Of a stretch of DNA of 64,000 nt, positions 1 through 64,000 are shown piece by piece; position 1 is the stretch's first letter; each line of letters opens with the position of its first letter. Position numbers and translations under genes: made by a program. This DNA comes from Acidobacteriota bacterium (GTDB taxonomy: Bacteria; Acidobacteriota; Terriglobia; Acidiferrales; UBA7541). The notes below the pieces were generated by a model. That model was not told the origin of the DNA, did no database searches, and saw nothing but the letters and a program-made list of their open reading frames with translations. The stretch is taken from positions 1 through 64,000 of the forward strand of contig QHYK01000076.1 of assembly GCA_003224085.1 (NCBI GenBank), read 5' to 3'.

Positions 1-58
1 GTGTTTGAAAATTGTGCAGGAGGGGGGGTGAATTTTCCTGTGGAAAGTCAATTTCTCC

Positions 59-120
59 TTGACAGCATTCCTCAGAAATCTGAAGGCAAGGGGCTTTACG
101 GCTCCCCTCGGTAAGCGCCG
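59..120 (-). repeat. Right-end relic of an IS200/IS605 (TnpB-type) element
   Basis: Read on the minus strand this stretch resembles the 3' end of a TnpB-type element: a segment ending in TGTCAA (seen here as TTGACA at 59-64), preceded by a CTTCAG-containing hairpin region and a GGGGAGCC...GCCCC motif. Positions 90-114 are the exact reverse complement of 37574-37598, which lies next to a tnpB fragment. No transposase gene remains here. It sits directly downstream of the permease stop codon, so it may now serve only as 3' flanking sequence. The IS assignment is inference from the terminal sequence and the shared repeat. Confidence 0.45.
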
Positions 121-157
121 CGAGTTTATCCGCCGTCTCCCGAAAATGGGAGAGTCT

Positions 158-1573
158 CTAAGCAGCGCTTCTCGGCCCAGAACGTGCCCAGAGGAAGTAC
201 CCTGCTGTCAGGAGGGCCAGCCAGGGGACGCCGGCAAGAAGAGTGATACGAAAGCCGGGGACCCACCAAGTGCCAAGCATCACAGCGAGAACTGCGGCAA
301 GTCCGGCGAGGGAAGCCCAAGGTCCAGCGGGGCCAAGCTGCAAGTAGGATTTCGCGTGGAGCTGGTGGTAGCGGCGAAACGCGAGGTGGGTCAGAAGGGT
401 CATGCCCCAAGCAAAGAGCGCGCCAAAGGTGCTCAGCCCCATCATGAAAACGAAGAGGGAATCCTGGAAATATTTCGACAGGATCATGGCCGCCGCCATG
501 CCGCTGCCGGAAGCCAACACGGCGATCATGGGCATATTTTTCTTGCTGAGGCGGCCGAGAGTTGCAGGGAGGTAGCCGCCCCGCGCGAGAGAAAAGGCCA
601 GCCGCGCGGTGAAGTATAAGTTGGCGACGGCGCTGGAAAGCGCAGCAGTCAGAACCACAAAATTCATGATGTGGCTGGCGGCAGGAATGCCCACGGTTTG
701 AAATACGCGGACGAACGGGCTTTCGCCCATCCCGATTTGCTTCCAAGGAACGATTCCGACGACCAACGCGAGTCCTGCAACATAAAAAAGTACCAGCGCA
801 GTGACGGTGTTGCGCAAAGCCTTGGGGACGGCCTCTTTGGGGTTGGCGGCTTCACCTGCGGTGCTGCCCACGACTTCGATTCCGAAAAAGCTGAACAGAC
901 CGAGGATGACACCCAGGCCGACGCCCTTCCAGCCGTTGGGAAGGAATCCGCCATAGGCTGTGAAGTTGGAAAGGCCAACCCCCGGAAATCCCATGCCAAA
1001 TAGCAAAGCGGAACCCAAGAGGAGAAAAGCGACGATGGTGGCCACTTTGATCAGCGAGAGCCAGTATTCGAAGGTCCCGAGACTTCCGATGTTGACGGTA
1101 TTGACGTACAGAATCAGCGCGGAAAACAAGCCGATCCACACCCACGCAGGAATTCCCGGGAACCAAAACTTACAGTAAATCGACGCGGCGACCACTTCGC
1201 TGCCGACCACGACCATCATGCACAACCAATAGGTGAGGCGAATGGCAAATCCCGCCCAAGGGTGCAGATACATCTCCGCGTAAAGTCCGAAAGAACCGGC
1301 CGTAGGATGCGCGGCGGCCATTTCCGCAAGCGCCCACATCATTGGCAGAGCGATACAGGCCCCCGCGACAAAACTCAGAATGACGGCGGGCCCGGCGAGT
1401 TTGACGGCGATAGCGCTGCCCAGGAACAGACCTGTGCCGATCGTGCTTCCCAGACCGAGCATCGCAAGCTGCGCGGGCGTGAGGTGGCGCTGAAGACCCG
1501 ACTCGCGAGCAACGATGGTTGTGGACCGGGTGTCTTCGGTGATCGGCGGGGCATCGAGAGAGGGTTCGCCCAT
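158..1573 (-). CDS. Amino acid permease, APC superfamily
   Basis: A 471-residue inner-membrane protein with about twelve hydrophobic segments, matching the amino-acid permease (AAT/GABA permease) branch of the APC superfamily, which imports amino acids with protons. The first helix carries the family's unwound glycine motif (GLGSTIGTGLFLGS, residues about 41-54), and a conserved stretch SFFGIEVVGSTAGEAANP lies in the middle. The N-terminal 30 residues are hydrophilic and cytoplasmic. A short hairpin (TCTCCC 136-141 with GGGAGA 148-153) lies just past the stop codon and could aid termination. Substrate cannot be told from sequence; no biosynthetic partner adjoins it. Confidence 0.9.
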   Translation of the reverse strand: MGEPSLDAPPITEDTRSTTIVARESGLQRHLTPAQLAMLGLGSTIGTGLFLGSAIAVKLAGPAVILSFVAGACIALPMMWALAEMAAAHPTAGSFGLYAEMYLHPWAGFAIRLTYWLCMMVVVGSEVVAASIYCKFWFPGIPAWVWIGLFSALILYVNTVNIGSLGTFEYWLSLIKVATIVAFLLLGSALLFGMGFPGVGLSNFTAYGGFLPNGWKGVGLGVILGLFSFFGIEVVGSTAGEAANPKEAVPKALRNTVTALVLFYVAGLALVVGIVPWKQIGMGESPFVRVFQTVGIPAASHIMNFVVLTAALSSAVANLYFTARLAFSLARGGYLPATLGRLSKKNMPMIAVLASGSGMAAAMILSKYFQDSLFVFMMGLSTFGALFAWGMTLLTHLAFRRYHQLHAKSYLQLGPAGPWASLAGLAAVLAVMLGTWWVPGFRITLLAGVPWLALLTAGYFLWARSGPRSAA

Positions 1574-1751
1574 GGCGAGGCATGGTAACAGAAACGGAAG
1601 CGGTCTTGCCGCGCCGAGGGTTCCGACCTGAACGTTGGGACAGTGAACGATTGGAGCACAGACTGTCCTTCAAAGCGCTCGCCCCCCTTCCCTCTCGTTT
1701 CTAGAATCAGAGGCGTGGCGCGGGTCCGAAAGCGGCGCCACGGAGGCAGTC

Positions 1752-2387
1752 ATGAAGGCCCTGCTCGCTTTGATTGTTATTTACGTCGGCTCGTTTTTTC
1801 TTGTTATTCAGGGATCGTCACAAAATCCCGTGCAAGCTAGGGAGCAGAACGCCGCTTCCCCACAATCCGGCTCCAGCCTTGACCCCGTGAAGGAAGCAGA
1901 CATCCGCTCGTTGATGGAACTCGTCGGAGCCCGCGAGATGGTGCAGAACGGCGCTGACAATGCCATCGAGCAGTCGCGGGAGAAACTTCTTGCCACCGTG
2001 CCAAACAACGAAAAGGGGCAGGCTTTTGTGAATTCTTTCGCGGCAAGCTACCAAAAGAAATTCGATGCCGACCAGGTTACCGAGCAACTGGTGGGGATTT
2101 ACGACAAACATTTCACGGACGACGAAATCAAAGGACTCTTGCAGTTTTATGGGTCGCCACTAGGCCAGAAGGTGGCGGCAGAGATGGCCAAGATCAATCG
2201 GGAAGCACAGGTAGCGGTCCGGGCCGCTAGCGGAGGAGCCGCGCGAGAAGCTCTGATGGAAGCGAAGCAGCAGAATCCGGAAGCGGGGCAGTCAGCCCGG
2301 CTCGGCGGCGGTCAAGGACGAATCCAGCAACGGCGCGCCCAACATCCACAACTTCAGGCTGCTCAACAGGAGCAGGATCCCCACTAA
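1752..2387 (+). CDS. DUF2059 domain protein, probably exported
   Basis: A 211-residue protein starting with a hydrophobic segment (residues about 3-20) that looks like a signal peptide or anchor. Residues about 50-150 fit the DUF2059 family: a helical stretch beginning IRSLMELVGAREMV and ending in the characteristic YDKHFTDDEIKGLLQFY followed by SPLGQKV. The family's biochemical role is unknown to me. The last 60 residues are Gln/Arg/Ala rich and low in complexity, so the natural C-terminus may be poorly conserved. It is transcribed divergently from the permease and converges on the tamB-like gene. Confidence 0.8.
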   Translation: MKALLALIVIYVGSFFLVIQGSSQNPVQAREQNAASPQSGSSLDPVKEADIRSLMELVGAREMVQNGADNAIEQSREKLLATVPNNEKGQAFVNSFAASYQKKFDADQVTEQLVGIYDKHFTDDEIKGLLQFYGSPLGQKVAAEMAKINREAQVAVRAASGGAAREALMEAKQQNPEAGQSARLGGGQGRIQQRRAQHPQLQAAQQEQDPH

Positions 2388-2423
2388 AGCCTTTGGCTCG
2401 AAACAGAAAGCCCTTCTGGATCT

Positions 2424-5400
2424 CTAGAAGCGCTTTTTGATTTTTATGTCAATGCCGAACGTGCCGTTTTGATCGCGCAAGCCCACGATCGAGACGTTCC
2501 GATCCACGTTGTACTCCACCTGAATCACCTGCTGCTGGGTCGAGCTTACGTTCGAAACGTAAGTGATGGTGAGATGGCGGGCGATTTGCTGCTCGACGGT
2601 GACGCGCGCTGCGGCGTTTTGTTCCGAGCCGGTCGAACCGACTTCCGCGAGCCCGGGGTCCACGCGGAAGCGCGTGATGCCAAACAGCCGCTCCAGCCGA
2701 CCGCCCAGTTGGCTGGAAACGGCTTCCGAGAGAATGGCGGAGGCGCTGGCCGTGCCACTTGGCGAAGTGCCACCGCCGCGATTTGCCGCGGATTCCGCCG
2801 TGGTTTGCCCAAGAGCCAGCAAAGTAATGATGTCATCGGTGGGCAAAGGAGGGTCGGAGCGATACGCGAGGGTGAGCTTGCTGGCAGGACCGTTGAAATT
2901 CAGAGTGATTTCATATTGTTCGATAGTAGTTGTCGCTTCCACGTTCAGGACGGGATCGAGGCGGAAAGGATTGGCAAAGTTCAAATCTCCCCGGGATACG
3001 CGGTACCGGTTGCCGGCGAAATTCAAGTTACCAGAAAGAATATGAATATGCCCGAGCAGGATGGGATGTTCCCACGTTCCGCGGACACGGAGATTAGCAT
3101 CGGCCTGGAGTTCCGCGCCGGGCCATTCCATGCGGGCATCGGGCGCGGAGAGCGCTTCCACGTCGAACTGCAAATTACGCAAGTAGGATGAGGCCGTTAC
3201 CGGGCCGGCGATTCCTTCTCTTGCGGAGACGAGCATGCCCGCCACCTGTAGCCCCTCCGCGAGTGTGACGCGCTCCATCAGCACACGGCCGGACAGCGTC
3301 GCGGAACTGGGCGTGCCAGAAAGGCGGAGCGTGCCGCCCGCGAGCCAGCTCATGCCTTCGGGATAGCGGATGCGCACGCGATCAGAGCGAACGCTGATGT
3401 CATACCGTAGAGGACTCTGGGCGTAATTTACGCTGCCGGTGAGGTGGAGGGCCCCTCCGCCGGACTCGGCGCTTACGTTTTCAAAATAAAGACGGGTGGC
3501 GTCAAAGACCAAGTCGCCCTGCATGGCGTTGAGGCCTGTGGGAAAGTCGGCAACGCGAGCCGAGGCATTTTCAATGTGCACGCGCCCGGTAATGCGAGGG
3601 CCATCCAATGTTCCTTCGAAAGAAGCGTTGACCTGCGCGGCGCCGCGCGCGTCGAGTTCCGGAACGTATCCGCTGAGCAGACGCAGGTTCAATCCGCCAT
3701 TTAGATGCAATCCCAATGTCCGGCGACCAGTGAAAAGAACCGAACCCGAGATCTGGAGATTCGTGTCCGTGCCGCGGAAGGTGACGGGTTCAATCTCCAG
3801 AGAGTCGCGGGACGAGCGAAAGTGAACAACGCCAGTATTTTCGAGGTGAACATTGGCGTAGTTCATCGCCATGCGCGAGAAATTCGCATCCGCGACGACG
3901 CTTTCGGGATGGAGAAGCGCGCCGTTCACCGAGATGTCGCCGTCGGCGTTGGCATGCCCATTGAAGTTTTCCAGGTGAAGGGCCGTGAGCAAAAAGGGGT
4001 CCAGGTCAATATTCCGGATGGAGATTTTTCCACTCAAGTCGTAAGGCTGGCCGAGCGTCAGGGTGTAACCGCCGGAAATTTCTCCCGTGGCCATAGCGGA
4101 GCTCAATTCGAGATGTGCGGTCGCGCCATCCGACTTCAGGTTGCCTTCGAAACTGCCGATTACCGATTGCCCGACGCGGAGATCCACGACGCGAAAAGTC
4201 CCTTCGCCGGTAGGTGCAAGCAGAGAGCCTTCCGCCTTCATCCTGAAAGTCAGTTGGCCGCCTGCCGGCAAACGGCGCGACTGCAGTTCTTCAAAGTTTT
4301 CAAGCGGCAGTCCGGCACCGACGAGGTCCGCCGCGAAGGTTTGCGCCCCAAAACGGTAGCTGGCCGAGCCTGTAATGATGCCGGCGCCGCGGCCGCTCTC
4401 TTTTCCCGGGGGGAAGAATCTCAATTCCGCATCGGCCACGCTTGCCTCATCGCCAGAGAAGTTGAGCTGCCCACGGAGGCGGTTGAAGGAAAGTCCATAC
4501 ACTTTGGCCTCGGCCAGATCGAACAGACCCGTGACATTCGGCTCCTCGCGCGTGCCCCGCCCATGGAACTGTCCCGTCAATAACCCTTTTGCGGGATAGG
4601 ATTTCCCAACCACTTGTTGGAGGTCCTCGGTGGGCACTTTTTCAAAACTCACCTCCGCGGTCCATGTGTTTTGCGGTCGGAAGTTCCATTTGGTCAGCGA
4701 CAGGTTTGCTTCGATAGACGCTTCCATCTCGCCATGGCGGGCCGTTCCATGAACCAAGACGAGTTGGCTGGGCGAGTAGGTTAAATCGCCCTCCAGGTAA
4801 TCCACATAAACGCCGTCGTAGCGGGCTTTATCCGTCCGCATGTGACCTTGAAAGGTGGCCCCCGAAGATGGTCCAGTGATCTTGCCTTCCCATCTCACGG
4901 CCCCGGAAACGGGTTCAGCGCCTTGCTGGGAGGCCGGGGCGACGTCTCGTACCGCGTTGATGAAGTCTTTGTAGGCGGCGAGGGCTTGTGTTTCAAACTT
5001 GGCGTTCAGCGCGGAATTTCGCGGCGCGAGAAGGCCGTCGATCGTGGCACGGGAAGTTGGGGTTTCGAGTTGGCCTGCGCTGATAACAAGAGTGCTGGGA
5101 TCATAGCGGTAGCGAACCTGCCAGGATCCGCGCATCGGTTGGTGATGTTCCGCGAGTTGCTGCGGGTAATCGAGTGTGCTCCTTGCGCTAATCTCGAAGT
5201 GCCGGAACGCATGCGTCCAGGTTTCCACAGAGTCGGCAGAAATACGCGCGTCCCAGTGCAATTCGTCAACCGGAAAATTACGGTGTTCGATGCAGGGCAA
5301 GATCGGAGCCAGTTTCATGCCTTCCACGCGGGTCTGCGCTTGGAATTTCCATCCGTCCCATTGCATGTTCACGCGGCCCGTTACACTGCCCCCAAACGCA

Positions 5401-6431
5401 CCGACAAAGAAATCCGGTATTTGAAGGCCGGCGTTGTCCAGGTGATAGGTGCCGCGGCTGACCAGGCCTTTGGCGTGAAAGATCTCGTAGGGTAGAGAGA
5501 TGTCCTGAGAGGCATAGGTTCCGCTGCCTCTGAGCTGGCCATCGGCGAGCTGGGCTTCGCCGCGGAGATCGACGCGTCCGGTCGGGATGTTGGGATCGCG
5601 GAGCGTGTCGCGAAAATCGGCGAGTTCTACCCAGCCACGATAACGGTAATTCCATTTTGGATTTGCAAAGTCATTCATTTCCGCGCGCGCATCAATTCGA
5701 GAATGGCCTGCACTGAGCAGGCCCTGTTCCAGCGCAAGACCATCGCGCCAGAGCGTGAACTTTGCGCTCAAACCGACGGGCAATGGAACAAAGCGTTTCG
5801 AATCGAATTCCAATCTCTGCCATTCGAGATTGCCGAGATACAAGGGGTTATTCTGAGTGCCACCCTCGCGGAGAGAAAATTGCAAGTCTCCGCCGTGGAC
5901 CGTCATGGGTGTTTTCAGGTTGTTGAAGAGCACCCAGCCGTCAGCCAAGAGAAGCTTGCGAATGTTCATTTGGAAGAGCTTGTCGTTCCATCGCCCCTTT
6001 GCCGCAGCTGGACGAGCAGGAGTCGGCAAGTTCGTGGCGCCATTCTTTCCAACGATGATATGAACATGCGGCTGTTGAATCTGAAGCTCGCTCAGAGAGA
6101 TTTTTCTGCCCCAAAGAGAATCAAACCGCAGCGCGGCCTGAACCTCGTTGGCCGTGAATAGGGGCTCTGTGCCGGCGAGCTCGTTTCCATGAATCACCAA
6201 GCCATGAATGTGGACGCGCATGGCGAGCCAGCGGATGGACATGGCTCGCAATTCCACTTTTCCGCCGCTGGCTCTTTCCAGGCGGCTTACGATGAGCCGC
6301 TGAAGCAAGGGGTTACCAGCGCCACTGCCGAAAAAGATCATTACGCCGAGAAGGGAGAGAACCGCGAGCACCCAAGGGGTGTGGATGACCCAGCTCCAAA
6401 TCGGGTGGCGCCGCCTTCGGTTTCCGTTCAC
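2424..6431 (-). CDS. tamB: TamB-like translocation and assembly module protein
   Basis: About 1335 residues. A single N-terminal membrane helix (residues about 13-36) is followed by a very long beta-rich region of repeated short strands, and the last 350-400 residues fit the TamB/DUF490 C-terminal domain (GGTLRLSGTPSSATLSGRV, LALGQTT, terminal IKIKKRF with a C-terminal Phe). TamB-type proteins bridge the periplasm between inner membrane and an Omp85 partner and are linked to outer-membrane protein insertion and phospholipid transport. The GTG start at 6431 is chosen because it overlaps the upstream stop as GTGA and leaves the helix near the N-terminus; the open frame runs further upstream only by overlapping the chaperone gene. 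Last gene of the operon with the Omp85 gene. Confidence 0.85.
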   Translation of the reverse strand: MNGNRRRRHPIWSWVIHTPWVLAVLSLLGVMIFFGSGAGNPLLQRLIVSRLERASGGKVELRAMSIRWLAMRVHIHGLVIHGNELAGTEPLFTANEVQAALRFDSLWGRKISLSELQIQQPHVHIIVGKNGATNLPTPARPAAAKGRWNDKLFQMNIRKLLLADGWVLFNNLKTPMTVHGGDLQFSLREGGTQNNPLYLGNLEWQRLEFDSKRFVPLPVGLSAKFTLWRDGLALEQGLLSAGHSRIDARAEMNDFANPKWNYRYRGWVELADFRDTLRDPNIPTGRVDLRGEAQLADGQLRGSGTYASQDISLPYEIFHAKGLVSRGTYHLDNAGLQIPDFFVGAFGGSVTGRVNMQWDGWKFQAQTRVEGMKLAPILPCIEHRNFPVDELHWDARISADSVETWTHAFRHFEISARSTLDYPQQLAEHHQPMRGSWQVRYRYDPSTLVISAGQLETPTSRATIDGLLAPRNSALNAKFETQALAAYKDFINAVRDVAPASQQGAEPVSGAVRWEGKITGPSSGATFQGHMRTDKARYDGVYVDYLEGDLTYSPSQLVLVHGTARHGEMEASIEANLSLTKWNFRPQNTWTAEVSFEKVPTEDLQQVVGKSYPAKGLLTGQFHGRGTREEPNVTGLFDLAEAKVYGLSFNRLRGQLNFSGDEASVADAELRFFPPGKESGRGAGIITGSASYRFGAQTFAADLVGAGLPLENFEELQSRRLPAGGQLTFRMKAEGSLLAPTGEGTFRVVDLRVGQSVIGSFEGNLKSDGATAHLELSSAMATGEISGGYTLTLGQPYDLSGKISIRNIDLDPFLLTALHLENFNGHANADGDISVNGALLHPESVVADANFSRMAMNYANVHLENTGVVHFRSSRDSLEIEPVTFRGTDTNLQISGSVLFTGRRTLGLHLNGGLNLRLLSGYVPELDARGAAQVNASFEGTLDGPRITGRVHIENASARVADFPTGLNAMQGDLVFDATRLYFENVSAESGGGALHLTGSVNYAQSPLRYDISVRSDRVRIRYPEGMSWLAGGTLRLSGTPSSATLSGRVLMERVTLAEGLQVAGMLVSAREGIAGPVTASSYLRNLQFDVEALSAPDARMEWPGAELQADANLRVRGTWEHPILLGHIHILSGNLNFAGNRYRVSRGDLNFANPFRLDPVLNVEATTTIEQYEITLNFNGPASKLTLAYRSDPPLPTDDIITLLALGQTTAESAANRGGGTSPSGTASASAILSEAVSSQLGGRLERLFGITRFRVDPGLAEVGSTGSEQNAAARVTVEQQIARHLTITYVSNVSSTQQQVIQVEYNVDRNVSIVGLRDQNGTFGIDIKIKKRF

Positions 6432-7078
6432 TTCGCCACCTCGCCGAGGGATTTCTCGAGGTGAAGGCGCAGCCGACTCTCCTTCAGCCATTGGTCGGCT
6501 TGTTGGTTGATGCCGTTCTGGATAAGCGCTTCTTGAATGGAATCGCGCGCCGCATCGAGTGCGGGCGGTTCCTGTCCCCGAGACCTGGCGCGGGGAACCA
6601 CCACCGTCTGATAAAAATCCTCCACCTCTTGGGGATCTACCTGCACGGCAGAGCGAAAGCGGGAATCGAGGTAATTGCTGAGGTACAGCTGCGAAGACAC
6701 CATTGCTCGAACGTCTTGCTCGGTGAGCCCTGCTTGTTTTCTTCTCGCTTCGTATTCCTGCTCCGAGGCAAAGGTGTTTCGAACGCGCGCCAGGGCGCGA
6801 TCCAAGTCCGCTTCCGAAGGGTGAGGGAAATGCGAGGCGTCCGCTTCGGTGCGAACGATCCACTGATCAATCAAGCGGTCCAGAATTTGAGCGTCGGATT
6901 CCGCTTTGCCATCGAGAAACTGCTGATAGCGGCCCAGGGCACGAACGTCGCTCAAAAGAATGACGTCGTTCTCGATGCGGGCCACGATGCGATCAATAAC
7001 TTCTTGCGCGGAGAGCCATCCAGGGCCGGCCGCTAGGGCGGCCACAAGCAAAACTCCCCTCATGGCAAGGCCAGGCAT
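6428..7078 (-). CDS. SurA N-terminal-domain periplasmic chaperone without PPIase domain
   Basis: A 216-residue protein. The ATG at 7078 overlaps the upstream TAA as TAATG, giving a clean signal peptide (MRGVLLVAALAAGPGWLSAQ region) and mature start at EVIDRIVARIENDVILLSD, the hallmark of the SurA N-terminal chaperone domain. Helical segments continue to residue about 215. SurA of E. coli is about 430 residues with two parvulin domains after this region; here no parvulin domain is present, so it should act as a chaperone rather than an isomerase. It lies between the Omp85 and tamB-like genes with overlaps at both ends, pointing to handing nascent outer-membrane proteins to the Omp85 partner. 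Confidence 0.82.
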   Translation of the reverse strand: MPGLAMRGVLLVAALAAGPGWLSAQEVIDRIVARIENDVILLSDVRALGRYQQFLDGKAESDAQILDRLIDQWIVRTEADASHFPHPSEADLDRALARVRNTFASEQEYEARRKQAGLTEQDVRAMVSSQLYLSNYLDSRFRSAVQVDPQEVEDFYQTVVVPRARSRGQEPPALDAARDSIQEALIQNGINQQADQWLKESRLRLHLEKSLGEVAK

Positions 7079-10000
7079 TAAAAGGTAGACCCCAGATTGA
7101 AGAATATTTGAAATCCGGGCAGGCGGGTGCTCATCTGCCCGAGTGAACCAGGCGTGCAGCCGGACGTATTCGAAGGACAAGGAATCGGGACAATGAACAG
7201 AGGCCGGTTGAGCTGGTAGCCGAGGTCGATGCGAATTGGTCCGACCGGCGTCTTATAACGGAAGCCGAGGCCCGCGGTGTGGGAGAAGTAGTTCAATTCG
7301 TTGGCACAATTGGTCACGCACATCGGCAGGTTGGTCGAGCTGGGAGGCAACGCGGGATTCTCGAGCGCAACCGTTGGGCTTGGCAGATTCGTACGAAACG
7401 AAATGCGCGTCAGGCGGCTATATACGTTGCCTCCGTCGTAGAACAAGGCCCCACCGAGCGAAGTTCCTACAAACGGAAGGCGCATGGGAAAGCGAAACTC
7501 CTGGTTCAGGACCAGCATGGCCTGGCCGCCGACGGGGAATCCCGTGGTGGAGTCGCGCGGCCCGGCCTGATTGAGCGCGAATCCGCGCAGGGAGGTTCCG
7601 CCTCCAGCAAAGAATCGTTCCGGCAAGGGGATTACCGTTGGAAGCGGCGGGGTGGTGGGGGCGGGAAAGGTCAAGGAAACCGTGTCCCGGTATGGCGAAA
7701 GGATTCCAAAACGGATAGATCGCGCAAAACTGAACCGGCGTTTGATGGGGTGATAGGTGGAGTTCTGATAAAAAAACCGCAGAAAACTCGCGCTGGACCA
7801 AAAATAAGTGTCGGCCAGGCCGACGTCCGCGCTGTTAAAACTGCCTTTCGAAGCGTCGGCAGGGTTGTTGCGCGAGTCGCGAAACCAAGTGAACGCGAAT
7901 TGCGAGACCAGTGTGGGCTGGTTGAAGAGCGGGATTTCCTGACTGGGAATCTTCAAATCGGTGACGCGCACCTGGCGGAAAGCATAGCGAAACAGCAGGG
8001 TGGTCAGTCCGGTGATCTGATTGGTCAATTGGACCGAACCCTCATAGCGCTGCTCGGTGAAGGTGTTGATGTCGCGCGTCTTTTCGGCAAAGGCGGTGGC
8101 CTGAAAACTGAGGTGCGAATCGCCGAAGGTATTGGGGGCAGAATAGCCGAGCAGAGCGCGCCCCTGCAACGTACTGCCCCGCAGTTTGAAGGAGAGGGTA
8201 TCGGCGCGTCCGGTCAAATCAAGTTTGCTGATTTCCAGAATGCCCCGGGGTGCTGCCTGGATTTGGCCGCTCGTCGGATTGGTCGTGCTGGCTAGGCGCT
8301 GCACTTCGAATCCTCCGCCATAAGCAAGCGTATAGCGCTTCGCTTCCTCCACAAGCACCGCGATGTCCTTGTCTACATCGGTGCCCGCCGGATTCTGGGG
8401 TTCAATGGTAACGCGATTGAAAATTCCCAGGTTGTAAAGGCGCCGCTGGGATTCGACGACGTCGCCCTGACGCAAGGGCTCATGGACTTTGATGCGCACC
8501 TCACGGCGAATCACTCCGGGCCGCGTATGTTCATAGCCGCTGATCAATATGGAGCGCACGCGCGTCTGCGGACCTTCCTGAATGTGATAGACCAGCCGCA
8601 CGGCGTCGGCTTGTTCGACCGGGAGCTTTGATTCTTTCTTTGGTTCTTCCTTTTTTTCAGCTTCCGGGGGTGAGCCATGATGAGCACCGGAGGCTGTTTG
8701 TTGCTGCGCCGCACCTGTTGGAACGCGCTCCGCGGTAGCAGAAAAGCTGGCTTCAGGAAAGCCTTCGTTGAAGTAGAGGGCCAGAATGTTGTCGCGGTCC
8801 GCCGTCACCCCGAAATCGGAATAGGGCTGGCCGGGAGTTGACCCGACTACGCTCAGCAACTCCTCCTCCTTGAAAGCATGTATTCCCTCGAAGGCCAGCG
8901 AAGCGACTCGTGTCTGCTTTCCTTCCTGCACCGTGAAGCTGATAAACACATCTCCTTCTTTGCCCTTGTAATTGTCTTCTACGCGAGGAGTCACTTTGGC
9001 ATCCAAAAAACCGTTCGCCTGGTACAGGCTTTGCATCGATTGCGCATCTGCATCCACGAGCCGCCGGCTGAACCGTCCGGGGGTACCAAAGGCCCCTTGG
9101 AAGACCTGCAGCCGGCTCTTCAGCAATTCCGTATCGAAGTATCTGTTCCCGGAAATCTCGATTCCGATAAGTTTGTGTTGGTCGCCGCGTTCAACGGTGT
9201 AAGTAATCGCTTCGAGGGTTCCCTGCCAGGCGGCGGTTTTCAGGTCGTGCATGTCGATTTTGTAGCTCACGTCCGCATCGAAGTACCCTTCGCGCTCGAG
9301 CCGTTCTCGAAGGTTTCGCTTCCCTTCTTCAAGAAGGTCGGGATCCACGGCGCCTTCCTGATAAATGGGAATCAGTTTCTTAAGCTCACCTTCGGAGAAC
9401 TTCGCGCCGGTTACCGCCACTACCACGCGCGGTCCCTGCGTTACCTCCAGGAAAATCGCGGCGCTGTTCTTTGCCGGATCGTAGTCTCCCCGGCGAACGT
9501 CCACACGCGCGCTGAGATGGCCTTTTTTCCCCAGGAACTTTCTGACCCGGTCCGTGCCATGTTGCAATCGTGCGGAGGTGATGGCCTGGCCCGCCCGCAA
9601 CTTGAACCGCGAGAGAATGCTGGCGTCCTTGTAGGTCGTGTCATTCTTTAATTGGACGCTGGCAACGCGGGCCCGCAGGCCCGATTTCACGCGGACAACA
9701 ATATCCATGTGGTGAGTCTCGGGGTGCGGAACTGTTTCCGCGGAGACTTCCGCTTGGTAGAGGCCCTCCTCGCGAAGCGTTTCGCGCAAGCGTTCCAGTG
9801 CTTCGTCAACGACCGGTTTCCGGTAGGTTTGCCCCAAGCCAATTTGCATGGCTGCGGCAGCGGAAGCTTGGGTAGGTGGCGCCTCCAGCCCTTCGATCCG
9901 CACTACGTTAAAGAACAGATTTTCCCGCACCACGAAGTCGAGGCGCAGGCCATCCGTCACCGGTGTCACAACTGCCTTTACATTGGCGTAGTCGCCAGTT

Positions 10001-10260
10001 CGATAGAGTGCTCGCAGGCTTTCCGCAACCTTGCCGCGATCGAAAGGCTTTCCCAGTTCCACGGAAATGCCGGAAGGAGATTCCGCCAATACCTTGCCGT
10101 CGTCGCGGACGATACGGATAGCCAGGACCGCCGGCCCGACTGCGGCTTGTTCCGAGGTGCTGGCCGGTGGGGCCGGGGTCTGAGAATGCGCCGACAGCGC
10201 TTCCGTCAGGAGCGCGAGCGCAACAATCCCTCGCATCCTCTTGGCCCAGCGTAAACTCAT
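7078..10260 (-). CDS. Omp85 family outer-membrane assembly protein (BamA/TamA type)
   Basis: A 1060-residue outer-membrane protein: signal peptide (about residues 1-27), a string of POTRA-type repeats (about 45-590; typical segments such as VVRIEGL, VASVQLKND, VRSILISGYEHTRPGVIRREV), and a C-terminal beta-barrel (about 600-1060) containing the family motif region RFFAGGGTSLRGFALNQAGPRD and ending in FFNLGSTF with a terminal Phe. Omp85 proteins fold or insert other barrel proteins. A charged Lys/Glu-rich insert (EKKEEPKKESKLP) interrupts one of the late POTRA repeats. It leads the operon with the SurA-like and TamB-like genes, which suggests a TamA-like partner for TamB, but it could be the main BamA; the two cannot be separated from this window. 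Confidence 0.87.
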   Translation of the reverse strand: MSLRWAKRMRGIVALALLTEALSAHSQTPAPPASTSEQAAVGPAVLAIRIVRDDGKVLAESPSGISVELGKPFDRGKVAESLRALYRTGDYANVKAVVTPVTDGLRLDFVVRENLFFNVVRIEGLEAPPTQASAAAAMQIGLGQTYRKPVVDEALERLRETLREEGLYQAEVSAETVPHPETHHMDIVVRVKSGLRARVASVQLKNDTTYKDASILSRFKLRAGQAITSARLQHGTDRVRKFLGKKGHLSARVDVRRGDYDPAKNSAAIFLEVTQGPRVVVAVTGAKFSEGELKKLIPIYQEGAVDPDLLEEGKRNLRERLEREGYFDADVSYKIDMHDLKTAAWQGTLEAITYTVERGDQHKLIGIEISGNRYFDTELLKSRLQVFQGAFGTPGRFSRRLVDADAQSMQSLYQANGFLDAKVTPRVEDNYKGKEGDVFISFTVQEGKQTRVASLAFEGIHAFKEEELLSVVGSTPGQPYSDFGVTADRDNILALYFNEGFPEASFSATAERVPTGAAQQQTASGAHHGSPPEAEKKEEPKKESKLPVEQADAVRLVYHIQEGPQTRVRSILISGYEHTRPGVIRREVRIKVHEPLRQGDVVESQRRLYNLGIFNRVTIEPQNPAGTDVDKDIAVLVEEAKRYTLAYGGGFEVQRLASTTNPTSGQIQAAPRGILEISKLDLTGRADTLSFKLRGSTLQGRALLGYSAPNTFGDSHLSFQATAFAEKTRDINTFTEQRYEGSVQLTNQITGLTTLLFRYAFRQVRVTDLKIPSQEIPLFNQPTLVSQFAFTWFRDSRNNPADASKGSFNSADVGLADTYFWSSASFLRFFYQNSTYHPIKRRFSFARSIRFGILSPYRDTVSLTFPAPTTPPLPTVIPLPERFFAGGGTSLRGFALNQAGPRDSTTGFPVGGQAMLVLNQEFRFPMRLPFVGTSLGGALFYDGGNVYSRLTRISFRTNLPSPTVALENPALPPSSTNLPMCVTNCANELNYFSHTAGLGFRYKTPVGPIRIDLGYQLNRPLFIVPIPCPSNTSGCTPGSLGQMSTRLPGFQIFFNLGSTF

Positions 10261-10374
10261 GTTCTTTTCGCTCAGACGAAGCGTAGCACAGGGGCGTTGC
10301 CTCCCCTCTGCACTTTGGCGCTATGATGTTACTGGGCAGACCTGTCTGGTTGGCCAGTAGGGAATGCACTATCC

Positions 10375-11403
10375 GTGACCGATTCACTCCAGGAAAAATA
10401 CTCGCGCCAGATGCTCTTTGCCGGGATGGGGCCTGAGGGGCAACGCTGTCTGCTTGCCTCACGCGCTACGATCGTCGGCTGTGGAGCTATTGGGGCCGCC
10501 ACCGCCAATTTGCTCGTTCGTGCTGGCGTCGGTTCGATAAGAATCATCGATCGGGACTTCGTTGAGCCCACCAACCTTCAACGCCAGGCGTTGTTCGACG
10601 AATCTGACGCCCGCCAAGCGCTTCCGAAAGCCGTCGCTGCCGAGCACAAACTGCGCTCCATCAATTCCGGTGTTGATGTGAAGGGCGTTGTGGCCGATCT
10701 TAGCCCGCAAAATGCCGAGGAGCTACTTTCTGCCGGCGATCTCATTCTCGATGGCACGGACAATTTTGAAACCCGGTTCCTGATCAACGATTTTGCGGTA
10801 AAGTCCGGACGGCCGTGGATTTATGCAGCCGCGGTTGCCAGTTATGGCCTGACCATGACCGTCCGTCCTGGGCTCACGCCATGCCTCGCCTGCCTGCTGG
10901 AATCTGGAAATTCTTCTCCTTCGGTCGAAGCAACGTGCGACACCATCGGCGTGCTCGGTCCCATCGTGAACCTCATGGCCTCCTGGCAAGCGGCAGAAGC
11001 ATTAAAGATTCTGGCTGGACGCCTTGAAGCTCTCCACGGCCGGCTGGTTTCCAGCGATATTTGGACTGGACGGATGCAGTCGGTTCGCGTGGCTCGCAAT
11101 TCAGACTGCCGGGCCTGCGCCAAGCACGATTACTCCTATCTTGAAGGACAGGCCCAACCGCACATCACGCTCTGCGGTAGAGATTCTGTGCAGATTCATG
11201 AGCGAAGCCGGGCCCTCGACCTTGCGGCCCTTGCTCTCCGCTTGCAGCCCGTCGTCGAGGATGTCCGGCAAAACGATTTCCTCATTCGCTTCCGCGTCGC
11301 GCCCTACGAAATGACCGTTTTTGCCGACGGGCGGGCCATCCTGAAAGGCAGTAAAGATCCTGCACTGGCGCGCTCGCTTTACGCGCGGTATCTGGGAGCT
11401 TGA
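10375..11403 (+). CDS. ThiF/MoeB/HesA-family E1-like adenylyltransferase
   Basis: A 342-residue E1-like enzyme that would adenylate the C-terminal glycine of a ThiS/MoaD-type sulfur carrier. Visible features: nucleotide-binding GCGAIG at residues 35-40, the DxxxxxNLQRQ segment (about 61-71), DGTDN (126-130), two zinc-binding CxxC pairs (170-173 and 245-248) and the conserved catalytic-type Cys 188 in CDTIGVLGP. A C-terminal extension of about 90 residues follows the core. GTG start at 10375, transcribed divergently from the Omp85 gene. No thiS, moaD or thiG lies nearby, so thiamin versus molybdopterin role stays open. Confidence 0.87.
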   Translation: MTDSLQEKYSRQMLFAGMGPEGQRCLLASRATIVGCGAIGAATANLLVRAGVGSIRIIDRDFVEPTNLQRQALFDESDARQALPKAVAAEHKLRSINSGVDVKGVVADLSPQNAEELLSAGDLILDGTDNFETRFLINDFAVKSGRPWIYAAAVASYGLTMTVRPGLTPCLACLLESGNSSPSVEATCDTIGVLGPIVNLMASWQAAEALKILAGRLEALHGRLVSSDIWTGRMQSVRVARNSDCRACAKHDYSYLEGQAQPHITLCGRDSVQIHERSRALDLAALALRLQPVVEDVRQNDFLIRFRVAPYEMTVFADGRAILKGSKDPALARSLYARYLGA

Positions 11404-11436
11404 AGCCTTCTGGCCTTCTTCAGGCTGGATTTTCAC

Positions 11437-11784
11437 TCAGCGAGGATGGCTGGAGCGTCCGAACGAGCTTCGCATGCTGGCGCGATCGAGGTTTTCTCGC
11501 AGGTTCATGAGCGTCAGAAAAGTGCTCAGTATCCGAGCCTTGAGATCATCGGTCAGGTGCAGACCGCTGGTTGCCACGCGCGCCAGCCGCTCGCCGTGCT
11601 CGGTGATAAAGCGCATGATTTCCCGCTGGCGTTCCGGCGGCGCGTTGCCCAACGCCGTCTCGCGCCGCATTTCCCCGCAGCTCGTTTCCAGGGTCAGCGT
11701 GAAATGCAGCACGCACAACCTCTGCTCGGCAAGTGCCGGAGGCGCGTCGTTCTTGCATCCCGCGATTTGGCAGGTGTTTCCCAT
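11437..11784 (-). CDS. Small Cys-rich hypothetical protein
   Basis: A 115-residue protein that I do not recognise. The N-terminal 30 residues hold three Cys and a His (CQIAGCKN, then LCVLHF), a pattern that could bind zinc. The rest is predicted helical and charged, with heptad-like hydrophobics (LKARILSTFLTLMNLRENL). It converges on the E1-like gene and is divergent from argR, separated by a region with the arginine-operon promoter. Codon use matches neighbouring genes and the opposite frames give no better candidate, which is why I keep it. Confidence 0.55.
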   Translation of the reverse strand: MGNTCQIAGCKNDAPPALAEQRLCVLHFTLTLETSCGEMRRETALGNAPPERQREIMRFITEHGERLARVATSGLHLTDDLKARILSTFLTLMNLRENLDRASMRSSFGRSSHPR

Positions 11785-11934
11785 GGGCCCCGTGGTGCAG
11801 CACGATAAGTAACATCCCCCGCCCTGAAAATCCAGTGGCCATCTGGACCGGTGCGCCGAATCTTACATGGCCGGGGTTCAGCGGTCCTCCAACTCACGGA
11901 GCCGGCCCGGCTTCAAGAAAATATCCGAATCCGG

Positions 11935-11970
11935 TTGACAGGAATATGCAGGAGCCTGTATAAATATGCA
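11935..11970 (+). promoter_or_regulatory. argR operon promoter overlapping an ARG-box-like operator
   Basis: TTGACA at 11935-11940, an 18-bp spacer, and TATAAA at 11959-11964 form a near-consensus sigma-70 promoter. The palindrome TGTATAAATATGCA (11957-11970) covers the -10 element and resembles an ARG box; a half-site AATATGCA lies at 11943-11950. Binding of ArgR here would block RNA polymerase, giving autoregulation of the operon. The promoter is read directly; the operator role is inferred from ARG boxes of other bacteria. Confidence 0.7.
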
Positions 11971-11987
11971 GAGGCAAGAAACAGACC

Positions 11988-12437
11988 ATGGGGGCAGGAA
12001 AAACCTTCCGTCAGGGCCAAATTCTGCGGCTGGTGACGGGTCAGCGCATTGCCAACCAGGAGGACCTCCGCCGCCGTCTGGCCGCGCAGAAAATGCGCGT
12101 TACGCAGGCCACTCTCTCCCGCGATTTACAGGAGCTGCGCCTGGTGAAGACGCACGAGGGCTACAAGCAGGCTTCCGCTCTGCCGGAAGAATCGACGTCT
12201 TTGCCTCATTTGGAACGCGCGCTGGCGGAATTCCTGCTCGACGTCCGCCCCGCGGAAAACCTGCTGGTGCTGAAAACGCCGCCCAGTGGCGCGCAACCGC
12301 TCGCCGCGGCCGTGGATGCGTCAAAATTCACGGAAGTGGCCGGAACCATTGCGGGCGACGATACGGTCTTGATCATCACGCCCAGCAGGAAGACCCGAGA
12401 GTCTCTCCAAAAAAAGATAGAAGCCTTGGTGAAATGA
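11988..12437 (+). CDS. argR: Arginine repressor ArgR
   Basis: A 149-residue ArgR/AhrC-family regulator. The N-terminal winged-helix DNA-binding domain (about 1-75) shows the conserved TQATLSRDLQELRLVK, and the C-terminal arginine-binding, hexamerising domain (about 80-149) has the family's GTIAGDDTVLIIT motif with paired acidic residues. It is the first gene of the arginine operon; its TGA overlaps the argC ATG as ATGA. The promoter just upstream overlaps an ARG-box-like palindrome, so autorepression in the presence of arginine is likely. Confidence 0.95.
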   Translation: MGAGKTFRQGQILRLVTGQRIANQEDLRRRLAAQKMRVTQATLSRDLQELRLVKTHEGYKQASALPEESTSLPHLERALAEFLLDVRPAENLLVLKTPPSGAQPLAAAVDASKFTEVAGTIAGDDTVLIITPSRKTRESLQKKIEALVK

Positions 12438-13465
12438 AAGATCCCCGGCAAATCGCAGTTGTCGGAGTGACGGGCTACACCGGCCTGGAATTGGCGCGCA
12501 TTTTGCTGCGCCACCCGGAGCTGGAAACTCCCATTTTTTACCTTCGCGAAGCCAAGGGAGCGAACTGTCTTGCCGAGCGCTTTCCGCAATTTCGTGGCTG
12601 GGGCGAAGCTCCGCTGCGGCCGCTTGGGGTCGAGGCCATCACCTCAAGTAACGCGGGCACTGCATTTCTCGCCACCCCGCACGAAGTCTCATCGGAATTG
12701 GCACCGGCGCTGCTAGAAGCTGGACTGCGGGTGGTGGATTTGAGCGGTGCTTTTCGCTTTCGCCAGGCCGAGACTTTCACTTCCTGGTACAAGCTGCCGG
12801 CTCCTCATGCCCCGTGGTTGAGCCAATCCGCTTATGGCATTCCGGAGCTGTATTCCAGAGAAATCTCTGCGGCGCGACTGGTAGCCAATCCCGGCTGCTA
12901 TGCCACGAGCGTTATTTTGGCGCTTCGGCCGCTGACCGAAGCCGGCTGGATCGCGCCGAATACTTCGGTCGTCTGTGACTGCAAGTCGGGCGCCAGCGGG
13001 GCAGGCAAGGAACCGCGTCAGGACCTCCACTTTGTGGAAGTAGATGAGAACTTTAAGGCCTACGGCCTGTTCACCCATCGCCACACTCCGGAAATCCTGG
13101 AGCACACCGGTCTGAGCGAGTCTCAGGTCGTGTTTTCCACGCACTTGTTGCCTCTGGCCCGCGGAATTCTCTCCACCATTTATGTCACGCTCGCCGAACC
13201 GCGTACGGCTTCCGATGTCGAGGGGCTCTTTCGCCAGTTTTACGCTGGACGGCCCATGATTCGCATTTGGCCTGCGGGGACGCTGCCGGAATTGCAGCAC
13301 GTCGCACACACAAATTTCTGTGACATTGGCTTGGCCCTGGATTCCTCTGGTCGCCGCGTGGTGCTGGTTTCTTGTCTCGACAATCTTGGGAAGGGTGCGG
13401 CAGGCCAGGCGGTCCAGAACCTAAATCACATGCTGGGTATCGAGGAGCAGACCTCACTCCAATGA
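12434..13465 (+). CDS. argC: N-acetyl-gamma-glutamyl-phosphate reductase ArgC
   Basis: A 343-residue cytoplasmic enzyme that reduces N-acetylglutamyl phosphate to the semialdehyde with NADPH. The N-terminal Rossmann motif GVTGYTGLEL (residues 11-20) and the catalytic Cys 155 in ANPGCYATS are clear, as are the THLLPLARGILST and conserved HT/H segments of the catalytic domain. Length is normal for the family. The start is fixed by the ATGA overlap with argR, and a longer frame upstream merely reads through argR out of frame. The stop overlaps argB in the same way. Confidence 0.95.
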   Translation: MKDPRQIAVVGVTGYTGLELARILLRHPELETPIFYLREAKGANCLAERFPQFRGWGEAPLRPLGVEAITSSNAGTAFLATPHEVSSELAPALLEAGLRVVDLSGAFRFRQAETFTSWYKLPAPHAPWLSQSAYGIPELYSREISAARLVANPGCYATSVILALRPLTEAGWIAPNTSVVCDCKSGASGAGKEPRQDLHFVEVDENFKAYGLFTHRHTPEILEHTGLSESQVVFSTHLLPLARGILSTIYVTLAEPRTASDVEGLFRQFYAGRPMIRIWPAGTLPELQHVAHTNFCDIGLALDSSGRRVVLVSCLDNLGKGAAGQAVQNLNHMLGIEEQTSLQ

Positions 13466-14295
13466 GAACCGTAATCAAATTCGCAGGAGCGTTGCTCGAA
13501 GGTGACGCCACGATCCGCAGCCTGGCTCGCCAGGTAGCCGCGTTGGCGCGGGAAGGGCACGAGATTCTTGTCGTGCACGGGGGAGGCAAGCTCTTTACCG
13601 CCACGCTCAAGCGCATGGCCATCGAGAGCAAGTTTGTTGGCGGCTTGCGCGTCACCGACCGCGAAACGCGCGATGCCGCCATCATGGTTTTCGCCGGGTT
13701 GCTAAACAAGAAACTGGCGGCCGCGATTTCCGCCGAAGGTCAGCCTGCCGTCGGAATCTCCGCCGCGGATTCTCGCTGCTTCCTCGCCGAGCCTATGGTT
13801 CACAACGAAGTGGAGGGCGGCCTTGGTTACGTCGGTTATCTAACGGGACTGAATCTGCCTTTCATCGAGTCTCTCTGGCGCGAGGGGCTTTTGCCCGTGG
13901 CGCCTTGTCTAGGCATGGGCTCGGACAACGAACTTTACAACATCAACGCCGATCACATGGCTGCCGCGGTCGCGGAATTTCTTGGTGCCGACCAGCTGAT
14001 CTATCTGACCGATGTTGCGGGTGTCCTGAACGGAGAAAAAGTCTTGTCTGTGGTCGATTGCCAGGAGATCGACCGCCTGGTGCAGTCGCGCGTCGTTTCC
14101 GGCGGCATGGTGCTGAAGCTGGAAGCGGCGAAGCGCGCCATCCAGGGAGGCGTGCGCCATGTGCGCATTGTAGGTGGCACAACACCGAATGCGTTGTTGC
14201 TTGCGTCGCATCCCGAGGAAGATGCTTCCATCCCCGGCACGCGCGTGCTGGGACATTCTCATGCCGCCGCGCAGTCGGCGTTCTCGGCGGTATAA
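13462..14295 (+). CDS. argB: Acetylglutamate kinase ArgB
   Basis: A 277-residue amino-acid kinase that phosphorylates N-acetylglutamate. Conserved elements: VIKFAGALLEG at the N-terminus, the phosphate-binding HGGGK (residues 39-43), GLRVTD for acetylglutamate, NINADHMAAAVAEFLGA and LTDVAGVL. The canonical N-terminal KxGG is here KFAG, a minor variant. No N-terminal helical extension of the arginine-inhibited ArgB type is visible. ATGA overlap with argC; its TAA overlaps the argD ATG by one base. Confidence 0.93.
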   Translation: MRTVIKFAGALLEGDATIRSLARQVAALAREGHEILVVHGGGKLFTATLKRMAIESKFVGGLRVTDRETRDAAIMVFAGLLNKKLAAAISAEGQPAVGISAADSRCFLAEPMVHNEVEGGLGYVGYLTGLNLPFIESLWREGLLPVAPCLGMGSDNELYNINADHMAAAVAEFLGADQLIYLTDVAGVLNGEKVLSVVDCQEIDRLVQSRVVSGGMVLKLEAAKRAIQGGVRHVRIVGGTTPNALLLASHPEEDASIPGTRVLGHSHAAAQSAFSAV

Positions 14296-15647
14296 TGCGC
14301 GCCTCATCCAAAAGAGGTTCTCTAACAACCCTCGCAGGAAAAGCCAAGAACCTGCCTGCGGCCGCCACTAAGCCGGACGCACGTCTTGCCGATGCCGAGA
14401 AGTTTCTCCTGCCCACCTACAAACGCCAGCCGGTGATCATGACGCATGGCCGTGGCGCTTATGTTTTCGACTCCGCGGGAAACAAATATCTCGATTTTCT
14501 GGGGGGCATCGCCGTCAATGCGCTCGGCCACGCGCATCCTGGCATTGTGAAGGTTATTCGCCGCGAGGTCGGGCGCGCCATTCATCTTTCGAACCTCTAT
14601 CACAACGGCTTTCAAGGCCCGCTGGCGCGCCGGCTTGCCGAATGGTCCGGGCTCGCGCGCGTATTCTTCGCCAACAGCGGCACAGAAGCGATTGACGGGG
14701 CGATGAAGCTGGCGAGGCTGCTTGGCCGCGCTCCGGAAGAGCCTCAAGGCACGGCCGCGAAGAAGCATCGCTTCCTCGCGCTGGAGAATTCGTTTCACGG
14801 CCGCACGTTTGGCGCCATCAGTGTCACCGCAACGGAAAAATATCGCCTGCCCTTCTCCCCAGTGGTTCCGGGAGTGGAGTTTGTCCGCTTCAACGATGTC
14901 GCCGATCTGGAAGCCAAATTCGACCACACCGTTTGCGCCATCCTGGTCGAAACCATTCAGGGAGAGGGCGGTATCTATCCCGTCAGCGAAGCCTTTTGGA
15001 ATCGAGCACGCACTCTTGCCACGCAACATGGCGCTCTGCTGATTGCCGATGAGATTCAATGCGGTCTGGGGCGCACCGGTCGTTGCTTCGCCTATCAGAA
15101 ATTCTCTGCGAACCCGGACATCGCCGTAGTCGCCAAGCCGCTGGCCGCCGGGCTTCCTCTTGGCGCCATTCTTACGACCGAAGCGGTCGCGTCTCACGTG
15201 TCCCCGGGGATGCATGGCACGACCTTTGGCGGCGGGCCTCTTGCGTGCGCCGTTGCTCTCGAATTTCTCAGCATCGTCGAAGAGGAAAAACTCCTTGACA
15301 ATGTCCGCGCTCGCGGCGAAGAGCTGCGCGAAGGCCTGACGAAGATCGCGGCTCATTTCGATTTCATTCGCGAAATTCGCGGCGAAGGCCTGATGGTCGG
15401 CATCGAGCTTTCTGTCGAAGGCGCGCCGTTTGTCGCCGAAGCCATGGAGCGCGGCCTGCTTATCAACTGCACGCACGACTTCACACTTCGTTTTTTGCCG
15501 CCTTTGATCATCACGCGGGCGCAGGTCCGGGAGTTTCTCAAGCTTTTTGAACTGGTTCTCGCAAAAACTCAAAAGCAGGCCCGGTCTGCTCATCCGGGCA
15601 AATCAAGCGTTTTGCAGGACGCGGCTCATGCCGCGGCAAGGGGATAA
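14295..15647 (+). CDS. argD: Acetylornithine aminotransferase ArgD
   Basis: A 450-residue PLP-dependent class III aminotransferase converting N-acetylglutamate semialdehyde to N-acetylornithine. Evidence: FANSGTEAIDGAMKLAR (phosphate/cofactor region), SFHGRTFGAISVT, ADEIQCGLGRTGRCFAYQ, and the Schiff-base lysine in VVAKPLAAGLPLGA. It is some 50 residues longer than typical ArgD, from an Ala/Lys-rich N-terminal leader of about 35 residues and a C-terminal tail. Start chosen at the TAATG overlap with argB. A gamma-aminobutyrate aminotransferase is excluded mainly by context in the arg operon. Confidence 0.92.
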   Translation: MRASSKRGSLTTLAGKAKNLPAAATKPDARLADAEKFLLPTYKRQPVIMTHGRGAYVFDSAGNKYLDFLGGIAVNALGHAHPGIVKVIRREVGRAIHLSNLYHNGFQGPLARRLAEWSGLARVFFANSGTEAIDGAMKLARLLGRAPEEPQGTAAKKHRFLALENSFHGRTFGAISVTATEKYRLPFSPVVPGVEFVRFNDVADLEAKFDHTVCAILVETIQGEGGIYPVSEAFWNRARTLATQHGALLIADEIQCGLGRTGRCFAYQKFSANPDIAVVAKPLAAGLPLGAILTTEAVASHVSPGMHGTTFGGGPLACAVALEFLSIVEEEKLLDNVRARGEELREGLTKIAAHFDFIREIRGEGLMVGIELSVEGAPFVAEAMERGLLINCTHDFTLRFLPPLIITRAQVREFLKLFELVLAKTQKQARSAHPGKSSVLQDAAHAAARG

Positions 15648-15651
15648 TCGA

Positions 15652-16602
15652 ATGACTGCCATCACACTTGTTCCTCCTATTTCTTTATCGAACGATCTCC
15701 TCACCGGAGCGGAATGGAGCCCCGCGCACACGCGTGAACTCCTTCACCTCGCCGCAGACATCAAGGCCCGTCCCGTTCGTTACGCCTCCACGCTGCACGG
15801 CAAATTCATCGCTTTGATTTTCGAGAAGCCCTCGTTGCGCACGCGCGTCACGTTCGACGTCGGGATTCAAAGCATGGGCGGAGCCGTGGTCTTCCTTGAT
15901 CACACGCAGGCGTCTGCCTCGCTCGGCAAGCGCGAATCCATTGCCGACGTCGCGCGCAATCTTGACCGCTGGGTTCATGGCATCGTGGCGCGCGTCTATT
16001 CGCAAAAAGTGCTTGAAGAAATGGCCGCGAACGCCACCATCCCCGTTATCAACGCGCTTTCGGATAAGTTTCATCCCTGCCAGGCGCTGGCGGATTTCTT
16101 CACCCTGGAAGGGCGGTTTGGCGCGCTCGGCGGCTTGCAGTTGGCCTACCTGGGCGACGGCAACAACGTCTGTCACTCCTTGATGTATCTCGCGGCGCGC
16201 CTGGGCGTCCATTTCCGAGTCGCCACGCCGCCGAATTACGCGCCTGACCCGGAGGTAGTAGCGGACAGCAAACGCGCGGCCCGCGAGACCAAGGCCAAGA
16301 TCGAACTGCTGCACGACCCTCGCGAAGCGGTAAGCGGGGCGATGGCCGTTTATACCGACGCGTGGACCAGCATGGGTTTTGAAGCCGAAGAGGATGTTCG
16401 CACCAAGGTCTTTCAGCCTTACCAGGTAAATGGCGAACTGATGTCGCTTGCCGCAGCGGATGCCGTGTTCATGCATTGTCTTCCGGCACATCGCGGGCTC
16501 GAGGTTACGCCGGAGGTCCTGGACGGCCCGCAATCGGTGGTGCTCGACCAATCCGAAAACCGCATGTATGTGCAGAAAGCCATTCTGCACACGCTGTTCT
16601 GA
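15652..16602 (+). CDS. argF: Ornithine carbamoyltransferase ArgF
   Basis: A 316-residue transcarbamylase making citrulline from ornithine and carbamoyl phosphate. The carbamoyl-phosphate motif is FEKPSLRTRVTF (SLRTR variant of STRTR), followed by HPCQALADFFT and the ornithine-loop signature MHCLPAHRG with DQSENRM near the C-terminus. The ATG at 15652 has AAGGGG about 8 bases upstream and lies 4 bases after argD; an alternative in-frame ATG about 24 bases earlier would overlap argD. The HCLPAHRG motif favours ornithine over acetylornithine as substrate. Confidence 0.94.
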   Translation: MTAITLVPPISLSNDLLTGAEWSPAHTRELLHLAADIKARPVRYASTLHGKFIALIFEKPSLRTRVTFDVGIQSMGGAVVFLDHTQASASLGKRESIADVARNLDRWVHGIVARVYSQKVLEEMAANATIPVINALSDKFHPCQALADFFTLEGRFGALGGLQLAYLGDGNNVCHSLMYLAARLGVHFRVATPPNYAPDPEVVADSKRAARETKAKIELLHDPREAVSGAMAVYTDAWTSMGFEAEEDVRTKVFQPYQVNGELMSLAAADAVFMHCLPAHRGLEVTPEVLDGPQSVVLDQSENRMYVQKAILHTLF

Positions 16603-16699
16603 CCTGGCGATGCACGCGCACCGTTCGCATCGAACTTTCTTTGGGGGCGCAGCATGGCTGCTCCCTGGCTTGGCAACCGTTATTTGTTAGAGAGGAATT

Positions 16700-17917
16700 G
16701 TGAAAACGCAACAGAACAAACCGAAAAAAGTCGTACTCGCTTATTCGGGGGGCCTCGACACCTCCATTATCATTCCGTGGCTCAAGGAAAATTACGGCTG
16801 CGAAGTCATCGCCGTGATTGGCGACGTGGGCCAGCAGGAGGACCTGGAAGCCGCGCGCAAGAAAGCTCTCGCTACCGGTGCATCGGCGGCCTATGTCGAA
16901 GACTTGCAAGAAGAATTTGTTCGCCATTACATCTGGCCGACGTTGCGCGCGGGCGCCATCTACGAACACACTTACTTGCTTGGGACGTCTATGGCGCGGC
17001 CGGTCATTGCCAAGCGCCAGGCCGAAATGGCCCTGAAACTTGGCGCGGATGGCCTCTCCCACGGCTGCACCGGCAAAGGCAACGACCAGGTGCGCTTCGA
17101 ATTGGCATACAAAGCCATCGCTCCGAACGTCCCCATCATCGCCCCCTGGCGCGAGTGGGACATTGATTCGCGCGAAGACGCCATCGTCTACGCACAAAAG
17201 CACAATGTTCCCGTCGAGCAAAGCAAGAAAAATATCTACAGCCGCGACCGCAACATCTGGCACTTGAGCCACGAGGGCGGCGAGCTCGAGGACCCCGCGA
17301 ATGCGCCCAACGAAGCCATGTGGCAATGGGTCGTGTCGCCAGAAAGAGCCCCCGACAAAGCCGAAGAAGTCGAAATCGGATTCGAATCCGGCACACCGGT
17401 GTCCGTCAATGGCTCAAAGCTTGGCCCTGTCGATCTTCTCGACACGCTCAACGAAATCGCCGCGAAACACGGTATTGGTCGCGCCGACCTCGTCGAAAAC
17501 CGCCTGGTCGGCATGAAGTCTCGAGGCGCTTACGAAACTCCCGGCGGAACACTGCTGGTCAAAGCGCATCAGGAACTCGAGCGCCTCACCGTGGATCGCG
17601 AAACCGCCCACTTCCAGCAGGCGCTTTCCAATCGCTACGCCGAACTCGTGTACTACGGTTTGTGGTTCTCGCCGTTGCGCGAAGCTCTCGACGGGTTCTT
17701 CACCATGGCGCAGCAGCGCGTCAGCGGGGCCGTGGGACTGAAGCTGTGGAAAGGCACGCTGAGCGTAACCAAGCGCGTTTCGCCTTTCTCGCTTTACCGC
17801 GCGGACCTGGCCAGCTTCACCATGGGGCGCTACAACGCCAAGGACGCCGAAGGCTTCATCAATTTGTTCGCACTGCCTGTAACCGTTCGCCCCAAAGCCA
17901 AAGCCAGCGCGGAATGA
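16700..17917 (+). CDS. argG: Argininosuccinate synthase ArgG
   Basis: A 405-residue ATP-dependent ligase joining citrulline and aspartate. The PP-loop AYSGGLDTS (residues 14-22) and the conserved [15 protein letters not shown] and APWREWD segments are intact. GTG start at 16700 with AGAGGA upstream. It follows argF after about 100 bases and is followed by a 65-base spacer holding a dispersed repeat before argH. Length is normal for the family. Confidence 0.96.
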
Positions 17918-17919
17918 TG

Positions 17920-17956
17920 GTCATTCCGAGGCCGAGTCGGTGAAGCGAGGAATCCC
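17920..17956 (+). repeat. Dispersed GTCATTCCGAGG...GCGAGGAATC repeat
   Basis: Between argG and argH, GTCATTCCGAGG (17920-17931) and GCGAGGAATCCC (17945-17956) form an imperfect inverted pair (ATTCC with GGAAT). A diverged copy in the other orientation occurs at 59187-59259 (GGGAATGAC at 59251-59259). The pattern fits a REP-like intergenic repeat; copy number in the genome is unknown from this window. Confidence 0.45.
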
Positions 17957-17982
17957 CCTTCGATGATGCCCACGACGACCAA

Positions 17983-19413
17983 ATGACCAACGAACGCAAA
18001 GACGACCGATTATGGGGAGGGCGCTTCGACCGCGAACCCAACGCTCAGTTCGACGCCTTCCAGCGCTCTCTTGCGTTCGACCACCGTCTTTTGCCTTACG
18101 AGATCGCCGTGGACCGCGCGTGGGCGAAAGCTCTGGAACCCGTCGGCATTTTCACGGCATCCGAGGTGAAACAAACCCTGGCAGCCCTCGATAAAATTGC
18201 CGAGCGCGCAAAAGCCGATTCCGCGTGGTTTGAGAAAACCGCCGCGGGCGCCGAGGACGTTCATCACTTCGTCGAGAAAGCGCTGGTCGAAGAGCTTGGC
18301 CCGCTCGGCTGGAAATTGCATACGGGGCGCAGCCGCAACGAACTCGTCGCCGCAGATTTCCGTCTCTTCGTCATCAACGCTGCTGCCGAGATTCAACGCG
18401 GACTCGAAGCCTTGCTGAATGCGTTTCTTCAGCAGGCCAAGAGCAATCTCAACGTACCTATGCCCGGCATGACGCACCTGCAGCACGCGCAGCCGATTCT
18501 GCTTTCGCATTTCCTGCTCGCACACGCGGAAGCATTCACGCGCGACGTCACTCGGCTGCAACACGCGGCGGCGAGTGCCGATGCCTGCCCCATGGGTTCG
18601 GGCGCGCTCGCGGGAAATTCGTTCGCCATCGATCGCCACGCAATCGCCCGTGAATTGGGCTTCTCGCGCATTACAGCAAACAGTCTGGATGCCGTCAGCG
18701 ATCGCGACTTCGCGCTCGATTATCTTTTCGTCCTGACGGGAATCGCCACCCACCTTTCGCGGCTGGCCGAAGATTTCGTGCTCTTCGCATCGCAGGAGTT
18801 TTCTTACGTCATTCTTCCGGACGAGTATTCCACTGGCAGCAGCCTGATGCCGCAAAAGAAAAACCCCGACGCCTGGGAGCTCATCCGCGGAAAGTCCGGG
18901 CGAATCACCGGAGCACTTGTTGCTTTGCTGACCACACTGAAAGGACTCCCGACCGGCTACCAGCGCGACCTCCAGGAAGACAAGGAAGCGCTTTTTGCCG
19001 CGCATGATCAGGTGGCCGACATGCTCGCCGTTGCAACTGGCGCCCTTGGTTCCACAAAATTCAACCCCGACCGTCTGCGAGCGGCGGCATCCAATCCCGC
19101 GCTGCTCGCAACCGAAGCAGCGGATTATTTGGTGCGCAAGGGCCTTCCCTTTCGCCAGGCGCATGACCTGGTCGGAAAAGTCTTGCGCGAAGCGGAAAAA
19201 CAAAACGTTGCCTGGACCGCGCTGCCGATCGATGCGCTGAAAGCAATCTCTTCCGCCTTGGAAGCCGGTTTTGCAAAAAGCTTCAGTGTGGAGGAGGCTC
19301 TGGCGGCCAAAAAAGTTCCCGGCGGCACCGCTCCGGAAAGCGTGCGCGCAGCCATCGCTGATTTGGAAACACGTCTCAACAAAAAAGTCTCGAAAACAGG
19401 AGCCAAACCATGA
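17983..19413 (+). CDS. argH: Argininosuccinate lyase ArgH
   Basis: A 476-residue fumarase/aspartase-superfamily enzyme that splits argininosuccinate into arginine and fumarate. Visible are LWGGRF at the N-terminus, the substrate loop HTGRSRNE, MTHLQHAQP carrying the catalytic acid/base His region, and the superfamily signature GSSLMPQKKNP at about residue 285. Length is normal. Its stop overlaps a short open frame by the ATGA arrangement. Confidence 0.96.
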   Translation: MTNERKDDRLWGGRFDREPNAQFDAFQRSLAFDHRLLPYEIAVDRAWAKALEPVGIFTASEVKQTLAALDKIAERAKADSAWFEKTAAGAEDVHHFVEKALVEELGPLGWKLHTGRSRNELVAADFRLFVINAAAEIQRGLEALLNAFLQQAKSNLNVPMPGMTHLQHAQPILLSHFLLAHAEAFTRDVTRLQHAAASADACPMGSGALAGNSFAIDRHAIARELGFSRITANSLDAVSDRDFALDYLFVLTGIATHLSRLAEDFVLFASQEFSYVILPDEYSTGSSLMPQKKNPDAWELIRGKSGRITGALVALLTTLKGLPTGYQRDLQEDKEALFAAHDQVADMLAVATGALGSTKFNPDRLRAAASNPALLATEAADYLVRKGLPFRQAHDLVGKVLREAEKQNVAWTALPIDALKAISSALEAGFAKSFSVEEALAAKKVPGGTAPESVRAAIADLETRLNKKVSKTGAKP

Positions 19414-19493
19414 GTCTCCAAAACGCAAATCCATTGGAAACTTTGGTATTCGTTGCGGAAGACGGGAGGTCCCATCGCGAGCCGGCACGATAG
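19410..19493 (+). CDS. Possible 27-residue coupled small ORF between argH and argJ
   Basis: An ATG overlapping the argH TGA opens a 27-codon frame ending in TAG. The overlap arrangement is the same as that linking argR, argC and argB, so ribosomes ending argH could re-initiate here. The peptide has no recognisable domain. It could be a remnant of a former gene start, a leader affecting argJ, or chance. Confidence 0.2.
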   Translation: MSLQNANPLETLVFVAEDGRSHREPAR

Positions 19494-19512
19494 CCGCCCG
19501 GGCACACCTCGA

Positions 19513-20727
19513 ATGAACCACGCTCCGTCCGAAGCCGCCCTCCCGCACGGATTTCGTTTCGCCGCAACCGCCTGCGGCCTGAAAAAGACCGGCGCGCTCG
19601 ATTTGGCGATTTTCTCAAGCGACGTACCGGCCTCCGCGGCGGCCGTCTTCACGCAAAACCTGGTCGTCGCCGCTCCGGTGACACTATCGAAAAAGCATTT
19701 GCGGCTCTCAGGCGGCCGCATGCGCGCCGTAGTCGTGAACGCCGGCAACGCCAATTGCGCCACGGGAGCGCCGGGCGACGCGGCCTCGCTTCGGACCGTG
19801 GAAGAGACGGCGCGGCATCTTCGCGTGCACCCTCACGAAGTCTTTGTATGTTCCACCGGTGTGATTGGCGTGCGGCTGCCCGTGGAGAAAATTCTTCGTG
19901 CATTGCCCACACTGGCAGGCAACCGCCGCTCGTCGGCGCGCTCCTTCGCGGAATTGTCTTTGGCGATCTGCACTACGGACACGCGCCCCAAAACGGCTGC
20001 GGAATCGTTCAAAATGGCCGGAAAGAGGATTCATCTAGTGGGCTGCGCCAAAGGCGCGGGAATGATTCATCCGAATATGGCGACCATGCTCGCCTTTGTG
20101 GCCACCGACGCCGCCATTTCGCCACCGCTCCTGCAAAAGACGCTAAACGAGGTCACGCGGAGAACGTTTAACTCCATCAGCGTGGATGGCGACACTTCGA
20201 CGAACGACGCGCTGCTGGTCCTGGCGAACGGCCAAGCAGGCGCGCCTGCCATTCAAAAGGGCAGCAAGGCCCACCGCGCATTCGCCGTGGCGCTCGAAGA
20301 GGTCTGCCAGTCGCTGGCATTGCAAATCGTTGGGGATGGAGAAGGCGCGCAACGCGTGATCGAAATCGAAGTGCGCCACGCTAAGAGCGAAACCGCCGCG
20401 CGCCGCATCGCGGAGACGATCGCCACTTCGCCCCTGGTGAAGACCGCGTTTGCGGGCGGCGATCCAAACTGGGGCCGCATTTTCGCTGCTGCAGGGCGCT
20501 CCGGGGTAAAGTTCGATGCCGCCTTAGTAGACATCCAGATGGCCGGGATTCCCGTACTCCGCAAAGGCCAGCCGCTGGATTTCAACGAACGCGCCGCCAG
20601 CAACAAGCTTCTCGCCGAGCACGTTCCGGTTGTGGTGGATCTGCATGCGGGCAACGCGCACGCCCGCTATTGGACCTGCGACTTCACGGCGGAGTATGTC
20701 CGGATTAACGCGTCTTACCGGACCTGA
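19513..20727 (+). CDS. argJ: Glutamate N-acetyltransferase / amino-acid acetyltransferase ArgJ
   Basis: A 404-residue self-cleaving enzyme that moves the acetyl group from acetylornithine to glutamate, recycling it. The N-terminal GFRFAATACGLKK, the NAGNANCATG oxyanion region, the KGAGMIHPNMATML autocleavage site (nucleophilic Thr at about 190) and the C-terminal GGDPNWGRI are intact. The ATG at 19513 places the family's usual N-terminus; a longer in-frame start at 19453 adds residues without similarity. With ArgJ present, ArgE is not needed; whether it also makes acetylglutamate from acetyl-CoA cannot be told. Its last 13 bases overlap the convergent glycosyltransferase gene. Confidence 0.95.
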   Translation: MNHAPSEAALPHGFRFAATACGLKKTGALDLAIFSSDVPASAAAVFTQNLVVAAPVTLSKKHLRLSGGRMRAVVVNAGNANCATGAPGDAASLRTVEETARHLRVHPHEVFVCSTGVIGVRLPVEKILRALPTLAGNRRSSARSFAELSLAICTTDTRPKTAAESFKMAGKRIHLVGCAKGAGMIHPNMATMLAFVATDAAISPPLLQKTLNEVTRRTFNSISVDGDTSTNDALLVLANGQAGAPAIQKGSKAHRAFAVALEEVCQSLALQIVGDGEGAQRVIEIEVRHAKSETAARRIAETIATSPLVKTAFAGGDPNWGRIFAAAGRSGVKFDAALVDIQMAGIPVLRKGQPLDFNERAASNKLLAEHVPVVVDLHAGNAHARYWTCDFTAEYVRINASYRT

Positions 20728-21893
20728 GTACCCAGCGCTGTTCGATTGGACTTGTTTTTTACGGCGCTCGCGTATACTGCAAGAGTCCGATCGGCGATGG
20801 AGTCCCAATTCAGGTAAAGCTCGGCTCTCTTTCGCAGCTTTGCCCCGATTTCGCATCTCCTCGCGGGGTCGTTCAACAGTTCCAGGATGCGCTCCGCCAA
20901 GTCTTGTGGATTTTCTTCTTCAACCCAGACTCCGCATTCTCCCAAGTGATCGGGAATTCCTGCCTTCGGTGTGCTGACCACAGGAAGCCGGTTGCCTGCG
21001 GCCACGGCTGCGGGAAGTCCCGCGAAGCCCCCGGTATAAGACAAGACCAGGAGCAGGCTGGTCTGGTAAAGCTGGACCATGTCGTTCATCGATAGTTGCT
21101 TGAGCCAAACAATCTTGTCCGCCACGCCAAACTGCTCCGCCAACCGCTGGGCCTCCTCGGGAACCCTGTCACCGTAGTGGCCGTGGACTTTCAATGCTGG
21201 GGCGTTCCCATCGAGCCGCTCTTTCAAGATCGCCATGGCTTTAAAAAGCGTTCGAATGCCCTTCCCCGACATAAGTTTATGGCCGCCATAAAAAACCAAG
21301 CCTTCCCTGGGTTTATCGTCTACAAACTCCGGCAGGCTGGCCCCTTGAAAGACCACGTGGATGCTGTCCGGCTGGACTCCAAAGTCGGCTAATTTCCGTT
21401 TTAATTCATCGCAGTGGACGATGATGGCGTCCGCCTTGTTGTAAAGCTTGTTTTTTTCCGGAAACTGAACCTGATAGGAGTCCAATTCATGAACCGTAAT
21501 TACTCGCGCGGCTTTCGAATGTTGCTTCAGCCAATGGAACACGACGCTTGATCCATAGGCGTTCAGGATTTGCTGGAAATGAATGAGCTCGGAGTCCTTG
21601 GACAGGTTTTGATACCGCCAAGCGCGAAAGAGGTAGCTGAAGTGCCTGACGCGGACACGGGCCCACCGCTTCCAGGCGGTCTTCGATTCGTACGCTCTCA
21701 CGTGCGGTAATTCGAAATACTCACAGTCTTGAGTCTGGAATCTCTTCCCCACCTCGATGGGGTCCCCACATCCGCAGTTTGAGGCCACCCAATCGATCGC
21801 ACTGCCGGTCTTCCTCTCAACGGCCTGCTTGAGCGACTCCGCATACCAACCGTAGGAAGTCTGGAAGGGGCAACATATGAAAGTGACGTGCAT
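20715..21893 (-). CDS. GT4-like glycosyltransferase
   Basis: About 392 residues with the two-Rossmann GT-B layout: an N-terminal acceptor half (TFICCPFQTSYGWYAESL) and a C-terminal donor half (GLVFYGGHKLMSGKGIRTLFKAM, then DKIVWLKQLSMNDMVQLYQ). It resembles GT4 glycosyltransferases that build polysaccharide or glycolipid. The usual EX7E region reads GGFAGLPAAVAAG, so both glutamates are replaced. The ATG at 21893 is preferred over a GTG four codons upstream; neither has a strong ribosome site. It lies near an acetyltransferase of the CelD type on the same strand, which suggests a small exopolysaccharide-related unit. Confidence 0.75.
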   Translation of the reverse strand: MHVTFICCPFQTSYGWYAESLKQAVERKTGSAIDWVASNCGCGDPIEVGKRFQTQDCEYFELPHVRAYESKTAWKRWARVRVRHFSYLFRAWRYQNLSKDSELIHFQQILNAYGSSVVFHWLKQHSKAARVITVHELDSYQVQFPEKNKLYNKADAIIVHCDELKRKLADFGVQPDSIHVVFQGASLPEFVDDKPREGLVFYGGHKLMSGKGIRTLFKAMAILKERLDGNAPALKVHGHYGDRVPEEAQRLAEQFGVADKIVWLKQLSMNDMVQLYQTSLLLVLSYTGGFAGLPAAVAAGNRLPVVSTPKAGIPDHLGECGVWVEEENPQDLAERILELLNDPARRCEIGAKLRKRAELYLNWDSIADRTLAVYASAVKNKSNRTALGTQVR

Positions 21894-22004
21894 GGTCAAA
21901 GACACGCTCGTTCTGGCTAGATTGTGAGGATGCCTCCGGCGTCCCTTCGGTCGTCCAACCGTTGCCTGCGCACCTGGACGAAATGTGGCGAGTCTTTCAT
22001 GAAT

Positions 22005-23282
22005 TCATCCATGATTCGAACCGACAAAAGATTTCCTCGAGGACCCGCATTGAGACGATGTGTTCGTTGCGCCTTCTCCATTTCGCAAGCGCAGGCGATT
22101 TAACACGGAGGTGTATTTTTGCTTAAGCGCCGGCAACAGGTTTGTCCTCACCTGGTATAGAAGAAACGGATAAAAATCGCGGTTGAAAACTGTGCCGGTA
22201 AAGTGTTGGCGCGCCGCTGACGTCCAGGACGTCTTGAAGCGCTCCCGGCTCCCCCCAAAATCAAGTTCCCGAATGCGTTTCCGGGCGCACTCTTCCAGGA
22301 TCGCATTGATGAGCAAATGGCCTGGTCCTGCGCGGCGAAACGACTCGTCATAGGCTATCTTGATGGCATAGTAGCAATCGTTGGTCTCCAAACTGAAGGC
22401 GGCAGCGACCACCTTGCCGCCCGCCTCAAGCAAATGCAGGCAGAACTGGCCGGCGCCAGCCGCAAAACGCGCGACCTCCTCATAAAATGTGAGCGTTTCC
22501 TGCCGGCATTGGATTGCCGAGCCTTCCTTCCCCTTCCAGCCGGAAGCTTCCAATGCGAAAAACCTGTGGAGCATTTTGGGGGCGGGATGATCCATGCGCA
22601 CTAACCGAGGCGGGCCTCCCGTCTGAGCTTCCAATACCCGGGCGAACCGGCGGAGTTCATGGCGAAAATGGCGGCTGGTTTCCCCGAGCCAATCCATTTG
22701 CCCGCACCCGTTGGTTTTTATCCGCAAGTAAGGACTTTCGCAAACGGGAAGTGTCCTGGTCCGAAATCCATCCCGAACGGCATAAGACATCAACCGTTGG
22801 CAGGGGCCCTCGGCGGGAAACATGGGGAACTCCAGCAAATGCCAGTTTGGAGCGTGCTTCAAAAGCCGCCAGATCGCTTTGATCGCTGCATCGCCCTCTG
22901 GACCTGGTGCGCGAAGAATGTCGAATCGGACGGAATGAGAATTAGCTGCCCCCACGAGCTTAACAACGGGCAGCCCAGAGAATAGGCCTTTCTTACGGAC
23001 CAGGGGAAGGACGGCCGTCAAGCGATCCGCAACTCGGCTCGTCACCAACACGACTTCGTTTTGTTGTTCGAAGGCATGAATGTAAGTGCCAATCCATTCC
23101 GGCGTGAGGAAAGGCTCGCAATTCGTTTCTTCGCAAAGCTGCCGCCACTGGTCTTCTATCGAGTGGATTATTTCTAGGCCGCCGATAAGGACTTCCGAGG
23201 AGGTCAGATCGAGGATTTCGTGAACCGAGGTCAAAACAGGGCCGTCGTGCGCCACAAGGTTTCCCACCGGACACCCAATCAA
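22005..23282 (-). CDS. CelD/BcsL-like acetyltransferase (GNAT/FemAB fold)
   Basis: About 425 residues matching the CelD/BcsL 'cellulose biosynthesis protein' acetyltransferases: an N-terminal region with FLTPEWIGTYIHAF and a C-terminal GNAT-like part (GKVVAAAFSLETNDCYYAIKIAYDE, GHLLINAILEECARKRIRELDFG). Such proteins are thought to acylate polysaccharides or act in exopolysaccharide export; substrates are mostly unproven. The first codon of the open frame is TTG with only GTG alternatives nearby and no ATG in the first part, so the start is uncertain by about 25 codons. Upstream of, and on the same strand as, the glycosyltransferase, about 110 bases apart. Confidence 0.7.
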   Translation of the reverse strand: MIGCPVGNLVAHDGPVLTSVHEILDLTSSEVLIGGLEIIHSIEDQWRQLCEETNCEPFLTPEWIGTYIHAFEQQNEVVLVTSRVADRLTAVLPLVRKKGLFSGLPVVKLVGAANSHSVRFDILRAPGPEGDAAIKAIWRLLKHAPNWHLLEFPMFPAEGPCQRLMSYAVRDGFRTRTLPVCESPYLRIKTNGCGQMDWLGETSRHFRHELRRFARVLEAQTGGPPRLVRMDHPAPKMLHRFFALEASGWKGKEGSAIQCRQETLTFYEEVARFAAGAGQFCLHLLEAGGKVVAAAFSLETNDCYYAIKIAYDESFRRAGPGHLLINAILEECARKRIRELDFGGSRERFKTSWTSAARQHFTGTVFNRDFYPFLLYQVRTNLLPALKQKYTSVLNRLRLRNGEGATNTSSQCGSSRKSFVGSNHG

Positions 23283-23397
23283 AGCGATTCTACAAATAAG
23301 GACTGAACCCCAATTCTCCTGAACAGAACTCGGCTGGTTACAGACCGTTTTTGGGCCGAACCGACCCCGCCAACGTTACTTATAATAATTCGTAGCC

Positions 23398-23553
23398 ATG
23401 ACGAATGCGGATAACACTGCCAATTCGGTTAGGGTCAACACCTCAAGGAAAGTGGCCCAGATGGTGCCAGCCGGCGCTTCAGCTGCCCAGACTGCCGATT
23501 CAGGCAAGATTGCGCAGGGCTTCGAACAGAGAGATGATGCGATAGGCAAATAA
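23398..23553 (+). CDS. Possible 51-residue small protein behind a TATAAT box
   Basis: An ATG at 23398 opens a 51-codon frame ending 21 bases before the ceramidase-like gene. TATAAT at 23381-23386 lies only 11 bases upstream, which would give a nearly leaderless transcript; no good -35 is visible at the right distance. The peptide is hydrophilic and Ala/Gln/Ser rich with no domain that I recognise. It may be a leader for the downstream gene or chance. Confidence 0.3.
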   Translation: MTNADNTANSVRVNTSRKVAQMVPAGASAAQTADSGKIAQGFEQRDDAIGK

Positions 23554-23574
23554 GGAATTCACCAGGGAAACGGT

Positions 23575-25041
23575 ATGAGTATTTTGTCATCGCGCGCATC
23601 CTCGATCCGGGCTTCTTTCCTGTTGAATATGGCCCTGCTGTTTGCGCCATCGCTTTTCTTTGGCGCGGAACTTCAACCGGCGCAGGCGGCCGAAGGCGGG
23701 GCGCTGCAAGCGGGCGCCGCAAAAATCGATATCACGCCGGCCTCCGACGCGGCCCTGCCAATGAGCGGCTATGCCAGCCGCAAAGAGGGTTTCCAGGGCA
23801 TTCACGATCACATCTACGCGCGGGCTGTCGTGTTGAGCGATGGCGCCAGGACCGCGGCCATCGTCGCCTGGGAACTGATCGGCGTGCCCGACGGGGTCTG
23901 GGAAACCGTGTCGCAGAGGGTCGCGAAGGAGACCGGCATCCCCGCCGAATACCTGGTCCTGGCTGCGGTGCACGACCACAGCGCGCCGGCGCCGTTCGGC
24001 ATGTATGGCAACGACTCGCCGAAGTCGGCGGTCTACACCAAACAGGTTGAAGACGCTACCGTCGAAGCCATCCGCAAGGCGAAACAAAGCCTCCAGCCGG
24101 CAAAGATCGGGACAGGGACGGGAAAGGCTTATGTGAATGTCAATCGGCGGGAATATTCGAGCGAGGACGGCTGGTGGCTGGGCTACAACGATAAGGGGCC
24201 GTCGGACAAAACGTTGGCCGTGATCCGGTTTGACGCGCTTGCGGGCAAGCCCATTGCGTTGCTCATCAACTATGCCGTCCATGCCGTGGTCATGGGAGGG
24301 GAGAATTATCAAGTCAGCGGCGACCTTGCAGGGGCCACGTCGCGTTACGTGGAGAACTATTACCGCGGCAGCCCTGAGGATGCTCCGCGGAGCGACGCGG
24401 GCCGCGCATTGCAAGTGCGACCGGAAGAGACTTCCGAAAATGTCGTGGCTTTGTGGACCAGCGGCGCGGCGGGCGACCAGAATCCTGTTTCCCTGGCGCG
24501 TGGCTCGGACTTCAGCATGGTGGATACCCTGGGAAAGATTCTCGGCGAGGAAGCAGTACGTGTAGCCGGAGCGATCCACACGACCGAGCACGGACACATT
24601 TGGGGCAAACAACAGTTGGTCACCTGTCCGGGCAGAAAAGTGGAACCGGGCCCGCTGCCGCGCAAGGAATACAAGTGGGAAGAATCCGATGCTGTCCACA
24701 TTCGACTGGGTCTGCTGACGATCAACGATATCGCTTTGGCGGGGGTGTCGGGCGAAGTGCTGACCATGATTCAAGAGCGATTGAAAAAGGAGTCTCCTCT
24801 GAATCGCATCGTCATGGTGACGCACGCCAACGGTTCGAGCGGATACCTTCCCGATGATGCCGCGTTCGGGCAGGTCAGCTACGAAATCGCCACTTCGCGG
24901 CTGAAGCCCGGCTGCGCCGAGAGCGCCATCGTCAACGGCCTCGTCAACCTGATGAAGGAACGCTTCGGAGAAAAGGCAGAAGGCAGGAGGCAGAAAAGGA
25001 CAAGGCAGAGTGCCGAAGGGGTCTGCGGGAAAAAAAGCTAG
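23575..25041 (+). CDS. Exported neutral ceramidase-like hydrolase
   Basis: A 488-residue protein with an N-terminal hydrophobic signal segment (residues about 10-38) and the start typical of neutral/alkaline non-lysosomal ceramidase N-terminal domains: AGAAKIDITPA, then LPMSGYASR. Zinc-site-like histidines occur in AAVHDHSAP and NYAVHAVVMGG, and SGAAGDQNP and NGSSGYLPDDAAF are family-like. Bacterial members of this family have often unknown amide substrates, so sphingolipid cleavage is not proven. The C-terminal 20 residues are Arg/Lys/Gly rich and unlike a folded domain. A good ribosome site (AGGGAAA) precedes the ATG. It ends 4 bases inside the convergent ligase gene. Confidence 0.78.
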   Translation: MSILSSRASSIRASFLLNMALLFAPSLFFGAELQPAQAAEGGALQAGAAKIDITPASDAALPMSGYASRKEGFQGIHDHIYARAVVLSDGARTAAIVAWELIGVPDGVWETVSQRVAKETGIPAEYLVLAAVHDHSAPAPFGMYGNDSPKSAVYTKQVEDATVEAIRKAKQSLQPAKIGTGTGKAYVNVNRREYSSEDGWWLGYNDKGPSDKTLAVIRFDALAGKPIALLINYAVHAVVMGGENYQVSGDLAGATSRYVENYYRGSPEDAPRSDAGRALQVRPEETSENVVALWTSGAAGDQNPVSLARGSDFSMVDTLGKILGEEAVRVAGAIHTTEHGHIWGKQQLVTCPGRKVEPGPLPRKEYKWEESDAVHIRLGLLTINDIALAGVSGEVLTMIQERLKKESPLNRIVMVTHANGSSGYLPDDAAFGQVSYEIATSRLKPGCAESAIVNGLVNLMKERFGEKAEGRRQKRTRQSAEGVCGKKS

Positions 25042-26654
25042 GAGTCCCACTTCCAGTTGGCGAATTGTTCCCGCAGCGCGATTTTCTTGAATTTGCCGAC
25101 GGAGGTGCGCGGGATGGCGTCGAGGAAGACGAAAGCGTCGGGGAGCTGCCACTTGGCGAACGATGCGGCGAGAAAGGCGCGCAATTGTTCGGGGGTAGCG
25201 CGAGCGCCATCTTTCAGCACCACCGCGGCAAGCGGGCGCTCCTGCCATTTCGGGTGGGGGATACCGACGACGCAGGCTTCCTTGACGGCCGGGTGACCCA
25301 TCAAGGCATTCTCCAGGTCCACGGAGCTGATCCATTCTCCCCCGGACTTTACCAAATCTTTGGCGCGGTCCACGATTTTGACGTACCCGTCTTCGTCCAT
25401 GGTGGCGACGTCGCCGGTGCGAAACCAGCCATCCTCGGTCCAACGATGGGCCTGGTCGGGAGATTCATAGTAACTGGCGGCAACCCACGGGCCGCGGATT
25501 TCGATTTCACCGGAGGTCACGCCGTCCCACGGAGCTTCGCCTTCAGGCCGCATCAAGCGAATCTCTACGAACGGAGCCGGCCATCCCTGCTTGGAGCGCA
25601 CGTGATATTTTTTGTCCTCAGGCCAGTCACGCATGTGGGCGCGCAGACCGCCGGAAGTGCCGATGGGCGTGGTTTCCGTCATGCCCCAAAGATGCTTGAT
25701 TTGCAGGCCGAAACGGTCGAGCCGCCGAATGAGTTCCACGGGAGGGGCGGTGCCGCCGCAGACCAGCTTAACAGGCGACGCAAACTTCCATCCGGTGGGA
25801 TTTTTTTCGAGAGCGTCGAGAACGGCGATCCAGACCGTGGGAACGCCGCAGGCGACGGTCACGCGTTCACCGACCATCAGTTCCAGGATGCTCTCCGGGT
25901 CCACATGTGGACCGGGGAGCACCAGGCGCGCGCCAAGCATGGTCGCCGCAAACGGAATGCCCCAGGCATTGGCGTGAAACATGGGCGCCACGGGCAGGAC
26001 CGTGTCGGCTTGGCTCATGCCAAACACTTCAACGAGTCCGCAGCAGAAGGAGTGCAGCACAAGGGCGCGATGGGAATAGATGACGCCTTTGGAAAAGCCG
26101 GTTGTGCCGGAGGTGAAGCACATGGCCGCGCCATCGTTTTCGTCAATGGCGGGATAGCGGAAGTCGCCATCCGCAGCCGCCAGCAGCTCCTCGTAATTCG
26201 AAGCGCCTTCCGGCGCGCTGGCGCATCCGTAAGGAACGACAATAACGCGTTCGAACGAAACGTCCTTGCGGAACTTTTCATAAATAGGATACAGCACGTC
26301 GTCAATGAGGAGAAACCGGTCGCCTGCGTGTTTGGCAATGCCGGCAATTTCGTGCGGGTGCAAGCGGAGATTCATAGTGTGCAAAATGCCGCCCGCGCAA
26401 GGGACTCCGAAGAAGGCTTCCAAGTGGCCGGAATGATTCCACATCATCGAAGCCACCCGGTCGCCCGGCTTTAAGCCGAGCTTGGTGAGGGCAGCGGCAA
26501 GCTGGCGGGCCCGGCCATAAAATTCCCCATAACAAATGCGAACAATGGACTTATCCGGCTTCCGAGAAACAATTTCGACGCGGGGGAAGATTTTGCCGGA
26601 GCGCTCCAGAATCGTGGGAAGCGTCAAGGGAAAATCCATCATCGTGCCGCGCAT
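25038..26654 (-). CDS. Acyl-CoA synthetase (fatty acid-CoA ligase, AlkK-like)
   Basis: About 538 residues of the AMP-forming adenylation superfamily. Motifs in order: [12 protein letters not shown] (P-loop), the [11 protein letters not shown] region typical of medium/long-chain ligases, [33 protein letters not shown] and the C-terminal catalytic Lys in [10 protein letters not shown]. It should activate a fatty acid to its CoA thioester in the cytoplasm. The ATG at 26654 follows GAGAGG closely; an in-frame start 8 codons earlier or ATGATG 4 codons later are possible. It is not clustered with beta-oxidation genes. Confidence 0.9.
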
Positions 26655-26926
26655 GAACCCTCTCGGATGGGGAGACAAACTGGGCGCATGCTAGCACGAA
26701 TTCCTGGCCAGGGGGAGCAGGCCGGCAGCCCGATTATCCCGGGCACAATCCGGGCATTTTATTTAGTTGCAAATGAGGTTAATTTCCGAGACGATGCACC
26801 AGACCGCTGAAGTTCCGGTCTCGCTCCCTCGGCGGCAGCGCGCATACGGCTCCCCGGTGAACGAAAGCGGTGTCTTCGGCGCGCTCCGCGACTCGCAAGT
26901 CAGGTTCCGGGCAGAAGGAGCAATAG

Positions 26927-27301
26927 GTGAAGAAGCTCTACATCGGTAATCTTCCGTTTTCGGCAACGGAAGATCAGCTTCAAGAGTGGTTTTCGCAAGC
27001 AGGAGTATCCCCTTCCGGCGTCAATCTCATTCGCGACCGATTCACGGGTCAATCGCGCGGATTCGCCTTCGTCGAAATCAACAGTGACGAAGAGGCGGAC
27101 CGGGCCATTAATTCCTTGAACGGTCAGAATTTCGGCGGACGAAACTTGGTGGTCAACGAAGCGCGTCCTCAGGCTGAGCGCAGCGGCGGCGGACGCGGCG
27201 GCTACAGCGGCGGGCGCGGCGGCGGCGGCGGGCGTGGTGGCTACGGCGGCGGGCGCGGCGGAGATCGTGGCGACCGCGGCGACCGCGGAAATCGCTGGTA
27301 A
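26927..27301 (+). CDS. Glycine-rich RRM RNA-binding protein
   Basis: A 124-residue protein: an RNA-recognition motif (residues 1-80) with RNP2 LYIGNL and RNP1 RGFAFVEI, then a Gly/Arg-rich tail of about 40 residues with GGRGG repeats and GDRGDRGD. Such single-RRM proteins resemble cyanobacterial Rbp and are often cold-induced RNA chaperones. GTG start at 26927 with AGAAGGAG about 8 bases upstream. The 250 bases upstream hold a possible stem (CGAGAC near 26790 pairing with GTCTCG near 26825) that could be a structured leader, which is inference only. Confidence 0.93.
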   Translation: MKKLYIGNLPFSATEDQLQEWFSQAGVSPSGVNLIRDRFTGQSRGFAFVEINSDEEADRAINSLNGQNFGGRNLVVNEARPQAERSGGGRGGYSGGRGGGGGRGGYGGGRGGDRGDRGDRGNRW

Positions 27302-27715
27302 GCCGCAGCTCAAGTCTTAGGTGAACGGGACACCAGCCCAGCGCGGCCCTGCACTTCCCTGCACAAAATCCTGAGCGGCGAGTCTGCTCAAAACTGCGTT
27401 TTTCGCCCTCTTTCTTCTTCCATCATCGACGCGGACTCCCAGTTCGAATTAGACAAAGAGTGCTTGCGCCTTCCCAAACTCCTGGATCTATGTCCTAGAA
27501 ACTTCAGGACGGTCGCGCACGAAACTAATGTGCCCGTAACGTGTTCGATACAGCAGGCCAGGAAAATGCTTCGCCCGAGAGTCGCTCCAGGTATATGAAT
27601 AATTCTGGTTTACTGTAGGAGCGGCGATGCAGTCAGGCGCCAAAGAAGCCTCCGGTGAACCTTCTGGAGGCACTCCGCATCCAATGGCTTGGGTGAGGCG
27701 CAGTTGCGAAATAGA
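27302..27715 (+). other. Gene-poor stretch between the RRM and L13e-like genes
   Basis: No convincing gene on either strand. A hairpin GCCTCC...GGAGGC (about 27648-27669) lies before the next gene and may be a terminator or leader element, but it has no T-run. An open frame on the minus strand crosses this region and antisense to the next gene; it has no recognised domain. Confidence 0.4.
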
Positions 27716-27991
27716 ATGACGACTTGGAACAAACGCGATTGGAAGCAATTCTACGAGGTGGCTCGCCGTCCCTGGCGAGCACATCGTCCGCCGCGGCCCG
27801 TGTATCCGACAGGCTTGAATCGCGTGCTGCCCGCGCAAGGCTTCAGTCTTTCTGAGCTTGATGATGCGGGCGTGAATCTGGAACTTGCCGAGCGCCTCGG
27901 TCTCCCCGTCGATGCGGGACGAATCGGCACCTACGGCCCCAACGTTACGGTGCTGCGGGATTTTGTGCGTTCCTCGCGGCGCCCGCTCTAA
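27716..27991 (+). CDS. Small protein resembling ribosomal protein L13e (eL13)
   Basis: A 91-residue protein starting at ATG 27716. The middle, VLPAQGFSLSELDDAGV then LAERLGLPVDAGRIG, follows the pattern of eukaryotic/archaeal L13e proteins (GxGFTLxELKxAGI ... A..IGI.VD.RR). The N-terminal half is basic with Trp and Pro (KRDWKQFYEVARRPWRAHRPPRPVYP). Bacterial ribosomes have no eL13, so a different RNA- or protein-binding role is likely. It stands alone, between the RRM gene and a hydrolase. The similarity is by eye. Confidence 0.55.
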   Translation: MTTWNKRDWKQFYEVARRPWRAHRPPRPVYPTGLNRVLPAQGFSLSELDDAGVNLELAERLGLPVDAGRIGTYGPNVTVLRDFVRSSRRPL

Positions 27992-28094
27992 ACGCCTGCT
28001 TAGCGGCATCCTTCTCCTCCGTTCTTTCTCAACATCTCGTCATGACTGGTCATGAGAGGAATAGAATAGCGGCTCGTTCTGGAGGAGCCGCGCC

Positions 28095-28925
28095 ATGAAG
28101 AGATTTCTTCTCCCGCTTGTGGTAGTGATCCTGGGTTCGGTTTTGCTCGCGGCCACCGGGCCGGATTATTCCATTCAGGCCATCCGCTACGCTTCTGCTG
28201 AAGACGAAGTTGCGGGCCTCGTCATGGGCGCGCCCCAAGGCGAAAAAATCATCATCGCTATGGTTGTATGGCTCATTCGCGGCGGCGGGCGCAGTGTCCT
28301 TTATGACAGCGGCTATCACCGCGAGACGTTTCTCAAGTATTTTCCCTCGATAGATTACATTCGCCCCGACGAAGCCGTGAAACTTGCCGGCGTTCAGCCG
28401 GAAGAAATCACCGACATCGTCATCAGCCATGCCCATTGGGACCACCTCGGCGGAATTGATCTTTTTCCCAAAGCAGTGATCTGGATTCAAACGGAGGAAT
28501 TCCGGTACTACACAGGTGACGCGTGGCAGCCAGGCGGGAATCACGGTGGGATCGATCCAGAAGACGTTCAGGTACTGGTCAAGCTGAACACGGAAGGACG
28601 CTTGCGTTTGGTGGACGGGGATAACGTGGAACTGTTCCCCGGCATTCGCGCCTACACGGGGGCGCGGCACACTTATGCATCGCAATACTTGCGCGTGGAA
28701 GGAAATCCCCCGTTCGTCCTAGCTTCGGACAACTGCTATCTCTATCGGAATCTTGCTGAGCACAAGGCCAGCGCGACGTTTTCCGAGTCCGACCAGCCGG
28801 CAAACATCAAGAACCAGGCCCGGATGATCGAGTTGGCAGGTTCCCTCGAGCGCGTCATACCCGGTCACGACATGTTGCAATTCCAGAAGTTTCCCACCCA
28901 AGGCCGCGTGGCAAAAATCAAATAA
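28095..28925 (+). CDS. Exported metallo-beta-lactamase-fold hydrolase, lactonase-like
   Basis: A 276-residue protein with a hydrophobic N-terminal signal (residues 4-20) and the full metal site of the fold: SHAHWDHLGG (residues about 111-120), a later His in GARHTYASQ, Asp in ASDNCY and His in VIPGHD. The layout matches the N-acyl-homoserine-lactonase (AttM/AiiA) branch, in which two zinc ions open lactone rings, but other ester substrates fit. Export to periplasm or outside is inferred from the signal. GGAGGAG precedes the ATG. No partner gene is evident. Confidence 0.82.
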   Translation: MKRFLLPLVVVILGSVLLAATGPDYSIQAIRYASAEDEVAGLVMGAPQGEKIIIAMVVWLIRGGGRSVLYDSGYHRETFLKYFPSIDYIRPDEAVKLAGVQPEEITDIVISHAHWDHLGGIDLFPKAVIWIQTEEFRYYTGDAWQPGGNHGGIDPEDVQVLVKLNTEGRLRLVDGDNVELFPGIRAYTGARHTYASQYLRVEGNPPFVLASDNCYLYRNLAEHKASATFSESDQPANIKNQARMIELAGSLERVIPGHDMLQFQKFPTQGRVAKIK

Positions 28926-29038
28926 GGAAGCACGACCGGCGATTCTCTTGACTTGACGAAAGTACCATAGCGCCTGCCACGCCGCGGTTTGTAGCCCGGC
29001 CCCCTCTGCGCGTAAAATAAGAGTTTCGCGCGGACTCC

Positions 29039-29959
29039 ATGGCCTCGCCATTTCACATCCTCTCCCATTCGCCGGCACCACCGGTGCCGCCGCCAGACGT
29101 GCACCCGCGACCCGATTGGCTGCGTGTGAAATTCTTTGGCGGAGAGCGGTTCCAGGACCTGAAGCGCCTGATGCGTACCCTGGACCTGCATACCGTCTGC
29201 GAAAGCGCCCGCTGCCCGAATATGGGCGAATGCTGGGAGCATGGCGCGGCTACGTTCATGATTCTCGGGGACATTTGCACGCGGGCGTGCGGATTTTGTG
29301 CGGTTCCCTCGGGCAAGCCGGTTGGTCCTCCGGATGAAGATGAGCCCTATCGCGTGGCCGATGCGGTGGCAAAGATGGGCTTGCGCCATGCCGTGGTCAC
29401 CAGCGTGAATCGCGACGACCAGCCCGACGGCGGCGCCCACATTTTCGCACGCACCATCGAGGAGATTCGCAATCGAGTGCCGGGCTGCAAGGTGGAAGTC
29501 CTGATCCCTGATTTCCGTGGCGACTGGAACGCTCTCGGTATAGTTCTTGTAGCGCGACCAGATGTGCTCAACCACAACACCGAGACCGTACCGCGGCTCT
29601 ACCGCCAAGTGCGCAAAGGTGCGGTCTATGAGAGGTCTTTGGAATTGTTGCGGCGCTCGAAGGAATCTAATCCCGAGATTCCTACGAAAACCGGAATGAT
29701 GCTCGGCCTGGGCGAAGAGAAGGAAGAAGTGCTATCCACCATGCGGGAATTGGCCGCGCAAGGAACGAACATCCTGACGCTGGGACAATACCTGCAGCCA
29801 ACCCGAGAACATCTCCCTGTCGTGCGCTATGTTCATCCGGACGAGTTCGCGGAATATAAAATCCTCGGCGAAGCCATGGGCTTCAAGCACGTCGAATCCG
29901 GCCCGCTGGTGCGCTCGTCTTACCACGCTTTCGACCAAGCAGAAGCTGCCAACCGATAG
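29039..29959 (+). CDS. lipA: Lipoyl synthase LipA
   Basis: A 306-residue radical-SAM enzyme that inserts two sulfur atoms into octanoyl groups on lipoate-dependent proteins. Both clusters are visible: the auxiliary C-x4-C-x5-C (CESARCPNMGEC) and the radical-SAM C-x3-C-x2-C (CTRACGFC), plus SVNRDDQPDGGA, the TKTGMMLGLGE segment and C-terminal RSSYHA. ATG at 29039. No lipB adjoins; sucA in this window is part of a lipoate-dependent complex, though the two are 8 kb apart. Confidence 0.96.
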   Translation: MASPFHILSHSPAPPVPPPDVHPRPDWLRVKFFGGERFQDLKRLMRTLDLHTVCESARCPNMGECWEHGAATFMILGDICTRACGFCAVPSGKPVGPPDEDEPYRVADAVAKMGLRHAVVTSVNRDDQPDGGAHIFARTIEEIRNRVPGCKVEVLIPDFRGDWNALGIVLVARPDVLNHNTETVPRLYRQVRKGAVYERSLELLRRSKESNPEIPTKTGMMLGLGEEKEEVLSTMRELAAQGTNILTLGQYLQPTREHLPVVRYVHPDEFAEYKILGEAMGFKHVESGPLVRSSYHAFDQAEAANR

Positions 29960-30074
29960 ATGCTCTCGCTCAGGCCCCTTTGCGTCAAACGCAAGTTTGG
30001 ATGTTTCTGTTATTTTCATTTCACATGATCGAGCCCTTGATGGTCCTTCGGGCCATAATCCAGTTTAAGCTGGG
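29960..30074. other. Intergenic stretch after lipA
   Basis: Contains a short stem (TGGTCC 30041-30046 with GGGCCA 30050-30055) but no T-run and no gene. It adjoins the decayed binding-protein fragment; the remaining bases up to 30426 likewise hold no intact gene. Confidence 0.4.
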
Positions 30075-30240
30075 AAAATGAGAGGGCCCTTCCAAGGCAG
30101 AACACGAGCCAAGCAGGATTTCCCTTTCGGTGACACCGGGCACACCCTTGCCCTTCCGTCGACAAAACGGCCCCAAAAAGACATACCCCGAACCCACAGA
30201 GCGCAAGGCTGTATCTCCATCCAATCGAATTCCTCTTTCT
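30075..30240 (-). pseudogene. 5' fragment of a branched-chain-amino-acid-type ABC binding protein
   Basis: On the minus strand 30146-30075 encodes GVPGVTEREILLGSCSALEGPSHF, which matches the N-terminus of mature Peripla_BP_6 (LivK-like) solute-binding proteins. The preceding signal peptide (WRYSLALCGFGVCLFGAVLSTEGQG region, about 30219-30147) is in another frame, so a frameshift separates it. The similarity stops after position 30075 where the full protein would need about 350 more residues. It is therefore a truncated, frameshifted relic. Recognised from the EILLGSCSAL-EGP motif only. Confidence 0.5.
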
Positions 30241-30426
30241 CGCCGTTCTAACTAAGAAAAACACCCCCTGGTAGAGGTAGAGGGACCACCCTAGCTTCTG
30301 TTTATTCCCGTGTAGAGAACGTGTCAATGGAGTCCAGGCGGATGGAGGCGAAGCAGTAAGAACGGAGAGTAGCATGAGGTGAAGGGTGGGAAACCAGAAT
30401 ACTTTGATCGAATCTGAGGAAAGAAA

Positions 30427-30650
30427 CTACTTGATGCGCGGGCCCAGCAAAACCATGCCTATGCCTGAGACGAGAGGACAACGGAAAGTGCGGCCGGAAC
30501 TTGCAGGGTCTTTTCTTCATCCAGGGTGGCCTTGTACGGTCCGAACTTGGCCACTTCTTCCTGCTTGTGGTAGCTGAAGTTAGGATGCACGAGGCCGACA
30601 ACGCCACACACCAGCAAGATGACGCCAAGGATGATTACAAAGCGCTTCAT
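30427..30650 (-). pseudogene. Frameshifted small two-helix membrane protein
   Basis: The ATG at 30650 begins a peptide with one membrane helix (VIILGVILLVCGVVGLV), a soluble loop (HPNFSYHKQEEVAKFGPYKA), and the beginning of a second helix (ALSVVL), then hits TAG at 30459. Moving one frame at about 30472-30480 restores VSGIGMVLLGPRIK and a stop at 30427, completing the second helix. This two-helix layout is common in small inner-membrane proteins. One base seems missing: either a true inactivating mutation or a sequence error. Function unknown. Confidence 0.6.
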
Positions 30651-30758
30651 GCGGCTTCAAACCTACCATAGGTGGAATTAACGGCGGAAAAAACGAAAGC
30701 AAACCGACTATGCGTCAGAATCGCCCGAAGAAGTGCCTACAACGAGTCGGGGTAAGAC

Positions 30759-31028
30759 TCAGGAACGGCTGGCAGCGGCTGCCGCTTTCTTGGCAGCTTT
30801 GGCGGCTGCGGAGGCTTTGCGGCGGCGCTTGGTCTTTGGCGGGGTAGCGGGAGCTTCGCCGATGAGTTCCGCACTCATCATGCTGGTAACAAACAGCTTG
30901 GGGCCGTGGTCGTCAAAATCCACGGAAGTGCGATCCGCATCGGAAGCGGTCACGATTCCCAAGCCGTAGACATCATGTTTGATGGTCTGACCTTCCTGCA
31001 TTACTTGCACAACATCCTCCTTGACCAC
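30759..31028 (-). CDS. Small SH3-like domain protein with an H1-like basic tail
   Basis: An 89-residue protein in two parts. Residues about 10-55 (VYGLGIVTASDADRTSVDFDDHGPKLFV) resemble the small SH3/tudor-like beta-barrels at the UvrD/CarD-like C-termini that bind RNA polymerase. Residues 60-89 are Lys/Arg/Ala rich (KTKRRRKASAAAKAAKKAAAAA), like histone H1 tails. A nucleic-acid or polymerase-associated role is plausible but inferred. It lies just downstream of cspA on the same strand, about 80 bases away. Confidence 0.65.
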   Translation of the reverse strand: MVKEDVVQVMQEGQTIKHDVYGLGIVTASDADRTSVDFDDHGPKLFVTSMMSAELIGEAPATPPKTKRRRKASAAAKAAKKAAAAASRS

Positions 31029-31105
31029 CCTGTCTGGACTTCGATTCGAATCTCTTGAAACGGGAGGCCCGGTTCTGACCAGGACTCCCCGAAAACGAAA
31101 ACAGG

Positions 31106-31309
31106 CTAGAGGCTAACGACGTTCTCCGCCTGAAGGCCCTTCGGGCCCTTCTTCACCTCAAATTCCACCGTCTGACCCTCGTTGAGGGATTTGTAGCCGT
31201 CCATCTGAATGGCGGAAAAATGCACGAAGACATCTTCCCCGGTCTGACGCTGGATGAACCCGTACCCTTTCGAAGCATTGAACCACTTCACTGTCCCTTG
31301 TTCCTTCAC
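31106..31309 (-). CDS. cspA: Cold-shock protein CspA family
   Basis: A 67-residue single OB-fold protein with RNP1 KGYGFI and RNP2 VFVHF and the GTVKWFN start, i.e. a complete CspA-type RNA chaperone. Length is exact for the family. The long gap upstream (to 31631) leaves room for a structured 5' leader as in other csp mRNAs, though none was modelled. Whether it is cold-induced cannot be told. Confidence 0.96.
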
Positions 31310-31631
31310 TTACACTACCTCGTAATTGGAATTGCTTGGAATTGCCTTGCCTCTCTTGTGACCGGCCCCTTGGTACTTCAAGGCGATTAAGTCCCAGCCC
31401 CAAGCGCCGTGACTGCCTCTAGCCCGTAAAAAAAGGCCGCAAAGTTTGTCCTTGCAGCCCCCTCGAACGAGTCAAAAGGTAATACAAGAGCAACAAATGC
31501 CAAGAATAAATTAGCATAAAAATGGAGGATTTGTCCACGCCCGCTTTGCTGCGCATTCTAAGTAATTACAAATCAATAAGTTGCGAGATGGACCGCCACT
31601 CTTGGGCCGCAAGAACTACCAGTCAGGTGGT
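31310..31631. other. Upstream region of cspA
   Basis: No gene is supported. Read on the minus strand this should be the cspA promoter and leader. A/T-rich stretches occur at 31490-31520 and at 31560-31590, but no clear -35/-10 pair with proper spacing was found. It also takes the 3' end of the Sm-like gene transcript. Confidence 0.4.
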
Positions 31632-32081
31632 TTACTCAACGGATTCGGGTTCGAGGCTCAGACCGCCTTCGCCATTGGCCTTTTTTTCCCAGTACTTGCG
31701 GACCCAGGCTTCCCAACTCTTTCCCGCAGCGGTGTCTCTGCCCGTAAAGGAAAGTGCCGCAATATTGGCGTAAGCAATCTTTACTTTCTTGTTGGCGTCC
31801 TTGGGTATGACGCGCACAAAGCTGTCATGGAGGGAATTCCCTAAGACTCGGTCGAAGATGTAGCCCTCGATTTTTGAATTATCTTTAAGCGTCAGCGTCA
31901 CATCTCCACGGTAATCGAACGCTTTCTCCAAGGCCATGCGCAACTCCTCTTCGCTGGCAAGTTGCGGAACCCAGCCTTGCACGGTCTCGTGCAGAGTTCC
32001 CGGAGCGACCTCCAGATTGTCCGGATCGAGCGGAGACCCTTCCGTGTGACTGGGACGGTCAGCATGACGGGGACCACTCAT
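31632..32081 (-). CDS. Sm-like protein translationally coupled to hpnH
   Basis: A 149-residue cytoplasmic protein. The N-terminal 45 residues are polar and probably disordered. Residues about 55-115 ([21 protein letters not shown] ... [15 protein letters not shown]) look like a small Sm/LSm-type beta-barrel, in which GD-x-VTLTL-DGSxxEGYI strands are typical. A charged Trp-rich tail follows. The ATG overlaps the hpnH stop as ATGA, so it is co-translated with hpnH. I know no function for it in hopanoid synthesis; the domain assignment is by eye. Confidence 0.6.
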
Positions 32082-33205
32082 ACGCGGGTTTCCTCAAACT
32101 GGCCTTTGGCCGTGTCGATTTGAACGAGCCGATTGTAAGAGTGCACTGGCTTGACGGGCTCATTCAACATCGCCAGCGCGTCGGGGTCAGAGTAACTTGT
32201 GGACAGGCTCGCTTTCACCGTATCCCAGAGCCCCCGCCAGCTGCTGAACGTGTAATCTACCGCGGAAGCCTCGTAACCGCTGTGCACCATGCAGTTTCCA
32301 CACTTGGGATTGCCAGACTCCGTGCCGTACTTTTTCCATTCGGTGGAGTCGATCAGTTCCTGAAACGTATCCGTGTAGCCGTCCTGCAGCAAGTAGCAGG
32401 GCTTTTGCCAGCCGAACACGTTGTATGTGGGCATACCCCACGGCGTGCAGGCATAGTTGTGCTTGCCCATCAGAAATTCCAGAAAAAGCGGCGACTGGTT
32501 GAATTTCCAACTCTTTTTGCGGTTCGCCAGAATCGCGCGGAACAGCCGGCGCGTGCGCGCGCGGCCCAGGAAATGCTTTTGATCCGGCGCTTTGTCGTAG
32601 GAGTAGCCGGGAGACAGCATCATGCCTTCTACACCTACTTCCATCATTTCGTCGAAGAAGGCGCGGACGCTCTGGGGATCGGCGCCGTCGAACAGCGTCG
32701 TGTTCGTGGTCACGCGGAAGCCGCGCTTCAACGCTTCCTTAATTCCATCCAGAGCCAAATCGTAACCGCCTTCGCGACACACCGAAAAATCGTGATGCTC
32801 TCTCTGCCCATCCATGTGAACGGAAAACGTCAGGTATTTGCTGGGCCTAAAGAGATGCAGTTTTTCCTTGAGCAGCAGGGCGTTGGTGCACAGGTAAATG
32901 TACTTTTTCCGCTGGACCAGCCCCTGCACAATCTTGTCGATTTCCGGGTGCATCAGCGGCTCGCCGCCGGGAATGGACACCATCGGCGTGCCGCATTCTT
33001 TTACGGCCCTGAAGCAATCCTCAGGCGACAATTCCTTCTTCAGAATGTGCGCCGGATATTGGATCTTTCCGCAGCCCGCACAGGCCAGGTTGCAGCGGAA
33101 CAAGGGTTCGAGCATCAGCACGAACGGGTAACGCTTGCGCCCCCTGAGCTTCTGTTTGAGGACGTACGTGGCAACCGTCCACATCTGTGAGACTGGTACC
33201 GGCAT
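32078..33205 (-). CDS. hpnH: Adenosyl-hopene transferase HpnH (radical SAM)
   Basis: A 375-residue radical-SAM enzyme that adds the adenosyl group to diploptene, the first step in making extended hopanoids. Cluster-binding Cys 38, 42 and 45 (CNLACAGC) sit inside the very typical [20 protein letters not shown], followed by VSIPGGEPL and the C-terminal Cys-rich region [12 protein letters not shown]. Near full-length identity in motifs to the HpnH family. The ribosome site AGGGGAA precedes ATG 33205. The remaining hopanoid genes (shc, hpnG and others) are not in this window. Confidence 0.95.
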
Positions 33206-33486
33206 TTCCCCTGCTTATCGTGACTTGGAATAGGGGTACACCCAGCACCCCCAGAGTCTCTTTGCCAAAACCGAGACTGTAGCTCTATTGTACCCGAGAA
33301 CTCGCGAAATCCACGCGGTTCGTTTTGGTTACTTGTGCAATCACTTCCTGAACTGGCACAGGAAATGCACCGGTTCCTCCGATGCAGGCAACCGCGGAAA
33401 CGGAATACCAGGCGCCACCTCGCGTCTTTGCGGAAGCTTCGGAGGTAAAATCGACACCTGGTCAAGGCAAAGAAACTAAGGCCTTT

Positions 33487-36039
33487 ATGGCGCGACAAAG
33501 TCTGCTTACTCTGTTCGACGATTTTGCTCGCTTCGCCCGAGATGTTGCCGTCGTGCAAAGCCGCGGGTACCGCCGGGAAAAAGTGACGTATGCGGAATTG
33601 TCGGCTAACGCGCGGCTCTATAGTCAGGTGCTTGCAAAATGCGGAATCGCCGCGGACGATCGCGTGCTGCTCTGGGGATCCAACTCCGCGGAATGGGTTG
33701 CGTGTTTCTGGGCCATCCTTTTCTGCGGTGGAGTGGTGGTGCCGATGGACGCAACCTCGTCTCCCGATTTCGTTGAGCGGGTCATCCAGGATGCCGGCGT
33801 GAAGCTGATCCTGCGAGACCGGCAGCAAACGCAGCAAACGGACCATCCTGGCTCGCCTCCCTCACTGAGTATCTCCGAATTGAAGGAGGTCGCGACGGAG
33901 TCGCGGCTCGAGCCAAAAGGAGGAGCCGACCCGAGTAAGGCTGCTTCGCGAGATTCCGTTGCTGAGATTCTTTACACCTCAGGAACGACCGCCGACCCGC
34001 GCGGCGTCGTCCTCACGCACGGAAATTTCCTGGCGAACCTGGAGCCGCTCGAACGTGGCATTGGCGAATATCGAAAGTACCAGCGTTGGTTTCATCCCTT
34101 ACGTTTCGTGACGCTCGTTCCGCTGAGTCACGTATTCGGCCAGTTCATGGCCCTGTTTGTTCCGCCGCTCCTCGGCGCGGCCATCGTTTTCGAGCCGTCC
34201 ACGAATCCAGGGGAAATCATTCGAAGCGTGAAACGGGAGCGCGCCACTGCGCTCATCGCAGTGCCTCGGATGTTGGACCTGCTGAAAGCCGGGTTGGAGC
34301 GCGAGAAGGAATCACAAGGGAAATCCCAGTCGCTTGAGCGCAGGCTCGAACGAGCCAGCGGACGAAAATTCCTTTGGCGCGCGTGGATGTTTCGGCGCAT
34401 CCATCGCCGTTTTGGCTGGAAATTCTGGGCTTTCCTCTCCGGTGGCGCGGCGCTTTCGGTTGACACGGAAAGTTTCTTCAGGCGAATGGGTTACGCCGTT
34501 GTTCAGGGATACGGAATGACCGAAACCGCGGCGCTCATCAGCTTGAATCATCCGTTCCGTGCGACGGAAGGTTCTGTGGGCAAGATTCTTCCGGGCCGCG
34601 AATTCAAGCTGGCCAACGACGGCGAAATTCTCGTGCGGGGAGAAAACGTCGCCGCAGGTTATTGGAAGAGTGGGGCTCTCGAGCCGTCCAACGAAGATGG
34701 CTGGCTGCATACCGGCGATCTCGGGGAAACGGACGCGGAAGGGAATCTTCGCTTTCGCGGGCGCAAGAAGAAAGTCATCGTCACGCCGGCAGGCTTGAAC
34801 ATTTATCCCGAAGACCTGGAAATTGCGGTGCGCAAGCAACCCGGAGTGCGCGATTGCGTTGTCATTCCGTTCGAACGCGACGGCAACGCGGAAGCGTGCG
34901 CAATTCTCCTGATGCAGGATTCGAACCAGTCTGCTGCAAGGGCTGCCGTGGATTCAGCAAATGCCCTGCTCGCAGAGTATCAGCAAATTCGGCAGTGGCT
35001 CGTTTGGCCGGAGCTGGATTTTCCACGCACCTCAACCGGAAAGCCACGCCTACCGGCCATCACCGCCCGCGCCGTTGCATTCCTGGATGGTCATCAAACG
35101 GAAGCCCTTCGGGAAGCCAAAAGGGGGCCGTTGAATGGCCTGCTGGATAAGTTCAACCGTTCTGGCTCCGCCTCCCCCAACGTGGAAAAGGAGCTGAATC
35201 TGTCTTCCCTCGATCGTGTCGAGCTGATGAGCAACCTCGAAGAAATGTTCCACGTGGAACTAAATGAAACGGCCTTTTCCGAAGCCAAGACCGTTGCCGA
35301 CGTCGAGCGCCTTTTGCAACAACCCGCTGCCCGCTCTGACCAATACACTTATCCGCGCTGGGCCCAGTGGGAGCCGGTCAGGTGGTTCCGGCTGGCGGTT
35401 TACTATGCCCTGGTTTGGCCCGCCACGCAGATTCTCGGGCATCCGCGAGTCGTCGGCCGCGAGAATCTTCGGGACCTCCACGGGCCCATCCTGGTGGTGT
35501 CCAATCACATCACTCGCCGCGCGGACCTAGGGCTGATCCTAGCCGCACTCCCAATGCGTTACCGCCACTATCTTGCAGCCGCGATGGGCGGCGAAACTTT
35601 GCAAAACATGCGTCATCCGCCGCGCGATTGGTTTCTTGCAAAACGGTGGGCCTACCAGCTTGGCTACTGGCTGGTCCGCGCCCTCTTCAACGTTTTCCCA
35701 TTGCCGCAGCTCTCCGGCTTCCGCGAGAGCTTTCGCTTTGCCGGTGAATTGGTCGATCGCGGTTACAGCGTGCTCATTTTTCCGGAAGGCGAAGTGAACA
35801 ACTCCGAGGACGGGCGCATGGCGCCTTTTCAATCTGGCATCGGACTGCTCGCGGAGAACTTGCGCATTCCCATAGTTCCGATGCATCTGGACGGCGTGTG
35901 GCAAATGAAGCGGGAGCGCCGCCGCCTCGCTCACACCGGCGAAATCACCGTTCGAATCGGCGCGCCCGCCACCTTCGCTCCCGGCACTCCTCCCGACGAA
36001 ATAGCTCGCTGCCTGGAATCCACCGTCCGCTCTCTGTAG
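33487..36039 (+). CDS. Trimodular acyl-ACP ligase - ACP - PlsC-like acyltransferase fusion
   Basis: About 850 residues (885 if the in-frame ATG at 33382 is used). Part 1 (about 1-530): AMP-forming ligase with YTSGTTADPRGV, QGYGMTETAALISLNH, DGWLHTGDLGE and catalytic Lys in TSTGKPRL. Part 2 (about 545-615): a short acyl-carrier-like domain with LSSLDRVEL, where the phosphopantetheine site reads SSL rather than DSL. Part 3 (about 640-850): a PlsC/LPA-acyltransferase domain with SNHITRRADLG, FPEGEVNN and IPIVPMHLDGVW. It would charge a fatty acid onto its own carrier and pass it to a lipid acceptor, as Aas does in two modules. The catalytic H-x4-D reads H-x5-D here. It is divergent from hpnH. 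Confidence 0.87.
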   Translation: MARQSLLTLFDDFARFARDVAVVQSRGYRREKVTYAELSANARLYSQVLAKCGIAADDRVLLWGSNSAEWVACFWAILFCGGVVVPMDATSSPDFVERVIQDAGVKLILRDRQQTQQTDHPGSPPSLSISELKEVATESRLEPKGGADPSKAASRDSVAEILYTSGTTADPRGVVLTHGNFLANLEPLERGIGEYRKYQRWFHPLRFVTLVPLSHVFGQFMALFVPPLLGAAIVFEPSTNPGEIIRSVKRERATALIAVPRMLDLLKAGLEREKESQGKSQSLERRLERASGRKFLWRAWMFRRIHRRFGWKFWAFLSGGAALSVDTESFFRRMGYAVVQGYGMTETAALISLNHPFRATEGSVGKILPGREFKLANDGEILVRGENVAAGYWKSGALEPSNEDGWLHTGDLGETDAEGNLRFRGRKKKVIVTPAGLNIYPEDLEIAVRKQPGVRDCVVIPFERDGNAEACAILLMQDSNQSAARAAVDSANALLAEYQQIRQWLVWPELDFPRTSTGKPRLPAITARAVAFLDGHQTEALREAKRGPLNGLLDKFNRSGSASPNVEKELNLSSLDRVELMSNLEEMFHVELNETAFSEAKTVADVERLLQQPAARSDQYTYPRWAQWEPVRWFRLAVYYALVWPATQILGHPRVVGRENLRDLHGPILVVSNHITRRADLGLILAALPMRYRHYLAAAMGGETLQNMRHPPRDWFLAKRWAYQLGYWLVRALFNVFPLPQLSGFRESFRFAGELVDRGYSVLIFPEGEVNNSEDGRMAPFQSGIGLLAENLRIPIVPMHLDGVWQMKRERRRLAHTGEITVRIGAPATFAPGTPPDEIARCLESTVRSL

Positions 36040-36232
36040 CATCCCAAACTGACCTGTTGCAAGGGGTCCTTGCCAGACCAAGGGCACTGCCATGGCTTTG
36101 CATTAGGCCCTGGTGAAGGCGAGATTCTGCTAGGTTTATCAAGGAAAACCTGGCTCAACGGGTTGGCAGAATTTGCCATTCCTCCGACTCGCCGGTTCGT
36201 CTATCATCTTCGGCGAGGAAACTAATGCCACC

Positions 36233-37393
36233 ATGAGACGAGCCCTTTTTTGTGTGCTGTTCCTTTGTTTGCCCGCTCAACTCGTCGCGCAGAAACCGCC
36301 GGCCTCGGCGCCGCCCTCCGACCGCGTCGTGGCGCTTCTGAAGGAACTCACCGAGGCTCCCGGTCCCCCGGGCTATGAGGAGCCGGTTCGCAAAATAATG
36401 ACCGAGCGCATGCGCGCGTTCACGGACAAGATTAGTTACGACGGTCTAGGATCGGTCATCGCGCAACAAGGAGACGCCGGCCCGCGCATTATGCTCGATG
36501 CGCACATGGACGAACTCGGCGGCATGGTGCGCCGCATACGGCCGGACGGTTTTATCTCCATGCAAATGCTCGGCTACTGGCTTGAGGCGGCTTTGCCGGA
36601 CCAACGTTGGGTGATCGTTGGCTCTAAAGGGCCGGTCCCGGCGGTCACCGATATTTGGGACGCGCATATTGCCCCGCATGGGGATCCAGGCCATCCGGCG
36701 CATCAGGACCTTTTTCTCGACACCGGCGCGCGGAGTGCTGCGGATGTCGCGGCCCTCGGCATTTCCCCGGGTGATCCCGTCGCACCGGTCTCCGAGCTCG
36801 AGGTCCTAGCCAACAATCGGTATCTCGCAAAAGCATGGGACGACCGCGTAGGCTGCGCCGTCCTGCTCGAAGTGATGCGTCGCCTCGCAAAGTCGCCGCA
36901 TCCCAATCAAGTTTTCTTTGTCGGCACTGTTCAGGAAGAGGGCAGTATCGAAATGAGAGGGGCCGCAACCTCCGCGCGCCTCATCAACCCGGATATCGGT
37001 TTTAGCCTCGAAGTTGGCATTCCCAATGATGTCCCCGGCCCGAGTCCGGAGGCGGCCCAGGAGGTTCTTGGCGGCGGCCCCGGAATGATGCTTTACACCT
37101 TTAGCGAGCTTCCGAATCGCAAGCTCGTTCAACATGTAAAGCGAGTCGCCGCCGAGGAGCACATCCCGCTGCAGTTTGATTTTGTCCCAGGGTTCGGTGA
37201 TGACGCTGGAGCTATCAAATTAAACGACGGTGGCGTCCCGGTCAGCACCTTGCTCGTGCCGGCCCGCTCTACCCACGCGCATAACGGCATTATTGATCGC
37301 GCGGACTTCGATCGAACCGTCGACTTGATGGTCGCGGTTATTCAGAGTCTCGACGCAGCCAGCGTTGCCAAGATCAAATCCTTCAACCCGTAG
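36233..37393 (+). CDS. Exported M42-family metallopeptidase
   Basis: About 386 residues. A signal peptide (RALFCVLFLCLPAQLVAQ) precedes an M42 glutamyl-aminopeptidase-like domain: LDAHMDELGGMV, DTGARSAADV, AKAWDDRVGC, VGTVQEEGSIEMRGA and RSTHAHNGIID supply the usual His/Asp/Glu ligands of the di-metal site. Most M42 peptidases are cytoplasmic dodecamers, so an exported member is mildly unusual. The ATG at 36233 is chosen because it begins the signal; a frame upstream adds 20 residues without sense. Confidence 0.88.
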   Translation: MRRALFCVLFLCLPAQLVAQKPPASAPPSDRVVALLKELTEAPGPPGYEEPVRKIMTERMRAFTDKISYDGLGSVIAQQGDAGPRIMLDAHMDELGGMVRRIRPDGFISMQMLGYWLEAALPDQRWVIVGSKGPVPAVTDIWDAHIAPHGDPGHPAHQDLFLDTGARSAADVAALGISPGDPVAPVSELEVLANNRYLAKAWDDRVGCAVLLEVMRRLAKSPHPNQVFFVGTVQEEGSIEMRGAATSARLINPDIGFSLEVGIPNDVPGPSPEAAQEVLGGGPGMMLYTFSELPNRKLVQHVKRVAAEEHIPLQFDFVPGFGDDAGAIKLNDGGVPVSTLLVPARSTHAHNGIIDRADFDRTVDLMVAVIQSLDAASVAKIKSFNP

Positions 37394-37573
37394 CGTTTGT
37401 GCCTCTCTTGGCGGATGCTACATCCAAAATAGTAGATTGCAAGTAGATTGCCGGGTCGGGGGTTTCATCTCTCGTTCTGTGGCAAAATAGAATACGGACA
37501 AAAGAAATGGCCAATCGCTCAACTGTGGAAGAAATTCGCGCGGCGGGACCCGCCAGTGCCCCCAGGAAATCCG

Positions 37574-37611
37574 TTACCGAGGGGAGCCGTAAAGCCCCTT
37601 CTTGCCTTCAG
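37574..37611 (+). repeat. Relic matching the IS right end seen at 80-114
   Basis: Positions 37574-37598 are the exact reverse complement of 90-114, and 37602-37611 matches 80-89 after a small indel. The GGGGAGCCGTAAAGCCCC followed by a CTTGCCTTCAG hairpin resembles a TnpB-element 3' end. It lies just before the tnpB fragment, so two related elements may have been nested or tandem here. Confidence 0.45.
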
Positions 37612-37631
37612 GCATGGAGATATAAGGCTGC

Positions 37632-38099
37632 ACGGATTTTCTTCAGAAATTGAGCACTCAACTGATTCACAAAAACCAAGTGATTATGGTTGAGACGCTC
37701 GGCACCAAGAACCTACTTAAGAATCGCCGCTTAGCCAGAGCCATCTCGGATGCGGGCACAGGTGAGTTCGTTCGTATGTTGGAATACAAGTGCAAGTGGC
37801 CTGGAAGAACGCTCGTCAAAGTAGCTAGGTTCTTCCCGTCATCAAAGTTGTGCTGCATTTGTCACCAAAAGAATGTAGACCTCAAACTCCAAGACCGTTG
37901 GACGTGTTCGAGTTGCCATACCGAACATCAGCGGGACGAGAATGCCGTCGTAAACATTTTCGTCCAAGGTTTGAGAATCTTAGCCGAGGGACGCTCGGTA
38001 TTAGCCTGTGGAGGCACAGTAGGACCTAAACGCGAGTTTAGGCGTGGGCCCGGGAAGCAGGAAACATCGTCGGAGGTATGTGGCCATGTCGCACAGTAA
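37632..38099 (+). pseudogene. tnpB: C-terminal fragment of a TnpB (IS200/IS605) RNA-guided nuclease
   Basis: About 155 residues: DFLQKLSTQLIHKNQVIMVE leads into LLKNRRLARAISDAGTGEF, then the zinc ribbon CCICHQKN and CSSCHTEH, and the last RuvC acidic residue in RDENAVVNI, ending ACGGTVGP. These are the C-terminal third of TnpB. The N-terminal two thirds, including the first RuvC Asp, are missing, and upstream similarity (HGDIRLHGF) lies in another frame. It therefore cannot cut DNA. It is immediately followed by the element's right end, and its last codons overlap the start proposed for sucA. Confidence 0.85.
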
Positions 38100-40629
38100 C
38101 TCCGAGGAATCCCCCGTCTTTAGGCGTGGGGGAGTCGTCAAAGCAGATGAAGATCGCCAACAAGTTTTCGACGCTTTTCGGCGCTGGGGTTATTACGAAG
38201 CGAATCTTGATCCGCTGGACGTATTCCCGCCGCTGCAGCAACCTGATCTGGAAGGCTTGGGGGGCGAGGCCGCGGAAGAGGCTCGCCGCATCTATTGCGG
38301 CACCATTGGCGCTGACTTCATGCACCTACCCGAGCCGGAGCGGCGCCGCTGGATTATCGAGCGCCTCGAAGCGCCCGCTGAGCAAGTGGACCAACAAAAA
38401 ATCTTGGAGCGGCTGATTCGCGCCGACCTTTTCGAACAAGTTCTTCAGGCACGCTATCTCGGATCGAAACGTTTTTCTTTGGAGGGCGTCACCTCGCTCA
38501 TTCCCTTGCTTGACGCGATCCTGGACGCCGCCGCAGAACACGGTGCGGAATCTTCCATCATGGCCATGAGCCATCGTGGCCGCCTCAGCGTGATGGTTCA
38601 CGCCGCGTGCAAGAGTCCGCATGAAGTCGTTGCCGGTTTCGAGGACGTGGATCCCCGCAGTGTCTTGGGCGCAGGCGACGTCAAGTACCACATCGGCGCG
38701 ACGGGCACCTATGTCACCAGCTCCGGGAAAGAAATCGGTATCCATCTCGTTTCAAATCCGAGCCATCTCGAAGCTGTCGATCCCGTAGCTGTTGGGCGCT
38801 CGCGCGCCAAGCAGACACGCTACGGGTTGCGCGGCGCTTACGTGGACCGCTCGCAGGAAACTCTTAACAAAGTCGTTCCCATCGTGATGCATGGGGACGC
38901 CGCTTTCGCCGGCCAGGGGATCTGGGCGGAGACCCTCAATTTTGCGGACTTGCGCGCGTACACCGTCGGCGGCACAATCCACATCATCGTCAACAATCTC
39001 ATCGGCTTCACAACGCCGCCACACCAGGAGCATTCCGCGCGCTTTGCCTCGGACATTGTTAAACGCCAATCGGTTCCCATTTTCCATGTGAACGGAGAAG
39101 ATCCCGACGCTGTCGTGCGCGTTGGGAAGATGGCCACCGAGTATCGCGCAACGTTTGGCAGTGATGTGGTTGTCGACCTCATCGGCTACCGCCGCCACGG
39201 CCACAGCGAAGTGGATGACCCCACCATCACCCAGCCAAGACTTTACGAGCGCATCAAGGACCATCCCCAGCTTTGGAAGATTTACGCCGAGAACACCGGC
39301 ATCGACGCAACGGGGATCGCTGAGAACGTCCGCAAGGAATACGAAGAAGAACAGACCAAGGCTCGCGCACTCAAAAAGATTCCGCACCTGCGGAAACTGC
39401 CCGATTATTGGGCGCCTTATTTTCACGGGCGCTACAAACCCGAGTACGAAGTAAACACGGGTCTAGCCCGCGAAAAGCTGGGCGAGATTACCGACGGCCT
39501 CGTCCGCGTGCCGGAAGGCTTTCACGTTCATCCCAAAATTGTCAAACTGCTCGAACAACGCGCGGAAATGGGCCATGGCCAGCGCGCGGTGGATTACGGT
39601 TTTGCCGAAGCGCTGGCGTTTGGTTCCTTGCTTCTGGAAGGCACACCCGTACGGCTCACCGGACAGGACTCGCAACGCGGCACGTTCAATCAGCGCCACG
39701 CCGTACTGGTTGACACGGAGACGGAGCGGAACTATCTGCCACTTTGTCACCTTTCCCCGAATCAGGTCTTCTGCGAAATCTACAATTCTTCTCTTTCCGA
39801 AGCGGGCTGCCTAGGTTTTGAATACGGCTTCAGCCGCGATTACCCCGAAGCGCTCGTTTTGTGGGAAGCACAGTTTGGGGATTTTGCCAACGGCGCGCAG
39901 GTCATCATCGACCAATTCATCAGCGCCGGCGAGGACAAGTGGAACCTTCCGGCGGGCATCGTGATGCTTTTGCCTCACGGCTACGAGGGGCAGGGCCCGG
40001 AGCATTCCAGCGCCCGTCTCGAACGCTTCCTGCAGCTCGCCGCCGAAGACAACATGCAGATTTGCCAGCCTTCGACGGCGGCGCAGTATTTTCACCTGCT
40101 GCGCCGCCAGGCGCTCCGCCCGTGGCGCAAGCCGCTCATTGCTTTTACGCCAAAAAGCATGCTGCGCCATCCCGACGCCAGCTCCAACATCGAAGAATTC
40201 ACGCATCCGCGCTTCCTGCCGCTGGTTCCCGATCGCGAAGTGCGCGACGCCTCGCGTGTCCTCATCGCCAGCGGCAAGGTCGGCCACGAATTGCGCGGCG
40301 AACGCCGTCGCCGTAAAGACACGGGCACGGCAATCTTCTTTCTCGACCAGCTCTATCCGATGCCCCGCGCGGAAATCTCCGCCGCCATTGCCGAGCATCC
40401 CCATGCTCGCGAAATCGTTTGGGTGCAGGAGGAGCCAGGAAATATGGGAGCGGCCGGCTTCGTGCTTCCTCGGCTCGAGCGGATGGCCAAAGCGGCCGGA
40501 CTCGTCTCGCGCTCCGTCAAGCGCTCGCCGAGCGCCAGTCCGGCCACTGGGTCCGCCAAGGCCCACGAAATGGAACAGAAGACACTTCTCTCCCTGGCCT
40601 TCACCACGGCCGGCAACCATGACAATTAG
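38086..40629 (+). CDS. sucA: 2-oxoglutarate dehydrogenase E1 component SucA
   Basis: About 847 residues of the thiamin-diphosphate E1 enzyme of the TCA cycle: FDAFRRWGYYEANLDPL at the start, SHRGRLSVM, HGDAAFAGQGI, RRHGHSEVDDPTITQP (cofactor region), DSQRGTFNQRHA and LLPHGYEGQGPEHSSAR. It is shorter than E. coli SucA (933) at the N-terminus. The most credible start is ATG 38086 with GGAGG at 38071-38075; residues 1-19 then come from the IS right end, since native sequence begins near 38142. A GTG at 38044 is the only earlier in-frame start nearby. The E2 gene (sucB) is not adjacent. Confidence 0.9.
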   Translation: MSHSNSEESPVFRRGGVVKADEDRQQVFDAFRRWGYYEANLDPLDVFPPLQQPDLEGLGGEAAEEARRIYCGTIGADFMHLPEPERRRWIIERLEAPAEQVDQQKILERLIRADLFEQVLQARYLGSKRFSLEGVTSLIPLLDAILDAAAEHGAESSIMAMSHRGRLSVMVHAACKSPHEVVAGFEDVDPRSVLGAGDVKYHIGATGTYVTSSGKEIGIHLVSNPSHLEAVDPVAVGRSRAKQTRYGLRGAYVDRSQETLNKVVPIVMHGDAAFAGQGIWAETLNFADLRAYTVGGTIHIIVNNLIGFTTPPHQEHSARFASDIVKRQSVPIFHVNGEDPDAVVRVGKMATEYRATFGSDVVVDLIGYRRHGHSEVDDPTITQPRLYERIKDHPQLWKIYAENTGIDATGIAENVRKEYEEEQTKARALKKIPHLRKLPDYWAPYFHGRYKPEYEVNTGLAREKLGEITDGLVRVPEGFHVHPKIVKLLEQRAEMGHGQRAVDYGFAEALAFGSLLLEGTPVRLTGQDSQRGTFNQRHAVLVDTETERNYLPLCHLSPNQVFCEIYNSSLSEAGCLGFEYGFSRDYPEALVLWEAQFGDFANGAQVIIDQFISAGEDKWNLPAGIVMLLPHGYEGQGPEHSSARLERFLQLAAEDNMQICQPSTAAQYFHLLRRQALRPWRKPLIAFTPKSMLRHPDASSNIEEFTHPRFLPLVPDREVRDASRVLIASGKVGHELRGERRRRKDTGTAIFFLDQLYPMPRAEISAAIAEHPHAREIVWVQEEPGNMGAAGFVLPRLERMAKAAGLVSRSVKRSPSASPATGSAKAHEMEQKTLLSLAFTTAGNHDN
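38107..38141 (+). mobile_element. Right-end hairpin of the TnpB element
   Basis: CCCCC (38111-38115) and GGGGG (38128-38132) enclose GTCTTTAGGCGT, and the sequence ends GTCAA at 38141. This is the typical IS200/IS605 3' hairpin and end, where the guide-scaffold RNA of TnpB would also finish. It lies 8 bases after the tnpB stop, as expected. It is read in frame as part of the sucA coding sequence. Confidence 0.75.
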
Positions 40630-40640
40630 GTATCTTTTCT

Positions 40641-40660
40641 TAGGTTGGCTTAGGTTGGCT
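40641..40660 (+). repeat. Perfect 10-bp tandem repeat upstream of the PhoB-like regulator
   Basis: TAGGTTGGCT occurs twice head to tail, starting 12 bases after the sucA stop and about 175 bases before the regulator start. Spacing of about one helical turn suits binding of a dimeric OmpR-family regulator on one DNA face, but no Pho box consensus is present. Role is speculative. Confidence 0.35.
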
Positions 40661-40835
40661 TTTACCGTTCGTTCATATTAATGTAAACGGCGCGTTATCC
40701 AGGAAAGGGCAGCTTCTGCCAAAATCAGCCGTGCAGCAAGAATCCTTAAGTGAGCCGAATCATTCCAGCTCCTATCGTCATTTGCCGGGCTACGGTACAC
40801 TTTCTTCAGGCCGGCACGGAAGGCGCTCCATCGGC

Positions 40836-41531
40836 ATGAAACGCGTATTCATCATCGAAGACGATCGTGACATCGTCGAGTTGGTTCGCTACAACCTCGC
40901 CAATGAGGGCTTTCAAGTGACCGCCGCCTACGATGGGGTCACGGGCCTGGCCACACTAAAGAAAACCCCTCCGGACATCCTGCTGCTCGATCTCATGCTT
41001 CCCAAACTTTCCGGCCTCGAGATTTGCCGCGAGATTCGCCGCGATGAGACGCTGAATCGCTTGCCCATCCTCATGCTCACCGCGCGTGGCGAGGAAGCCG
41101 ACCGCGTGGTCGGGCTCGAGATGGGTGCGGACGACTATGTAACCAAGCCCTTCAGCCCGCGCGAACTGATTGCTCGCGTGAAAGCGCTCCTCCGCCGCGC
41201 CGAACTCCCCACGGACGTGCCGCATGCGGTCGAAATTGGCAAGCTCAGAATTGACCCCGCCTCTTATCGGGTGTGCCATTCCGGCAAGCCCGTCGTGCTC
41301 AGCACCCTGGAGTTTCGCCTTCTCTATTATCTGGCCTCGCGTCCCAACCGCGTTTTCACCCGCGACCAGTTGCTCGATGCCGTCTGGGGCACGGATCGCT
41401 TTGTCACGCCGCGCAGCGTGGATGTCTACGTTCGCAGGCTCCGCGAAAAGATCGAGTCCGACCCGGAAAACCCCACCCACTTGAAAACCGTCCGCGGCGC
41501 CGGGTATCTTTTCGAGACCCGTGCGGCTTAA
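40836..41531 (+). CDS. phoB: PhoB/OmpR-family response regulator
   Basis: 231 residues: a receiver domain with acidic pair in IEDDRD (8-13), phosphoacceptor Asp in LLLDLMLPK, and Lys in [13 protein letters not shown], then an OmpR-type winged helix ending [11 protein letters not shown]. The ATG at 40836 begins the receiver at the normal place; a frame 35 codons longer upstream has no ribosome site. The following kinase gene starts 11 bases inside it, and phoU follows, so phosphate control is likely. The gene symbol rests on context. Confidence 0.9.
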
Positions 41532-43326
41532 CCTTTTCTGGAAACTCGGCGTGGCCTTTCTCGCCCTACTGGTGGCTGTCTTGCTGCCCGTGGATTACTA
41601 TGGCGAGCGCAACCTGCGCCGCGACTACCAGCGCGCCGGCTTCGAGCAACTCTCGGCAATCGCGCGCATCGCCCTTGCGAGTCCGCCTATTGTTTTGTCC
41701 CTGGCCACAAATTCCCGCACTCCTGGCCCGGCGCTTCACGATTGGATCGCAAGAATAGCGGCAAGCGGGGCACGCGTTACGGTCATTAACGCCGGGGGAG
41801 TTGTCCTGGCAGATTCCGAGTCCGATCCGGAGACCATGGAGAATCATGCGGGTCGCCCGGAGATTCGCGATGCTTTCGCAAAAGGCGATGGACTTTCCGT
41901 TCGGCGCAGTGTGACGGTCAACCGCGATTTGCAGTATTACGCCGTGCGCTACTCCCCGGCCGGCGGCTCTCCGGTAGTCTTGCGTTTTGCTTTGCCCGTT
42001 CGCGCCGCGGACGACGAGGTGTGGGCGCTCCGCCGGAGGCTCTGGCTTTCTTCTCTCGTCATGCTTGTGGTAGCGGGAACCGCGTCGCTCTTGATCTCCC
42101 GCTCTTTTGCAAGCCGCGTGGAACGCCTCCAATCCTTTTCCCGCCGCGTGGCCGATGGCGACTTTCGCCCCATTGAAGCCGATCGTTCCGGCGACGCGCT
42201 GGAAGCTCTGGCCGCTTCCTTGAATGACTCCGCGAGCCGTCTCGACCGCGCCATTCGCACGCTGACCGAAGAGCGCAATCTCTCCTCGGCGATCCTCGGC
42301 AGCATGGTGGAAGGCGTCGCCGTGGTCAATTCGAATGAGCGCTTGCTGTTTGCAAACGACGGCTTCGCGGAAATCCTGGAACTGGATGCGCCGCCAAAGT
42401 CCGGGAGCTCGCTGGTAGAAATCGTGCGGCAAACGGAGCTTATCGAGGCGGTGCGGGTAGTGGTGGCGGGCGCGCCGCGCGTGGAAGCGGAAATCAGCAC
42501 GGGAACGCTGCGTCAGCGCTTTTTCGCGGTGACGGTAGCTTCCGTTCGCGCGATGGAAACCTCCGGCGCCGTCATCGTGCTGCACGATATCACCGATCTG
42601 CGCAAACTCGAACGCATCCGCCGCGATTTCGTCGCCAATGTATCGCACGAATTCAAGACGCCGCTCACCGCGATTCAGGGTTTCGCCGAAACTCTGCTCG
42701 CCGGCGCGATTGAAGACCCGCAGAATCGCATCCGCTTCCTCCAGATCATCCTCGAGCATTCGCGGCGTCTCGCGCGTCTCACCGACGACCTGCTCGAACT
42801 CTCCAAGATGGATGCCGACCGCCTGGACCTGGAACTCGACCGGCTCAGCGTTTCTCAATTCGTGCAAAGCTGTATGGAAACCACGCAACGGTCCGCCAAA
42901 GAGAAAAACCTCTCCGTTTCCGTTGATTTGCAGGGGACTCTCCCGGATATTGCCGCCGACCGCCGCCGTCTTGCCGAGGTTTTGCAGAACCTGCTCGACA
43001 ATGCCATTCAATACACGCCCTCCGGAGGCAGGATCAAGGTTTCGGCTGTTTCCGACCGAGAGGAAGTCACTTTCACCGTTTCTGACACGGGCATCGGCAT
43101 TCCCAAGGTGGACCAGCCCCGCATTTTTGAACGTTTCTACCGAGTCGATGTCGCGCGCTCCCGCGAGGTCGGTGGAACGGGTCTGGGCCTTTCCATCGCT
43201 AAGCATCTCGTCGAAGCTCATGGCGGCCGCATCTGGGTGGACAGCGAAGTTGGGCAGGGCTCGCATTTCCATTTCACCGTTCCCGTGTTTCAGCCCCAGC
43301 ACGCCTTGTCCCGCCCCGACCACTAG
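41521..43326 (+). CDS. phoR: PhoR-type sensor histidine kinase
   Basis: 601 residues. Two membrane helices (about 4-22 and 175-197) enclose a periplasmic sensor of about 150 residues. HAMP, PAS (about 255-360) and HisKA follow with the phospho-His in [10 protein letters not shown]; the ATPase has N-box [22 protein letters not shown] and [19 protein letters not shown]. This layout equals PhoR of phosphate systems. GTG at 41521, overlapping the regulator gene; phoU lies about 150 bases downstream. pst transporter genes are outside the window. Confidence 0.9.
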
Positions 43327-43479
43327 CAAAGCGCCACGAACAAGGAGCGGTTGCCCGTTTCGGCGCCGCCTTTTTCTGTCTTTTCACAATCCCGTTAAGG
43401 AACTGTAACCATTTCTCTCTCAGAATGTTATGTGGGGGCGGGAGTGTGGGAACAGCAGCCCACCTCCCCAAGGAAATCT

Positions 43480-44280
43480 ATGGACACAACCGCGCGACTC
43501 AACGAACAGGTCATGCTCGACACGCTCATGAACTATCTCGTCTCGATGGCTCGCACCGTCGAGAGTGCCATGAACCGGGCGCTCGATGCTATCCTCAGCC
43601 TTGACAACCCCCGCACTGCCGCTCTCCCCGGCGAGGTGTTTCTTCTCGAGCCGCGCATCAACGAAATGGAAATCGTCATCGACGAGCACGCCATCCGACT
43701 GCTTCGTCAAGGCTCCTTTCCCGAGGATGAATTGCGGCTGATTGTGGCCGCCCTGAAGCTAAACAACGATCTGGAGCGCATCGGCGACCTCGCCGTAAAC
43801 CTCGCCGAGAGAGTCGTCTCGCTCCGGGAAATGCCCGACGCGCAAATCCCCGAAGATCTTGTCCCCATGGTTTCTGCCGTTCGCGCCATGGTCAGCGAGA
43901 GCCTCGGCGCGCTCATTTTCCGCAACGTGGATATGGCCACCACGGTCCTGGAAAGCGATGACGTCGTGGATCGGTACCGCGACCGCATTTTTGAACGCCA
44001 GCTTCAGCGCATGACCAGCGAGCCGCAATTGGTCGGCCCGGGGCTGCAATTTGTCCTGGCCACGCGTCATCTGGAGCGCATCGCCGACCACGCGACCAAC
44101 ATTGCCGAAGACATCATCTTTTGGGTTCGCGGTCTCGATGTACGCCACGGGCGCGGGCTGGAAGGTCTTCGTAGTGAGCCGCCCGCAACCTTGTCCGCTG
44201 CCAACATAACCGAGAATTCACAAACCAGTCATTCCGATGTGACGCCGTCCCGCAATACTGACGACGTGATCTTCACTTAA
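43480..44280 (+). CDS. phoU: Phosphate signalling protein PhoU
   Basis: 266 residues with two PhoU helical-bundle repeats, each carrying the metal-binding acidic motif: NNDLERIGDLAVNLAER and TRHLERIADHATNIAED. PhoU restrains the PhoR kinase when phosphate is ample. AAGGAAA precedes the ATG at 43480 (a longer frame from 43432 has no good ribosome site). The last 45 residues are polar and extend beyond the usual length. Completes a phoB-phoR-phoU unit. Confidence 0.93.
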   Translation: MDTTARLNEQVMLDTLMNYLVSMARTVESAMNRALDAILSLDNPRTAALPGEVFLLEPRINEMEIVIDEHAIRLLRQGSFPEDELRLIVAALKLNNDLERIGDLAVNLAERVVSLREMPDAQIPEDLVPMVSAVRAMVSESLGALIFRNVDMATTVLESDDVVDRYRDRIFERQLQRMTSEPQLVGPGLQFVLATRHLERIADHATNIAEDIIFWVRGLDVRHGRGLEGLRSEPPATLSAANITENSQTSHSDVTPSRNTDDVIFT

Positions 44281-44292
44281 CTCCTACCCTCG

Positions 44293-44322
44293 GGGACCGG
44301 CTGCACCCCTGGCTCCGGTCCC
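44293..44322 (+). terminator. Possible terminator after phoU
   Basis: GGGACCGG (44293-44300) pairs with CCGGTCCC (44315-44322), an 8-bp stem with a 14-base loop, followed by a C/T-rich run (TTCTCCTCC). Lies 13 bases past the phoU stop. The lack of a pure T-run makes it a weak rho-independent terminator. Confidence 0.45.
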
Positions 44323-44413
44323 TTCTCCTCCCCCCGCGAAGCTGCAGAAACAGTATCCAGACAACCTCTTGACCCCGCCCGGCAGTTCTACTATCGTTCT
44401 AAAAGAGTTCCGC

Positions 44414-44776
44414 ATGAACAGTTCCTCTGATCGCCAAGGGCCCATTGTCGCTCTAAGACGGTACCGCTGGGTGTGTCTTGTCCTTGCTGCTCTCTTGCTC
44501 TACAACCCGTTTTTCGCTGGGCCGCGCTCGGGACGCAGTTTGGAACTCTGTCATCCGGTGAGTCACCGCTCGACCGTAGGCGCCTCCGAGCTGCAACATT
44601 TCTCGCCGGCAAACGGTTGGTGCCCTGTTCCAGCAGTGGAGGCTACGGAAGCAGAATTCGCTTTGCCGCTACCTGATCTTTCGATTTGGCTCTTCTTCGT
44701 TGCGACCCCACCTACGCTCGTTCCCCAGCAGATGTTTGGTCCCGGCCTGTGGTTCAGGCCGCCGCCCGCTCTCTAA
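44414..44776 (+). CDS. Small membrane-anchored hypothetical protein
   Basis: A 120-residue protein that I do not recognise. A hydrophobic helix (WVCLVLAALLLYNPFF, about residues 18-33) is followed by a Cys-containing periplasmic stretch (LELCHPVSHRSTVGASELQHF, NGWCPVP) and a second hydrophobic part (DLSIWLFFVATPPTLV). The ATG at 44414 is preceded by only a weak site (AAAAGAG). It lies upstream of the RND operon, 140 bases apart, and could be an accessory or sensor protein for it; inference only. Confidence 0.5.
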   Translation: MNSSSDRQGPIVALRRYRWVCLVLAALLLYNPFFAGPRSGRSLELCHPVSHRSTVGASELQHFSPANGWCPVPAVEATEAEFALPLPDLSIWLFFVATPPTLVPQQMFGPGLWFRPPPAL

Positions 44777-44915
44777 TCTTTTTCCCGTTCTGTGAATCGC
44801 TTTTTCGGATTAGGCCGCCTCTGCGCGGTCGCTTAGGCCCTTGGAAAATCTTGCACGTGTCACGAACCGGCATTGCGCTTGCTTTGCGGCTCGTACACCT
44901 GCCACGGATGTGCGT

Positions 44916-46163
44916 ATGACACAAGAGAAGCGCTGGGTAGTTACAGCTATTGCTGTCGTGGGCGCGTTGTTGGCGTGGCGATGGATCAGCCGCGCTCCTA
45001 CGAATGCGGATGATCGTGAACGCGCAGCTTCGTCGGCGGATCCTCCCGCCGCCGTTACCCGCGTCGAGCGACGAACCATCGCCAACACTCTGAAAATCTC
45101 AGGCGAGTTCAAGCCTTTTCAAGACGTCGACGTCCACGCCAAAGTCGCCGGCTATATCAAGACCATTTATGTGGACGTGGGCTCTCATGTGAAGCAGGGC
45201 CAGGCGCTGGCCATTCTGGAGGTTCCCGAATTAGCCGCCCAGCTTTCCGGGGCCGACGCCGCAGTTCGCCGCGCGAATGAGGAAATTGGCCGCGCTCAGG
45301 GCGATCTCGAGCGCGCAAAATCCTCCCACGCGGCGGCTCATTTGGCCTCTAAACGCCTCGGCAACGCCGCCAAGACGCGCGAAGGCCTGGTGGCCCAGCA
45401 GGAACTCGACGACGCCCAGGCCAAGGACTTGGAAGCCGAAGCGCAAGTTGCCAGTGCAAAAGCGGCGCATTCCGCTGCCGAGCAGGAACTGGAAGTCGCG
45501 CAGGCCAATCAAAAACAAGTGGCTGCCCTCTCGGGTTACACGCAAATTACGGCGCCTTTCGCTGGCGTGGTGACCAATCGCTTCGCCGACACGGGCGCTC
45601 TGGTTGCCGCCGGAACTTCTTCGAGCACCCAGGCCACACCCGTTGTTCGTCTCGCTCAAATCTCCGTTCTGCGTCTCGTATTGCCGGTTCCTGAATCCGT
45701 GGCCGCGCAAATTCATCTTCATGACCCGGTCAAGGTTCACGTACAGGCGTTGAACGAGGACATTCTGGGGCGCGTCTCTCGTTTTGCCGATTCCCTCGAT
45801 CTGCAGACCCGCACCATGCAGACCGAAATCGATTGCGACAACCGCGATGGCCGCTTGATGCCCGGAATGTACACGGAATCCGAGCTCTCTCTACATCAGA
45901 AGCCAAACGCGCTCACGATTCCTTTGGAAGCCGTTGTGCGCAACGGCGAGGATGCCACCGTCCTCGCACTCAATTCGCAAAACGTCCTCGACGAACGCCA
46001 CGTCAAGCTCGGTCTCGAAGACAATTCGCACGTCGAAGTTCTCTCCGGTCTCTCGGAAGGCGAACGCCTGGTGATCGGCAATCGCAGCCAGTTTCATTCC
46101 GGCCAGAGGGTCCAGCCCAAAATCGTTAGCGCGCAAGAAAACACTCCGGCGGGAGGAAACTGA
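44916..46163 (+). CDS. RND efflux periplasmic adaptor (HlyD/MFP family)
   Basis: About 415 residues. One N-terminal helix or signal (VVTAIAVVGALLAW) anchors a membrane-fusion protein: beta-barrel and lipoyl parts (KVAGYIKTIYVDVGSHVKQGQALAILEVPEL), a long alpha-hairpin with Ala/Glu-rich heptads (about 105-195), then YTQITAPFAGVVTNRFADTGALV. It would bridge the inner-membrane pump and the TolC-like channel. Its TGA overlaps the transporter ATG as TGATG, so the three are co-translated. Confidence 0.92.
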   Translation: MTQEKRWVVTAIAVVGALLAWRWISRAPTNADDRERAASSADPPAAVTRVERRTIANTLKISGEFKPFQDVDVHAKVAGYIKTIYVDVGSHVKQGQALAILEVPELAAQLSGADAAVRRANEEIGRAQGDLERAKSSHAAAHLASKRLGNAAKTREGLVAQQELDDAQAKDLEAEAQVASAKAAHSAAEQELEVAQANQKQVAALSGYTQITAPFAGVVTNRFADTGALVAAGTSSSTQATPVVRLAQISVLRLVLPVPESVAAQIHLHDPVKVHVQALNEDILGRVSRFADSLDLQTRTMQTEIDCDNRDGRLMPGMYTESELSLHQKPNALTIPLEAVVRNGEDATVLALNSQNVLDERHVKLGLEDNSHVEVLSGLSEGERLVIGNRSQFHSGQRVQPKIVSAQENTPAGGN

Positions 46164-49100
46164 TGTCTGGGTTCGCGATCCGCTATCCCTATTTCATCAC
46201 CGTAATTTGTCTGGTCATCGCCATTGTCGGCACCGTTACGCTCGTTCGCATGCCCGTGGATCTGTTTCCCCCCATCAACATCCCGGTTGTCGTCGTCGCC
46301 ACGTTTTATTCCGGCATGCCTCCCGAACAGATGGAAACGAACATCACCAATCCTTTCGAGCGCTGGTTCACCCTCGCTAGCGGCGTAGATCACATCGAAT
46401 CCCGCTCGCTCCCCGGCGTCAGCCTCATCAAAATGTACTTTCAACCAGGCACCAACGCCGACGCCGACCTCAGCACTGTCTCCAATCTCGCGATGGCCGA
46501 CCTCCGCCGCCTCCCTCCCGGGACGCTTCCTCCTGTCGTTCTCAAGTTCGACGCCTCTAGCCTTCCGGTTTGCCTCATTACCCTCAAGGGCCAGGGCCTC
46601 AACGAAACGCAGCTGCAAGACCTCGGCCGCTTCAACGTACGAAATCAAATCGCCAACGTACCCGGCGCTTCCGTTCCTCAGCCCTTCGGCGGGCGCTATC
46701 GGCAAATCATGGTTTACGTCGATCCGCTAAAACTCCAGGCCCACCAATTGAGCCCCATGGACGTCGTGCGTGAAGTCAACGACGCCAACCTGATTCTTCC
46801 TGCTGGCGACGTGAAAATCGGTCCCTACGACTACAACCTCTATTCCAACAGCCAGGCGCCCTCGGCGTCCGACATCAACACCATGCCGCTCAAGTCCGTC
46901 GGTCAGACACAGGCCTCCGTCCTTGTCGGCGATGTCGGCAAAGCCGTGGACGCGCAGGCCATCCAAACCAACATCGTTCGCGTGGACGGCCAGCGCTCTG
47001 TGTATCTGCCGATTCTCAAACAGGGCGGCGACACCAACACGATTGCTGTCGTCGACGGCATCCAGGACGCTCTTCAGCACCTTGTTGACATTCCCAAGCA
47101 GTTGATTCCCAAAGTTGTTTTCGACCAATCTCTCTTTGTCAAGACCGCCATCTCCAACGTTCTTCGCGAAGGCGGCATGGGCCTGGTTCTCACGGGATTA
47201 ATGGTTCTGCTCTTTCTCGGCAGCCTTCGCGCCACCGCTGCCGTGTTTCTCTCCATCCCACTTTCAGCGTTGGCCGCGTTTCTTGCTTTAGGTGGAGGCG
47301 GCGGCAGCGTCAACACCATGGTCCTCGGCGGACTCGCGCTCGCCTTTTCCCGATTGATCGACAACTCTGTCATCGTCCTTGAAAATATCTTTCGCCACCT
47401 CGAATTGGGCGAAACTCCCGAGCTGGCCGCCGAACGCGGTGGTCAGGAAGTTGGCCTCGCCGTCCTCGCCGCCACTCTGACCACTTCCGTGGTGTTTTTC
47501 CCGGTCGTGTTTCTTTATGGCGTCAGCCGCTTCCTTTTCGTCGCTCTGGCTCTCGCCGTTGTTCTCTCGCTGTTTGCTTCCTATTTCGTCGCCATGTCCG
47601 TCGTTCCGCTTTTCTGCGCGAAATGGATCAGGCAGCGCCAGGCCGATGAAGAGCTGGGGGACACTTTCACCTGGCGCTGGGACGGCATCGGCAAGATGTT
47701 CAATTTCTATTTCAAAAAAATGTTGGAGAAGTACGACCGCACTCTGGCCACCGCGCTCACCAAGCCCGCTGCCACCGCGGTTGTCCTTGCCGGAATTTCT
47801 CTCCTGTGTCTCGCCCTCTATCCTTTTCTCGGTGTCTGTTTTTTCCCGCGCACCGACCCCGGCCAATTCGTCATCAACGTGAAAGCTCCCTCCGGCACGC
47901 GCGTCGAATTGACCGAAGATTACGTCAAGCAAGTCGAACAAATCATCCGCCATGTCGTTCCCCCGAGCGAACTGCAAATCATCGTCTCCAATATCGGCAT
48001 CACCACCGATTTTTCGGCAATCTATACGCCAAACTCCGCGCCCCACACCGCCTTTGTCCAGGTCAGTCTAAAGGAAGACCACAAAGTCGGCAGTTACGAA
48101 TACATGCGCCGCGTCCGCGAACAATTAGGCGAAAAGCTCCCCCAGCTCGGCACCTATTTCCAATCCGGCGGCTTGGTGGACGCGGTCATCAATCTCGGCC
48201 TTCCCGCGCCCATCGACATTCAGGTCAGCGGCAACAATCTCGGCAGTGTCTACAACACCGCCGCCAAGCTTGCCCAGCCCGTACGCCAGGTCAAAGACGT
48301 CAACGACGTTCTCATTCCCCAGGACATCGACTACCCCGCCCTCGAACTCGACGTCGATCGTGAAAAAGCCGGCCTCCTTGGCCTCTCCCAAAAAGAAATC
48401 GTCGACAACGTCATCACCGCGCTCACTTCCAACGGCATGATCGCACCGAATTATTGGATTGATCCCCGGAGCGGCAATCCCTACCTGCTCACCGTGCAGT
48501 ATCCCGAAGACGCCGTCAAAACCGTAACGGACCTCAAGCAGATTCCTCTGCGGGGCGTGAAAAGTTCTCAGCCCACTTTCCTTGACTCCGTCGTCAAAGT
48601 GAAAACCATTCCGTCCCCCACCGAAGTCGACCACTATCAACTCTTCCGGGTCGTGGATGTCTACGTTTCCCCCAAAACCGAGGATCTGGGCGCGGTCACC
48701 CACGAAGTCGATGACATCATCAAAAAAACTCCGCTTCCTGCGGGAGTCCGTGTCCAGCTTCGCGGTTCCGTCCAGGGCATGCGCTCCTCCTTCCGCAGCT
48801 TCGGCATGGGCCTCATTTTGTCGGTTGTCCTGGTCTACTTGATTCTCGTCGCTCAATTTGCTTGCTGGGAGGACCCGTTCATCATTCTCCTCGCCATTCC
48901 TCCAGGCCTTGCGGGCGTGCTCTTGTTTCTTCTCGCCACCCACACCACCCTTAACGTGATGTCTTTGATGGGCGTGGTCATGATGGTCGGCATTGTCGTT
49001 TCAAACAGCATTCTGATTGTCGAGTTCGCTCGCCATCTCCACCACGATGGCAAGCCCATAGGAGAAGCCGCATCGCTTGCTTCCCGCATGCGTCTTCGCC

Positions 49101-49303
49101 CCATCCTGATGACTTCGCTCGCCACCGTTCTCGGCATGATTCCCATGGCCATCGGCGCCGAGCCCGGCAGCGAACAGTACGCGCCTCTCGCTCGCGCCAT
49201 CATCGGCGGCTTGTTGGTTTCCGTCGTCGTTACCGTCTACCTCGTTCCGGCGGTCTACCTCCTGGTGCACGGAAGAGAAGAAGCCCGGGCGGTGCGGCCG
49301 TGA
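46163..49303 (+). CDS. RND efflux transporter, AcrB/HAE1-like
   Basis: 1046 residues with the 12-helix RND layout: helix 1 (PYFITVICLVIAIVGTV), two large periplasmic domains, and helices 4 and 10 around LALAFSRLIDNSVIVLEN and SNSILIVEFARH. In AcrB helix 4 has the proton-relay pair Asp407-Asp408 and helix 10 has Lys940; here these positions read Asp-Asn and Ser by my alignment, so only one acidic residue remains. It forms an operon with the adaptor and TolC-like genes. Substrate unknown; the subfamily is often seen in Acidobacteria and related phyla. Confidence 0.92.
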   Translation: MSGFAIRYPYFITVICLVIAIVGTVTLVRMPVDLFPPINIPVVVVATFYSGMPPEQMETNITNPFERWFTLASGVDHIESRSLPGVSLIKMYFQPGTNADADLSTVSNLAMADLRRLPPGTLPPVVLKFDASSLPVCLITLKGQGLNETQLQDLGRFNVRNQIANVPGASVPQPFGGRYRQIMVYVDPLKLQAHQLSPMDVVREVNDANLILPAGDVKIGPYDYNLYSNSQAPSASDINTMPLKSVGQTQASVLVGDVGKAVDAQAIQTNIVRVDGQRSVYLPILKQGGDTNTIAVVDGIQDALQHLVDIPKQLIPKVVFDQSLFVKTAISNVLREGGMGLVLTGLMVLLFLGSLRATAAVFLSIPLSALAAFLALGGGGGSVNTMVLGGLALAFSRLIDNSVIVLENIFRHLELGETPELAAERGGQEVGLAVLAATLTTSVVFFPVVFLYGVSRFLFVALALAVVLSLFASYFVAMSVVPLFCAKWIRQRQADEELGDTFTWRWDGIGKMFNFYFKKMLEKYDRTLATALTKPAATAVVLAGISLLCLALYPFLGVCFFPRTDPGQFVINVKAPSGTRVELTEDYVKQVEQIIRHVVPPSELQIIVSNIGITTDFSAIYTPNSAPHTAFVQVSLKEDHKVGSYEYMRRVREQLGEKLPQLGTYFQSGGLVDAVINLGLPAPIDIQVSGNNLGSVYNTAAKLAQPVRQVKDVNDVLIPQDIDYPALELDVDREKAGLLGLSQKEIVDNVITALTSNGMIAPNYWIDPRSGNPYLLTVQYPEDAVKTVTDLKQIPLRGVKSSQPTFLDSVVKVKTIPSPTEVDHYQLFRVVDVYVSPKTEDLGAVTHEVDDIIKKTPLPAGVRVQLRGSVQGMRSSFRSFGMGLILSVVLVYLILVAQFACWEDPFIILLAIPPGLAGVLLFLLATHTTLNVMSLMGVVMMVGIVVSNSILIVEFARHLHHDGKPIGEAASLASRMRLRPILMTSLATVLGMIPMAIGAEPGSEQYAPLARAIIGGLLVSVVVTVYLVPAVYLLVHGREEARAVRP

Positions 49304-50637
49304 TTCGTCCAACCGGTTGCATTTCGCTGTTGCTCGCGGTCACCTGCAGCTTCGCCAAAGCGCAAGCGCCCGCGGACCCAGGGAACGCCCCAGCCTCGAC
49401 ACAAACCGCGCCTTCCGGCCCGCCTCTCACCTTGGCGCAAGCCGAAGCCACAGCCATCAAGAACAATCCTCAAATCACCATCGGCCGCCTGCGTGCCCTC
49501 GCTGCGCAGCAATATGTCCGCGAATCGCGCTCCGCTCTCTTGCCCAATGCCTACTTGAGCTTGACTGCCGTGGACTCCAATCCTGGCAGCCGCCTCGCTG
49601 CCGGTTTCCTCAACAATCCCATCCTTTTCCCGCGTGCTGCCGAAGGCGCCTCCGTCGGCCAACTCGTTACGGATTTTGGCCGCACCACCAACCTGCTTTC
49701 CAGTTCCCAATTCGCCGCCAAAGCCGAGGATCAAAATGCCGCCGCTACCCGCGCGGACATTCTCTTGGCCGTCGACCAGGCCTTCTACAATTCGCTGGAC
49801 ACGCAAGCCCTCGCGCGCGTCGCGGAACAGACCGTGGAAGCCCGGCAAACCCTCGTCGATAAAGTCCAGGCTCTCACCGACGCGAAACTCAAGTCCGAAT
49901 TGGATCTCAGCTTCGCCAAAGTCGAACTCGCGCGCGCCAAACTTCTCTTGCTCGAATCGCGCAACAACTTTCAAGCTGCTCTCGCCGGCCTTTCCGCAAT
50001 TCTCGGTTATCCCAGCGAACAGAATTTCCAGCTCGTCGAAGAAACTACTCCCCGCACTCCGCCCGCTCCCGACGTACAGCCCCTCATTCAACAAGCCTTG
50101 CAACAACGTCCGGAAATCAAGGCGTTGCAGTTGGAAGTCCAGTCGGCCCGGAAATTCGCCGGCGCCGAGCACGATCTCTGGCGCCCCACCGTCGCCGCTC
50201 TCGGCGCGGTCGGGGAAGCGCCTGTGCGCGACAACCACATTCCCAACTGGTACGGCGCCGTCGGCGTTAACGTCAACATCCCCGTCTTCAACGGTTTCCT
50301 TTACAGCGCGCGCGCCAAAGCCGCCGACCTCCAAACGGAAGTCGATCGCCAGAAACTCGCCGATCTCCGCAACACGATCGCCCGCGACGTGCGTGTCGCC
50401 TGGCAAGACACCAACCGCGCTTACGAGCGCCTTTCCCTCACCCAACAGCTTCGCCGGCAGGCCATCCTGGCCCTCGAACTCGCCCAAGCCCGCTACAACC
50501 TCGGCCTCGGCTCCATTGTCGAATTCACCCAGGCCGAACTGCAGAAAACCGAAGCCGACATCGCCGACGCCGACGCCACCTACCAATATCGCTTGACCCA
50601 GATGGTTCTCGCCTTTACCATTGCCGCACCGAAATAG
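49300..50637 (+). CDS. TolC-family outer-membrane efflux channel
   Basis: 445 residues. Signal segment (CISLLLAVTCSFAKAQ), then two outer-membrane-efflux repeats; typical pieces are LTLAQAEATAIKNNPQI, helical coiled segments (LDTQALARVAEQTVEARQ) and ARYNLGLGSIVEFTQAEL near the C-terminus. It should form the channel for the adaptor and pump. GTG start overlapping the transporter stop as GTGA, so start is well fixed. No lipobox Cys at the signal end. Confidence 0.92.
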   Translation: MIRPTGCISLLLAVTCSFAKAQAPADPGNAPASTQTAPSGPPLTLAQAEATAIKNNPQITIGRLRALAAQQYVRESRSALLPNAYLSLTAVDSNPGSRLAAGFLNNPILFPRAAEGASVGQLVTDFGRTTNLLSSSQFAAKAEDQNAAATRADILLAVDQAFYNSLDTQALARVAEQTVEARQTLVDKVQALTDAKLKSELDLSFAKVELARAKLLLLESRNNFQAALAGLSAILGYPSEQNFQLVEETTPRTPPAPDVQPLIQQALQQRPEIKALQLEVQSARKFAGAEHDLWRPTVAALGAVGEAPVRDNHIPNWYGAVGVNVNIPVFNGFLYSARAKAADLQTEVDRQKLADLRNTIARDVRVAWQDTNRAYERLSLTQQLRRQAILALELAQARYNLGLGSIVEFTQAELQKTEADIADADATYQYRLTQMVLAFTIAAPK

Positions 50638-50959
50638 GCCTTGCCCCGGCGGAACGGAAAGGAAAGTTCGCCTCAGGGAGTTTGCGGATGGCTTGGCTCT
50701 TCGTACAACTGATGCGCGGCCGAAGCGTTTCCCGGACTGTACAGCTTCCGCCGGTTTTGGCCCCCGCCTGTTGTTGCTGATCCTCTGACAATCTCGCAAC
50801 TTCTTGTGCGTCAATGGTTTGCTGTGAAGCGTTCCCGTTCGTTACAGGATATTCACAATCAGTTGACGCAATTGTAAAAAGGCCTCTTTACCTTTTCCCG
50901 CAGGGTGACACGCCCAATTTTTCGGTCGCACTTCGACTTTTGCTCTAAAGAGAGAGGAA
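50638..50959 (+). other. Intergenic region with the probable porin promoter
   Basis: A 322-base gap. TTGACG at 50863-50868 is a fair -35 element, but the -10 at the proper distance is unclear. The sequence GTTACAGGATATTCACA upstream looks like partial direct repeats and could be an operator; it is not a clear Pho box. AGAGAGGAA lies just before the porin ATG. Remaining bases hold no gene. Confidence 0.4.
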
Positions 50960-52981
50960 ATGAAAAACTTAGCTGCACTCATACTGTCGCTATTCCTCGC
51001 CACGGGAATGGCTTTCGCTGATACTCCCAAGGACTCGGCTCCGCAACCCGCCAAGGCTCCGGCTAAACCCAAGGCCGCCAAGAAGGCGGAGAAATCCGAC
51101 CCGGCGCTTGCTGCTGAGATCGAAGAACTCCGGCAGGCCATTCAGTCCCAGCAAGAACAGCTTCAATTGCTTAAGGAAGAATTGGCCAAACGCGATCGCC
51201 AGATTGACCAGGCGCGGGAGGCCGCTGCCGCCGCCAATGCCCGTGCGGCCGAAGCCAGCACCAAGGCTGTGGAAGCCGTCAATTCCTCCGTAGAAGCAAG
51301 AACCACGACGGCGACGCTCCGCACCACGGTAAGCGATTTGAAGGCCAGCACCGAAGTTCTCAAGACCACCGTGGCCAACAACGAAGCCCAAGCTGAGAAG
51401 GCTGCCGAAGAAGGCCCTAACACCATCAAGTACAAGGGAGTCAACATCACGCCGGGCGGCTTTGTTGAGGCGGCCACGGTTTTCCGCAACCGCGCCACCA
51501 GCGCCGACATCAATACACCATTTAACAGCATCCCCTACCCGGGAAACTCCCTGGCCAAGGTGACGGAGAACAATTTTACCGCTCGCCAGAGCCGCTTGAC
51601 CCTGTTGGGAGAATCCAAAGTCGGCGCTGCCAAGCTTACCGGCTATTTTGAGATGGACTTCCTCGGAGCCGGCACCACTTCCAACAACCGCCAGAGCAAC
51701 AGCTACGTTTTCCGACAGCGGCAGATCTGGGGCCAGGCAGCCTTCGACCATGGCATCAGCGTCACTGCCGGTCAGATGTGGAGTCTCGCCACCGAGAACC
51801 GCAAGGGCATTCAGAACCGTGGAGAAGCTTTGCCCATGATGATCGACCCCCAATACGTCGTGGGCTTCACTTGGCAGCGCGCCTATGGCTTCCGCGTCGT
51901 CAAGGACTTCGGCGGCAAGTTCGCGGTAGGCATTTCCGTCGAGGGTCCGCAAGCCACCGTTGGCGGCCGCGGATTCACTTCGTACCAGAATACTTCCGCG
52001 AACGGAACCGTTACCGCTTCGCAGAACTTCTTCATCAACGCTCCTGGAGCTGGCGGTGGTCTCTATAACGCGTTCGACGCAACCGGCTACACGGTGAACA
52101 AAGCCCCGGATCTCATTTTCAAAGCCGCCGCGGATCCTGGCTTTGGCCACTACGAGGTCTTTGGCCTCCTCAGCACCTTCCGCAACCGCATCTTCCCCTG
52201 CGCGGTAGTCAGCCCCAATGCTGGCGCCAATGTTGTGTACACGGCGGGAAGCCAGGTGACTTGCCAAGGCCAGACTCCCGGGACGGCAACAATTACCACG
52301 CCGAACGGCGCCGGCGCTTTCAACGACACGCGCACCGGCGGGGGTGGCGGTGCCAGCGCTCATTTCCAGCTGTTTAGTAAAAAGGTCGATTTCGGCGTGA
52401 AGGGCGTTGCCGGAGACGGCATCGGCCGGTTCGGCTCCTCCCAGCTTCCTGACCTCACCTTCCGCCCCGGCGGCACACAAGCTTTGATCCGCACCGCTCA
52501 CGGCTTGGGTGTCCTCGAATTCCATCCCGATCCCAAGCTGGACGTTTACCTGTACTATGGCGGCGAATATGCCTGGCGCGCCGGCTATGCGGGGTATACA
52601 ACCGTGCGCATTACCAACTCGCCGGCAATTCCGGCGCAGAACGGCAACCCTGCTTACTCCGGCGTGGCTAGCGTAGCTGTAACCAGCACCACCGGCGGCT
52701 ACGGCCATATCGCAGCGAACAACAGCGGGTGCTCAACAGAAACCGCACCAACAGGTTCTTTCACCCCGGGAGGTGGCGGAACATGCGCTGGCGATACTCG
52801 CCTTATCGAGGAAGGCACCCTTGGCTTCTGGCATAAATTCTACCAGGGCCCCAAGGGCGGCATGCGCTGGGGCCTCGCGTACTCTTACATCACCAGGACC
52901 GCTTGGTCCGGCGCCGCCAGCAACACGCCCAAGGCCGTGGACAACATGCTCTGGACCGCTTTCCGCTATTACCTGCCTTAG
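50960..52981 (+). CDS. Coiled-coil porin-like outer-membrane protein
   Basis: 673 residues: a signal peptide (NLAALILSLFLATGMAFA), an Ala/Lys/Pro-rich linker, a long coiled coil (about 48-150, heptads such as LRQAIQSQQEQLQLLKEELAKRDRQ), then a beta-barrel with porin-like strands (YFEMDFLGAGTTSNN, GVLEFHPDPKLDVYLYYGGEYAWRAGYAGY) ending AFRYYLP. Coiled-coil N-termini on porins may contact peptidoglycan. A strong terminator follows. Substrate cannot be told; nearness to the phosphate genes allows phosphate entry only as a guess. The C-terminal residue is Pro rather than the usual Phe. Confidence 0.85.
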   Translation: MKNLAALILSLFLATGMAFADTPKDSAPQPAKAPAKPKAAKKAEKSDPALAAEIEELRQAIQSQQEQLQLLKEELAKRDRQIDQAREAAAAANARAAEASTKAVEAVNSSVEARTTTATLRTTVSDLKASTEVLKTTVANNEAQAEKAAEEGPNTIKYKGVNITPGGFVEAATVFRNRATSADINTPFNSIPYPGNSLAKVTENNFTARQSRLTLLGESKVGAAKLTGYFEMDFLGAGTTSNNRQSNSYVFRQRQIWGQAAFDHGISVTAGQMWSLATENRKGIQNRGEALPMMIDPQYVVGFTWQRAYGFRVVKDFGGKFAVGISVEGPQATVGGRGFTSYQNTSANGTVTASQNFFINAPGAGGGLYNAFDATGYTVNKAPDLIFKAAADPGFGHYEVFGLLSTFRNRIFPCAVVSPNAGANVVYTAGSQVTCQGQTPGTATITTPNGAGAFNDTRTGGGGGASAHFQLFSKKVDFGVKGVAGDGIGRFGSSQLPDLTFRPGGTQALIRTAHGLGVLEFHPDPKLDVYLYYGGEYAWRAGYAGYTTVRITNSPAIPAQNGNPAYSGVASVAVTSTTGGYGHIAANNSGCSTETAPTGSFTPGGGGTCAGDTRLIEEGTLGFWHKFYQGPKGGMRWGLAYSYITRTAWSGAASNTPKAVDNMLWTAFRYYLP

Positions 52982-53023
52982 TCCAGGACAGGCAATTGCG
53001 GCCCATCCCTCCCCGGGGGAAGG

Positions 53024-53057
53024 AAAAAGGGCGGCTCCTCACCGAGCCGCCCTTTTT
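53024..53057 (+). terminator. Strong rho-independent terminator after the porin
   Basis: AAAAAGGGCGGCTC (53024-53037) pairs perfectly with GAGCCGCCCTTTTT (53044-53057) across a 6-base loop: a 14-bp stem with T-run on the 3' side, 43 bases past the porin stop. The A-run on the 5' side makes it usable from both strands. Confidence 0.92.
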
Positions 53058-53254
53058 CCGTCATGCTATTGCATTTTTTGCCCGCCCTCTCCCCTGCTGG
53101 TCACTTTTGGCCATTGCCCATGGCGACCCTCACGCGAGGGTTGTCGGGTTGCATCTTGGGGAGCAGGCTTGAGCAGGATTGGGCATGGAAACGCCCCTAA
53201 AGTGAGTGGATTGAGCGTAGGCTGCTGCCACAACATGACAGAACAGGCCGACAG

Positions 53255-54145
53255 ATGAAAGGTTTGCGCGGCGGTTGCGGTGCCCGGCGAGCGCTCTTGC
53301 TGGCTGCGGCATCGCTGTTTCCGGTGCCGGCGGACTTCGCCCAAGGCGCGGAGCCGGAACCGGCAATCTTGCACGCCAATACCCTGGCGGCCTTTGATCG
53401 TTACGTCAAGCTGACCGAAACCCGCAACTCGGAGGAACTTGAACGCGGGAAGGACTTGCTGTGGACTGACGAACTGCCCGTCCTGGAGCGCACGGAAGCT
53501 TATGCGGCGCTGAAGCGCGGCGAAGTGAAGATGAAGAAACTAGAGATGCTGGACGGCGCAAGACCCATCCCATGCCCCGGAGGCATGATCCATCACTGGA
53601 CCGGCGTGGTTTTCATTCCAGGAGCCAAACTCGACGATGTCTTGAGCATACTGAACGATTACGACAAGCACTGGCTGTATTTTGGGCCGGATGTCGAGCG
53701 CTCAAAGATTGAATCGCGCAATGGAGATCACTTCCACGTGTTCCTGCGGTTTCGCCGGCACAAAGTAGTCACCATCGTGCTCAATACCAAACATGAAATC
53801 GAGTATTTCCATGACGGGCCCGGGCGCGCGCACAGCCGAAGTTCCGCCGTGCGCATCGCCGAAGTCGAAAACGCGGGCAAAAGCAATGAGCGCGAGAAAG
53901 CGCCGGGGGACGATGGCGGATTCCTGTGGCGCATGGAAACGTGGTGGCGTATGGAAGAGCGCGACGGCGGCGTCTATGTCCAGAGCGAAGTCGTTTCCTT
54001 GACCCGCGACATTCCTGTTTTGCTTAGGTGGATGATCGAACCCTTCATCACCAGCATCCCGAAAGAAACTCTAACGGCCACGCTCGTCGCAACGCGCAAA
54101 GCCGTGCAACGGCGCATGGCAAACGATGAAAGCCAGTCTCTGTAA
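53255..54145 (+). CDS. Exported SRPBCC-like hypothetical protein
   Basis: 296 residues. Signal peptide (ALLLAAASLFPVPADFAQG) and a mature domain whose middle (HWTGVVFIPGAKLDDVLSILNDYDKHWLYFGPDVERSKI, HFHVFLRFRRHKVVTIVLNTKHEIEYF) looks like the START/SRPBCC fold, which binds lipophilic ligands in a deep pocket. The acidic/Trp patch WRMETWWRMEERDGGVYVQSEVV follows. No closer family recognised. It is monocistronic between a terminator upstream and a convergent cluster. Conserved domain assignment by eye. Confidence 0.65.
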   Translation: MKGLRGGCGARRALLLAAASLFPVPADFAQGAEPEPAILHANTLAAFDRYVKLTETRNSEELERGKDLLWTDELPVLERTEAYAALKRGEVKMKKLEMLDGARPIPCPGGMIHHWTGVVFIPGAKLDDVLSILNDYDKHWLYFGPDVERSKIESRNGDHFHVFLRFRRHKVVTIVLNTKHEIEYFHDGPGRAHSRSSAVRIAEVENAGKSNEREKAPGDDGGFLWRMETWWRMEERDGGVYVQSEVVSLTRDIPVLLRWMIEPFITSIPKETLTATLVATRKAVQRRMANDESQSL

Positions 54146-54541
54146 ATGGCGCAGCAGTTAATTCGCATCGCTTGCGGGCCTCTCTAATCTGTGAACGGTT
54201 AGCTGCCGGCGGTGAGCTTTTTCCCGGGGGGAGCGGGAAGGGCAATTAGGCGGGTTGGGTAGCTCGCACACGACCCCTTTCGGGGCCGCTGTCCCCGCGC
54301 GGCCCCCAACCCGTTCTTGGCACGTTACGCGGGCGCTTTGCACGGCTCAATGGTTCTGCAGAGCCAGCGTACAGGGTACGGGGGTCGTAGTACGACGGGT
54401 CCATTTCTGCACCGTCGAATTTCGCTGGGGATGCCGCTAACCGGCTTAGAATTAGCTTGATAGAGAGGAAGCGAGGTATTTCAAGCCCTTGTTCATAGCT
54501 CGATGGTACTGCTTTTGCCGTTCGATTCTTGGCTTGCGAAT
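54146..54541. other. Convergent gap with nested inverted repeats
   Basis: About 400 bases without a supported gene. CGGGTTGGG (54251-54259) pairs with CCCAACCCG (54305-54313), enclosing two mutually exclusive stems: CCCC (54274-54277) with GGGG (54282-54285), and GGCCGC (54284-54289) with GCGGCC (54299-54304). There is no T-run, so it is not a plain terminator. It may be a structured RNA or a transcription-ending element for the two converging transcripts. An open frame antisense to this is not protein-like. Confidence 0.4.
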
Positions 54542-55003
54542 TCAGCGAAACAAATTTGGAACATACCAGCGAGCGTAAGTGGCAAATCCCAGGAAAAGCA
54601 CGAGCCACCAAAGGACGAGGGCGCTTCGCATCCAAAGCTTGTACCTGGTGAGCCGGATCTTTTCCGGCAGAAGCTCCGTGCCTGCGGCGAGCAGAATGTA
54701 CAATCCCAGAATTTCCGTGATGCTTCCAAGCGTTGCGTGCGCCGCAGCCAGTGCGAAGTAAGACTTTTCGAGCTTGGCCGGAATTCTCGGAAGCACTTGA
54801 ACACGAAACGAAGGAATCATCCCCAAAACGATGACGGCAAGGTTGAAAAGGACGATCGTTGATTGGCACCACGCGTGTTGCCGAAAGAGTCCAGTGCGAG
54901 CAAACCACGTGCCCGCGACCAGCCCCACGCCCATGGCGATTTCCAGCAGCAAGATTATATCCGCCGCTGGCGGAGCCGCGGTTCCCCGAAGTCCTTCGTT
55001 CAA
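54542..55003 (-). CDS. DUF420-like membrane protein
   Basis: 153 residues with four to five membrane helices (IILLLEIAMGVGLVAGTWF, TIVLFNLAVIVLGMIPSFRV, FALAAAHATLGSITEILGLYILLA, LWWLVLFLGFATYARWYV). The pattern of conserved His in the third helix and Trp/Arg near the end fits DUF420-type proteins found with cytochrome oxidase and copper genes. Last gene of the minus-strand cluster with DUF2231 and the cupredoxin, 31 bases after DUF2231. Function in redox membrane chemistry is inference. Confidence 0.62.
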   Translation of the reverse strand: MNEGLRGTAAPPAADIILLLEIAMGVGLVAGTWFARTGLFRQHAWCQSTIVLFNLAVIVLGMIPSFRVQVLPRIPAKLEKSYFALAAAHATLGSITEILGLYILLAAGTELLPEKIRLTRYKLWMRSALVLWWLVLFLGFATYARWYVPNLFR

Positions 55004-55034
55004 AAGTCTGCCTCCGCGCTAGTTAAGTCGATTC

Positions 55035-55487
55035 CTAGCCTGGAGGGTTCACGCCGCTGAGGAACCCGCCAAGGTGGCCCGTAAGTAGAACAAGGATGGC
55101 GGTCAACGCCTCCAGGGGAAGACAAAAAATCCGAAGGGCCTCGGTCTGTTTTCGCCGCGCGGTCCAGTGAATCAGCCAGACCACCGAGATCAACATGCCG
55201 GAAGCGATCCCGAATACCAGGTGCAAGAGGAGCGTGCCCTTCAGCCGCTGGCCCTCGAGTTGCCACTGCCAGGCGAGCAGCCCGGTTATCATGGTTGGCA
55301 CGGAAGCTACGGCGGCCAGCAGGAAATTAAAATAGGCCGCCGCGGCCAAGCTTTGCCGTTTGGTCCAGGACGCCAGAAAATCAAACGCCGCGCCGGCGAT
55401 AAACAGCGCAATGGGAAAATGGATCAGCACGACGTGCTGCGCATGCCTCGCCGTCAGCGCGGCTTTGAGGCCGAAGGGATTCAACAT
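55035..55487 (-). CDS. DUF2231 membrane protein
   Basis: 150 residues with four helices. The first has HFPIALFIAGAAFDFLA, and the last ends in GHLGGFLSGVNPPG; conserved histidines on helices 1, 3 (LLLHLVFG) and 4 are typical of DUF2231, which resembles heme-binding four-helix membrane proteins. Downstream of the cupredoxin on the same strand, so electron transfer between them is plausible. Direct evidence of heme binding is absent. Confidence 0.72.
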   Translation of the reverse strand: MLNPFGLKAALTARHAQHVVLIHFPIALFIAGAAFDFLASWTKRQSLAAAAYFNFLLAAVASVPTMITGLLAWQWQLEGQRLKGTLLLHLVFGIASGMLISVVWLIHWTARRKQTEALRIFCLPLEALTAILVLLTGHLGGFLSGVNPPG

Positions 55488-55521
55488 TTCGTCGCACGCA
55501 TTTGCAGGATGACTTTGGCGT

Positions 55522-55884
55522 TCATTGCACGACGACCTTTCCCGTCATCTTCGGGTGAATCGAGCAGAAGTAGGAATAAGTTCCAGCCTTGTCGAACTTG
55601 AAGGAAAACTCTTCATCGGTGTCGAGCACTTTGGACTTGAAAACTTTTGGATCGTCCGCGCTGACCACGGTGTGCGGAATATCATCCCGATTCGTCCAGG
55701 TCACCGTGCTGCCCAAGGAAACAGTCAAAGTCGCTGGAGTAAAACTGAAATTGTCGATCTTCACTTCCGTGCTCTCCGCTTTCGCCTGCATGGCCAGGCT
55801 AGAGTTATTGGCGCGGGCACCCAGCACTCCCATTGCCAAAATTGCCACCGCTGTGAAAACTGCACCAGACACACTTCTCCTCAT
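55522..55884 (-). CDS. Exported cupredoxin (plastocyanin/amicyanin-like)
   Basis: 120 residues: signal peptide to about residue 25 (FTAVAILAMGVLGARA), then a blue-copper domain. Copper ligands are His in DIPHTVV, and Cys, His and Met in FCSIHPKMTG, giving a complete type 1 site. Such proteins shuttle single electrons in the periplasm. It sits between the metallophosphoesterase and the DUF2231/DUF420 genes on the same strand, 35 bases before DUF2231. Confidence 0.93.
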   Translation of the reverse strand: MRRSVSGAVFTAVAILAMGVLGARANNSSLAMQAKAESTEVKIDNFSFTPATLTVSLGSTVTWTNRDDIPHTVVSADDPKVFKSKVLDTDEEFSFKFDKAGTYSYFCSIHPKMTGKVVVQ

Positions 55885-56013
55885 GATTTTTCTTCTTCTC
55901 CTTTGTAGTTTCGAAAAGCCTTAGATTTCCGGCTCCTTCTTTTCCCGAATCCAGAAGCGGAACAGAGCTCCCTCCCGGATGACCGTCAAACAATCCGAAT
56001 TCTGGGACGAAGT

Positions 56014-56982
56014 TCATTCCAGCGTTGAATCCACTACCCCCAGCGCTTGCTGCCCCCGCACGGAATTCACGTCCGTGATTCCCAAGACGCTCTTGAGTTG
56101 CTCCGCCGGAACTTTCATCGGCCCGGGCGAATCCGCTTTGCCCGGGGCCGGCTGCGGAAACGCGGTAGACGCCGCGGTATGAAACGTCACGTTTCCTTCG
56201 ACCTTCTGCATGGTCTGGTGGATATGGCCGTTCAACACCGTGACCGAGCCGAATTTTTTCAAATAGGACAAAGCCTGTGCGCTGTCCTCCGTGCCCCAGC
56301 CCCACTCCGGATACACGGACCACAAAGGAATGTGCGCGAATACGACTATCGGCGTGCTGTGCTTCAAGTGCTTCACATCGTCTTCCAGCCACTCGAGCTG
56401 GTCGTGACCAAGTGTTCCTAGCCCGCCAGCCTTCAGGTTCATCACGTTCACCAGGCCGACGAAGTGCACGCCCTTTTTATCGAAGCTGTACCAGCCCGCG
56501 CCCTTAGCGCCTTTTCCGTAGCGTTCCAGGAACTGTTTGCCGTCGTCATTCAGGACGTCGTGCTCGCCAGGAACGTAAAAAACATCCTGCGGTTTGGCGC
56601 CTTTCAGGATTTGGTCAACGGCATCGAACTCTTCGGGCTTCGACAGATGACTGATGTCTCCCGTATGCAGAAGAAACTCAGGCGTGACCGCCAAGCCATT
56701 GATCTTGTCCACGGCGGCTTTCAGTGTGGCAGCAACATCCGGATTCGCCGCTTTGTTGAAGCCCATGTGACTGTCGCTAATCTGTGCGAAACCGAGTTCG
56801 CCCGTCATTTCCTTGGGGTCCATCTCCGCCAGGCGGCTCATGCTGTAGGAACGGAGCACGCCACCGCGGATGACGCAGAAGGCTCCCGTGCCGGCCCAGG
56901 CCATACATTTCAGGAATCCGCGGCGGTCAATGCCGTCGTGGTTGTGGTCGTAAAGCAGTTCGTCTTTTACCTTGCCCGCCAT
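56014..56982 (-). CDS. Tat-exported calcineurin-like metallophosphoesterase
   Basis: 322 residues. The Tat signal IDRRGFLKCMAWAGTGAF lies at about residues 18-35. The phosphoesterase domain has the metal motifs ISDSHMG, LLHTGDISH, PGEHD (in place of GNHD), VVFAHIPL and NGHIHQ, so a two-metal site is complete. Substrate unknown; the Tat route implies folding in the cytoplasm, perhaps with metal already loaded. It is first in a minus-strand cluster with the cupredoxin and DUF2231/DUF420 proteins, 130 bases ahead of the cupredoxin. Confidence 0.88.
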   Translation of the reverse strand: MAGKVKDELLYDHNHDGIDRRGFLKCMAWAGTGAFCVIRGGVLRSYSMSRLAEMDPKEMTGELGFAQISDSHMGFNKAANPDVAATLKAAVDKINGLAVTPEFLLHTGDISHLSKPEEFDAVDQILKGAKPQDVFYVPGEHDVLNDDGKQFLERYGKGAKGAGWYSFDKKGVHFVGLVNVMNLKAGGLGTLGHDQLEWLEDDVKHLKHSTPIVVFAHIPLWSVYPEWGWGTEDSAQALSYLKKFGSVTVLNGHIHQTMQKVEGNVTFHTAASTAFPQPAPGKADSPGPMKVPAEQLKSVLGITDVNSVRGQQALGVVDSTLE

Positions 56983-57463
56983 CTTTTTCCCCCGTGTTTA
57001 GAGACACCCATACCAGTGCAATTTTTCGTCACCGGTCCCAAAATTTTCTTGGAGGGCGGCGCGGGTGAGAGAGTCCAGGGAGCCCGCGCCGCGTATGGGA
57101 CGTGTTTCGTTTGTGTAGACCAGCCGGGGAGGCCAGTTATTCCCACTTACACGGGTCAGTTCGTGACCGTCCAATGTGACATCTCCCCTCGTGCGGAGGC
57201 TGGTCGGTTGGAACTATTCGAGGAATTTGAGATGCGGGTTGTGAAGAAGGTGAGTGCGGTATCGGCCGCTCTCGAAAACACCTGGGGAGGCCGTGAATCT
57301 TGTCGTTCCGGATCAATACATACTCTGTGGCTCGGGTTGCGGCGTCGAAGCGTTGACCGGGGAACGTGCGGGGCCGGGTATTCAGCCGCGAAACGCCGCG
57401 CATGGCCTGCTTCAGCTTGAAGAAGGAATCCGCGCCGGGCGCGGACGGGGAGACTTGCGGCGC
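56983..57463. other. Gene-poor stretch before the reverse-transcriptase relic
   Basis: About 480 bases with no recognisable protein on either strand. It may be decayed DNA linked to the adjacent group II intron relic; no intron ribozyme domain V could be recognised by eye. Confidence 0.35.
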
Positions 57464-57640
57464 TACGGCGAGGAGCTGGAGAGAAATCTCCAGGACCTTG
57501 CCGATAGGCTGAAGCGAGGAGCGTACCGCGCGAAGCCGATAGGTAGGGTGTACATCCCCAAGGCCGACGGGCGGCGGCCGAGGTGCTGAAGGCCATTTTT
57601 GGCGGAGAACCTAAACCACCGAAATGGTGCCTAAGTGCTG
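57464..57640 (+). pseudogene. Relic of a group II intron reverse transcriptase (LtrA-like)
   Basis: The frame encodes YGEELERNLQDLADRLKRGAYRAKPIGRVYIPKADGR (57464-57571), the N-terminal RT-0/RT-1 region of group II intron proteins. The match stops where RPLGIP should follow. A frame change near 57580 gives AEVLKAIFGGEP, which recalls the later VEVLEAIYE element, consistent with an internal deletion. No catalytic YADD is present. It is a short inactive fragment. Confidence 0.6.
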
Positions 57641-57756
57641 CTTAACACGCTGATTTAGTGCATATTCTTGGAGAACCGCTTACCAAACGTTGGCAAATTC
57701 GTCAGTCTAAAGGGGACTTTACGGGAATAAAATCCTGCCACAGGCGGTTTGTGCCC

Positions 57757-58323
57757 ATGAGTGGGTTCGACCAGGGGAGAGGCTCGGACGTGTTGGATGT
57801 CGAAGAGCGGGCGCGCTTCGAGCAGCTCGTTTTGCCCCACCTCGACGCCGCCTTTAACCTTGCGCGCTGGCTGCTGAAAAGCCGCGAGGATTCAGAAGAC
57901 GTAACGCAGGAAGCCATGCTCCGCGCGTTCCGGTTTTTCCGCGGATTTCATGGAGGAGACGCGCGCGCCTGGCTTTTGCAAATTGTGCGGAATACTTGCT
58001 ATACCTGGTTGGAGAAGAATCGCCCTATGGAATTGATGATGGAGTTCGACGAGGAGTTGCATCCTCAGCCCAGCGTCTCGCCAGAGACCCTGGCCATCGC
58101 CGGGGACAACCGCGAGCGGTTGGGCCGGGCGCTGGAGACGCTGCCGCCCCGCTTCCGTGAAGTGCTGGTGCTTCGCGAGCTGGAAGGATGCTCTTACAAG
58201 GAGATTGCTGCGATTACGGCGATTCCGATCGGTACAGTGATGTCCGCGTTGGCCCGAGCGCGCCAGCGTTTGCAGCGAGCCCTTACACAAGCTCCGGTGC
58301 AGGAGGCTCCTCGTGAGCTGTGA
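57757..58323 (+). CDS. ECF-family sigma factor
   Basis: 188 residues: sigma region 2 (FNLARWLLKSREDSEDVTQEAMLRAFRFFRGF, with the usual DAEDVxQE core) and region 4 (LPPRFREVLVLRELEGCSYKEIAAITAIPIGTVMSALARARQRLQ). It directs RNA polymerase to stress-type promoters. The ATG at 57757 places region 2 at the normal distance; a longer frame starts at 57658. The anti-sigma gene overlaps its last codons, so they are made together. Confidence 0.93.
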   Translation: MSGFDQGRGSDVLDVEERARFEQLVLPHLDAAFNLARWLLKSREDSEDVTQEAMLRAFRFFRGFHGGDARAWLLQIVRNTCYTWLEKNRPMELMMEFDEELHPQPSVSPETLAIAGDNRERLGRALETLPPRFREVLVLRELEGCSYKEIAAITAIPIGTVMSALARARQRLQRALTQAPVQEAPREL

Positions 58324-59074
58324 TTACACGCGGACGGCCCTGCACGGCTACCTCGACGGCGAGCTGGACGCGTCGCGGTCCGCCGAATTCGAACGCCATC
58401 TCGAAGGCTGCCGGGAATGCGCCAAAGTGCTGCAAACGGAGGAGTCGCTGCGCTCTGTTCTTCAGCGCAGCGGCCTTTGTGAAAGCGCGCCGATTTCGCT
58501 TCGCAAGAAGATTCGGGCGGAATTGGACAAGGCGACGGCCACTCCTGTTGCTCAGCGAATCGCGTTTTGGCGCTGGGCTGCTGTCGCGGCTTCGATTCTG
58601 GTGGTTGCAACGATCGCCTGGTATGCCTGGCCACAGCTGGGGACGACCAGGAATCCTGAAGCTGCTCCTTTTACGGCTGCCGAACTCATTGACGCGCATA
58701 TTCGTTCCTTGCAACCGGGGCACCTCACCGACGTTCCATCCACAGACCAGCACACCGTAAAGCCATGGTTCGGCGGCAAGCTGGACTTCGCGCCTCCGGT
58801 CAAAGACTTTGCCGATGATGGCTTCTCGCTGGTTGGCGGACGGCTGGACGTTTTGGGCGGGCGGAGTGTCGCGGTGCTTGTGTATGCGCGCCGTAAGCAC
58901 TTCATCAACGTATTTGTATTGCCCACGAAAGAGCCGGACACGCCGATTCATCCACCGGGTTTGCGGCAAGGCTATCAGTGGCTGCACTGGCGTCATCAGG
59001 GGATGGAATACTGCGCGGTTTCGGACGTGTCGGTGGCGGATTTGCACGAGCTTGCGCAGCTCCTCTACCAATAA
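58313..59074 (+). CDS. Membrane anti-sigma factor with zinc-binding ZAS-like domain
   Basis: 253 residues. The N-terminal zf-HC2/ZAS motif is H-x3-C-x2-C (FERHLEGCRECAKVL) with an earlier Cys/His (SCDYTRTALHGYLDGEL); one membrane helix follows (WAAVAASILVVATIAWYAWP, about 87-106), then a periplasmic domain of about 145 residues ending with LHELAQLLYQ. It should hold the upstream ECF factor until a signal reaches the outer domain. GTG start, 11 bases inside the sigma gene. Confidence 0.92.
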   Translation: MSCDYTRTALHGYLDGELDASRSAEFERHLEGCRECAKVLQTEESLRSVLQRSGLCESAPISLRKKIRAELDKATATPVAQRIAFWRWAAVAASILVVATIAWYAWPQLGTTRNPEAAPFTAAELIDAHIRSLQPGHLTDVPSTDQHTVKPWFGGKLDFAPPVKDFADDGFSLVGGRLDVLGGRSVAVLVYARRKHFINVFVLPTKEPDTPIHPPGLRQGYQWLHWRHQGMEYCAVSDVSVADLHELAQLLYQ

Positions 59075-59163
59075 AAAGCGTGACGGGTGACTCGCGGGAA
59101 GCGCCGATCACAAGTTTCTGCTTGTCCCGAATGGTTTCCGCTTCGCAAAATCCTAGGCAGATT

Positions 59164-59259
59164 CATCGAGCGCAAACCGCTCGATGCGGCGTAGTATCTC
59201 GTCGCTCCGCAAAAAAGAACCGGGCACAGAATGCGACGTGCTTTGCTCCTGGGAATGAC
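59164..59259. repeat. Hairpin plus inverted copy of the GTCATTCC repeat
   Basis: CATCGAGCG (59164-59172) pairs with CGCTCGATG (59178-59186) around a 5-base loop. It is followed by a diverged copy, in reverse orientation, of the repeat at 17920-17956 (GGGAATGAC at 59251-59259). Located between the converging anti-sigma and CarboxypepD-like genes, it may help end transcription; there is no T-run. Confidence 0.4.
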
Positions 59260-59280
59260 AAATTCGCATTTCTCAGGAAA

Positions 59281-59676
59281 CTATTGCGGGTTCGGCTTCG
59301 TTTTTACGTACGCCTTGGGGATTTCCTTGGCGTAAATCAGGCGCAGGGTCACGTTTTTCGTTTGGCCTGAGCGTACAGTGATGTTTTTCTGCCAGTCGGA
59401 AAAAACGCCTTTGCCCGAGGCGCGCACGTCGTAGTTGTCAGCCTTTAACTTGGTAATGGTGAAGCGGCCCTGCGCATCCGCGTGAACTGCGTGGGGCGCA
59501 TCGCCACCGGAGGATTGGTACGTCACAACGGCGTGCGGCACGGGCCTGTCATCAGGGCCGAGCACGACGCCGGTCAGGGTGGTTGTTCCTTTACGATGCT
59601 GTGGAGCAGCGGCCACGCTCGAACCCGTCACGAGCGAAAGCAAAACAATCGTTGGAGATAAAACGATGCGTCTCAT
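59281..59676 (-). CDS. Exported carboxypeptidase-regulatory-like domain protein
   Basis: 131 residues: signal peptide (IVLSPTIVLLSLVTGSSVAAA), then a CarboxypepD_reg-type beta-sandwich with the family pattern LTGVVLGPDDRPVPHAVVTYQ ... DAQGRFTITKLKADNYDVRASGKG. Acidobacteria use this domain widely on TonB receptors and secreted proteins; alone it may bind sugar or protein. C-terminal 15 residues are basic. It lies between converging genes and has its own transcript. Confidence 0.82.
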   Translation of the reverse strand: MRRIVLSPTIVLLSLVTGSSVAAAPQHRKGTTTLTGVVLGPDDRPVPHAVVTYQSSGGDAPHAVHADAQGRFTITKLKADNYDVRASGKGVFSDWQKNITVRSGQTKNVTLRLIYAKEIPKAYVKTKPNPQ

Positions 59677-59877
59677 TTTCCGCCTCTGCGACGCGCATTT
59701 GGAGCGCGCTGTGGAAGGGGGATTGTCCCGCAGATTTTGCTGCTGGCTCCTTCCACGTATTCCTTGAGTCTAGACCGCATTGCGCCAACTGCGGCGGCAA
59801 GGCGAAAAATGTGCCTTTGCGCAACCTGCCACATGGTACAGGGACAATTTAGTTCTCCGAAGACCAGAGTTTCGCGG

Positions 59878-62283
59878 TCATTCGTTTCGGAGGGCGACGA
59901 CAGGATCCACGCGCGAGGCGCGGTGCGCGGGAATCACGGAGGCGGCCACGGCCACCAGCACAAGGGCGGCGGCGGTGGCGGCATAGATTCCAGGAGCCGT
60001 GGGCGTGACGCCAAACAATAGCGTTTCCAACAGTTTTCCCAGGCCCGCGGCCAGCGCTCCGCCTGCGAGCAATCCGATGGCGCTGAGAGTCATGCCATGT
60101 CCGAGGACCAAGCGGGTAACGTCCACAGGTTTCGCGCCCAGCGCCATGCGCACGCCGATTTCCCGGGTGCGCTGCGCCACCGCATAGGCCAATACGCCGT
60201 AAACGCCAATGCAGGCCAGCACCAGCGCCAACACCGCAAATACGCCGAGCAAAATCGTCGGGCGCGTGCGGTCCGACACATTCGATTCAATCAATTCGTC
60301 CATGGTTCGAACCAGCGTTACCGGTTGCTGCGGATCCACCGCCCACACGGCGTTTTCCACGGCCTTCACCGCGCTTTTTGGCTCCGTCGCGGTGCGCACG
60401 ACGAGACAAGAGTAGGTATTCGGCTCGACCTGAGAAATAGGCACATACACTGCGGGCTTCATGCCCATCAGCAATCCACGGTCGCGAACATCGTGCACAA
60501 CGCCTGCCACCGTGCGCCATGGTTCGCCTTGGTCGTCGAAGCGGATGCGCTTGCCGATGGCGCTCTGTCCCGGCCAATGTCGTTTGGCGAAAAACTCATT
60601 CACCACAACAACCAGTTCTGCTCCTTGGCGGTCGCTGTCCTGCAGCCAACGTCCTTCGCGCAGCGTCGCGCCCACCGTTTCAAAATAACCGGGCGTAACC
60701 TCGCGGTACAGCGCGTCATTGACCTCACCTGGCCTGGGGGGTGGCGCTCCTTCCACGAGGTATCCGCGGGTGTCTCCGTTGGTTGTAAACGGCGCATCGG
60801 AAATGAAATCTGCGCCTTTGACGCCCGGCAAAGCGCGTACGCGCGCGGCAACGTTGTTGTAGAAACTCCGGCGCTTCTCTTTCGTGTCATATTTTGGATC
60901 GGGCAACGGAACGGCCATGGTCAACAGGTGATCCGCGCGAAATCCGAGATCCTGTCTCCGCAGATTCCAGATGGTCTGGATCATCAGTCCCGCGCAGACC
61001 AGGAGAGCGAACGCCAGAGAGAACTGGCTAACGACGAGCCCATCACGCAACTTCATGCCGCTTCGCGATTCACCGGAACGGCCCCCGTCTTGCAACGCCT
61101 CTTGCCATGAAACATGCGAAGCGCGCAGGGCAGGCACGATGGCGAACAAAACGCCCGCAGCAAGGGATATAGCGGCCGCGAAGAGCAGTACGCGCCAATC
61201 GATTTGGAACCCTGCTTGGCCAATTTGCGGAGGCACCAGCGAGCCGAACGCACTCCAACAGGCCTGGCCGATGGCCAGCCCCAGCGCGCCACCGGCAAAG
61301 AACAGAAGCACGCTTTCGGACAGCATTTGTGCGGCGATTTGGCCCCGCGTGGCGCCTAAGGCGATGCGTACAGCCATTTCGCGCTTTCGAGCTGTTGACC
61401 GCGCCAGCAGCAGGTTTGCCAGGTTCGAGCAGGCGATTAGCAGCACGAACACCGAGGCCACTTGCAGCGCGAGCAGGCCGTCTCTGGTGTCTCCCGCAAA
61501 ATCTTTCTGCATGGGCACCACGGTCGCGCCGACTTTCGCGTTGGTTTCCGGATACTGCTGTTGCAGCCGCGCCGCAATCGTGTCCATTTCGGTTTGCGCT
61601 TGCTTCGGAGTCACACCAGGCTTCAGCCGCGCTACGACATTCAGAAAATGATTGTCGCGCTGCGCCCACTGCTCCGGAGTCAAATAGAGCGGCGTCCAGT
61701 AGCCCACGTTTTTCTCACGAAAGAAAAACCCTTCGGGCATCACGCCCAGGACTTTCGTCTGGACATTGTTCAGCAGAATGGCGCGACCCACAAGGGAGTG
61801 GTCACCGCCGAAACGGCGCTGCCACACGCCATAGCTCAACAGGACCACCTGTTCCTTTGCCTGGTCTTGTTCGGAAGTGAAGATGCGTCCAAATGCCGGC
61901 TGCACGCCAAGCACGTCAAAAAAATTGGGCGTTACGCGCTGTCCATAGAGCTGTTCGGGAGGTTCGTCGCCTGTCAGGCTCATGGTGCTGGCGCGCGTCG
62001 CGGCCAAGTTCAAGAACACTGTGTTTTGCGCTTTCCAGTCCACGTAATTCGCCGGCGCGGGCGTATTTTCGGGGAAACCGATGAAAGAGGAGTCTTCCCA
62101 GACCATCACCAGCCGGTCCGGCTGGAAGTAAGGCAGCGGCCGGAGCAGCACAGCTTCCACGGCGTTGAAAATGGCAGTGTTCGCGCCGACGCCCAGAGCG
62201 AGGGCGGCTACGGCTACGGCGAAAAACCCGGGACTGTTCGTGATTTGGCGGAAGGAGTGCCGCAGATCGCTGAGGAAGCTCAT
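59878..62283 (-). CDS. Duplicated orphan ABC permease (ADOP type, MacB/FtsX family)
   Basis: About 801 residues with two MacB/FtsX units: N-terminal helix (GFFAVAVAALALGVGANTAIFNAV), a MacB periplasmic core, three helices (VFVLLIACSNLANLLLARSTARKREMAVRIALGATRGQI), a second core and a second set (ILLGVFAVLALVLACIGVYGVLAYAVAQRTREIGVRMALGA). No ATPase gene adjoins, as usual for this type, which is very abundant in Acidobacteria. It may export lipids or peptides or sense cell-envelope stress. ATG at 62283 removes a 39-residue upstream extension lacking similarity. Confidence 0.9.
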   Translation of the reverse strand: MSFLSDLRHSFRQITNSPGFFAVAVAALALGVGANTAIFNAVEAVLLRPLPYFQPDRLVMVWEDSSFIGFPENTPAPANYVDWKAQNTVFLNLAATRASTMSLTGDEPPEQLYGQRVTPNFFDVLGVQPAFGRIFTSEQDQAKEQVVLLSYGVWQRRFGGDHSLVGRAILLNNVQTKVLGVMPEGFFFREKNVGYWTPLYLTPEQWAQRDNHFLNVVARLKPGVTPKQAQTEMDTIAARLQQQYPETNAKVGATVVPMQKDFAGDTRDGLLALQVASVFVLLIACSNLANLLLARSTARKREMAVRIALGATRGQIAAQMLSESVLLFFAGGALGLAIGQACWSAFGSLVPPQIGQAGFQIDWRVLLFAAAISLAAGVLFAIVPALRASHVSWQEALQDGGRSGESRSGMKLRDGLVVSQFSLAFALLVCAGLMIQTIWNLRRQDLGFRADHLLTMAVPLPDPKYDTKEKRRSFYNNVAARVRALPGVKGADFISDAPFTTNGDTRGYLVEGAPPPRPGEVNDALYREVTPGYFETVGATLREGRWLQDSDRQGAELVVVVNEFFAKRHWPGQSAIGKRIRFDDQGEPWRTVAGVVHDVRDRGLLMGMKPAVYVPISQVEPNTYSCLVVRTATEPKSAVKAVENAVWAVDPQQPVTLVRTMDELIESNVSDRTRPTILLGVFAVLALVLACIGVYGVLAYAVAQRTREIGVRMALGAKPVDVTRLVLGHGMTLSAIGLLAGGALAAGLGKLLETLLFGVTPTAPGIYAATAAALVLVAVAASVIPAHRASRVDPVVALRNE

Positions 62284-62393
62284 GACGATAAAGACGAGCG
62301 GCGCACCGGAATGTTTCCGAGTGTTTCGGGAAAAACAACGGAGCTTGAGCTTTTGTGAAATACTTGAACTGCGACTTTTTCTCAGGAGTTCCG

Positions 62394-62657
62394 ATGCCAC
62401 GCTATCTCACGCAGCACACGCTCGCTTGCCTGACGCGGCAGGGCGCAGAAGCACTGGCGAAGCGCCTGCAGGCGGGGGGCAGGGCGCGCGCCGAGCGCGT
62501 GCTGGTCAACATGCTGGAAGGCAAAATGTTCGTGGAGTTTCGCGCGGAATCGCGAGAGACGCTCGAAGGCTGGCTCAAAACCGAAGGCATGCACTTTGAT
62601 TTTCTTGTGCGCATTGAATGGGAAATGCACGGCGGCAAACTCCAGCCGGTCGAATAG
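62394..62657 (+). CDS. Small DUF4242-like (ferredoxin-fold) protein
   Basis: 87 residues. MPRYLTQHTLACLTRQGAEALAKRL and the following VLVNMLEGKMFVEFRAES with EGWLKTEGMHFDFLVRIEWE follow the pattern of small alpha/beta ferredoxin-like families such as DUF4242 (nickel-binding in one studied case). TCAGGAG lies 8 bases before ATG 62394. It is divergent from the permease. Function unknown; domain by eye. Confidence 0.65.
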   Translation: MPRYLTQHTLACLTRQGAEALAKRLQAGGRARAERVLVNMLEGKMFVEFRAESRETLEGWLKTEGMHFDFLVRIEWEMHGGKLQPVE

Positions 62658-62945
62658 GATGATCGCGAGGAACGCCACAACAGACCCCCATCCTCGGCCC
62701 GCAGTTTTTTTGGAGAGTTCCGGCTCGGTAAGCCGTTCTTTTGTGGCGTTGTAAAGGTTCTTCCACAGCCGCTCTCCCAGAAAAACCGTGGCCTGGTTGG
62801 ACTGCCCGGAATCGCCCACGTGGCGTCCCAAAAGCGAGCACTCCATTTTCGCACAGGATCCGGTTTTGTGAAGCTAAGTTCTTTAGTTTCTTTATGCTGT
62901 ATTGAATTGCCGCTTGGCGATTCGCCTGCCTTTCTTCTTTTCATC

Positions 62946-63602
62946 ATGGCTACCATATCCCTAGGCTTCGAAGCTGTGACTCGTTCCGCGCTACTTCGCG
63001 AGGCACAACGTGGCAATCGCGAATCGCTGGCCAAACTCATCCTGCCGTACGCGGCCGGTTTGTATCGCGGAGCGCTGCGGTTGACGCGCAATCCGGCGGA
63101 CGCGGAAGACGTGCGCCAGGAAGTGTTCTTGAAGGTGATGGGCCGGCTCGAGCAGTTCTCCGGCAAAGGGACAAGGGATGAAACCCGAGACGGGCTGCAC
63201 GCCTGGGTTTCGCGCATAGGTGCGAACACCTCGATTGACGTCCTCCGCAAGCGGCGTGACGGCAAGATTCTCTCCATGGACGAGCCGACCGGCCAAGGCC
63301 TAGAGACGGTCGGAAGCGGCATCGCGGTGCGCAATGACAATCCCGAGGAACGTTTTGCGCGGCGGGAAATGCGCAAGCGCATGGCGGAGTCCATCCGGCA
63401 GCTTGCTCCGGAGTTGCGGTATGTGTGCCTGTTGCGCGACGTCCTGGAGTATTCCACGCAAGAAGTGGCCGACCGCCTGGGAGTGTCGTCGCTTACGGTG
63501 CGGCTGCGGCTTTTCCGCGCGCGGCGCCGGCTCCGCGAAAAGCTGACCCGCGGCACCCACGCGGTCCCGCAAAGCGGAAAAAGCGCTGTTGCGTGCAATT
63601 AA
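62946..63602 (+). CDS. ECF-family sigma factor, second copy in the window
   Basis: 218 residues: region 2 (YRGALRLTRNPADAEDVRQEVFLKVMGRLEQF) and region 4 (ELRYVCLLRDVLEYSTQEVADRLGVSSLTVRLRLFRARRRLREKL). A 30-residue link with KILSMDEPTGQGLETV separates them. ATG at 62946 is chosen because 42 codons upstream show no sigma similarity. No anti-sigma gene follows; a PilZ protein starts within 80 bases, so regulation may differ from the pair at 57.7 kb. Confidence 0.9.
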   Translation: MATISLGFEAVTRSALLREAQRGNRESLAKLILPYAAGLYRGALRLTRNPADAEDVRQEVFLKVMGRLEQFSGKGTRDETRDGLHAWVSRIGANTSIDVLRKRRDGKILSMDEPTGQGLETVGSGIAVRNDNPEERFARREMRKRMAESIRQLAPELRYVCLLRDVLEYSTQEVADRLGVSSLTVRLRLFRARRRLREKLTRGTHAVPQSGKSAVACN

Positions 63603-63681
63603 TCAAACCTAAAACATATATGTGCGCCGGATGGCGATTTCAAGCGTAGAATCTTCCGCAGTTTCGCTGCCCTGGGGGGAT

Positions 63682-64000
63682 ATGGAGCACGAGCGCCGGC
63701 GCACGCCTCGTTACCCGTTCGACGCGTCCATCGAGATGCGCGTAGGGACATCCCAAGACCAGAGAACCGCGCGCGTAACCGGGCTCAGCCTCAACGGGTG
63801 TTACGTCAGCACGGAAAGCCCGTATCCCGAGGGGAGTGCGCTGTTGGTGAAGGTCTTTACTGCGACCGAGTTTTACGAAGGCCAGGCCGCGGTCATCTAC
63901 ACGCAGGAAAAATTGGGCATGGGACTGATGTTCACGGAAACGCGGCCGTATTACCTAATGGTGCTGCGGAAATGGCTGCTTTCCGCAATGATGGCCAAGA
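63682..64000 (+). CDS. PilZ-domain protein, incomplete at the window end
   Basis: Runs off the window after 106 codons. RRRTPRYPF at the start and GLSLNGCYV (the DxSxxG-like part) match the c-di-GMP-binding PilZ motif RxxxR...(D/N)xSxxG. A c-di-GMP response role is likely. ATG at 63682 follows GGGGGA at only 2-3 bases; an in-frame ATG at 63631 would add 17 residues and is an equal candidate. Last codon is cut. Confidence 0.75.
   Translation, partial: MEHERRRTPRYPFDASIEMRVGTSQDQRTARVTGLSLNGCYVSTESPYPEGSALLVKVFTATEFYEGQAAVIYTQEKLGMGLMFTETRPYYLMVLRKWLLSAMMAK

Follow-up and report, generated by a model that had tools for sequence, protein, structure and literature searches.

A three-domain fusion gene divergent from hpnH

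The window analyzed here, a 64,000-nt stretch of DNA from a soil acidobacterium, contains a gene in which an acyl ligase, an acyl carrier, and a PlsC-like acyltransferase of the LPLAT type are joined in one chain, in agreement with the original prediction (Table 1). Pfam placed the AMP-binding, PP-binding, and Acyltransferase domains in that order along the protein and identified no further family in it, including any reductase or MFS domain (E 0.01). The open frame extends from 33382 to 36039 on the forward strand (885 codons), and the start at Met36 (33487) is a better candidate than the start of the frame because similarity beyond the closest relatives sets in at about that position. In an alignment with 80 relatives, the AMP-binding domain displayed a P-loop (YTSGTTADPRGV) together with the motifs YGMTETA and TGD, and the ligase lysine K554 was invariant in all 81 sequences. 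The acyltransferase domain matched PF01553 with 42.2 bits (cut-off 23). The match to PP-binding was weak (21.7 bits versus a cut-off of 20.8) and spanned only part of the carrier domain. The acyltransferase domain had close matches (E 1e-30) in 94 of the 396 acidobacterial genomes sampled, the acidobacteria being a phylum whose membrane lipids are unusual.

Table 1. Features of the fusion gene and its upstream neighborhood, in window coordinates
Feature	Position	Strand	Remarks
hpnH, adenosyl-hopene transferase	32078..33205	-	NCBIfam TIGR03470, 546.5 bits (cut-off 225)
Conserved ATTGTA (TACAAT on the minus strand)	33287..33292	-	In 17 of 18 intergenic regions
Conserved TGGCA-N7-TGC element	33354..33368	+	118 bp upstream of the start codon
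Fused gene, acyl ligase - acyl carrier - LPLAT acyltransferase	33487..36039	+	850 aa from Met36
AMP-binding (ANL) domain	33526..34665	+	Pfam PF00501, 235 bits
Ligase C-terminal part	34666..35061	+	FRGRKKKVIVTPAGLNIYPEDLE and lysine K554 (PRTSTGK)
Acyl carrier domain	35134..35331	+	PF00550; outer limits estimated, Pfam stretch 35191-35316
Predicted phosphopantetheine site Ser609	35206-35208	+	Within LSSLD
LPLAT (PlsC-like) acyltransferase domain	35344..36036	+	Pfam PF01553
Catalytic motif H709-ITRRA-D715 (H-x5-D)	35506..35526	+	Arg712-Arg713 = CGC CGC pair
Motif-II-like stretch FNVFPLPQ	35686..35709	+	Counterpart of PlsC motif-II Arg: Gln776 or Ser778
Motif III P-E-G	35782..35790	+	Invariant, 81/81

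The predicted arrangement with hpnH was likewise borne out: hpnH is a separate gene, oriented divergently and located 281 bp from the start of the fusion. Two short elements were conserved in the intergenic regions. The first, TGGCA-N7-TGC, was exact in 16 of 18 such regions and one base off in the remaining two (L012 and L015). The short pattern occurred 6 times in the whole window versus 3.1 expected; because single occurrences are expected by chance, any one of them is uninformative, and it is the recurring position across species that constitutes evidence. When a longer pattern was searched in 57 other loci, only one (L033) scored as high as 9/11, and at a different place. As judged from its sequence, the element could be -24/-12-like (sigma-54) or an imperfect palindrome. 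The sigma-54 consensus carries a T before the TGC. At that position, G was found in 12 of the 18 regions, A in 6, and T in none; a GGCAC-N5-GTGC palindrome fit several of the regions; and the element was kept at two loci (L169 and L176) lacking the fusion. All three observations make it less likely that the element serves the fusion as a sigma-54 promoter. The second element, ATTGTA, is a possible -10 element of hpnH (TACAAT).

Distribution and origin of the H-x5-D motif

The catalytic motif of the acyltransferase reads N-H709-I-T-R-R-A-D715, that is, H-x5-D instead of H-x4-D, as had been noticed. The same spacing was carried by 22 of the 81 sequences, window protein included. Among the genomes sampled, 21 of 23 within the window's genus had it, compared with 1 of 29 readable ones elsewhere in the order. 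The four further PF01553 proteins detected in the genome of the window (E 0.001) all had H-x4-D. His709 was invariant (81/81) and Asp715 was kept in 80 of 81 sequences, the exception (L080) being broken there. A local sequence error had been considered as a source of the spacing, and the alignment with homologues contradicted it. A frameshift or sequence error was rejected because the same motif recurred at 21 other homologue loci in a contig search and, in the order sample, at 21 loci outside the window's genome, two sets that probably overlap in genomes. On the strength of these alignments, H-x5-D is a genuine clade marker, nearly universal in the sampled genus. Three H-x4-D relatives (L035, L101, and L148) read TR[AS]D, which is the H-x5-D motif minus one residue, and the window gene has CGC CGC there, as if a single Arg codon had been inserted. 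A relocated Asp, the other escape that had been envisaged, was not borne out either: D715 was the sole acidic residue in the 16 positions past the His, and all 22 H-x5-D sequences were without another acidic residue there, by which an alternative Asp is rejected as far as sequence allows.

In a homologue tree built with the motif columns removed, H-x5-D required two changes: 21 sequences fell within one clade (SH-aLRT 100), and one (L019) was separate, on a branch whose support (SH-aLRT 91) was below the mark of 95. Copies of both forms were found together in two genomes (G428 and G438), and two others (G412 and G429) encoded the H-x4-D type without the H-x5-D type. No description of an H-x5-D form of this ligase-carrier-acyltransferase family was found in the literature searched.

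Carrier site and integrity of the acyltransferase domain

The carrier site was read correctly in the original prediction as L-S-S609-L-D, but the SSL proved to be the family norm rather than an oddity pointing to altered function. Ser609, the predicted phosphopantetheine-attachment residue, was invariant in 81/81 sequences, and the residue preceding it was Ser in 62, Asp in 9, Thr in 5, Gly in 3, and Asn in 2; an abnormal carrier site was rejected on these grounds. The same genome encodes two genes of the PPTase family.

The acyltransferase domain was modeled with a pLDDT of 87.4 (79 for the block with the motif loop) and aligned with PlsC of Thermotoga maritima (PDB 5kym_A) with a Z score of 17.8 over 191 aligned residues (rmsd 3.2, 22% identity). 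Helix and strand offsets past the Asp were identical between the H-x5-D and H-x4-D models. Alongside known acyltransferases, the structure matches included one chain from an assembly intermediate of complex I (7zkq_T, Z 14.6). The ratio of acyltransferase to ligase divergence was 0.75 in H-x5-D members (198 pairs) versus 1.11 in H-x4-D members (1219 pairs), the pairs being nonindependent, with L019 excluded from both groups and L071 and L080 from the H-x4-D group. Relative to the ligase, the acyltransferase domain was thus more conserved in the H-x5-D members, and decay of this domain was rejected on these ratios.

Proposed function and acceptor

Taken together, the alignments, the models, and analogies with published enzymes suggest that the window protein is probably active as a self-loading acyltransferase of membrane lipids. 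At its N terminus, the ANL ligase would adenylate a free fatty acid and then move the activated acyl group onto the phosphopantetheine arm that the internal carrier bears on Ser609. The PlsC-like domain at the C terminus would take this acyl-carrier as donor and esterify a lyso-lipid, most likely a glycerol-based one, at a free hydroxyl, with His709 acting as the base in partnership with Asp715. The inserted Arg would lengthen the loop between the pre-His strand and the Asp-bearing helix, with the Asp probably still in register with the helices and strand that come after it. Plain lysophospholipid recycling would be redundant for such an enzyme because the genome already carries a full Aas.

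An unlikely alternative is that H-x5-D marks a changed acceptor, i.e., that the Arg insertion tied this clade to a distinct membrane lipid other than an ordinary lyso-phospholipid, in parallel to SalA of roseobacters and to the fungal GPATs. In SalA, H-x5-D is described as going with a nonphosphate head group (a sulfonated aminolipid) and with loss of an Arg thought to bind the phosphate of LPA (PMC8319176). The corresponding motif-II Arg of PlsC can be matched to the window protein in two ways: aligned by eye, Gln776 (FPLPQ) faces the Arg of IPVDR, whereas in the profile alignment PQ is unpaired and Ser778 faces it. By either alignment Arg is scarce in the H-x5-D sequences, with Gln in 21 and Arg in 1 of the 22 at position 776, and Ser or Thr in 22/22 at position 778; both motif forms side by side in G428 and G438 would also be expected if work were divided between them. 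However, Arg was also missing from 28 of the 59 remaining sequences at position 776 (Arg 31, Gln 18, Lys 8, Thr 1, Ala 1) and from all 59 at position 778, where no sequence of the 81 had it. Because many H-x4-D relatives share the absence, it does not separate the two forms. A nearby Arg781 was found in 78 of 81 sequences. Further against a changed acceptor, the yeast H-x5-D enzymes are reported to act on glycerol-3-phosphate (PMC7613133), and the occurrence of H-x4-D alone in G412 and G429 suggests overlapping roles. If the changed acceptor were true, H-x5-D would be a recurrent signal by which a change of acceptor could be read from LPLAT sequences, and the genomes in which both forms coexist offer a natural experiment on whether the spacing bears on the acceptor.

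A role like that of ElbD of Myxococcus xanthus, by which the chain would feed ether-lipid or membrane-spanning-lipid synthesis, is doubtful. Ligase, carrier, and AGPAT-like domains are shared, ElbD-like homologues in other phyla are described as almost all lacking FAR1 (PMC9131029), 15 of 97 acidobacterial MAGs from the Black Sea are reported to carry ElbD homologues (PMC11868695), and ether and membrane-spanning lipids are made by some Acidobacteria, as reported in PMC10087280. Set against this are the absence of a reductase domain, the absence of any elb-type gene among the identified neighbors (window genes plus ten neighbor proteins from H-x4-D loci), and the same report's statement that Solibacter usitatus, itself an ether-lipid maker, lacks ElbD (PMC10087280).

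Hopanoid acylation, in which the enzyme would act with its neighbor hpnH on bacteriohopanepolyols, is very improbable. Divergent hpnH did accompany the fusion at 17 of 21 H-x5-D loci (at L010, the contig stops with the gene) and, in the order sample, at 15 of 18 such loci, two sets that probably share genomes. Yet hpnH was adjacent at none of the 59 other loci (some with short flanks), and it was retained at L169 and L176, where the fusion is missing. Across 61 genomes of the order, the two were also uncoupled: G424 had the fusion without hpnH; G398 (98% complete) had it in two pieces, with neither hpnH nor a squalene-hopene cyclase at the cut-offs used; and four genomes (G396, G405, G443, and G449) had hpnH and the cyclase without the fusion. 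Absent adjacency and uncoupled presence both weaken hpnH as a functional partner, and the link is mainly a genus-level gene order, not a family-wide feature.

Partial or complete inactivity of the acyltransferase domain, which would leave an acyl ligase with a carrier, is scarcely credible, even though partial inactivation had been suggested, because His and Asp are kept, the domain is relatively more conserved, and active H-x5-D acyltransferases (SalA and Sct1/Gpt2) are on published record.

Comparison with known systems

Like Aas (NF006386), the proposed self-loading acyltransferase combines, within a single chain, the activation of a fatty acid with acylation of the PlsC type. The two differ in architecture, as the Aas of the same genome (on C61) is an MFS-PlsC-ligase protein without a fused carrier, whereas the window protein is a ligase-carrier-PlsC protein; against NF006386 (cut-off 1221), the former scored 1403 and the latter 119.6. 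With PlsC of T. maritima (5kym), titled an LPA acyltransferase, the window domain has the fold and the PEG motif in common, but 5kym has H-x4-D in the HMMER alignment and no fused domains.

Of the features of LPLAT/PF01553 proteins, the profile match, the PlsC fold, and P-E-G were all found in the window protein, and the H-x4-D spacing was not. The missing spacing does not exclude LPLAT membership, because H-x5-D members have been described in publications. One is SalA, reported as an active sulfur-aminolipid acyltransferase whose H-x5-D was strictly conserved in an environmental SalA set and whose His and Asp were adjacent in a model (PMC8319176). By description it is, like the window domain, a PlsC-like acyltransferase with H-x5-D; a difference from the window protein is that the description of SalA mentions neither a ligase nor a carrier fused to it (PMC8319176). 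The yeast enzymes Sct1/Gpt2, described as active LPLAT-type GPATs with H-x5-D (PMC4207751, PMC7613133), share the type and the spacing but are eukaryotic, with glycerol-3-phosphate as substrate. H-x5-D enzymes, and likewise SSL carriers, should not be called inactive.

The best reading of the fusion as a whole is that it resembles ElbD minus the reductase domain. ElbD, an ether-lipid biosynthesis protein with the nearest architecture described, is reported to join a FAR1-like domain to a ligase, a carrier, and an AGPAT-like domain; according to a review, in vitro work confirmed the activities of its ligase and carrier and detected no acyltransferase activity (PMC9131029). Compared by domain description, the two proteins share a ligase, a carrier, and an AGPAT-like acyltransferase in a single chain, and the window protein differs in lacking the FAR1-like reductase and in the H-x5-D that marks its clade.

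Architecture of the fusion and its carrier site

Pfam placed AMP-binding, PP-binding and acyltransferase domains in that order from the N to the C terminus, bearing out the original prediction of a ligase, a carrier and an acyltransferase in one chain; among the 25 listed of 109 matches, no NCBIfam family exceeded its own cutoff. The start codon then chosen (Met36, numbering from the first codon of the open frame) is probably correct, because similarity common beyond the closest relatives begins at about this residue. Alignment with 80 relatives, the best 80 of 157 from a scan of genome contigs, showed that the ligase retains the usual motifs and that its lysine K554 is invariant in all 81 sequences.

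The carrier matched Pfam weakly (21.7 bits; cutoff, 20.8), only its second part being covered. Its SSL site had been read as an oddity, yet judged by the alignment it is ordinary and no defect, since Ser609 is invariant and is preceded by Ser in 62 of the 81 sequences. Asp precedes it in 9, which form one clade in the tree that includes Pyrinomonas, Chloracidobacterium and a Blastocatellia MAG. The genome encodes two members of the phosphopantetheinyl transferase family.

Features of the fusion locus and of a second fused chain in the same genome
Feature	Position	Strand	Remarks
149-amino-acid protein, no Pfam family	31632-32081		beyond hpnH, overlapping its end by 4 bases
hpnH (adenosyl-hopene transferase; TIGR03470)	32078-33205	-	divergent neighbor of the fusion
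ATTGTA (TACAAT for hpnH)	33287-33292		conserved in 17/18 hpnH-fusion intergenic regions
TGGCA-N7-TGC	33354-33368		sigma-54-like or palindromic; conserved in hpnH-fusion intergenic region
Open frame	33382-36039	+	885 codons
Fusion gene	33487-36039	+	probable start codon at 33487
Short frame	37650-38099		CxxC...CxxC zinc-ribbon stretch; overlaps start of 2-oxoglutarate dehydrogenase-like frame
Carrier-ligase-acyltransferase chain (L172)	G000:C18:292-3240	-	H-x4-D

Distribution and origin of the H-x5-D motif

The homologue alignment proposed as a check on the altered spacing of the catalytic His709 and Asp715 (NHITRRAD) found H-x5-D in 22 of 81 sequences: the window protein, L001 to L019, L026 and L038. 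All others had H-x4-D, save L080, which is broken at the motif; the His was kept in 81 of 81 and the Asp in 80. Among these best 80 of 157, the closest relatives came from Acidobacteria gp2 MAGs. Two records titled Betaproteobacteria (L014) and Bacillota (L035) are probably mislabeled, because their fusion genes fall among acidobacterial sequences in the tree and L014 also has counterparts of the window's odhA and regulator genes (82 and 85% identical).

Across a sample of the phylum, the acyltransferase domain was matched in 94 of 396 genomes (E 1e-30), and of the 30 loci listed, one was the window itself, 27 others were H-x4-D and two (L112, L116) were unreadable by pattern. Within the order, 53 of 61 genomes carried the fusion, in pieces in some (E 1e-100). 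In the genus, 21 of 23 genomes carried H-x5-D, two of them (G428, G438) having both forms; the remaining two (G412, G429) had an H-x4-D paralogue only. Of the other 30 fusion genomes of the order, the best copy was readable in 29, H-x5-D in one (G415) and H-x4-D in 28, a count that leaves aside G447 and second copies in G416 and G417, all unreadable, and second copies in G421 and G398. The paralogue, of the NHVTYLDIAW type, was seen beside the H-x5-D gene in G428 (L133, L162) and G438 (L141, L161) and alone in G412 (L159, L169) and G429 (L160, L176), where the fusion is missing between odhA and hpnH and hpnH stays.

The clade motif, N-H-[IVT]-[TA]-[RST]-R-[AS]-D, is one residue longer than the N-H-[IV]-T-R-[AS]-D of L035, L101 and L148. 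With window codons ACT CGC CGC GCG GAC, duplication of one codon would be the simplest account. In a tree built with the motif columns removed, 21 H-x5-D sequences formed one clade (SH-aLRT 100) and L019 fell outside it, its branch having an SH-aLRT of 91; the motif may therefore have arisen once or twice.

Activity and acceptor of the acyltransferase domain

The altered spacing is real and clade-wide and is compatible with full activity of the predicted acyltransferase. The ratio of acyltransferase to ligase divergence was 0.75 (SD 0.13) in 198 H-x5-D pairs of 55 to 80% ligase identity and 1.11 (SD 0.16) in 1,219 H-x4-D pairs, with L019, L071 and L080 excluded; although the pairs are not independent, the trend in H-x5-D members is the reverse of that expected from decay. 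AlphaFold2 models of the window domain (pLDDT 87.4) and the H-x4-D domain of L060 (90.2) agreed, with lower confidence in the motif block (79 and 81, respectively). The His comes second after its strand in both models, and counted from the Asp, the helix ends at 7, the next helix starts 10 and the next strand starts 16 residues on; by these shared offsets, the extra residue would fall after the strand and ahead of the helix core. The window model matched PlsC 5kym_A with Z 17.8 and an rmsd of 3.2 over 191 residues. Published H-x5-D enzymes are functional: for roseobacter SalA, the spacing is reported to be strictly kept in environmental sequences, and His and Asp to lie together in a homology model (PMC8319176), and yeast Sct1 and Gpt2 are described as active H-x5-D acyltransferases (PMC7613133, PMC4207751). 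Partial inactivation is therefore disfavored by the lower relative divergence, the invariant His and these precedents.

As to the acceptor, FNVFPLPQLSG of the window corresponds to the region of IPVDRG in a PlsC-like protein of the same genome (contig C41). The partner of the IPVDRG Arg is ambiguous, being Gln776 by eye and Ser778 in the profile alignment. Among the 22 H-x5-D sequences, position 776 was Gln in 21 and Arg in one; the 59 others had Arg (31), Gln (18), Lys (8), Thr (1) or Ala (1) there. None of the sequences had Arg at position 778. The corresponding Arg is also reported absent from SalA (PMC8319176). This pattern would allow a head group different from that of plain LPA, but it fails to distinguish H-x5-D from H-x4-D. 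The genome also encodes a complete Aas on C61 (NF006386; 1,403 bits; cutoff, 1,221), the C18 chain, with a ligase that scores highest against fatty-acyl-AMP-ligase-type models, and PlsC-like proteins on C41 and C65; the window enzyme therefore probably has a different function or uses different fatty acids.

Gene neighborhood and upstream elements

The link to hpnH held only in part. It is the divergent neighbor of the fusion in 17 of 21 H-x5-D loci (the L010 contig stops at the fusion gene) but in none of 59 other loci, some with short flanks; in the order sample, 15 of 18 H-x5-D loci (L130 to L147) and 0 of 11 H-x4-D loci (L148 to L158) had it inside the flank. Because the unrelated lipA and odhA are also kept in hpnH-bearing loci, the adjacency is shared gene order. 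A homologue of the 149-amino-acid protein adjoins hpnH in 17 of the 17 examined loci that have hpnH, as well as in L168 of another genus. The order sample contains genomes with the fusion and no hopanoid genes and genomes with the reverse; in the window genome, a single hpnH scored above the cutoff, and a single squalene-hopene cyclase is encoded on a separate contig. Clustering of hpnH with shc has been reported for cultured Acidobacteria (PMC5462960).

Scores of hpnH in the order sample fell into two groups, about 498 to 557 and 375 to 444 bits, the higher adjoining the fusion in most genomes of the genus and the lower adjoining squalene-hopene cyclase in several genomes (e.g., G415 C88 and G397 C2), which suggests that hpnH was replaced or transferred. 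Downstream of the fusion, the short zinc-ribbon frame may be the terminal part of a TnpB/OrfB-type protein of the kind associated with transposons.

TGGCA-N7-TGC was exact in 16 of 18 hpnH-fusion intergenic regions and one base off in two. In 13 of the 17 loci besides the window, the best 16-base match ended 116 to 119 bp upstream of the start codon, the others lying at 72 (L012), 112 (L018), 131 (L015) and 148 (L017) bp. The genome has rpoN. That the element is simply the promoter of the fusion is ruled out, because two loci that lack the fusion retain it.

Comparison with known systems

The fusion belongs to a known kind of lipid enzyme, of which it is a genuine variant shared across its clade. 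In anatomy, it equals the ElbD-like homologues without FAR1 described in PMC9131029; ElbD itself, of the Myxococcus ether-lipid system, has a FAR1 domain, whereas the fusion has none. As far as anatomy tells, it would work like a self-loading Aas or the ElbD core, with an acyltransferase spacing also known from SalA and fungal GPATs.
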